A stretch of DNA of 37,329 nt from Planctomycetota bacterium (lineage in GTDB: Bacteria > Planctomycetota > UBA1135 > GCA-002686595), in NCBI GenBank assembly GCA_011053145.1, contig DRLC01000166.1:1-37329 (forward strand), written 5' to 3'. Positions 1-37,329 of the stretch are shown piece after piece. The notes under the pieces are model-generated. The model did no database searches. It had not been told where the DNA came from and saw nothing but the letters and a program-made list of their open reading frames with translations. The translations under genes were made by a program, and so were the position numbers. Position 1 is the stretch's first letter. The number at the start of each line of letters is the position of its first letter.

Positions 1-167
1 AGACGGCCGAGTGCATAGAAGGCTCCTTCGTCCGTGGAGGAAGAGATGTGGGGGACATGGTAGCTGTCGTAATCGACCGTGGCGGTGTGGAGGGTCTGTG
101 CGAGGGATGGACCGCTCCATGAAAGGGCCGCGACGAGGAACAGTGCCGGTCTGTGCAGATGGTTCAT
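1..167 (-). CDS. Penicillin acylase family protein, N-terminal fragment (cut by window edge)
   Basis: The reverse strand from an ATG at 165-167 reads 55 codons to the window edge without a stop. The first 24 residues form a good signal peptide: a basic start (NHLHRP), a hydrophobic core (ALFLVAALSW) and a likely cleavage after SLA before Gln24. It is followed by VDYDSYHVPHISSSTDEGAF and YALGR. This matches the start of the alpha subunit in penicillin amidases and acyl-homoserine-lactone acylases, where D-x-x-G/H-V-P-H-I precedes a 'd-e-x-A-f-y-a-l-G' helix. Members are exported N-terminal nucleophile hydrolases that cleave amide bonds after self-processing. The catalytic Ser lies beyond the window, so substrate and activity cannot be judged. 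The gene is divergent from the secreted protein at 476. The family call rests on about 30 residues. Confidence 0.72.
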   Translation of the reverse strand, partial: MNHLHRPALFLVAALSWSGPSLAQTLHTATVDYDSYHVPHISSSTDEGAFYALGR

Positions 168-475
168 CGGGAACTAGGGGGCTCGGAGGTGGGAGGACGG
201 ACGCCGGTTCGCGGGGAATCGCGCCCCTGCGAACGGAAAGTCGCACCTCGTCCGTGATCTCACGGTCGCCGCAGTTGTGGGTTTCCCCGAGATTTCCTCC
301 TCCCCGCTGCAATCGCGCCCGGGAGTACGAGCCCGGCTCCCCCGGGATCCTCTCCCGGGTGGAACATTTCGGCCCCTCCATCACTCCAAGTTCTGCTACG
401 GCGGTCCTGGGTCGAGGGATTCTTCCCCGCGCTCGACGACGGTCTAGCGAAAGGACCAAGACCGAGACCCTGCCG
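168..475. other. Divergent intergenic region (308 bp)
   Basis: This lies between two divergently transcribed genes for exported proteins and must hold both promoters. I see no convincing -35/-10 pair, operator or RNA gene. Around 318-358 there are several CCCGGG-containing stretches that could fold weakly. An open frame continues upstream of 476 in phase with the next gene, but its Arg/Pro/Ser-rich translation looks like non-coding GC-rich DNA. Confidence 0.5.
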
Positions 476-1396
476 ATGAAATCAATCCACCGCGTTCCGC
501 TCGCTACGCTGCTCCTGCTCTTGACCCTCCTCAGCGCTCCGTCCGCGCAGCACCGCGATGCGGACACGAGGGCTTCCGCTCCGAAACTCCTCTTTCGGTC
601 CGGGTTCGAGGCCGGGGTGAACCTCCTGAAGCCGAGACAGGGCTACCAAGTCCTGCGGGGGCTGGATTCCTCCACGGGATTCCGCTGGCCCATCTCCGTA
701 CTCGGATCGAATCCTCCCCGACTGCACGGGCCTGTGCGAAGCCTCCTCGGGAACTACGCTGAGGATCAGAACGGACTGCACCTGGTCGACGACCCCAGCG
801 GACTCCTTCTGCACAACGAGATCCAGACGGTTGTCGGACATGACGGGAACCTGACGCGGGCCCTCTTCAACTTCCAAGCTGGCGCGAATGGGGCGACCCA
901 GACGCCCTATGAGATCCTCAACGTCAAGGACGGTCGCAAGGACCTCTACATCCGATACTGGATGAAGATGGACGCGGCGAGTCTCCACCAAGTCGACAAG
1001 TGGCGGGCGATCTTCGAGTGGAAGACCGAGGACTACGCGAAGGGGACCGGGTTTCGGCTCATCGCGTTCGTCTACACCGACCTCCAGGGTCATGCCTACT
1101 GGCACTGGCAGGGGGATGCGAACCCGATGTCTCCGGTCTGGGAGATCGATAACTTCGCGGTGCCGGTCCCGGAGAACGAATGGTTCCTCACCGAGTTCTT
1201 CTGGCATTGGAGCGAGGGCCCGACCGGTCGCGCCCTCTGGCGCGTCAACGGCCAGGTCATCGGTGATCACTTCGGTCCGACGACGCGCAACTCCAAGCCG
1301 ATCGACTTCATCATGATGACCCAGCTCTACGGGGACGCGAACCCCAAGCACCAGTGGATCGACGACATCGAGATCTGGGACGGGCTGGCGTACTGA
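476..1396 (+). CDS. Secreted jelly-roll (ConA-like lectin/glucanase-like) protein of unknown function
   Basis: The protein is 306 aa from the ATG at 476. That start is chosen because it gives a clean signal peptide (KSIHRVPLATLLLLLTLLSA, cut near SAQ), whereas the frame upstream of it is low-complexity and basic. After the signal the chain is rich in aromatic beta-strands: LLFRSGFEAGV near the start, DLYIRYWMKMD and WRAIFEWKTED in the middle, then WFLTEFFWHWSEG, GRALWRVNGQVI, and an end of WIDDIEIWDGLAY. This order resembles concanavalin A-like or heparin-lyase/alginate-lyase-like jelly rolls, in which a final D-D-x-x-I/V-x strand closes the fold. I cannot identify catalytic residues, so it could be a carbohydrate-binding protein rather than a lyase. 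It precedes the secreted FG-GAP gene on the same strand with a 151-bp gap. Confidence 0.68.
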   Translation: MKSIHRVPLATLLLLLTLLSAPSAQHRDADTRASAPKLLFRSGFEAGVNLLKPRQGYQVLRGLDSSTGFRWPISVLGSNPPRLHGPVRSLLGNYAEDQNGLHLVDDPSGLLLHNEIQTVVGHDGNLTRALFNFQAGANGATQTPYEILNVKDGRKDLYIRYWMKMDAASLHQVDKWRAIFEWKTEDYAKGTGFRLIAFVYTDLQGHAYWHWQGDANPMSPVWEIDNFAVPVPENEWFLTEFFWHWSEGPTGRALWRVNGQVIGDHFGPTTRNSKPIDFIMMTQLYGDANPKHQWIDDIEIWDGLAY

Positions 1397-1547
1397 CTCC
1401 GTACCCCCCTCACCCCATCCCGCTCGTTTTTCAGGGTCTTCGAGAACCGAACCGCTCCAGCGGACAGCCATCGGGTTTGGCCCCCCGGACGATCGTTCTT
1501 GGGTTAGCCTCGAAACGTCCCTCCTTCCGAAGCCCCCTTCCGTGCCC

Positions 1548-3215
1548 ATGTGTCTGTCGAGCCGTTCCCTACCCCTGTTCCTCCTGTGTGCCCTGACCGC
1601 GACCGCGAACGCGCAGTCTCTCCTGCCCGGAGGTCCCCGAGCCCAGAGGTTGCCCTTCGACGTTGGAACGGTGGGTCCCCCGGAGAGCGTCGTTCTCGGT
1701 GACTTCGATGGAGATGGCCGCTCGGACGCGGCGGTCCTGCAGGGGGGAGAACTGGGCTTCGTCCTCGGTGCCGCGGGGTTCGGCTACACCCTCGCCGCGG
1801 CGGCCCCGGGGGGTGGGCGCGTGTCGGCGATCGCTTCCGCTGGTGCCGACGTGCTCTTCGCGAGCGTGCGCGGCGGGACCCGGGAGGGCCTTTGGCTTCT
1901 CGGTGCGAGTCGCGATCCCGGGGGCGCTCCGATCGCCACCGAGGTCGCACAGCTCGACCGAGGTTGGGGGGCGGTCGACCGGCTCGCCACCTTCGACAAT
2001 GGGAATGGAATCGAGGTCTACGGGCTCGAGACGACCACCGGCTCGGTGCGGTGCGGCGAATGGGCCGCGGGTCGCTTCGCGGCCCGGCCGACCATCGTTC
2101 CCGGGTTCGGGTCGACCGATCTGCGGGTCGCACCCTGGACCAATCCCGCCATCGCCGATCTCTTCCTCACGGACGGACGCACCGTCCGGATCCTCGACAC
2201 CACGGGAAAGCTCCTCGAGGCCAGGACCACGGGAGGGCTGGTCCAGTCGTGGGCAGCGGGATTCGACCGCGTCGAGGGCCGAGGACGGCTCGCCCTGGTG
2301 ACCTCCGACGCGGGCACGGGCAGCTCGTTCCTCGAGGTCGTTCGTTCCGGCCTCGCCGCGGACCCCGTCCTGAATCTGGGCGTCGCCTTCCCCCGGGTGA
2401 GCATGGCGGACCTGTTCGGTGTCGGCCGAACGGATCTCGTCGCGGTGAACACGAACGGCCCGACCGGTTTCGTCTCCCTCGCGGGGTGGGGGAGTGGGGC
2501 CGCGAGCTACGGCCTCTCTTACCCGAGCTCCGTCCCGTTCCTGTTCTCGAGTCCGAACTACGCGGGTGCATCGGTGTTCGCGGACCCCGCCTGCGCTGAT
2601 CTCGACGGGGACGGAGACGTGGATGCGGCCTTCGTGGATCCCTCTCAGGGGACGCTGTGGGTCAAGCCGAGCGACCTCGTCGACGAGATCGCGGAAGCTC
2701 CGAGCGTGGTCTTCATCCAGCCGATCTACACGCACTCGTCCCCCGGAGCGCAGTCCTTCCAGTTCTCCTACGATGAGCCCGCCTCCCTCGCCTTCACCCC
2801 CGACTACATCGAAGTGACCCTGTGGCAGAAGGTGACCGTGGGAGGAGAAAGCGTGTATGCCTACCGCGGGGGCCAACTTTCGAGCTCCGGGACCAACTCC
2901 TGGTTCGACCCGGCCACCGGGCTCTGGCACCCAGCCACCCCGACCCTGTCCTTCACCCCGACCTACAGCGGCCCCCAGGCGACCGAAGCGGACCTCGTCG
3001 TCGCGCTGCGTCTCCTCTCCTTCGATCCCGCCACGTCCACCTTCACGCACTTCGGTGTGGAGAGTTTCACGGCGTTCCACCACACCCGCACTCCCGACGG
3101 GATGGGGGGGTATTCGAGCGGAAGCGCCGGCGGCACGAACCCGCTTCCCCACGTGGGGCACTGGAACAGCCCGGTTCAGGAGCTCCCGCCGGTACCCGCT
3201 CCCCCGCCGCTCTGA
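1548..3215 (+). CDS. Secreted FG-GAP/VCBS repeat-containing protein
   Basis: About 555 aa. An ATG at 1548 and an in-frame GTG at 1542 are both possible; neither has a clear Shine-Dalgarno sequence. The signal peptide is CLSSRSLPLFLLCALTATAN, cut near NAQ. An FG-GAP calcium-loop motif follows at residues about 49-62 (VLGDFDGDGRSDAAV), with a second near residue 350 (ADLDGDGDVDAAFV) and weaker blades between (VSMADLFGVGRTDLVAV). FG-GAP repeats build beta-propellers on exported proteins, often with bound calcium. The last 180 residues (VFIQPIYTHSSPGAQSFQFS onward) form a separate Ser/Thr/Pro-rich beta domain that I do not recognise. It ends 16 bp before the convergent CHAT gene. It is probably extracellular or outer surface; its ligand is unknown. 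Confidence 0.75.
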   Translation: MCLSSRSLPLFLLCALTATANAQSLLPGGPRAQRLPFDVGTVGPPESVVLGDFDGDGRSDAAVLQGGELGFVLGAAGFGYTLAAAAPGGGRVSAIASAGADVLFASVRGGTREGLWLLGASRDPGGAPIATEVAQLDRGWGAVDRLATFDNGNGIEVYGLETTTGSVRCGEWAAGRFAARPTIVPGFGSTDLRVAPWTNPAIADLFLTDGRTVRILDTTGKLLEARTTGGLVQSWAAGFDRVEGRGRLALVTSDAGTGSSFLEVVRSGLAADPVLNLGVAFPRVSMADLFGVGRTDLVAVNTNGPTGFVSLAGWGSGAASYGLSYPSSVPFLFSSPNYAGASVFADPACADLDGDGDVDAAFVDPSQGTLWVKPSDLVDEIAEAPSVVFIQPIYTHSSPGAQSFQFSYDEPASLAFTPDYIEVTLWQKVTVGGESVYAYRGGQLSSSGTNSWFDPATGLWHPATPTLSFTPTYSGPQATEADLVVALRLLSFDPATSTFTHFGVESFTAFHHTRTPDGMGGYSSGSAGGTNPLPHVGHWNSPVQELPPVPAPPPL

Positions 3216-3231
3216 TCCCCGGCCGTCCGGT

Positions 3232-5745
3232 TCAGTGCGGGGTCGTCGACGGAGCGCCCCAGGCGATCCAGGTCCCCCAGTAGTGGGGGTGGTGGAAACG
3301 CGGGTCGGAGCGCAGCTCCACGCGTGCCCGGCGCAGCGCTTCGGAAACCGCAAGGCCCTGGTGGACCCCCTCCAGGACGCCGGCGCACAGGCGCGAGGTC
3401 GCTTCGGCCTGGAGGGGCACGGCGGAGAGGAGCACCGTTCGTGCCCCCGCGCGCAGGAACGATGCCCCGAGGTGCCCGGAGTCCTCGGCACCGAGGCGAA
3501 CCTCTCCCCCCGCAGCGTCGCAGGAAGCGAGCAGGACGAGCGGAGGCGCGGAGAAGGTCCGTGAACGGGTCAGGGAGTCGAGCTCGCCGGGGAAGAGTTC
3601 GCCGTCCCCGAGCCACGCTCCGCGCGCGAGTCGAAGTCCCTGGGAAAGGGCCCGCCTGCGATCGCGCAGTCCGTGGGCGAAGACGAGGAGAGCCCTTCGA
3701 TCGCGCAGCTCAGCAATGGACGACAGCCGTGCTCGGTCGCCTTCGAGCCAGTTCACTCCTTCGTCCGCGAAAGCCGCCTCGATCCGATCTTGGGAAGGCC
3801 GGGAGAAGCGCGCTGGGTCCCCCTTTCCCCCGGCAGCGATCAGCGCGACGACTCCCCGGGTGGTTCGCCCTTCCCTTCGGACGAGAGCCAGTGCGACCGC
3901 GGACGAAGGCAGCGTGACCACCTGCCGTCGAAGTCCCAGGGGGCCGACACCCGGAAGGGGGAGGACGTCGAGCGGTATGCGCCGCAGGAGATCGTTCCCC
4001 ACGACGAGCAGTCGGCGTGCAGGAAGGATGAGCGCCGCGAGCTTCGGAGGGAAGAGGAGGTCCGCGAGGGCACCTGCGGACGGAGGATCGGGTGCGTCGG
4101 TTGAGACGGGGCGACGACCGAGGTCGCGCCAAAGGGACTCGATCGCGGGGTCGAGGTCCTCCATGCTCGGGAGTCGAGCGTGGGCGAGTTCGGTCTTCGT
4201 CAGGGCGAAGGCGTGCGTCGCACGGGCTGTCGGCATGAGCACGAGCAACACGTCGCCGTCGCAAAGGAGGTCCGAACGCAGTTCCGAGACACCTGGAGGG
4301 CTCGCACCCAGGTCGCCGGCGAGCGAGCCGACCGACCGCGCCCGCAGGCTTTCTTCCATCGCGACGCGCACCCCCTTCTCGCCGGGCCATGCCGTCAGGC
4401 AGAGGTCGAGCACGTCGGCGAGGAGTCGCCGCCTCGGAGGGAAAGCGAGGATGCCGACTCCGGCACCCTCGTCTTCTCCCTTCCATGTGTCGAGGAACTG
4501 TCGGTAGGCGACGAGCGCGTCCCGCGCCGCACTCGGAACATCGCACTCGCCGACGGCGAGGCCGAGCCGGGCTGCCAGGATTCCGGATCGCGCCCGTTGC
4601 AAGGGCCACCGCTCTCCACCTTCGAGGGAGGCCAACTCCCGAAAGCTGCGGAGGGCCTCTCCGGCTTCCGCATTCGCTCCTCGCTCCAACTCGAGATCCG
4701 CTTGCTCGAGAAGCGCGAGTCCTCGGATCATCGCCGGCAGGGAAGGTGCGTCGAGAGCCCGTCGCAGGAGCGCCGGGGACGCGTCCGCGTCCCCTCCGGG
4801 AACATGACGCCTGCAGACGGCTTCGTAGTAGTCGAGCTGGGCACGGACCGAGTCTGGAAGGGGTTCCTCTCGCATCCTTGCGATCCGGTCGAGGGCCCAG
4901 GGGTAGCGTCCGGTGCTACTGCCCTGGCGGACCCACGCCAGATCGAGTGCCTCGCGGAGTTCGCGCTTGCGCGAGTCCTCCTCGCCCTCCGCGGCCGGCC
5001 AGGAAGCGTACTCGGCCTCCGCATCGGCCAGGAACCGCCCGGCTCCGATCCAACGTCCGAGGCGGGCTTCGCACGAGGCTGTCTCGAGTTCGAGGTAGGC
5101 ACGCTCGAGGTAGGCGTTCGAGCGCGACACCAGACGTTCCCGCAGAGCATCCAGGACCCCCTCCGCCTTCCGACTTTCCCCATGCGCGCGCAGGCAGCGG
5201 GCCGCGAGGAGGGGGACCCATGCTGCCGTCGCCGGTTCGGCCTTCAGGTACCGTTCGAGCCCTTCGCGCGTGAGGAGGCTTTCGAGATGCGGCACGTCCT
5301 CGAGGTTCTGCTCTTCGGCGGTGTGCAGGAGCCAGGAGACGAGTTCGATCTCGAAGCTTCCGGCCCGATCGTCGCGGCGTGTGAGCGTCAGAACGATTCC
5401 CATGAGTCGCTCCACACTGGGAACCGCGAGCGGCCAGCCGACCGCTTCCGCGGAACGAAGGGTGTTGAACGCCCGAAACCACGGCCCCAGGCAGCCTTCG
5501 TCGCCGCGTTCTCCCGCCGCGGTCAGTGCCTCTTCGAGCCCACGGAGGGCCTCGATCTGCTCTTCGGGCCGTGAAGCCTCCAGGAACGACGCCACCGCAC
5601 CGTCGAGCCCGGCACACGGCGCCTGGTCTTCCTGGGGGAGGGGCGGAGTGAACGGGCGCGACCGTGCCCCGATACCCAGGGGAACGACCGGGAGGAATGC
5701 GAGCAGGAGGTGTGCGGCATTCCGCGGAGCGGCGGGAGGGGTCAC
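3232..5745 (-). CDS. Exported CHAT-domain (caspase/separase-like) protein with helical repeat region
   Basis: 837 aa from a GTG at 5745, three bases after the upstream stop. The N-terminus has a hydrophobic stretch (HLLLAFLPVVPLGIGA) that looks like a signal or anchor. Residues about 45-470 are alpha-helical and Ala/Leu/Glu-rich, as in degenerate TPR arrays (SLPAMIRGLALLEQADLELE). The C-terminal part from about residue 480 is a CHAT domain: LLLVLMP-type early strands, LLVFAHGLRDRR with the presumed catalytic His691, PLVLLASCDAAGG with the presumed catalytic Cys742, then GASFLRAGARTVLLS. Both dyad residues are present and about 50 residues apart, as in the C14/C50-like clan CD. CHAT proteins are predicted or proven cysteine proteases. 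It is the last gene of the sigma/anti-sigma operon. The substrate is unknown. An export signal on a CHAT protein is unusual and should be tested. Confidence 0.82.
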   Translation of the reverse strand: MTPPAAPRNAAHLLLAFLPVVPLGIGARSRPFTPPLPQEDQAPCAGLDGAVASFLEASRPEEQIEALRGLEEALTAAGERGDEGCLGPWFRAFNTLRSAEAVGWPLAVPSVERLMGIVLTLTRRDDRAGSFEIELVSWLLHTAEEQNLEDVPHLESLLTREGLERYLKAEPATAAWVPLLAARCLRAHGESRKAEGVLDALRERLVSRSNAYLERAYLELETASCEARLGRWIGAGRFLADAEAEYASWPAAEGEEDSRKRELREALDLAWVRQGSSTGRYPWALDRIARMREEPLPDSVRAQLDYYEAVCRRHVPGGDADASPALLRRALDAPSLPAMIRGLALLEQADLELERGANAEAGEALRSFRELASLEGGERWPLQRARSGILAARLGLAVGECDVPSAARDALVAYRQFLDTWKGEDEGAGVGILAFPPRRRLLADVLDLCLTAWPGEKGVRVAMEESLRARSVGSLAGDLGASPPGVSELRSDLLCDGDVLLVLMPTARATHAFALTKTELAHARLPSMEDLDPAIESLWRDLGRRPVSTDAPDPPSAGALADLLFPPKLAALILPARRLLVVGNDLLRRIPLDVLPLPGVGPLGLRRQVVTLPSSAVALALVRREGRTTRGVVALIAAGGKGDPARFSRPSQDRIEAAFADEGVNWLEGDRARLSSIAELRDRRALLVFAHGLRDRRRALSQGLRLARGAWLGDGELFPGELDSLTRSRTFSAPPLVLLASCDAAGGEVRLGAEDSGHLGASFLRAGARTVLLSAVPLQAEATSRLCAGVLEGVHQGLAVSEALRRARVELRSDPRFHHPHYWGTWIAWGAPSTTPH

Positions 5746-5748
5746 AGG

Positions 5749-6480
5749 TCAGCGAACCTGGCGCACGACGAGGATGCGAGGCGGAGAACCGCTCTCTTGG
5801 AGGGCCAGCTCGAATTCTATCCCGGGCGGAGCGTCCTCCGAAGACGCCCCCGCGGGGAGTACCCGGACGGGCGACTCCACGTCGTCCCCTTCGAACAGCA
5901 GTGCCGTGCGTTCCCCCCTCGTGTCGAGGGCCCACGCACGCAGCGAGACTCGGTCGGTGGGAAGCGCGCCTTCGCGGGTCCACGCGAGGGTGCCGAATTC
6001 TTGTTCCGGGAGGATCTGCGCAAAGGCGTCGCCCTCGAGGTAGGTGCGTTCGCCGGGGGGCGGCTCGAGGGGCTGGGGAGAACGCTGGAGCTTCGTTCCG
6101 AGGAACACCAGCACGACGGCGGCGGCGACGAGCAGGAGCGCCCGTAGCCCGTTCCGGCCGGGCGCGTCGCCGTGTGCCGAAACGGGTCGGGGGGGATTCG
6201 CTCGGTCGGGGATCCCGCGTTGCATCTGCTCGCGAAAGCCTTCGAGGATCCGCTCCTCTTCGGAGAGGTCCGCCCGATCGGAACGCGCGGCGAGGGCGTG
6301 GCGCATCTCTTCGCACTCCTCCTCGAGGGTCTCCTGGGTGGTTCGGATTCCGTCCCAGCGGGTTCGAAGCTCCGCATCTCCATCGAGCCGCTGACGGATG
6401 GCGGGATCCTCCTCGGAGACCTCTCCCGAAGCGAGTGCCACCAGGAGGTCCTCCGCATCGACGTTCGCCCACCCGCTCAT
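5749..6480 (-). CDS. Putative membrane anti-sigma factor (one TM helix)
   Basis: 243 aa from an ATG at 6480. The ATG overlaps the TGA of the sigma gene (ATGA), which indicates translational coupling. Residues 1-100 are acidic and helical (DLLVALASGEVSEEDPAIRQ; LSEEERILEGFREQM), one TM segment lies at about 111-129 (GLRALLLVAAAVVLVFLGT), and a soluble beta-rich extracytoplasmic part of about 115 residues follows. This layout of a cytoplasmic binding domain, one helix and an outer sensor domain, cotranscribed after an ECF sigma gene, is typical of anti-sigma factors. The HxxxCxxC zinc anti-sigma motif is absent; only a lone Cys56 is seen. The role is inferred from layout and position rather than from a recognised domain. 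Confidence 0.72.
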   Translation of the reverse strand: MSGWANVDAEDLLVALASGEVSEEDPAIRQRLDGDAELRTRWDGIRTTQETLEEECEEMRHALAARSDRADLSEEERILEGFREQMQRGIPDRANPPRPVSAHGDAPGRNGLRALLLVAAAVVLVFLGTKLQRSPQPLEPPPGERTYLEGDAFAQILPEQEFGTLAWTREGALPTDRVSLRAWALDTRGERTALLFEGDDVESPVRVLPAGASSEDAPPGIEFELALQESGSPPRILVVRQVR

Positions 6481-7187
6481 CGGATCCCCTCCGCCGAGGA
6501 CGCCCGCGGACCCGGGAACGCGCTGCGCAGCCGTCCCTCGAGGGTCGAGATGGCGCGGTAGTAGCGGGTCTTCGCGGTGTTCGGAGAGATCCCGAGACGC
6601 CGAGAAAGTTCGGGGAAGCTCAGGCCCTCGAAGTGCTTGAGGTCGACGACCACGCGCAGTGCCGGTGCGAGGCGCGCGAGCTCCCCGTGGATGAGTTCTC
6701 GCTCGTCCTCGGCCAGTTCCGCGGGCGGTGGAGCCGCCGGCGTGATTTCGATGGCCTCGGTGGACAGGGTCCGCCGAGCGCGGCGGCGTTCCGCGAGAAC
6801 CAAGGCACAGTAGCCGAAGGCCCACGATTCCAGACTCGAGCGTCCGCTGAAGCGGTCGAGGTGGCTCCAGATCCGGCTGAACACCTCCTGGGACACATCG
6901 AATCGCTCCTCCGCATCGAGAGCCGGCCCACGGCGTTTCACGATCGATCCAATCATCCGTGGTATGCAGCGCATGCGCTGGAGGAACTCCTGAGAGGCTT
7001 CTTCATCTCCGGCCAGGACGCCCTCGACCAGACGAACATCTTCCGAGAGGCGCGGTGAATCCTCCCGAGAGGTGGAGCCGGCGGCTCGATGGTTCTCCGA
7101 TTCTGCTCCTTTTGCTTCGTCCTGCCTCATTCCATACGGCTCCGCGTCCATTGTATCCCCCTGCGATCGCGTGGGTGCCGATCTCAT
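6477..7187 (-). CDS. ECF-type RNA polymerase sigma factor
   Basis: 236 aa. The ATG at 7187 has a strong AAGGAG about six bases upstream, so the Ser/Glu-rich 45-residue N-terminal extension seems genuine; ATGs at residues 13 and 20 are alternatives. Region 2 spans about residues 52-140 (LVEGVLAGDEEASQEFL; FDVSQEVFSRIWSHLDRF; SLESWAFGYCALVLAERRRA). Region 4 spans about 165-222, with the helix-turn-helix LSFPELSRRLGISPNTAKTR. These are the -10 and -35 recognition domains of sigma-70 group 4, and regions 1 and 3 are missing. It heads the operon with the membrane anti-sigma and the CHAT protein, which suggests a membrane-sensed signal controls this operon and other targets. Autoregulation is likely but no promoter motif could be assigned. 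Confidence 0.9.
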   Translation of the reverse strand: MRSAPTRSQGDTMDAEPYGMRQDEAKGAESENHRAAGSTSREDSPRLSEDVRLVEGVLAGDEEASQEFLQRMRCIPRMIGSIVKRRGPALDAEERFDVSQEVFSRIWSHLDRFSGRSSLESWAFGYCALVLAERRRARRTLSTEAIEITPAAPPPAELAEDERELIHGELARLAPALRVVVDLKHFEGLSFPELSRRLGISPNTAKTRYYRAISTLEGRLRSAFPGPRASSAEGIR

Positions 7188-7388
7188 GGGGCTGCTCCTT
7201 CTTCCGTCGGCAAGCCCTCCCCCGGGTGTCCACGCGGTGGTAGACGGGTCCGTCGTGGTCTTCCGTAGAACGGAGGGAGGGGGGGATGTTCGGGGAGGGA
7301 GAGCGTGGTTCGGAGCACGGCAAGAGGCCTCCCCGATTCTGCTGTTGGCCCCGGGGGATCGGAACCGGGCTCGCCCGCTCCAAAACGA

Positions 7389-7422
7389 GAGGGGCCGCTC
7401 GACCTGCGCCGAGCGGCCCCTC
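7389..7422 (-). terminator. Rho-independent terminator of groEL
   Basis: A 13-bp perfect stem (7389-7401 pairs with 7410-7422; arm GAGGGGCCGCTCG) encloses an 8-nt loop. Read on the minus strand, it lies 23 bases after the groEL stop and is followed by CTCGTTTTG, a short T run at 7382-7385. It should end the groES-groEL transcript before the sigma-factor operon. Confidence 0.8.
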
Positions 7423-7444
7423 CGCGGGGATGCGGGCTTCGCGC

Positions 7445-9061
7445 CTAGTGCATGTGCCCGTGGCCCGCGGCGGCTTCCTCTTCCTTCTCGGGGAGGTCGC
7501 TCACGAGGGCGTCGGTGGTGAGGAGCAGGCTGGCGACCGAGGAGGCGTTCTGCAGCGCCATGCGCAGCACCTTCTTCGGGTCGATGATGCCGGCCTTGAC
7601 CATGTCCTCGTAGGTGTCGGTCGCGGCGTTGTAGCCCCAGTTCACACCCTTGCCGTTGCGGACGTTCTGGACGACCACGGCACCGTCCTGGCCCGCGTTC
7701 TCGGCGATCATCCGGATCGGCGCTTCGATCGCGCGACGGACGATCGCCGCACCGACGGCTTCATCGCCGGAGAGTTTCAGGGCGTCGAGCGCCTTGGCGC
7801 TTCCGAGCAGGGCGACTCCGCCACCGGGGATCACGCCTTCCTCGACCGCGGCGCGGGTCGCGTGCAGCGCATCCTCGACGCGGGCCTTCTTCTCCTTCAT
7901 CTCCGACTCGGTTGCGGCGCCCACGTTGATCTGGGCGACACCACCGGAGAGCTTGGCGAGACGCTCCTGGAGCTTCTCCTTGTCGTAGTCGGAGCTGGAG
8001 TTCTCGATCTCGCCGCGGATCTGCTCGATACGCGCCTTGATCGCGGCCTTCTTGCCCGCGCCTTCGATGATCGTGGTCGTGTCCTTCGTGACGACGATCT
8101 TCTTCGCGCGACCGAGGTCGGCGAGCTTCACGCTCTCGAGGGACTGGCCGGTGGACTCCATCACGGCGTTCGCGCCGGTCAGGGTGGCGATGTCCTCGAG
8201 CATGGCCTTGCGGCGATCCCCGAAGCCCGGCGCCTTGATCGCGACGCAGGGGAAGGAGCCGCGCAGACGGTTCACGACGAGCGTCGCGAGGGCCTCGCCC
8301 TCCACGTCCTCGGCGAGGATGCAGAGCGGACGACCGCTGCGCATCACCTCTTCGAGGAGCGGGATCATGTCCTTGATCGAGGAGATCTTCTTCTCGTGGA
8401 CGAGGACGTAGGGGTCCTCGAGCACGACCTCCATCGACTTGGGGTCCGTGATGAAGTGCGGCGAGAGGTAGCCCTTGTCGAACTGCATCCCCTCGACCCA
8501 CTCGACCTCGGTCGTCAGGCTCTTGCCTTCCTCGACCGTGATGACGCCGTCCTTGCCCACGCGATCCATCGCTTCAGCGATCATCTCGCCGATCTCGGGA
8601 TCGTTGTTGGCAGCGATGGCGCCGATCTTCGCGATGTCTTCACGGCCCTTGATGGGCTTGGCGATCTTGTCGAGGTGGCCGACGATCGCCTCGACCGCCT
8701 TGTCGATGCCGCGCTTGAGGGCGACCGGGTTCGCACCCGCGGTCACGTTGCGGAGCCCCTCGACGAAGATGGCCTCGGCCAGCGTCGTTGCGGTCGTCGT
8801 TCCGTCACCGGCTCCATCGTTCGTGCGGGAGGCGACCTCCTTCACGAGCTGGGCGCCCATGTTCTCGTAGGGATCCTCGAGCTCGACCTCCTTGGAGACC
8901 GTGACGCCGTCCTTGGTGACCGTCGGGCTTCCGAAGGACTTTTGGATGATCACGTTGCGCCCGCGCGGGCCCAGGGTGACCTTCACGGCGCGTGCGAGCT
9001 TTTGGACGCCGGTGCGGATGTGCTCCCGCGCCTCGGCGTCGTAGCTGATTTGCTTGGCCAT
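7445..9061 (-). CDS. groEL: 60-kDa chaperonin GroEL
   Basis: 538 aa, the normal length. It folds client proteins in an ATP-driven double heptameric ring capped by GroES. Family signatures are present: [18 protein letters not shown], the ATP-site [17 protein letters not shown] at about residues 83-100, apical-domain segments, [14 protein letters not shown] near residue 405, and [20 protein letters not shown] near residue 480. The start ATG at 9061 has a purine-rich AAGAAGAG upstream. It lies 42 bp downstream of groES. The C-terminal tail is GHGHMH instead of the usual GGM repeats; this tail points into the ring cavity. No CIRCE element was found upstream of the operon, so HrcA control is not supported. 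Confidence 0.98.
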
Positions 9062-9103
9062 GGCTGTTTTCTCTTCTTGGCTGGTGCGTGTGAGGTCGGG
9101 GAA

Positions 9104-9415
9104 TCAGTCGATGATCGCGAGGATGTCGGACTCGCCCATGATGAGGTAGTCCTCGCCGCCGACCTTCACTTCGGTCCCGGCGTAGGAGCTGAACAGGACG
9201 CGGTCGCCGACCTTGACGTTCATGGCCTGGCGGGTGCCGTCCTCGAGGATGCGTCCGTCACCGGCCGCGACGATCTTGCCTTCCTTCGGCTTGTCCTTGG
9301 CGCTCTCCGGAAGGAGGATGCCGCCGGCGGTCATGTCTTCGGCTTCGGCGCGCTGGAGGATCACGCGGTCGCCGAGGGGACGGAGGTTCAGCTTGCTCTT
9401 GGTCTTCGTTGCCAT
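9104..9415 (-). CDS. groES: 10-kDa co-chaperonin GroES
   Basis: 103 aa from the ATG at 9415 ([18 protein letters not shown]). An upstream in-frame extension of 17 residues is rejected because the core begins at the usual place. The mobile loop that binds GroEL is seen at about residues 25-40 ([16 protein letters not shown]), followed by [27 protein letters not shown] and the C-terminal [15 protein letters not shown]. It caps the GroEL ring. It is the first gene of the groES-groEL pair and sits 74 bp after the response-regulator gene. A GC-rich hairpin at 9466-9482 lies in that gap. No CIRCE or other heat-shock operator was recognised. Confidence 0.97.
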
Positions 9416-9465
9416 TTGGAATCTCGCTTCTAAAGAGGGGTTTCGAACTTGGGTGGACAGGGGCA

Positions 9466-9482
9466 CCGCCCGCGGCGGGCGG
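9466..9482 (-). terminator. GC-rich hairpin between response regulator and groES
   Basis: A 7-bp perfect stem (CCGCCCG with CGGGCGG) has a 3-nt loop and lies just after the response-regulator stop on the minus strand. No T-run follows, so it may be only a weak terminator, or a structure in the groES leader. Confidence 0.35.
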
Positions 9483-9489
9483 CGTGGAA

Positions 9490-9876
9490 TCAGTTGAGGC
9501 TCTCCCTGATGCCGAGCACGTTCTTGATCTCGCTGCGCAGACGGTCGGGGTCGACCGGCTTGCGCAGGCAGGCGCGCGCGCCCGCGGCGAGCACCGCGCG
9601 CTCCAGCTCCTCCGACCAGCGCCCCGAGTAGATCAAGCAGGGCAGGTCGGCACGTTCGGAGAGCAGCAGGGGGACGATCTCGATCCCGGTCGGGCCGGGC
9701 ATGTACATGTCGAGGAGCGCGGCGTGGACCGGCTCCCCCCCACGCACCAGGTCGAGGGCCTCGGAGCCCGTTTCCGCCTGGAGGACTTCGAGCCCGATTC
9801 CGCCGAGGAGGTCCGCAACACCACCGCGGACCTCACGGTCGTCATCTGCCAGAAGGATGCGATAGGGGATGGACAT
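9490..9876 (-). CDS. Single-domain response regulator (receiver only)
   Basis: 128 aa from the ATG at 9876 ([19 protein letters not shown]); a longer in-frame extension looks non-coding. The whole protein is one REC domain. The acidic pocket is DDD at residues 10-12, the phospho-acceptor Asp sits in [11 protein letters not shown] near residue 56, the switch Ser is in IYSGRW near 84, and the conserved Lys is in LRKPVD near 106. No output domain follows. Such proteins relay phosphate or act by protein contact. No kinase gene is nearby. It reads into groES with 74 bp between, so it might be partly cotranscribed with the chaperonin genes. Confidence 0.9.
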
Positions 9877-10049
9877 GGGAACTCGGGGCGGGGTTGTACG
9901 CCCGGAGCGGCTCCGCTGGTGCAAAGCCCGTGCCGAGGGGGCGTTTCACCCCGCATCCCGTTCGGAAGGGCTTTCCGGGGGGGCAGGTCCGGCGGCCTCC
10001 GGAATCGCGCTGCCACACTGGCAGGGGCGCGCCGGGCGCTCCGGGCCAC

Positions 10050-10064
10050 CTGTCAGGATGACAG
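10050..10064. promoter_or_regulatory. Short palindrome upstream of the dipeptidase gene (possible operator)
   Basis: CTGTCA-GGA-TGACAG is a perfect 6-bp inverted repeat with a 3-bp spacer, 62 bp before the dipeptidase ATG and in the divergent region shared with the response regulator. It could be a dimeric repressor site. It is short enough to occur by chance, and no second copy was noticed. Confidence 0.3.
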
Positions 10065-10126
10065 CGCTCCGAGGAATCCCTTCCCGGAGGGTGCGTTCCG
10101 GCCTCGCACCAGCTATCCCTGTGCCG

Positions 10127-11293
10127 ATGCGCCCCGACCCCTCGCCCGCCGTCCGTGCCCTCCTCTCCCGCCTTCCGGTCTTCGACGCCCACGCCGACAC
10201 GATCGGCCGGGCCGTCGATCTGGGCGAGGACCTCGGCTCGCGGACCGAGTCCGGCCACCTGGACCTCGTCCGCGGGCGCGAAGGGGGCCTTGGGGCATTC
10301 GTCGTCGTCGCGTGGGTCGACCCCGAACTCTTCGCCGCCGACCCCCGAGCCCGCGCCGACGCGATGTTCGACGCGGCCCACGACCTCGCGTGCCGTCACC
10401 CGACCCGTTTCCGTCTCGTGGGCAACGCAGCGGAGCTCGACCGCGCGCGCGCCGACGGCTGCATCTCGGGAATCCTCGGCATCGAAGGCGGCCACCCGCT
10501 CGAGGGCCGGCTCGACCGCCTGCACGAGTTCTTCGAGCGCGGCCTCCGCGTCCTGACCCTCGTCTGGAACAACCACCTCCCCTGGGTGCGCTCCTGCCGC
10601 GACGGCGCCGGGGCGGACATCCCCCCGGGCCTGTCGGAGTTCGGCCGCGAGGTCGTCAGCGAGATGAACCAGCTCGGCATCGTCGTCGACCTCTCCCACG
10701 CGGCCGAGCAGTCCTTCCACGACGCGCTCGAGCAGAGCGCCCACCCGGTCATCGCGAGCCACTCGGGCTGCCGCGCGCTCCACGATCATCCCCGCAACCT
10801 CACCGACGCCCAGCTCCGCGCCCTCGCCGACCGAGGCGGCGTCGTCGGCATCGTGTTCCACCCCGGCTTCCTCGACGCCGGCGCCCGCGCCGAGGAGGCC
10901 CGCGTTCGCGCCACCCCCGCCTGGCGAGCCCTCGACGCACTCCCGCCCGCTGAACGCTTCCTCGCCGGCCAAGCCCTGATGCGCCGCGACGCCTCCCCGC
11001 TCCCCGCCGCTCGCCTCGTCGATCACATCCTCCACGCGATCGACGTCGCCGGCATCGACCACGTCGGCCTCGGCTCCGACTTCGACGGCATCGACCGCGG
11101 CCCCGAATGGCTCGAAGACGCGAGCTGCTACGGCACCCTCGCCGAACTCCTCCACCGCCGCGGCCTCTCCCTCCCCGATCTCGAAAAGGTCCTCGGCGGC
11201 AACATGGAGCGCGTCTTCCGGGAGGTGACGAGCATCGGGAGCGATGCGTTCCACCTCACGCCGCGGAACCGGCCCGAGCCGGTCGGGGTCTGA
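10127..11293 (+). CDS. Membrane dipeptidase family (peptidase M19) protein
   Basis: 388 aa from the ATG at 10127, the start that gives the normal family N-terminus just before the first metal ligands. M19 enzymes are di-zinc TIM-barrel hydrolases that cleave dipeptides, including D-residue dipeptides. Expected ligands are visible: H22 and D24 in VFDAHADTIGR, bridging E120 in GILGIEGGH, H191 in VVDLSHAAEQ, H212 in VIASHSGC, and D318 in VGLGSDFDGID. No signal peptide is seen, so it is probably cytoplasmic despite the family name. It may serve peptide or cell-wall peptide turnover. It is a single gene, divergent from the response regulator and convergent with the beta-helix gene. Confidence 0.93.
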   Translation: MRPDPSPAVRALLSRLPVFDAHADTIGRAVDLGEDLGSRTESGHLDLVRGREGGLGAFVVVAWVDPELFAADPRARADAMFDAAHDLACRHPTRFRLVGNAAELDRARADGCISGILGIEGGHPLEGRLDRLHEFFERGLRVLTLVWNNHLPWVRSCRDGAGADIPPGLSEFGREVVSEMNQLGIVVDLSHAAEQSFHDALEQSAHPVIASHSGCRALHDHPRNLTDAQLRALADRGGVVGIVFHPGFLDAGARAEEARVRATPAWRALDALPPAERFLAGQALMRRDASPLPAARLVDHILHAIDVAGIDHVGLGSDFDGIDRGPEWLEDASCYGTLAELLHRRGLSLPDLEKVLGGNMERVFREVTSIGSDAFHLTPRNRPEPVGV

Positions 11294-11310
11294 GGGGCGA
11301 GTCGCTCCGG

Positions 11311-12393
11311 CTACTCCTGCTCCTCGCCCACTTCGAAGTCCTCGCTGACCGGCCCGACAGGACGGTGCGCGATCGAGACGCGGGCGTTGCCGCGGTTGTG
11401 TTCCCAGAGGACGTGGCCGTTCGTTCGGCCGGGCTTGTCGGGGAGGTCGAGTTCGATGCGGCCGGGCGCGCCGGCGACCGATTCGAAGGTGCAGTTCCGA
11501 ACGATGAGTTCCTTGCAGCCCTTGATCTGGAGGAGGGGCTTGGAGGGATCCTTGAAGCGAACGGTGACGTTCTCGAGGAGCACCCGGCCCTGGGTGAAGG
11601 GGGGGGTGAAGTCCTCAGGGGGGTCGTCGGGGCGCCACCACGGGAGCTTTCCGCGGCTCGGGGCGTAGGGTTCGGGCTCGATCACGAGGGCACCGCCGGT
11701 GCGGCCGCGGGGGTAGGCGGTGCCGTCGAGGCCGGCGAGGATCGTGACGTTGCGCAGGACGACGTCCTGCCCGGTGCCGAAGATCGAGACGGTGAAGGCA
11801 CCGCGGTCGGGATTGAAGCCGTTCTCCTCGAAGCGCGTGTCCTCGACCGTGATCGTGCCCGTCCTCGGGCCCTTCGGGAACGAGGTCTCCTCGGGACGGT
11901 TGACGAGCTGCAGGCCCTGGCCGCCGTTGTGGTGGATGAACGAGTCGCGCAGCGTGAAGTCACCCGCCGGATTCAGGTAGATCGCGTGCCCCTCGTCGTG
12001 CTTGTCGGTCACCCGGCCGAAGCCGGTGATCTCGAGATGCTCGAAAAGGGTGTCCACGAGGTCGTATCCGCGGACGCCCCAGTAGGCCCGGTCGAGCGGC
12101 AGCGTCTTCGGGGCGACGTGGATCAGCACGTTGTCGAAGTGCGTGCCCTCGAAGGGACCGCGGTGGTCGAAGAACAGGATCGCCGCGCGCGGGGATGCCT
12201 CGAGGACCACGTCCTTCAGCGTGTAACCGTTGGTCGGCTTCGTGATCGAGATCGTGTCGGAACCGGGGACCGGTTTCGCGTGGATCACGCGGCGCGGCTT
12301 GGGCGTCTTGTCCTTTCCCCGCTCCTGGGCGGAGCGGGGAAGCGCGAGCGAGGCGAGGAGGCCCCAGAGGAGGATGTGCGCGGCGCGCTTCAA
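11311..12393 (-). CDS. Secreted right-handed beta-helix protein
   Basis: 360 aa, read from a TTG at 12393 that overlaps the upstream TGA (TTGA). No ATG lies near the signal peptide, so the rare TTG start looks real. The signal is KRAAHILLWGLLASLALP, cut near SAQ. The mature part has successive short strands typical of pectate-lyase-like parallel beta-helices: FDNVLIHVAP, LFEHLEITGFG, FTLRDSFIHHNGGQGLQLVN, TITVEDTRFEENGF, VVLRNVTILAG, RVLLENVTVRF, ELIVRNCTFESV. H-x-N-G-G-Q-G-L is a common turn motif of this fold. Family members bind or cleave polysaccharides, but I cannot name catalytic residues. It is translationally coupled to the small DUF4404-like gene. Confidence 0.75.
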   Translation of the reverse strand: MKRAAHILLWGLLASLALPRSAQERGKDKTPKPRRVIHAKPVPGSDTISITKPTNGYTLKDVVLEASPRAAILFFDHRGPFEGTHFDNVLIHVAPKTLPLDRAYWGVRGYDLVDTLFEHLEITGFGRVTDKHDEGHAIYLNPAGDFTLRDSFIHHNGGQGLQLVNRPEETSFPKGPRTGTITVEDTRFEENGFNPDRGAFTVSIFGTGQDVVLRNVTILAGLDGTAYPRGRTGGALVIEPEPYAPSRGKLPWWRPDDPPEDFTPPFTQGRVLLENVTVRFKDPSKPLLQIKGCKELIVRNCTFESVAGAPGRIELDLPDKPGRTNGHVLWEHNRGNARVSIAHRPVGPVSEDFEVGEEQE

Positions 12394-12653
12394 ATCCCCA
12401 TCCGGCTGAGTGCGTCGGCGATCTGACCGAGGACCGAGGTCAGGCGCGGGTGGGAGGTCTCGAAGTCGGAAGCGGCTTCGGCGAGTCGCACGGGGAGCGA
12501 GTCGTTCTCGCTCGCTTCGCGTTTCTCGAGGAGCCCTTCGATGTCCGCGACGATCGCGCGCAGCCTCGCCGCGCGCTCCTCGCTCAGTCCCTGGTCCGCA
12601 TCCAGTTCCTCGCGGAGCTTGGCGACGGTCTCGCGCAGTTGGTTCTCGGGCAT
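12390..12653 (-). CDS. Small DUF4404-like helical protein
   Basis: 87 aa, starting MPENQLRETVAKLREELD. The protein is almost all helix: a first amphipathic helix with L-R-E-x-L, then SEERAARLRAIVADIEGLLE, then a C-terminal segment SHPRLTSVLGQIADALSRMG. This order and length fit the DUF4404 family, small proteins of unknown function. There is no signal peptide, TM segment or Cys. Its stop codon overlaps the start of the exported beta-helix protein, so the two are made together; a functional link is not evident. It lies 55 bp after recQ on the same strand. Confidence 0.7.
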   Translation of the reverse strand: MPENQLRETVAKLREELDADQGLSEERAARLRAIVADIEGLLEKREASENDSLPVRLAEAASDFETSHPRLTSVLGQIADALSRMGI

Positions 12654-12691
12654 GGGGCAGCTTGGGGGTCGGGGTGCGGGAGGACTCTATT

Positions 12692-12709
12692 AGGCCACGG
12701 ATTCGGCCT
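12692..12709 (-). terminator. Weak hairpin at the end of recQ
   Basis: AGGCC at 12692-12696 pairs with GGCCT at 12705-12709 and overlaps the recQ stop codon. The stem is only 5 bp with no T-run, so a terminator role is a guess. Confidence 0.2.
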
Positions 12710-14625
12710 CAGGGAGTGGCCGGGGTCTGCGCGGCGCCGAGGAAATCGGCGATCGCGCCCAGGAAGGCAGGGCCGAGGTCCGCGGCCTTCTTTTCACCGA
12801 CGCCGCGCAGGGCGAGGAACGCGTCGGGGTCGGTGGGCTTTTCCGCGGCCATCTGGACCAGGGTGCGGTCGTTGAAGATCAGGTAGGGAGGTACGGCACG
12901 CTCGCGCGCGAGGTCGCGACGCAGCGTGCGCAGGACCTCGAACAGCGGCTCGTCGGCGGGGTCGAGTTCGGCCGCGGCGGGCGTGGAGCGGCTACGCTCG
13001 CGCTTGGCGCGGGGCACCGCGAGCAGCTCGATTTCGCGCTCCGCGCGCATGACCTCCACGCCGGTCTGGGAGAGGTACAGCACCGGGTAGCGGTCACCGG
13101 CCACCCGCAGGTGGTCGAGGCCGATGAGTTGGTCGATGTAGCCGCGCACCTCCGCCATCGAATGGTCGGCGAGCAGCCCGTGGGTGCTGAGCTTGTCGTG
13201 ACCCGCCTGGCGGATGCCGGCGGTGGATGCACCGCGCAGGACCGATGCGATGTGGTACGCGCCGTAGCGCTGCTCGCAACGCACCACGCATGAGAGGATC
13301 TTCTGGGCGATGACGAGGCTGTCCTCGAGCACCTGGATCTCGCCGAGGCAGACGTCGCAGGCCCCGCATCCCTGGACCTCGTCGCCGAGCCCCTCGGGAC
13401 GAGTCCACTCCTGGCCGAAGTACTCGACGAGCTGGCGATGGCGGCAGACGAGCTTCGTCGTGTAGCTCATCATCGCGCCGAGTCGGTCGATCGACGAGGA
13501 GAGGATCTCGTCGTCCACGGCGACCCCGTTCGCGCGCGCCTCGTCGTGCCCGCGCTCCATCAGGCTCTTCCAACTGTGGTAGTCCTTGCCGGAGTAGAAG
13601 AGCACACACTCGGAAGTGAGCCCGTCCCGTCCGGCGCGTCCGGTCTCCTGGCCGTACTGCTCGATCCCCTTCGGGAGCGCGGCGTGCACGACGAAGCGCA
13701 CGTCGGTTCGGTCGATCCCCATCCCGAAGGCGACCGTGGCGCAGACGACGTCGATTTCCTCGTCGAGGAAGCGCTCCTGGGTTCGGCGCCGCAGCTCCGG
13801 AGCGAGCCCGGCGTGGTAGGGCGCGGCGCGCACGCCCTTCGCCGAGAGTTCGGACGCAAGGCGTTCGACCTCCTTGCGCGAGATGCAGTACACGATCCCG
13901 GCACGGCCGCTGTGCCGCTCGACCACCTCGAGCACCTGGCGCGCGATCTCGCGCCGTGGTTGCACGCGGTAGACGAGGTTGGGCCGGTCGCAGTCGCCGA
14001 CGAGCACGAGCGGATCGACGAGCCCGAGTTCGCCCAGGATGTCCTCGCGCACGCGTGCGGTGGCGGTGGCGGTGAAGGCGTGGATCGGGAGCGAGGGATT
14101 GCGGCGCTTGAGCTCACCGAGCTGGCGGAATTCGGGGCGGAAGTCGTGGCCCCAGTGGCTGATGCAATGCGCTTCGTCGATCGCGAGGGCGGCGAGGCCG
14201 AGCCGTTCGAGGTGCGCGAGGAATCCGTTCGACATCAGGCGCTCGGGCGAGACGAACAGGAGATCGAGCCGGCCCGCCTCGAGGTCCTCATGGACGGCGC
14301 GCAACTGACCCGGCTCCTGGGCGCTCGTGAGCATCCCCGCCGCCACGCCGTTCTGCAGCAGCCCGTCCACCTGGTCCTTCATCAGCGAGATCAGCGGGCT
14401 CACGACCACGGTCAGCCCATCGCGCACCAGCGCGGGCGCCTGGTAGCACAGGCTCTTGCCGCCGCCGGTGGGAAGGACCAGGAGCAGGTCCCGCCCGGCG
14501 AGGTTCGCTTCGATCGCCTCGCGCTGCATCGGGCGCAGCCGGTGGATGCCGAAGGTGCGTGCGATCTCCTCCTGGACGCGCTCCATCGCTTCGGGGGCCT
14601 GGGTGGGGTCTCGGGGTGCATCCAT
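12709..14625 (-). CDS. recQ: ATP-dependent DNA helicase RecQ
   Basis: 638 aa from the ATG at 14625 ([14 protein letters not shown]). It is a 3'-5' superfamily 2 helicase used in recombination and fork repair. Visible motifs are the Q-like RPMQREAI at 31-38, Walker [13 protein letters not shown] at about 51-62, [14 protein letters not shown] from residue 150, [12 protein letters not shown] (motif III), and [10 protein letters not shown] (motif VI). The RQC zinc site is [12 protein letters not shown] followed by GCGACDVC, giving four Cys. The final 80 residues form an HRDC domain ([28 protein letters not shown]). All three RecQ modules are therefore intact. It is divergent from the DUF669-like gene, with a 102-bp shared promoter region. 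Confidence 0.97.
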
Positions 14626-14727
14626 GGGGGAGGGACCGATTCCACGGGAGATGAGTTTCGGTGCAAGCGGAAACCGGCGGCGACCTCGAAGTGTCGAGGG
14701 GGAAACCCATTCCATGGAGAACCACCC

Positions 14728-15159
14728 ATGCAAGTCGACTTCAGCACCGTCCAGGACGTCGAGTCCTTCGTTTCCATCCCCGAGGGCACCTACCTGTGCC
14801 GGATTGCCGAGGTGCGAACCGGGCTGACCCGCGAGGGGAGCCCGCGCTGGGGGATGCGACTCGAGGTCGCCGAGGGGGACTTCGCGGGCCGCACCGCCGC
14901 CTGGGACGGCCTCGTGTGGAGCGAGCGCGGCCTCCCGCGCGTGAAGACCGTCCTCGGGCTGCTCGGCTACGACGTCTCGGGAACGCTGGAGATCGACGCC
15001 GAGGACCTCGTCGGACGCCGGATCGTCGCCGAGTTCACGACCGAGGAGCGCGAGGACCCCGCGACCGGCCGGCGCGTGGTGCGCCTGCGGGTCCCGTACA
15101 TGGGGTATCGGGCGGCGGAGGATGCAGAAGCCTCGGAATCGGAAGACATGCCCTTCTGA
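14728..15159 (+). CDS. DUF669-like protein with SSB-like acidic C-terminal tip
   Basis: 143 aa from the ATG at 14728, with GGAGA about eight bases upstream. The core reads [68 protein letters not shown] and [11 protein letters not shown]. That is a small beta-barrel pattern like the DUF669 family of phage and host proteins, often found in recombination modules. The end is [13 protein letters not shown], an acidic tail finishing in D-M-P-F. Bacterial SSB proteins end in D-D-I-P-F, which docks RecQ, RecO, PriA and others. A role in single-strand DNA binding or repair beside recQ is inference from this tail and the position. Family assignment is moderate. Confidence 0.6.
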
Positions 15160-15246
15160 GGACCTCGGCTCCGTCGCGAGGGCGCTCGGAAGGCCCGGGC
15201 GATCCCCCGGACCCTCGCGGTGCGACGCCTCGAGGAAGCCGTCCCA

Positions 15247-15274
15247 CCCATCCCGGCCAGCCGGCTGAGATGGG
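15247..15274. terminator. Possible bidirectional terminator between convergent genes
   Basis: CCCATC pairs with GATGGG (15247-15252 and 15269-15274), with a further CCGG/CCGG pairing inside. It lies between the convergent DUF669-like and octaheme cytochrome genes. No T-run is seen on either side, so support is weak. Confidence 0.3.
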
Positions 15275-15300
15275 AAGGCCGGCCCCCTGGCCGCGGCCAC

Positions 15301-16626
15301 CTAGCCGCCGTGGTTGCGGCGTAGCTCCTCGGCCATCGCCTTGATCTCGGTGAGGTCCTGGACCATCTCGCTCCAGCCGTACCACAGCGCGTAGTCGGCG
15401 TTCGCGTGGAACGTCCCCTGGAAGGCCCGCATGCGGTGCTTGAGGTGCATGTTGAAGAGCCGGTTCTCGATCGGGGTCGGGGAATCGTGGAACGTCAGTA
15501 GATCGGGGAAGGGGTAGGCGTAGTTGTCCGGCTTCTCGAGGATGCCGTCCTCGTAGAGCCCGGCCACGACGCGGATCGCTTCGGCCAGGAGCTTGTCCAC
15601 ATGCCGGATCATCTGGTCCCCCTTCGCGAGCTCGCCCTCGGCGAACTTCGACGAATGGCACTCGGTGCAGGCCTTGACCATGCGCGCGCGTTGTTCGTCC
15701 CAACTCGCCTTCGTGAGGCGCGCCACCTCGGCTCCCGCGACGACATCGAGCCGTGCGGTCGGTTTGCCCTCGGGGTCGAGCACCCCGAGCGCCTGTAGGA
15801 TCGTGACGCGGTCGGCCCACCAGTCGGGATCTTCTCCGGGGTAGGGGGCGAGTCCGTCCGTGCGCACGGCGAGGAACCCCCAGGCCGTCATGACCTCGTG
15901 GTTCCCGCCCTCCATGTGGCAGGTCTGGCAGGTCGGTGCGGATGCGGTCTCGGGCAGGACTCCCTGGCGCTTGAGGGTGTGCCTCACGCCGTGTTTGCTC
16001 GTCTTCCACATCTCCCACTGCGGGTGGTCGAAGCCCATGTGGCAGCTCGCGCAGGCCTCGGGCTCGCTCGCTTCCTTGACGGAGAAGGTGTGGCGCGTGT
16101 GGCAGGAGTCGCAGGAGGCGAGGCCGTACCCGGAACCGATCTCCTTGAGGTGTTCGATCTCCTCATCCGTCTTGAGGCCGATCTTGTGGCAGCCGCCGCA
16201 GCCCTTCATCCCGTCGATGAGCTCCATCGGCTTCCAGTGCGTCGTCGGCATCGCCTTGAACGAGGCCCATGCGTACGCGTGCTTGCTCCTTGCGAACTGG
16301 GCGTACTGTTCCTCGTGGCAGCTCTGGCAGGTCCCGGGCGTTACGGTTCGGGCCTTCTCGGGATCGCTCATCGAGTCGTGTCCCGCGCCGTGGCAGTCGT
16401 GGCAGCTGACCTTCTCGGTCGCGTGGCGGCTCACCTTCCAGTCCTCGACGATCCCCGGCGTGATCCGGGCATGGCAATCGACGCAGGAGTCCCCGATGGC
16501 CAGGGCCTCCGGCCCCGGCGCGGGAGCCGAAGTGTCGGGGTAAGCTGGGGCCGAGAATCGGGTCGGGACGGCGAGCGTGAGGACAGCCCCGGCAAGGGCA
16601 TACGTGGAGAGTCGCTTCGAGTTCAT
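15301..16626 (-). CDS. Octaheme c-type cytochrome, hydroxylamine oxidoreductase-like
   Basis: 441 aa from the ATG at 16626, which has a strong GAGGAGG about six bases upstream; a longer in-frame start is rejected. The N-terminus looks like a signal (KRLSTYALAGAVLTLAVPTR), so it is periplasmic. Eight CxxCH heme sites are seen: CVDCH 48, CHDCH 75, CQSCH 100, CGGCH 143, CDSCH 172, CASCH 192, CQTCH 233 and CTECH 320. Eight hemes plus a helical C-terminus with FHANADYALWYGW near 406-418 fit the HAO/octaheme nitrite reductase superfamily. Whether it oxidises hydroxylamine or hydrazine, or reduces nitrite, depends on the heme-crosslinking Tyr. Tyr412 or Tyr416 are candidates, but I cannot align them here. 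It is a single gene, divergent from ligA. Confidence 0.8.
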   Translation of the reverse strand: MNSKRLSTYALAGAVLTLAVPTRFSAPAYPDTSAPAPGPEALAIGDSCVDCHARITPGIVEDWKVSRHATEKVSCHDCHGAGHDSMSDPEKARTVTPGTCQSCHEEQYAQFARSKHAYAWASFKAMPTTHWKPMELIDGMKGCGGCHKIGLKTDEEIEHLKEIGSGYGLASCDSCHTRHTFSVKEASEPEACASCHMGFDHPQWEMWKTSKHGVRHTLKRQGVLPETASAPTCQTCHMEGGNHEVMTAWGFLAVRTDGLAPYPGEDPDWWADRVTILQALGVLDPEGKPTARLDVVAGAEVARLTKASWDEQRARMVKACTECHSSKFAEGELAKGDQMIRHVDKLLAEAIRVVAGLYEDGILEKPDNYAYPFPDLLTFHDSPTPIENRLFNMHLKHRMRAFQGTFHANADYALWYGWSEMVQDLTEIKAMAEELRRNHGG

Positions 16627-16725
16627 GGCGGGCCTCCTCGGGGAAAGGGAGTCTGTTTCCCCCACATCTCAGGCGCCCGTCCTTCTCCCTCAAGGACCTG
16701 GGTGGTCGGATTGCGACCGGCTTGA

Positions 16726-18951
<2,226 letters not shown>

Positions 18952-19067
18952 GAGGCCCTGGAAGGCCGCTCCGGGCGAGAACGGGGAGGGTTTACCTACT
19001 TTTTCGGCCGCCGCGCTTTGCTCCGCCCGTAGAGAACTCCGGCCGGCATGCCCGGTTCCACGAAGCC

Positions 19068-19757
19068 ATGACGAACGACGAGAAAGACCCCGACGAAGAG
19101 TTGGTCCCCGCCGACCGCGCCCACGAGCTCCCCGAGGAGCTGCGCGGGGAGGAGGTCGGGGCCCTGGTCGAGCGCGCCCAGGCCGGGGATGGGGAGGCGC
19201 TGAACGAGCTGTTCACGCGCTACCACGGAACGCTCGTGGACATGGCTCGGCGCAGGCTGGGTCCCAAGCTGCGGCGCAAGGAGGATCCCGACGACCTCGC
19301 CCAGACGACGTTCCGCGAGGCGACGCGGGATTTCGGTCGCTACGAGTACCGCGGGGAGGACTCGCTCCTGCGCTGGCTCATGATGATCCTGTCGAACAAG
19401 ATTCGGGACAAGGCGGAGTACTACTCGGCGGGCAAGCGGGACATGACCCGGGAGCGCTCGGTGGAGTTCGCGCGGCCGGACGACGAAGGAGACCGCATGG
19501 TCTACGACCCGCCGTCGGAGGACCTCTCGGTGACGCGCCAGGTCCAGCGCGAGGAGGAGTTCAAGATCCTCCGGGAGGCACTCGAGGACCTTTCGGACGA
19601 CCACCGTTCCGCGATCGCGCTCGTCTTCTTCCGCGGCTTGACCCTGCGGGAGGCCGGCAAGCGGCTGGGCGGCCGGTCCGAGGACGCCGTCCGGATGCTC
19701 CTGCGGCGCGCCGAGGCCAAGATGCGCGACCTGACGCGCTCGCGCCTCGCGAAATAG
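19068..19757 (+). CDS. ECF-like sigma-70 family RNA polymerase sigma factor
   Basis: 229 aa from the ATG at 19068. The first 30 residues are acidic (DEKDPDEELVPADRAHELPE). Region 2 covers about residues 32-125: ALVERAQAGDGEALNELFTR, RKEDPDDLAQTTFREATRDF and LLRWLMMILSNKIRDKAEYY. Region 4 is about 160-222: LEDLSDDHRSAIALVFFRGL, then the helix-turn-helix LREAGKRLGGRSEDAVRMLL. It matches the planctomycete-expanded ECF-like sigma factors that act without a neighbouring zinc anti-sigma gene. It follows ligA by 116 bp on the same strand, and no partner gene is adjacent. Targets are unknown. Confidence 0.88.
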   Translation: MTNDEKDPDEELVPADRAHELPEELRGEEVGALVERAQAGDGEALNELFTRYHGTLVDMARRRLGPKLRRKEDPDDLAQTTFREATRDFGRYEYRGEDSLLRWLMMILSNKIRDKAEYYSAGKRDMTRERSVEFARPDDEGDRMVYDPPSEDLSVTRQVQREEEFKILREALEDLSDDHRSAIALVFFRGLTLREAGKRLGGRSEDAVRMLLRRAEAKMRDLTRSRLAK

Positions 19758-19830
19758 CCCGGCCGAGCTTGCCCCGCCGGGGGCTTCGGTCTACCCTTCC
19801 CGCGCTTCCCGCTCCCGCGGAACAGCACGT

Positions 19831-19906
19831 GGGCCACTAACTCAATTGGTAGAGTGCCATGTTCACAGCGTGGAAGTTACTGGTTCGAGTCCAGTGTGGC
19901 CCACCA
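19831..19906 (+). tRNA. tRNA-Val (anticodon CAC), CCA end encoded
   Basis: The 76-nt cloverleaf is complete. The acceptor stem GGGCCAC pairs with GTGGCCC, the D arm is ACTC/GAGT, and the anticodon stem CCATG/CGTGG (with one T-G pair) has loop TTCACAG, which places CAC at 19864-19866. The variable loop is 5 nt, the T arm is ACTGG/CCAGT with loop TTCGAGT, the discriminator is A73, and CCA is encoded. It decodes GUG valine codons. It lies between the sigma factor and the convergent sulfatase gene. Confidence 0.95.
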
Positions 19907-19966
19907 CCGCGGAGACGTCGTTGAAAAGTCGTGCGCTCCGCTCGAGTTGAACACGCCCGGGAGGGT

Positions 19967-21454
19967 TCACTCCTCGATCGGTTCCAGCGGGAAGAGCGGG
20001 TTCGGAACGCATTCCCGCGCGAGGATCGATCGCAGACGGGCGGTGAGTTCCGGACGCTCCGCCGCGAGGTCGTGCTCCTCGTGCGGGTCGGCTTCGAGAT
20101 CGAAGACCTCGAGCGCGGCCGAGGCGCCGTCGCGGCGGATGTGGCGCTGGACCGCCTTGTAGCGCCCGTCGATGACGGCGCGCTGTCCGCCATACTCGAA
20201 GAACTCCCAGACGAGCGGATGGGCGCGTTCTCCGGGGTCCTCGCCCAGCAGGACCGGGAGTAGGCTCTCGCCGTCGAGTCCCTCCGGCGCCTCGAGCTGG
20301 GCGACATCCGCGATCGTCGGGAACACGTCCTGGAAGCCCGAGACGAACTCCGTCGTCGTCCCGGCGGGAACGTGCCCCGGCCAGCGTGCGATCATCGGCA
20401 CGCGAAGTCCGCCCTCGAAGACGCTTCCCTTTCGGCCGCGCAGTCCGCCGGTGCTCTCGAAGAACTCCGTGTCCACGCCGCCGACATCGTGGGTGGGACC
20501 GTTGTCGCTCGAGAACAGGATGAGCGTGCGGTCGGCGATCCCGAGTTCGTCGACGAGGTCGAGGATCTTCCCGACGTGGTCGTCGAGCTGCGAGATCAGA
20601 GCCGCGTAGGCGGCGTGCGGACGGGGGTGGGGGAGGTAGCCGCGGGTGCCGAGGTAGGGTTCCTCATCCCATTCGGTGGGGTAGCGCTCGAGCCATTCGT
20701 CGAGGGGTTGGAGCGCGACGTGGGGCTCGACGAACGGTGCGTATAGGAAGAAGGGTTCGGCGGCGTGCTCGCGGAGGAACGCGAGCGACATCTTCGCGAT
20801 CAGCTCGGGCGCGTACTGGTCGCCGCGGAATCGCGCAAAGGAATCGGGCGCCTCGACGAGCTTCTGGTGGGGGGAGAAGCGCGGGTTGTCGAGCGGATAG
20901 CGTTCGGCGTTGAGCCAGAGGTGGTCGGGGTAGAGGTTGTGTGCCTGACGTTGGCAGTTGTAGCCGAAGAACAGGTCGAACCCGTGATCGTTCGGGTCGC
21001 CGCTCGAGCCCACCGGCCCGAGGCCCCACTTGCCCATCGCCCCGGTCGCGTATCCGGCGCCGCGCAGGAACGCGGGCAGGAGCAGGGAATCGGCCGAGAT
21101 CGGCCACTGCCCCTCGGGCTGCACCTCCTTGTTGCCGCGGATCTCGGCTCGAGCGAGTTCGTGTCCCGAGAGCAGCACGCAGCGAGCAGGCGCACACACC
21201 GGGGCGCCCGCATAGTGCCGCGTGAAGCGCATCCCCTCGCTCGCCATGCGGTCGAGGTTTGGAGTCCGGATCTTCTTCTGTCCGTAGCAGCCCAGCTCTC
21301 CCCAGCCCAGGTCGTCCGCGAGGATGTAGATGATGTTCGGAGGCCGGTCCTCCTGGGCGGCGGCGGGGAGAGACGCGGCGAGGAGCGCGACAACCGCGAG
21401 GAGGGAGTGCGGGGGCGTTCGCTTCCATCGACGAATGTTCCTGGATCGCGTCAT
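19967..21454 (-). CDS. Exported type I sulfatase (arylsulfatase family)
   Basis: 495 aa; the ATG at 21454 has GGAGGAG about eight bases upstream. The signal peptide is SLLAVVALLAASLPAAAQ. The fold begins PPNIIYILADDLGWGELGCY, with the metal-binding DD at 47-48. The sulfatase signature is VCAPARCVLLSGH: Cys87 in C-x-P-x-R would be turned into formylglycine by a maturase. Other signatures are GYATGAMGKWGLG, FFLYAPFVEPH, LILFSSDNGPTHD (metal site) and LRGRKGSVFEGGLRVPMI. These enzymes cut sulfate esters, and in planctomycetes many act on algal sulfated polysaccharides; the actual substrate here is unknown. No maturase gene lies nearby. It is a single gene. Confidence 0.95.
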   Translation of the reverse strand: MTRSRNIRRWKRTPPHSLLAVVALLAASLPAAAQEDRPPNIIYILADDLGWGELGCYGQKKIRTPNLDRMASEGMRFTRHYAGAPVCAPARCVLLSGHELARAEIRGNKEVQPEGQWPISADSLLLPAFLRGAGYATGAMGKWGLGPVGSSGDPNDHGFDLFFGYNCQRQAHNLYPDHLWLNAERYPLDNPRFSPHQKLVEAPDSFARFRGDQYAPELIAKMSLAFLREHAAEPFFLYAPFVEPHVALQPLDEWLERYPTEWDEEPYLGTRGYLPHPRPHAAYAALISQLDDHVGKILDLVDELGIADRTLILFSSDNGPTHDVGGVDTEFFESTGGLRGRKGSVFEGGLRVPMIARWPGHVPAGTTTEFVSGFQDVFPTIADVAQLEAPEGLDGESLLPVLLGEDPGERAHPLVWEFFEYGGQRAVIDGRYKAVQRHIRRDGASAALEVFDLEADPHEEHDLAAERPELTARLRSILARECVPNPLFPLEPIEE

Positions 21455-21538
21455 CGCTCGAACTCCTCCGGTTGTGGTCCGCGAGCGCGGTCCGTTCTAC
21501 CTCGCCGATTCCCCGGCGTCGAGGGAGGCTACCTCGGT

Positions 21539-22528
21539 TCAGTCCGTCTCGAGTTGCAGGGTGACGTGCGCGACCCGAAAGCTCTCCCACAGGCGCGCGC
21601 AGATCGATTCGCGCAGGGACGAGGTTTGGGAGACGGACGTGTCGCCCGCGACGACCACATGGGCGGTCAGGCAGACGTAGCCGCTCGTGATCTCCCAGAT
21701 GTGGAGGTCGTGGACGTCGTGGACGCCGGGTTCCGCGCGCAGGAGTTCTTCCACCTCTTCGGGAGCCACGCCTTCCGGGCTACGCTCGAGCAGGATCGAG
21801 CAGGAAGAGCGCAGCAGCCCGTAGCCCCACCACAGGATCACGAGGGCGACCGCGAGGCTCAACACCGGATCGATCCAGCTCCAGCCGGTCTGCATCAGGA
21901 CGACGCCGCCGATCACGATCACCACGGAAGAGAAGAGGTCGCCGAGCATGTGCAGGAGGGCGCTCTTCGTGTTCAGGTCCTCGGCGCCCGAGCGACCGAG
22001 GATGAACGCGGTGAGGATGTTCACGACGAGTCCCAGGATCGCGACCGCGATCATCTCGGGTCCGTCGATCGGGATGGGGTCCTGGAGTCGTTCGACGGCT
22101 TCCCAGACGATCCAACCGGTCAGGACGAAGAGGCCGATCGCGTTGAAGAGCGAGGCCAGGATCTCCGCGCGGAAGAGGCCGTAGTGCGAGCGGGAGGTGC
22201 GAGGGCGCGACGCGATCCGGATCGCGATCCAGCTCACCCCGAGCGAGACCGTGTGGCTGAGCATGTGCACCGAATCCGAGAGCAGCATCAGGCTGCCCGT
22301 GAGCACGCCGGCGACCGCCTCGATCACCATCGTGACGACGGTCAGGATCATCGAGATCGCGAGGGCGCGCCGCTGGCGAGGGCGGTGAGCTTCGACCCCG
22401 TCCACCGAATGCGTGTGGGGCGCGGGGTGGGAATGCGGTGCCGACGAGCAGGTGTGCCCGTGCGCATCCCGTTCCACCACGGGGGAGTGGTGGGCACAGC
22501 AGGCGCTGGGGGTGTGCTCGAAGGTCAT
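21539..22528 (-). CDS. Cation diffusion facilitator (CDF) metal exporter
   Basis: 329 aa. A His/Cys-rich cytoplasmic N-terminus (HTPSACCAHH; HSHPAPHTHS) is followed by six TM helices between about residues 55 and 245, and a C-terminal ferredoxin-like domain (GVHDVHDLHIWEITSGYVCL). Transport-site motifs are seen: SDSVHMLSHT in TM2 and HMLGDLFSS in TM5. CDF proteins exchange Zn, Cd, Co or similar ions for protons in the inner membrane. The first motif has S-H where many ZnT/CzcD proteins have T-D or S-D, so metal choice may differ. It lies 84 bp upstream of the sulfatase on the same strand; no metal regulator is nearby. Confidence 0.93.
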   Translation of the reverse strand: MTFEHTPSACCAHHSPVVERDAHGHTCSSAPHSHPAPHTHSVDGVEAHRPRQRRALAISMILTVVTMVIEAVAGVLTGSLMLLSDSVHMLSHTVSLGVSWIAIRIASRPRTSRSHYGLFRAEILASLFNAIGLFVLTGWIVWEAVERLQDPIPIDGPEMIAVAILGLVVNILTAFILGRSGAEDLNTKSALLHMLGDLFSSVVIVIGGVVLMQTGWSWIDPVLSLAVALVILWWGYGLLRSSCSILLERSPEGVAPEEVEELLRAEPGVHDVHDLHIWEITSGYVCLTAHVVVAGDTSVSQTSSLRESICARLWESFRVAHVTLQLETD

Positions 22529-22649
22529 GGGGATGCCGGAGCCAAGGATAGGGCGGCCGGGGACGGGATCCCGTTCGGATCGACCAGATTCCCGCCGCGA
22601 CTCGACCCGAAGTCGGCTCCCCTTCCCCCCCGGGCCCCCGGCGTGGTGC

Positions 22650-24530
22650 TCACATCCCGATGACGACGGTCGCTCCGTTGCAGAGCGTCAGGCCCTGGGC
22701 ATCGAAGACCCCGGCCTGGGCGGTCGCCTGGGCTCCGAGCAGGTCGAGGAGTACCGGAATCGAGCCGAAGGTCAGGGACTGCTTGCCCGGGGTGAGCACG
22801 GGTTGGAGGAGCATCGTGTACCGCGGGGAGTTCAGGTCGACGAGGATCTCACCCGCGGGCAGGAAGGTGCCGGCGGACGGCGCGGAGTAGGCGACCACCA
22901 CGACGGCCGCGGCCGTGGGGAACGGGAAGGTCGACACGAATCCTGTCCAAAGGCCCCCGAGGATCGGAGGATCCGGGACGAAGCAGACCCGGTTCGCTCC
23001 GCTGCCGTTGTGGAGCTGGGACGTTGCCGGACGCAGGTCGAGGTCGAACTGGGTCGTCGCGCTCCCGCCGATCCCGGAGACGGTCATCGAGACCGTGTAG
23101 CGCTTCTTCTGGGACGCGGAAACCAGGGAGTATTCGTGGAGTGGATCCGGGGTTGTGGAGGTCGTTCCGTCTCCGAAGTCCCAGAGCCACGAGCCGACGT
23201 TGTTGACGGTGTCGTCCCGGAACTGGATGTCGATGAGGCCGGACGAGACGTATCTCGAGATGCTGGCGGAAACGGACGGGATCGGAGGCTGGAACCCCGA
23301 ACCGTCCAGCTCCAGAACGAGCGCGGTGTTCTCCCGCGCGACGCCGACCACGAGCTCGGCCATGCCGTCGCCGTCGAGATCCCCGAGGTCGGCCAGGCCG
23401 AGATCGGCCTCCGAATCGAAGTTCAGGTACTCGTATGCCTTGGTCCGCTGGGCACCGCGTACGTCTCCGTTCGCTTCGAGGAAGAGGATCCAGACCTCGG
23501 GAGTTCCGATCATGTTCTGCCCGGTGGGGGTCTGGGCCTGGGACACGACCAGGTCACCCGCTCCGTTTCCGTCGAGGTCGCCCAGGGCCGAGAGGGCGCT
23601 TGCGAACCGACCGTTTCCGAAGCTCAACCCCGGCGTCGAATTCCCGATCGTTCGGAGGCCGATGCTGAGCCCGGCCGGGTCCAGGTAGAGGATGCGGATC
23701 TCCCCGTGGAGCCCGTCCGCGGTCGGGGCTCCCACCGCAAGGTCCGGAACCCCGTCACCGCTGCGGTCGCCGATGCCTGCTACGGCCGTTCCGAATCCGT
23801 CGCCGAGGGAGAGCGTTCCCGCGATCGCCCCTCCGGTCGTATTGCTGAGGCGTTGGAACCTGCGCACCGTTCCGTCCGGCCGGAGGAAGAGGATCATCAC
23901 GAAGGGCCACCGGAGTTTCCCGGGGGCGCCCACCGCGAGTTCGGGAATCGAATCGCCGTCGAGGTCACCGATGTTCGCGAGGGACGAGCCGAACGCGACG
24001 GAGGTCGCCAGGTTCACGTTGAGGCCCGCGCGACCGCTGGCGATCAGCACTTGCCGGGAGATGAGTCCGTTGGCACCCACGGAAAGGATCCAGACGCCAC
24101 CACGCCCACCATCGGCTCCGGGAGCTCCGACGGCGATCTCCGGGTCACCGTCCGCATCGATGTCTCCGAGGTAGGCAGCGCTCGATCCGAACCCCGCGTT
24201 GCCCACTCCAGGTACCGCGCGGAAGTGGGCCTTGCCGTCGGAGACCTCGCGCTCGGCTCGGACGCTCCCGTCCGCGTTGAGGGTCAAGAGCCAGAGCGTG
24301 TCGCGGGCTTCTTCCCCGACGGCGAGGTCCGGAACGCCGTTGCCGTCGAGGTCGCCGAGCCGGGCCGTGGAGCTCCCAAAGTTCCGGGCCGAGGTCCCGA
24401 CGAAGCCGGAAGCTCCGGGTTCGATGGGACGGATCGAGCGCACACTGCCGGTCTGCCCGATGGCTGGGGCGGCCGTGAAGGCGAAAAGGGCGAGGGCGCA
24501 GCGGACGGATCGGGGGGCAAGGGATTGCAT
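22650..24530 (-). CDS. Secreted FG-GAP beta-propeller protein with PKD domain
   Basis: 626 aa with signal peptide VRCALALFAFTAAPAIGQ. Six to seven FG-GAP repeats are seen at about residues 51-73, 114-135, 181-201, 246-267, 309-329 and 376-396, each with the form F-G-S-x...LGDLDGDGxxDLAVGAP, the calcium-binding loop of integrin-like propellers. A PKD domain follows at about 418-500 (GSWLWDFGDGTTSTTPDPLH). Residues 505-626 form a C-terminal module with PSAGTFLPAGEILVDLNSPR and an end of GLTLCNGATVVIGM. Similar ends occur, as I recall, on many exported proteins of related planctomycetes, possibly for sorting. It is probably a surface protein; the ligand is unknown. It is divergent from the coiled-coil gene. 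Confidence 0.85.
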   Translation of the reverse strand: MQSLAPRSVRCALALFAFTAAPAIGQTGSVRSIRPIEPGASGFVGTSARNFGSSTARLGDLDGNGVPDLAVGEEARDTLWLLTLNADGSVRAEREVSDGKAHFRAVPGVGNAGFGSSAAYLGDIDADGDPEIAVGAPGADGGRGGVWILSVGANGLISRQVLIASGRAGLNVNLATSVAFGSSLANIGDLDGDSIPELAVGAPGKLRWPFVMILFLRPDGTVRRFQRLSNTTGGAIAGTLSLGDGFGTAVAGIGDRSGDGVPDLAVGAPTADGLHGEIRILYLDPAGLSIGLRTIGNSTPGLSFGNGRFASALSALGDLDGNGAGDLVVSQAQTPTGQNMIGTPEVWILFLEANGDVRGAQRTKAYEYLNFDSEADLGLADLGDLDGDGMAELVVGVARENTALVLELDGSGFQPPIPSVSASISRYVSSGLIDIQFRDDTVNNVGSWLWDFGDGTTSTTPDPLHEYSLVSASQKKRYTVSMTVSGIGGSATTQFDLDLRPATSQLHNGSGANRVCFVPDPPILGGLWTGFVSTFPFPTAAAVVVVAYSAPSAGTFLPAGEILVDLNSPRYTMLLQPVLTPGKQSLTFGSIPVLLDLLGAQATAQAGVFDAQGLTLCNGATVVIGM

Positions 24531-24744
24531 CGGAAGGGAGCTCGGGTGGATGCGAGCTGGAAGCGGCCCAGGCTATCCCGGGGGGCGGAATCGCGCAGGA
24601 GGGCCTTCGGCCGAAATGTATTCCGGGGGCCTTTGGGTGCCCCGAATCGGCAGTTTCCTTGAGGCCCGGGGGACTCGGTGCCGAAATCGACGGAGCCTGG
24701 ATCCCTGCCCGGGGCCGGGCGGGCGACTTGTCGAGCCCCTCCTC

Positions 24745-25911
24745 GTGACGAATCAAACCCCGAACACCACCGGCTGGCGGCGTCTCCTGTCCGGAGCTGG
24801 CCTGCGCGGATGGCTGCGCGAGCGGCGCAGGGAACGCAAGGAACTGCTCTGGCAGCGCCAGCAACAGCGCGACGTGTTCCGGAACATCATCCTGGCGACG
24901 CGCAGGATCCAGGACGTCCAGCGCACCTTCGCGGAGGACGTGGAAGAGGTGCGGGGGCTCCGCGCTCACCTGGAGCACGCTCGGCCGGAAATGGAGCGCC
25001 TGGGGGGAGCGTTGGAGTCGTCCCAGGAGGTCTTCGAGAGGCTCAGCGAGAAGCTGGAGAGGAGCGAGGAGGCGGCGGGCGCCCACCTCGAGAACCTCGA
25101 GAGGCACCTCACCGCGCATGCCGAGCGGCTCGAGGCGCACCTGCACGAGCTCGAGGCGAGGCTCGCCGCGAGCGAAGCGGCCCTCGCGGCCCGAATCGAT
25201 GGACTGGCCGGGCAGGGGGAACGGGAGCGATTGCAGGAGATGGTGAACTCCCTCGAAGCGACCCTCGCGCTGCGAGGCCAGGAGCTGCGGGAGGTGCGGG
25301 CGAGTCTCGCCGCCCTGCGTGCGAAGGAGAAGGGGCCGAAGGACGGGGACGGGCGCGCGGTGGAGCTCCTCAACGAACAACTGAAGGCCGAGAGGGCCCG
25401 GCGCGCGAAGATCGAAGCGCAGCTCGAGGAGGAGCGAGCACGGACCGAGGAACTCGAGGCCGAGGTGCGGAACGCGTTCCTGCGGGCATCCGAGGACGAG
25501 AAGGCGCGACGCGCGATGGAGGAGGCGAGCGCGTGCCTCGAGGGGCGCATCGACGAGATGCAGTCCCTGGTGGAGGGCGTGGGCCGCGGCGCCAACGACG
25601 GAGCCCCGTCGGCGGCCCGAGAGGCCGCGGAGCTGAACGCGCTGAAGGAACGGCTGCGCGAGTCGGAGATCGCTCGCCTCGATCTCGAAGCGCGGCACGA
25701 GCGGGAACTCGGGGACTTCGCCGAGCACAGCCGCGAACGCGTTGCGGCCTTGACGGCCCGCGTGCAGGAACTCGAATCGGCTCTCGCCGCCGCGGTCGAA
25801 GCGCAGATCCACGGCGAGGCGGCCTGCGAGCCCTACCTCCCCGAACTCCCCGACGAAGCCCGCCCGAGCGGGCTCTCCGACCTGATGGGAGGGAGCGAGG
25901 AAGCGGTCTGA
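24745..25911 (+). CDS. Long coiled-coil protein of unknown function
   Basis: 388 aa from a GTG at 24745 ([17 protein letters not shown]). An earlier in-frame ATG at 24616 would add 43 residues of ordinary-looking non-coding translation. A basic start ([20 protein letters not shown]) leads into heptad-rich helix from about residue 35 to 360: [77 protein letters not shown]. No TM helix, signal or catalytic motif is seen. The tail is [20 protein letters not shown]. Such proteins are usually structural or scaffold components. Low sequence complexity prevents a family call. It converges on etfA across a 97-bp structured gap. Confidence 0.7.
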
Positions 25912-25926
25912 ATCGCGCGCGGCGGT

Positions 25927-25994
25927 GGGGGATTCCCCCTGGAGGATGCCCGTCTCGGTGCCCGGCTCGGAGCATCACCCAGCGGGAATCCCCC
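25927..25994. terminator. Bidirectional terminator candidate between coiled-coil gene and etfA
   Basis: GGGGGATTCCC at 25927-25937 pairs perfectly with GGGAATCCCCC at 25984-25994. Inside, GATGC (25945-25949) pairs with GCATC (25972-25976). The structure sits between two convergent stop codons. There is no T-run, so it may stop transcription only with help or may protect the 3' ends. Confidence 0.45.
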
Positions 25995-26008
25995 CTCGCA
26001 CCTCGCGA

Positions 26009-26953
26009 TCAGAGCGCCCGGATTCGCTTCACCTCTTCGGTCAGCGCGGGCACGACTTCGAAGGCGTCGCCGACGATGCCGTAGTCGGCGACCTTGAAGA
26101 TCGGAGCTTCGGCGTCCTTGTTGATCGCGACGATGACCTTCGAGGTCTTCATCCCCGCCAGGTGCTGGATCGCGCCCGAGATCCCGGCGGCGATGTAGAG
26201 TTGGGGCGAGACGGTCTTGCCGGTCTGGCCGACCTGCTCGGAGTGCGGCCTCCAGCCGGCGTCGACGACCGCGCGGCTCGCGCCGACCGCGGCGTTGCCG
26301 AAGGCGGCGGCGAGTTCCTCGAGGATCCCGAAGCCCTCCGCACTCCCCATTCCGCGCCCGCCGGCGACGACCACCGGGGCCTCGCTCACGTCCATCGGGC
26401 CGCCCTCCTTCGCGTCGAGCGCGGTGCGCTTGGCGAGGCCCTCGCCGAGGGCCGGGCCGTCGACGATCTCACCCGGACCGGCCTGATCGCTGGCGGCGAA
26501 GACGTTCCGGCGCAGGGTCGCGCAGACGACCTGAGCGTTGCTCTTGAGATTCGCGAGCAGCTTGCCCGCGAGCCACGGACGCTGCAGAACGATCCCGTCG
26601 CCTTCGACCGTCACCGCGACGCAGTCGGAGAGCAGCGTCGAGTCGAGGAGTGCGGCGATGCGCGGTGCGAGGTCGCGGCCGCTCGAGGTCGCGCTGGCAA
26701 AGAAGGCGCTCGCGCCGTTCTCGCCGGCGACTTCCGCGACCGCCTTCGCGATCGCGTCCGGGCTGAGGGTGTCGCCGGAGAGCACGACCGCCTTGGCCGC
26801 GCCGGCCGCTCCCGCGGCGGCTTCCCGGGCGCCTTCCCCGAACAGGACCGCGACGACGTTGTCGGAGACGCTCCGGGCCGCACCCAGGGCTTCGAGGCTC
26901 GCGCGCTTCGGGGCGCCGTCCTTGTGCTCGACGTAAACGAGGATGGTGGACAT
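26009..26953 (-). CDS. etfA: Electron transfer flavoprotein subunit alpha
   Basis: 314 aa. With EtfB it forms a soluble FAD-containing heterodimer that takes electrons from acyl-CoA dehydrogenases and similar enzymes. The N-terminal half starts [20 protein letters not shown]. The C-terminal FAD domain is clear: [53 protein letters not shown] and [14 protein letters not shown], then [20 protein letters not shown] lies eight bases before the ATG and overlaps the etfB stop codon, so the two genes form an operon with 11 bp between them. No ETF:quinone oxidoreductase or dehydrogenase gene is in the window. Confidence 0.97.
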
Positions 26954-26964
26954 CGCAACAACTC

Positions 26965-27717
26965 CTAGAGCACTTGGGCTTCGTTCTGCAGGGCTTCGAT
27001 GAGAGCGGGGACGGCGGCGGCGCCCTCTCCGACGATGCGGCCCTCCTTGCGGGCCGGCGGCAACTCGAGCGAGACGACTTCCACCTGGTTCGATCCTTCG
27101 GGGGCGGGGGTTTCGTCTAGCGGTTTCTTCTTCGCCGCCATGATCCCCTTGAGGCCCGCGTAACGCGGCTCGTTCAGGTCCTTCTGGCAGGTGATCACCG
27201 CGGGCAGGGAGAACGAGAAGGTCTCGATCCCGTCGTCGGCCTCACGCTTCGCGGTGCCGCCGTTCTCGGAGAGGTCGAGCTCGACCACGTCCGTGACGCA
27301 GGCCCAGCCGAGGAGCGTCGCGAGCATCGGACCGACCGACGCGTTGTCGCGGTCCGTGGCGAGGCGGCCGCAGAAGACCACGTTCGCGCCGAGCTCGGCG
27401 ACCTTCTCCTTGAGCGCCTTCGCGGTGGAGAGGGCGTCTCGGTCGGCCCAGTTCTCGTCGACGAGGGTGATGCCCTTGTCCGCGCCCTTCGCGAGGCACT
27501 CGCGCATCTCCTTCTGTGCTCCGGCGGGGCCGAGCGTGATGACGGTGACCTCACCACCGAGCTTCTCCCTGGTCTTCACGGCCTCCTCGACCGCGATCTC
27601 ATCGTAGAAGGAGACCATGTACTGGACGCCGGAGGCATCGAGGTGCTTGCCGTCCGCGCTGACCTGCGCGACGAGGTCCGTCGTCGGGACCCGCTTCATC
27701 AGTGCGACGATGTTCAT
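26965..27717 (-). CDS. etfB: Electron transfer flavoprotein subunit beta
   Basis: 250 aa, the normal length. It is the partner of EtfA and binds AMP in the classical (non-bifurcating) type. Signatures are MNIVALMKRVPTTD at the start, MVSFYDEIAVEEAVKTREK, VITLGPAGAQKEMRECLAKG, DKGITLVDE, VVFCGRLATDRDNASVGPML and LPAVITCQKDLNEPRYAGLK, then GIMAAKKKPLDE. The first gene of etfB-etfA, it has AGGA about nine bases upstream of the ATG at 27717. The type (AMP or bifurcating FAD) cannot be fixed by eye, but no bifurcation partner genes lie nearby. Confidence 0.97.
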   Translation of the reverse strand: MNIVALMKRVPTTDLVAQVSADGKHLDASGVQYMVSFYDEIAVEEAVKTREKLGGEVTVITLGPAGAQKEMRECLAKGADKGITLVDENWADRDALSTAKALKEKVAELGANVVFCGRLATDRDNASVGPMLATLLGWACVTDVVELDLSENGGTAKREADDGIETFSFSLPAVITCQKDLNEPRYAGLKGIMAAKKKPLDETPAPEGSNQVEVVSLELPPARKEGRIVGEGAAAVPALIEALQNEAQVL

Positions 27718-27857
27718 GAAGGGCCGTTCCTGGCTGCTGGGATGGGGATTCAGGGCACGCGAGGTGCCCGAAAAGGGCGAGCATGATAGGGAGAGGGCCT
27801 TCCCGCGGCAACCGCCGGGACCTGTCGGGGATCAAGGGGCGGGCGTGCCGGGACCCC

Positions 27858-28655
27858 TCAGCCGAGTCCGCGCTGTTCCTCGGCGCTGACCCCGCGGACC
27901 GGCCGGTCGAAGCTGCGGCCGAGGTAGACCTCGCGCACCCGGGGATCGGCGATGAGCTCCTCCGCGGTCCCTTCCCGCAGGATCTGGCCCTGGTGGATGA
28001 TGTAGGCACGATCCACGCTCTCGAGCGTCTCCCGGACATTGTGGTCGGTGATCAGGACCCCGAGACCGCGGTCGCGGAGGCCCCGCACCAGCCCCTGGAT
28101 CTCCTCCACCGCAATCGGATCGACCCCGGCGAAGGGCTCGTCGAGCAGGAAGATCGACGGGTGCGTGGCCAGCGCCCGGCAGATCTCCAGCCGGCGCCGC
28201 TCGCCTCCGGACAGGGTCTCGGCGATGTTCGTCGCCAGGCGGACGAGGTCCAGCTCCTGGAGGATCTCGTCCGCCCGGATGCGCTGCTGGCGGCGCGTCA
28301 GCTTGGTCGTCTCGAGGACCGCGAGGATGTTGTCGCGGACGGTCATCTTGCGGAAGACGCTCGCCTCCTGGGGCAGGTACCCCATCCCGAGACGCGCTCG
28401 GCGAAACATCGGCATGCGCGAGCATTCCCGCCCCTTGAGCCAGACCTCACCCGCGTCGGGGTGTGTCAGCCCGACCGTCATCCGGAAGGTGGTCGTCTTC
28501 CCGGCGCCGTTCGGGCCCAGGAGTCCGACGATCTCCCCCTTGCGGACGTGGAACGAGACTCCGTCCACGACGCGCCGCTTGCGGAACGCCTTCACGAGGC
28601 CCCGGGTCTCGAGGAGGGCGTCGGCGTGCGGAGAGGGTGCGGAGGGGGAGCGCAT
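27858..28655 (-). CDS. lptB: LPS export ABC transporter ATP-binding protein LptB
   Basis: 265 aa from the ATG at 28655; a longer in-frame upstream extension is Pro/Arg-rich and rejected. It is the cytoplasmic ATPase that powers lipopolysaccharide extraction by LptFG. Motifs are Walker [18 protein letters not shown]-loop [18 protein letters not shown], signature [18 protein letters not shown], Walker [17 protein letters not shown], and switch His in [10 protein letters not shown]. The phrases [23 protein letters not shown] and DHNVRETL are typical of LptB rather than amino-acid importers. Partner genes lptA, lptC, lptF and lptG are not adjacent, so it stands alone. It supports a Gram-negative type envelope. 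The DnaA-box region lies directly upstream. Confidence 0.93.
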
Positions 28656-28821
28656 GGGGGGCAGTCTAGCCCGCGCCCCACGCAAACAGACCACTGTGGG
28701 GGGGCAATCGGGTGTCCTCGGGGGAGAACGCCGCGGGGGCGACCGCATTTGAGGAGGGAAGGGGCCCCAAGGACGGCTGGGGAGGCAGGCGCCGGCGCGG
28801 GCGGGGGTTGCTCCGGATGGG

Positions 28822-28841
28822 TGTGGATAACTCGTGGACAA
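28822..28841 (-). promoter_or_regulatory. Tandem DnaA boxes
   Basis: On the minus strand, TTATCCACA (28822-28830) is a perfect consensus DnaA box. TTGTCCACG (28833-28841) is one mismatch from TTGTCCACA, the form favoured in high-GC bacteria. They share orientation and are 11 bp apart start to start, about one helical turn, as in cooperative DnaA sites. Confidence 0.6.
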
Positions 28842-29062
28842 CCAGAGGCGCGGTGAGCCGCCCGCTGGTTCTCAGGCATCGGGATTACGGGATAGTACCG
28901 AGGGGGCTGGGTCCGTCGCCAGGAGATCGAGATTCGAACTCCTTGAAAATCAACGACTTAGGGAAATGGGATCGAAACTCGCGTCGAAGATTTGGGGGAC
29001 TGGACTTGCCAGGCGATGGGATGCTCGTTCCTGGCCCCTGCCAAAATGTGCCGGTTCGCCGC

Positions 29063-29071
29063 TGTGGATAA
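29063..29071 (-). promoter_or_regulatory. DnaA box
   Basis: A second perfect TTATCCACA on the minus strand, 241 bp from the first and in the same orientation. Two exact 9-mers within 250 bp of GC-rich DNA is far more than expected by chance. Confidence 0.6.
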
Positions 29072-29124
29072 GCGACTCCGACACCGGGCCGTTGACGCAA
29101 GTAGCGAAGGGACAGGGGATTGGG

Positions 29125-30534
29125 TCAATGGAGCCAGGTCAGGCGCCACATCCGGCGGGAGATGGAGATGGGCCAGAAGACCGAAACCGCCCGTCCCGTG
29201 ATCAGCTCGCGGGGCACGAGCGGGGCCGGGGTGCCCTGGAGGCTGCGACCTTCCACGCGGCTCTCGGGGAGCCAATGGAGGTCTCCGAATCGGTCGCGGA
29301 AGACCCATCCCGGCTCGTCGCCGAAGCGCACCGCGATCGGGTTCGCCTGGGAGGACCCGGGGCGGTAGTTCCCCTTCTTCGTGACGCGCACTCCATCCTC
29401 CTCGAACGTGAACGTCGCGAAGCGCCAGTCCCGGCTGTCGGCCGAGTCGCGCGTGTTGTCCCCGAGCATCACGTAGTGCCCCTCGGGGATCTCGACGATC
29501 CAGGGAGCGGACGGGTTGGCGGGCCAGAAGTAGTAGACGTCCCGGTAGGGCATCAGGTCCTCGAAGAGGGCGCCGGACCCGGCCACCTCGACCCGAATCG
29601 AACTCGTCGGCTTTTCGACGGGGTCGACGTCGAGCGTGCAGAGGACATCGTCGCCCCACTCGAGCGTGAGCCGGTCGTCGATGTTTTCCACCGCGAAGCG
29701 CTGGGCGTCCCCCGGCTCGAGCCGGGCGTCCTCTTCGCTCCTGATCGATGCGAGTTCCTCCCCCGTGCCGATGCGAAGGACCCGGATCGAGGCGCGCGTG
29801 CCGGCCGGCGAGGCCGGGCCGGGGAGGATGAACTGGCAGGAGCGGTCCCCCTCCGAGAGCACGAGGGTCACCGTCTCGGTCCCCTCTTCCGGGGTGACTT
29901 CCCCCTCGAGCCGCAGGTCGCCCACCGGAAGAAAACCGCGGTCGGTCGGCTGAATCTCACCGCGTACCGAGTCGGGGTAGCCGTCCGAATAGCGGTTGCG
30001 GATCGAGCCCTCGTCGGGACGGAAGAGCGCTTGGCCGGCACCGACTGCGCGGATCGTCCGGCCCTTGAAGTGCCAGCCGCTGGTCCCGGCTCCCATGCGC
30101 CACTCCAGCCGGCGGGCGTCCTTCGGCTGCAGGCTCTTCCACATCTCCTCCCGCACCGGCTCGGGGCGTCGCAGGATCCGCCAGGGCTCTCCTTCGCCGG
30201 AGCGCGTCCACAGGTCGCCGTACTGGATCTTGAAGTCCTCTCCGCCGATCCCGACCAGCCGCTTGACCATGATGCGCGACTCCTCGAGCGGATGCTTGAA
30301 GACGACGATCTCGAAGCGCTTGGGGTCGCGGTAGTGGAACGACAGCTTGTCCACGACGATGCGATCGAAGACCTGGGTCTGGGGGCTGCCCATGAGTGTC
30401 GGCTGCATCGATCCGCTCGGGATCTTGGAGATCTCCAGTAGGAAGACCTTGAAGATCAGAGCCACCGCGACCGCCATCGTCAGGGCCTCGATGTTCTCCC
30501 GCCAGGGATGCTTGTCCTCGCGATTCTTCTTCAT
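29125..30534 (-). CDS. lepB: Signal peptidase I with large insertion (downstream copy)
   Basis: 469 aa from the ATG at 30534, whose A is also the last base of the upstream gene's TGA (TGATG). It cleaves signal peptides at the outer face of the membrane. An N-terminal TM segment (LTMAVAVALIFKVFLLEI) precedes the Ser box KIPSGSMQPTL with nucleophile Ser42. The general-base Lys91 is in MVKRLVGIGGE, and the late box is YVMLGDNTRDSADSRDW. Between the Lys box and the late box lie about 260 residues, far more than in ordinary enzymes. They include GRTIRAVGAGQALFRPDEGS and a beta-rich ENIDDRLTLEWGDDVL part. A C-terminal hydrophobic stretch (TGRAVSVFWPISISRR) could anchor it. It follows a paralogue. 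Confidence 0.92.
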   Translation of the reverse strand: MKKNREDKHPWRENIEALTMAVAVALIFKVFLLEISKIPSGSMQPTLMGSPQTQVFDRIVVDKLSFHYRDPKRFEIVVFKHPLEESRIMVKRLVGIGGEDFKIQYGDLWTRSGEGEPWRILRRPEPVREEMWKSLQPKDARRLEWRMGAGTSGWHFKGRTIRAVGAGQALFRPDEGSIRNRYSDGYPDSVRGEIQPTDRGFLPVGDLRLEGEVTPEEGTETVTLVLSEGDRSCQFILPGPASPAGTRASIRVLRIGTGEELASIRSEEDARLEPGDAQRFAVENIDDRLTLEWGDDVLCTLDVDPVEKPTSSIRVEVAGSGALFEDLMPYRDVYYFWPANPSAPWIVEIPEGHYVMLGDNTRDSADSRDWRFATFTFEEDGVRVTKKGNYRPGSSQANPIAVRFGDEPGWVFRDRFGDLHWLPESRVEGRSLQGTPAPLVPRELITGRAVSVFWPISISRRMWRLTWLH

Positions 30535-31960
30535 CAGTGGATCCACTTCAGCCGGACCAGGTGCCTGAGCGGGTCGAGGGGCCAGAAGACGGCCAGTGCC
30601 TTGCCCTGGAACATTTCGCGTGGCACGAACGGCGCATTCTCGGGCGGGAGCTTGCGAGAGTTGCGCTGGTGGAAGATGTGGCGTTCACCGTATTCATCCA
30701 CGAGCAGGAGCTTGGTTCCGTCCTCGTCGCCGTATCCGAAGACGCGTGGGTTCTCGTTGCCGCGGTCGTTTCCCCGCAGGATCCTTTCCCCGCCACCGCC
30801 CTCGGTGACCGAGTAGCGGAGATAGTGCCAGGCGCGGCTGTCGCTGGAGTCCTGGGTGTTGTCGCCGAGCATGTAGTAGGAGCCTTCCGGGATCGTGACG
30901 AGCCAGCGACCCTCCGACAGATAGTAGATGTCGCGGTAGACCATCAGGTCCTCGAAATCACAGCGTGCATCGCCCGGGCCGTCGAGTTCGATCGAGACCG
31001 AGGAGCTTTGGTCCGAAGCGGGCGGGATGTCGAGTGTGAGGAGAGGGTCGCCGTCGAGTTCGAGGCTCAGACGATCGTCGATGTTCTGAACGGCGAAGCG
31101 CGTTTCTCGGCCCGCATCGAGCCGCCGGGGGGACGGGGTCTCGATCGTGGGCGGGGGATCCTGGCCCGGCCAGGGCAGTCTCCCGTCGAGGCGGACCTCG
31201 ATGCGCGGCTTCGCGTCGGCATTCGCCGCCGGCCCGGGCAGGTGGAAGACGTAGTGGCGAAGCCCCTCACGAAGTCCCAGACGGATTTCCTGAACGGCGC
31301 CATCGGGGCGCACGGTTCCGTCGAGCCGCAGGTCGCCGACCGCGTGGAATCCGTCGAACCCGCGTCTCCCGCGGCGGCTCTCCATGTACGGAAGGACCGC
31401 TTCGGGGTAGCCGTCGAGGTAGTGGTCCATGATCGAGCTGTTCTTCGGTCGAAAGGCGGTGCGTCCGGGACCGCGGGCGCGGATCGTGCGGCCCTCGTAC
31501 TCCCATGCTGCGCCGCGGGTTTCGCCGCGCGGTGGCCCCCAGCTCGAAACCGGCGGGTCGGAGAGATCGAGACGCTTCCAGGTCGCACCCTGGACGGCCT
31601 TCGGGCGGCGCAGGATCTCCCAGGGTCGATCGCCGTCGGGGCGGTGCCACAGATCCCCATTCTCGATCTTCAGTTCCTCGGGCCCGATACCGACCACGCG
31701 CTTGACGAAGTTCTGCGAACGGTCGAGCGGATAGCGGAACACCGCCACGTCCCAGCGCTGGGGATCCCCAAGAACATAGGAGAGCTTGTCCACGAGGATG
31801 CGGTCTTCGATGCCCGACCGCTCGTCGCCGATCAGCGTCGGCTGCATCGAGCCCGTCGGGATCTTGTAGGCCTCGATGATGAAGCCCTTCAGGAAGAGCG
31901 CCATGACGACCGCCATCGTCATCGCTTCGATGTTCTCGCGCCAGGGCCGCTTCTCGCCCT

Positions 31961-31964
<4 letters not shown>
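30534..31964 (-). CDS. lepB: Signal peptidase I with large insertion (upstream copy)
   Basis: 476 aa from a GTG at 31964 that overlaps the lepA stop (GTGA). Layout is the same as its neighbour: TM MTMAVVMALFLKGFIIEAYK, Ser box KIPTGSMQPTLIGD with Ser39, Lys88 in FVKRVVGIGPEEL, late box YYMLGDNTQDSSDSRAW. The roughly 255-residue insertion includes GRTIRARGPGRTAFRPKNSS and AVQNIDDRLSLELDGDPLLT, matching the sister protein in order but well diverged, so the duplication is old. Both catalytic residues are kept in both copies. Conserved N-terminal PWRENIEA..TMAV supports common descent. The order lepA-lepB is also known in Enterobacteria. The two copies may divide substrates. Confidence 0.92.
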
Positions 31965-33757
<1,793 letters not shown>

Positions 33758-33840
33758 GGTTCGGAGGGAGTTGGGGAGTCGGGGTGGAGTGGGCGCGGAT
33801 GATAGCGCCGCACGCCCCAGGGTGATGCCCGGTTCGAGGA

Positions 33841-33927
33841 GATCTACCACGGGTGACGCCCGAATTCCGTGCCCGGTCTGGCTTGGCCAAACCGGGCACG
33901 GAATTCGGGCGTCACCCGTGGTAGATC
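33841..33927. repeat. Long near-perfect palindrome (87 nt, 37-bp perfect arms)
   Basis: The left arm 33841-33877 (starting GATCTACCACGGGTGACGCC) is the exact reverse complement of 33891-33927. In the 13-nt centre, TGGC and GCCA pair again, leaving one C/A mismatch and a 3-nt TTG loop, so all but about five bases pair. A partial extra copy of the arm (GGGTGATGCCCG, 11 of 12 matching) lies at 33820-33831. The element sits between the di-heme oxidoreductase stop and lepA and abuts another hairpin. There is no T-run and no target duplication. It could be a MITE-like palindromic unit, a strong processing/termination structure, or a protein site. Confidence 0.95.
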
Positions 33928-33960
33928 AGGGCGCGCCTCCCCGCGGGGGAGACGCGCCCT
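33928..33960 (-). terminator. Hairpin after the di-heme oxidoreductase gene
   Basis: AGGGCGCG pairs with CGCGCCCT, and inside CTCCCC pairs with GGGGAG across one C/A mismatch and a GCG loop, giving 14 pairs. It begins one base after the 87-nt palindrome and lies 30 bases beyond the stop codon of the minus-strand gene at 33991. It is probably its terminator, though without a T-run. Confidence 0.55.
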
Positions 33961-33990
33961 CGAGAACGACCGGGCCGAGGCCCCAGGGGA

Positions 33991-35433
33991 TCAGATCGCC
34001 TGGCGGATCGGGGTCGAGATGTCCGCGGCGGCGCCGCGCGGGGTGCGCAGCGAGTCGAGGAAGATCAGGAGCGCGTCGTGGTCCGCGGTCGAGAGGTTCC
34101 CGAAGGCGGTGGCGGCTGCTTGACCTTCCCCACCGTGCATTTGGATCGCCTCGTCGAGGGTCAGCGCGCGACCGTCGTGCAGGTACGGGGCGGTGTCGCC
34201 GATGCCCCACAGGCGCGGTGTGATGAAGAAGGGGTCGAGTGCGCTGCCCGTGGTCTCGGCGAGGGCCGGGCCCATGTCATGGCGCTTGAGGTCCGAGAAC
34301 ATGTTCACGAGAGCGCCACCGTTCGGTCCACGCTGGAAGCCGGCCGGGCCGTTGATGAGGTCCGTCGTCGTGTAGACGTTTGCGGTGGGATCGGTCGCAT
34401 CCTCGGGATACGCGAGCGGAAGGAACGGGGACGTCGTTTCGAACATCGGTGTGTGGCAATCCGCGCAGCCGATCGTGCGGAAGACGTTCTTGCCGCGGCG
34501 CACGGCCGGGTTCCGGCGCTTGACCTGCACCGGGTGCTCGAGGTTCGTGCCGAAGATGTGCATCACCGAGAGTTCCCCGACGAGCACTTCATCGGCGACT
34601 CCATCGCCATCGGCGTCGACGCCCGAGCCGACGAGTTCGGCGGCCTGCATGCCGAGGTGGAACTGGAGAGCACCGATGTCGAAGTCGCGGACGGAGATGA
34701 ACTCGCCCTTGCGACCGAAGGGGCGCACGACGAGGTCGGGCTCGATCCCCTCGACGTTCGACGTATCGAACGTTCCGGTGACGGCGTCATAACTGATGGA
34801 TCCGAAGCTGATGCCCTTGGCGATGAGCGGGACGACCATGCCGGGATTCGCCTGGGCCACGGCCTTGCGTGCCTGCAGTTCGATGGTCATTTCCTTGCCG
34901 ACCATCTCCACGCCGCCGGCTCCGAAGAGGAACGGCGGGTTGATCAGACGCCCGTTGACGTTGGCGATCGTGTCGCCGTCCAGGTCCTCGATGTCGATCT
35001 GGGAAACTCCGGCGAACGCGCTCGCGTTGATGCCGCCGACTCCAGCGATTCCGAGGGTCGGTGGGATGGTGGCCATGCTCACGAAGGCGTGGCACTCCTG
35101 GCAGGTCTGGGCGTCGAGGCCGTTGACGCGCAGCCAGGTTCCGTTGGTGGTGGGGCGGCCGCCGGGGGTGACCGGATCGTTCGGGTCCACCGGGCCGTCA
35201 CCGTGACCTTCTTCCTTCGTGAAGGGGCGCGTGAACATCTCGAGGCCGAGACGGCGGAGCTGCCTGAGGGTGAAGGTGCCCCCGGTGACCTCAGCTTGCG
35301 TGATGCGGTAGCGCACGCCGGGGCCGGTGGCGGCGGTTTGGGTTGTGGCGTTCGTCGCCGTTTGAGCGCTGACGGGCAGGGCCAGGAGCGCGGGAGAGAG
35401 GAAAAGGACCTTCAGGAAGAGCGGGCTTTTCAT
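33991..35433 (-). CDS. Exported di-heme oxidoreductase (DUF1111/thiol oxidoreductase-like, putative peroxidase)
   Basis: 480 aa from the ATG at 35433; a longer upstream frame overlaps rdgB and is rejected. Signal peptide FLKVLFLSPALLALPVSAQ, so periplasmic. Two heme-c sites are seen: CQECH at 111-115 and CADCH at 323-327. Family features are GLEMFTRPFTKEEGHGDGP, the N-terminal domain with INPPFLFGAGGVEMVGKE, a metal-loop-like VDADGDGVADE near 272-282, and the end PRLWGIGDTAPYLHDGRALT with DEAIQMHGGE, the pattern of the Di-haem_oxidored family related to MauG and cytochrome c peroxidases. The reaction is unproven for most members. It stands alone between two hairpins. Confidence 0.88.
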   Translation of the reverse strand: MKSPLFLKVLFLSPALLALPVSAQTATNATTQTAATGPGVRYRITQAEVTGGTFTLRQLRRLGLEMFTRPFTKEEGHGDGPVDPNDPVTPGGRPTTNGTWLRVNGLDAQTCQECHAFVSMATIPPTLGIAGVGGINASAFAGVSQIDIEDLDGDTIANVNGRLINPPFLFGAGGVEMVGKEMTIELQARKAVAQANPGMVVPLIAKGISFGSISYDAVTGTFDTSNVEGIEPDLVVRPFGRKGEFISVRDFDIGALQFHLGMQAAELVGSGVDADGDGVADEVLVGELSVMHIFGTNLEHPVQVKRRNPAVRRGKNVFRTIGCADCHTPMFETTSPFLPLAYPEDATDPTANVYTTTDLINGPAGFQRGPNGGALVNMFSDLKRHDMGPALAETTGSALDPFFITPRLWGIGDTAPYLHDGRALTLDEAIQMHGGEGQAAATAFGNLSTADHDALLIFLDSLRTPRGAAADISTPIRQAI

Positions 35434-35474
35434 CGGTGAGTCAGGGGCTCTCGGTGAGGAATGGTATAGGGGGA

Positions 35475-35492
35475 CTCCGGGCTTTCCCGGAG
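35475..35492 (-). terminator. Hairpin downstream of rdgB
   Basis: CTCCGGG pairs with CCCGGAG (7 bp) around a CTTT loop, 87 bp past the rdgB stop and 42 bp before the next start on the same strand. It may end the rph-rdgB transcript; no T-run follows. Confidence 0.4.
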
Positions 35493-35578
35493 CGCCCCCC
35501 ATGATGGCCCATGCTCTTGAATCCCGATAGGGGCGTTTCGGGGTATGGCGGGACCCTTTGCTCGCCCTTCCGTGCCCG

Positions 35579-36208
35579 TCAGATGCCGAGCGCCGCGGGG
35601 AACGCGCGTACCAGCTGCTCAAGTGCGCGCCCCCGATGGCTGATCGCCGCCTTCTCCACGGGATCGAGCTCGGCAAAGGCCTTCCCCGTTCCCGGCTGGC
35701 CCGGCTCGGTGAAGAGGAAGAGCGGGTCGTACCCGAATCCCGACTCACCGCGAGACGCCTCGAGAATGCGACCTCGTACCGTGCCCACGGCCGTGGTGAG
35801 AACGGCCGGCGGCGGGCCGGGCGAGGCGAGGACGAGGGCGCAGTGGAATGCGGCTCCGCGCTCTCCCTCCGCAACGCCGTCCAGCAGCCGGAGGAGCTTC
35901 GCATTGTTCGCGGAGTCGTCGGAGGGCTCGCCCGCGAAGCGAGCCGAGCGCACGCCGGGCGCCCCGTCGAGGGCGTCCACCGCGAGCCCCGAGTCGTCCG
36001 CCAGGGCGTGGAGTCCCGTCGCCGCGGCGGATGCCAGCGCCTTCTTCTCGGCGTTCGCGAGGAAGGTCTCACCGTCCTCTTCCACGTCGTCGATCCCGCC
36101 GAGCTCCGCGGGGGTTACCACCTCGATGCCGGAGATCCCGTAGCGGGCGAGGATCGCTTCGAGCTCCGCGCGCTTCTTGGGGTTGTTCGATGCGAGCAGG
36201 AGCTTCAT
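35579..36208 (-). CDS. rdgB: Non-canonical purine NTP pyrophosphatase RdgB/HAM1
   Basis: 209 aa. It removes dITP, ITP and XTP from the nucleotide pool by hydrolysis to the monophosphate. Signatures are MKLLLASNNPKKRAELEAIL (substrate-binding S/TxNxxK loop), DGETFLANAEKKA, ALADDSGLAVDALDGAPGVR with the catalytic DDSGL, SARFAGEPSDDSANNAKLL, GFGYDPLFLF and the C-terminal KAAISHRGRALEQL. All key segments are intact. Its ATG overlaps the rph stop codon (ATGA), so it is coupled to RNase PH, a widespread gene order. Confidence 0.97.
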   Translation of the reverse strand: MKLLLASNNPKKRAELEAILARYGISGIEVVTPAELGGIDDVEEDGETFLANAEKKALASAAATGLHALADDSGLAVDALDGAPGVRSARFAGEPSDDSANNAKLLRLLDGVAEGERGAAFHCALVLASPGPPPAVLTTAVGTVRGRILEASRGESGFGYDPLFLFTEPGQPGTGKAFAELDPVEKAAISHRGRALEQLVRAFPAALGI

Positions 36209-36930
36209 GCCCCCGGTTCGATCACCGCGCGTTGGGCCGCGAAGATCTGCTCGATCCCCCCCTTGCCGAGCTCGAGCATGCGTGCGAGAGCGTCGCTGCC
36301 GAAGGTCGCTCCCTCCGCCGACCCTTGGATCTCGACGAACTCCCCCTCCCCGGTCATGACCAGGTTCATGTCCACGTCAGCGTTCGAGTCCTCGCGGTAG
36401 CACAGATCGCAGAGCGGCTCGCCGTCGACGATTCCCACCGAGACAGCACCGAGTTGCGTCTTCAGAGGCCACTCGCGCAGGATCCGGCGCTTGTTCATCT
36501 CGAGCAGGCAGTCGTGCACCGCGAGCCACGCACCGCTGATCGAGACCGTGCGCGTTCCGCCGTCGGCTTGCAACACGTCACAGTCGACCCAGATCGTGCG
36601 CTCGGTCATTTTCTCGAATGCGATCACCGCGCGCAGCGAACGGCCGATCAGGCGCTGGATCTCGACCGAGCGCCCGTCGATCTTCCCGGCGCGATCGCGC
36701 TGCTTGCGGTTGCCCGTGGACGACGGCAGCATCGCGTACTCGGCCGTCAGCCAGCCCCGTCCCTTGTTCTGCAGGAAAGGCGGCACCTTGTCCTGCCAGC
36801 TCGCCGTGCAGAGCACGCGGGTCTCCCCGAAGGATGCGAGCACCGATCCCGGCGCGGTGTTCGTGAAGGCTCGCTCGAAACGGATCGGCCGCACGGCCTC
36901 GGGGTTTCTCTTGTCGGGTCGCGGACTCAT
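36205..36930 (-). CDS. rph: Ribonuclease PH
   Basis: 241 aa. It is a phosphate-dependent 3'-5' exoribonuclease that trims tRNA precursors, acting as a hexameric ring. Signatures are RPIRFERAFTNTAPGSVLAS, FGETRVLCTASWQDKVPPFL, GRGWLTAEYAMLPSSTGNRK, GRSVEIQRLIGRSLRAV, WVDCDVLQADGGTRTVSISG, LCDLCYREDSNADVDMNLV, and EIQGSAEGATFGSDALARML. Phosphate-site residues in the SSTGNRK and GGTRTVSI segments are kept. It starts at the ATG at 36930, is the first gene of rph-rdgB, and is divergent from the NorC-like cytochrome across 188 bp. Confidence 0.98.
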   Translation of the reverse strand: MSPRPDKRNPEAVRPIRFERAFTNTAPGSVLASFGETRVLCTASWQDKVPPFLQNKGRGWLTAEYAMLPSSTGNRKQRDRAGKIDGRSVEIQRLIGRSLRAVIAFEKMTERTIWVDCDVLQADGGTRTVSISGAWLAVHDCLLEMNKRRILREWPLKTQLGAVSVGIVDGEPLCDLCYREDSNADVDMNLVMTGEGEFVEIQGSAEGATFGSDALARMLELGKGGIEQIFAAQRAVIEPGA

Positions 36931-37118
36931 GTCGGCCCTCTGGTCTGGGGCATGGAGTTGGGGGCGGATCGGAAGGGGGCGGAGATTCTACGCGACCTGG
37001 GAGGGGGGACACCCGTCGAGAGTCCTCTCCGCCGACCTTCCGCCCCGGTTTCTTCCCATGGGCCACGGCGCGTCCCCTTTACGGGCCGGGGAATCGCTGC
37101 CATCCTCATCCGGAGTCC

Positions 37119-37329
37119 ATGCCCGTTCGCACGAGACGCAGCCTGTTTCTGATCCTTCTGGCGATCTTCCTCGCACAGACGTGGCTCGTCTATTCCGACC
37201 CTTCGGGGCGCAAGCTACCCGCTCTGTCGCGAGAAGCGGCCGAGGGGCAGAGGGTGTGGCTGTCCCACAACTGCCAGGCCTGCCATCAAGTGTTCGGGTT
37301 CGGGGGATTCCTGGGGCCGGACCTCACGA
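37119..37329 (+). CDS. NorC-like membrane-anchored cytochrome c, N-terminal fragment (cut by window edge)
   Basis: An ATG at 37119, with GGAG a few bases upstream, opens 70 codons to the right edge. The protein starts with basic residues and one TM anchor (SLFLILLAIFLAQTWLVYSD), then LSREAAEGQRVWLSHNCQAC and HQVFGFGGFLGPDLT. That gives one CxxCH site (CQACH, residues 53-57) followed by the G-x-G-G/A-x-x-x-P-D/E-L-T pattern of the small subunit of nitric oxide reductase (NorC) and related terminal-oxidase cytochromes. If complete, a NorB-type catalytic subunit should follow outside the window. The alternative is another anchored monoheme cytochrome. Confidence 0.7.
   Translation, partial: MPVRTRRSLFLILLAIFLAQTWLVYSDPSGRKLPALSREAAEGQRVWLSHNCQACHQVFGFGGFLGPDLT

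Follow-up and report, generated by a model that had tools for sequence, protein, structure and literature searches.

An operon of an ECF sigma factor, a one-TM anti-sigma and an exported CHAT protein in Planctomycetota: a proposed envelope-signalling module

The stretch of DNA analysed here, 37,329 nucleotides long and referred to below as the window, forms contig C166 in a draft genome of 4.05 Mb. Behind groES/groEL it carries three tightly packed genes on the minus strand, which encode an ECF-type sigma factor (236 aa; 6477..7187), a predicted membrane anti-sigma (243 aa; 5749..6480) and a CHAT protein with features of export (837 aa; 3232..5745). The stop codon of the sigma gene overlaps the start of the anti-sigma gene in an ATGA, and the CHAT frame opens with a GTG after a gap of 3 bp. 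An earlier note on this DNA had described the same three genes, with the same overlap and the same gap, and this description is confirmed on the minus strand. The genes downstream of the trio are oppositely oriented, so that it appears to be a complete operon.

The first gene product has the sigma2 and sigma4 regions and neither sigma1.1 nor sigma3, as is typical of the ECF type. It matches TIGR02937 with 63.5 bits and Sigma70_r4_2 at 4.7e-11; its sigma2 region, judged in this single protein, scores 23.2 bits, just under the Pfam cut-off of 24, and the profile of its family recognises solved ECF sigma factors with a best E-value of 4.5e-25. When the proteins of the own genome are searched with this profile, the two trio sigmas alone fall below 1e-60, and the next best match stands at 1e-24. 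The same genome holds, on contig C156 (L044), a second complete sigma/anti-sigma/CHAT set, whose CHAT protein is ~34% identical to that of the window over the C-terminal part. A separate ECF sigma gene of weak similarity (1e-10) lies in the window at approximately 19116-19757 on the plus strand, downstream of a NAD-dependent DNA ligase-like gene.

The middle gene product is, as far as its sequence allows it to be classed, a class-I-like anti-sigma, with a predicted sigma-binding N-terminal domain, one transmembrane (TM) helix and an ectodomain of ~110 aa. The TM helix covers residues ~110-128, the Met being excluded from the count (6094..6150, minus strand; hydropathy 2.29), and the conserved extracytoplasmic domain is encoded at 5749..6030 on the same strand. 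In the family, the medians are ~220 aa in total, with 96 residues inside, one TM and ~111 residues outside. The TM is present in 49 of 51 homologues, and the charges that flank it place the N-terminus in the cytoplasm in 42 of these 49 and give the reverse orientation in one. A single-sequence AF2 model of the window protein has helices at residues 8-17, 25-33, 35-68 and 72-87 and the TM at 107-129; its pLDDT exceeds 80 over most of the first 60 residues and stays mostly below 60 in the strands of the ectodomain. A Foldseek search with this model gave no significant match because the model is mostly poor beyond the N-terminal helices. Positions 3-66 of the family profile align with the solved chain 3hug_B at an E-value of 8e-4; this chain we take to be the anti-sigma RslA of M. 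tuberculosis. In addition, an NCBIfam anti-sigma model is matched by 19 of 35 homologues, with scores below its cut-off, and an H-CxxC motif occurs in 16 of 51. As for the ectodomain, the alignment of the homologues reveals the pattern F-x-W ... W-x-P ... P-x-x-I-x-W-E-V, with conserved aromatic and proline positions; perhaps it adopts an Ig/FN3-like fold.

The third gene product begins with a signal-peptide-like N-terminus (5665..5745, minus strand; h-region at aa 14-25, hydropathy 2.42), which is followed by a helical region and by the CHAT domain at aa 556-830 (PF12770, 2.8e-30; 106.2 bits, the curated cut-off being 24). The same Pfam model is matched by all 20 sampled homologues. The predicted catalytic residues, which the earlier note had put at about His691 and Cys742, are found at exactly these positions (codons 3673..3675 and 3520..3522, minus strand), and a search for their loss among the homologues found the dyad unchanged, as H and C, in all 92 members compared. 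The helical repeat region that had been claimed between the export segment and the CHAT domain is plausible: TPR_12 is matched by 6 of 20 homologues and some others match further TPR models, whereas no Pfam TPR model matches the protein of the window. The single-sequence fold of this protein, with a pLDDT of 39, is too poor for use.

Where does such a protein reside? Signal-like N-termini, of the kind noticed earlier in the window protein, occur in 81 of 85 homologues, a count that is to be read as indicative since the criteria are our own and 24% of internal windows pass them as well. A C-terminal TM with a basic tail is present in 56 of 98 CHAT proteins, the window's own being without this anchor. 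Together, the near-universal signal-like N-termini and the anchors, whose positive tail is of the cytoplasmic type, point to a location outside the cytoplasm and so add to what had been suspected from the export segment. Taken with the N-in orientation of the anti-sigma, they place the CHAT protein and the ectodomain on the same outer face of the membrane. A scan of a collection of genome contigs with the single CHAT protein returned only two partial matches in Yersinia, and a plasmid search returned CHAT-domain fragments only. The own genome also has a third CHAT gene (L001, C336:923-1699), which is of another type and falls outside the CHAT family of the trio.

Of the 61 related genomes searched, 28 yielded homologues of the CHAT protein. 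A phylum-wide profile search separated two classes, full-length proteins (E < ~1e-60) and those with the CHAT domain only, and the full-length class spans at least nine families. Its 98 distinct members come from 38 genomes; at 87 of their loci, in 35 genomes, sigma and anti-sigma genes lie directly upstream on the same strand, and 7 of the 11 loci without a complete trio are interrupted by contig ends. Wherever enough upstream DNA is available, a sigma gene lies just upstream of the CHAT gene in 89 of 91 family loci, against 1, with a weak match, among the 16 loci of the same phylum that have the CHAT domain only and served as the control (Fisher 3e-15). Thus, the arrangement is not a matter of chance, and the conserved order on which the earlier reading depended is present in relatives, with up to seven sets in one genome. 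At some loci the lengths of the open frames had suggested fusions of the anti-sigma with the CHAT protein; these were ruled out by frame plots, which indicate separate genes.

A search that started from the anti-sigma profile led to 18 further loci (L185-L202), 13 of them with a full-length CHAT gene; L189 has a partial CHAT frame, L202 ends at a contig edge, and L193, L196 and L201 are without CHAT. With regard to whole genomes, 19 have both CHAT and anti-sigma, 2 the anti-sigma only and 20 neither (p 9e-10), a result that indicates co-loss more than independent discovery because the anti-sigma profile was built from trio loci. Paralogous sets within a genome also diverge together: no label shuffle out of 500 reached the correlation observed between sigma and CHAT, and the corresponding figures are 8 of 500 for anti-sigma and CHAT and 22 of 500 for sigma and anti-sigma.

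Several loci depart from the common plan, L130, L059 and L183 being the true exceptions among the 98. At L130 (4305-7720) the sigma gene is followed directly by a CHAT gene with a signal peptide, and the anti-sigma gene is missing; at L059 a 3-kb insertion separates anti-sigma and CHAT; and at L082 a one-TM ORF that is unmatched by the profile occupies the anti-sigma position. L183 (4057-11788) has a tandem pair of CHAT genes behind one sigma/anti-sigma pair, both products carrying C-terminal membrane anchors. Sigma/anti-sigma pairs without CHAT occur at L171, L193 and L196, which means that other routes of activation exist. Three further cases stand singly and serve as leads, with no statistics attached. 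In the first, L168 (1400-2617), a single frame of 406 aa joins the sigma to an anti-sigma with H-CxxC domain, TM and ectodomain; the product is predicted to be a membrane-tethered sigma, and the fusion marks the middle gene as the partner of the sigma. In the second, L166 (4053-7307), one ORF holds a remnant-like sigma segment, a TM and an ectodomain of the trio type, and an exported S8 subtilase then replaces CHAT, a lead toward the exchange of one type of protease for another. In the third, L167, the TM of the anti-sigma is lost and CHAT is absent.

What, then, might the three proteins do together? The best explanation is that the trio is a self-contained module for envelope signalling. The N-terminal helical domain of the anti-sigma would bind the ECF sigma in the cytoplasm and keep it inactive at the membrane, while the C-terminal domain would be exposed outside. 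There, the exported CHAT protein, a putative cysteine protease of the caspase/separase kind that is frequently anchored to this membrane on its outer side, would read a signal through its helical, TPR-like region and, once the signal arrives, make the site-1 cut in the ectodomain of the anti-sigma with which it is paired. An M50 site-2 protease and Clp, both of the housekeeping kind, could then complete the proteolysis and free the sigma; the own genome encodes M50 proteases.

The central step of this scheme, cleavage of the anti-sigma by the CHAT protein, had been offered earlier as a possible design. It is now the best-supported model, favoured by the known parallels, the co-inheritance, the subtilase at L166 and the gene fusion. 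It is on the analogy of Csx29 with Csx30 and of CalpL with CalpT, two pairs studied by experiment in which the protease cuts its partner, and of CHAT substrates in general, which are commonly encoded beside the protease (PMC9729208), that the CHAT protein is taken as the site-1-type protease of the ectodomain. The cleavage is what we infer, and we judge the chances that this best model is correct to be about evenly balanced.

Would the position of the CHAT gene be explained equally well if its product had no part in regulation? It could be an effector, that is, a co-transcribed protease that processes surface or foreign proteins, with sigma and anti-sigma sensing the envelope signal by another route. 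Sigma factors often drive their own operon, and adjacency alone would fit a regulon effector too. The near-obligate 1:1 pairing, the co-divergence of sigma and CHAT within genomes and the anchoring of CHAT in the membrane beside the anti-sigma, however, fit a regulator better. Nor is autoregulation backed by a promoter motif in common: in a weak test, none was found among 96 regions upstream of the sigma genes, the top gapped patterns being equal to those from the reverse strand and from shuffled sequences. On the other side, the effector reading is favoured by the three pairs that do without CHAT and by L130, which keeps CHAT without the anti-sigma, and several paralogous sets in a genome would suit different effectors. 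This reading therefore stands beside cleavage of the anti-sigma as a possible, if rather unlikely, account.

A second question is whether cutting is needed. The CHAT protein might be a non-proteolytic sensor, which would bind the ectodomain through its helical region and CHAT domain and so alter the grip on the sigma. Its large helical region, the co-divergence and the conserved ectodomain all agree with such a role, as does the fact that no cleavage motif was evident in the anti-sigma linker; yet a dyad without a single exception in 92 members is more than a mere binding domain would need, and this makes a sensor of that kind improbable. As for a Craspase-like system for death or defence in the cytoplasm, which would mean that the N-terminal hydrophobic stretch has been misread, CHAT domains are often effectors of conflict systems (PMC10907252) and the CHAT-anti-sigma-sigma logic is common to Csx29 (PMC10028731), but the 81 of 85 signal-like N-termini, the C-terminal anchors, the absence of CRISPR-like direct repeats from the window and a PADLOC match of the trio proteins limited to a weak partial BovA (0.0021) make it very improbable indeed.

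ECF sigma factors are among the main means that bacteria have for sensing their surroundings, and release of the sigma is mostly initiated by shared housekeeping proteases. What is known of CHAT proteases comes mainly from cytoplasmic settings, CRISPR and cell death. If the preferred reading, cleavage of the anti-sigma by the exported CHAT protein, is true, ECF sigma factors would have a new kind of input in a dedicated, exported caspase/separase-like protease whose gene is part of the operon, and CHAT proteases would be placed at the cell envelope. Moreover, the trio is a simple, testable and CRISPR-free set for studying how CHAT proteases and anti-sigmas came together.

Among the closest known systems is Craspase (Csx29-Csx30-CASP-sigma), where, in type III-E CRISPR, the CHAT protein Csx29 cuts Csx30, an inhibitor of an ECF sigma, all encoded in one locus (PMC10028731). 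In both cases a CHAT protease, an ECF-sigma inhibitor and an ECF sigma share one locus; the CHAT protein of the trio is exported and often membrane-anchored, whereas that of Craspase is cytoplasmic, and in place of Csx30 the trio has a one-TM, class-I-like anti-sigma as the inhibitor. The first 12 kb of the window lack an ORF of the size of Cas7-11, the window as a whole lacks an array of spaced direct repeats, and PADLOC gave no CRISPR match for the three trio proteins. The three-gene logic of protease, anti-sigma and ECF sigma is likewise that of CalpL-CalpT-CalpS, in which CalpL cuts CalpT, the anti-sigma of the neighbouring ECF sigma (PMC11417357); CalpL, in contrast, is of the Lon type and is driven by cyclic oligoadenylate through its SAVED domain.

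With DegS-RseA-sigmaE and RsiW-sigmaW, which work by RIP, the trio shares a one-TM anti-sigma with an outer domain and a predicted opening by a protease on the outer face. The trio differs in that its predicted site-1 protease is a dedicated one, with a gene in the operon itself, and belongs to the CHAT cysteine type and not to the PDZ serine proteases. Sigma factors of the group ECF54 are encoded near CHAT, subtilase or carboxypeptidase proteins, and proteolysis has been proposed for the group; it is described without an anti-sigma (PMC8999054), and this description sets it apart from the trio, in which the membrane anti-sigma is constant. In the library that was searched, no paper was found on an exported CHAT protein with a membrane anti-sigma, and the group of the sigma may already stand in the main ECF classification. 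Somewhat less likely than not is the broader reading that the trio is a membrane-side, CRISPR-free and widespread counterpart of Craspase, in which an exported, separase-like CHAT protein would be dedicated to the site-1 cleavage of a class-I-like anti-sigma, in several parallel copies per genome, and that cytoplasmic systems of the Csx29-Csx30-sigma type may be related to housekeeping modules of this sort.
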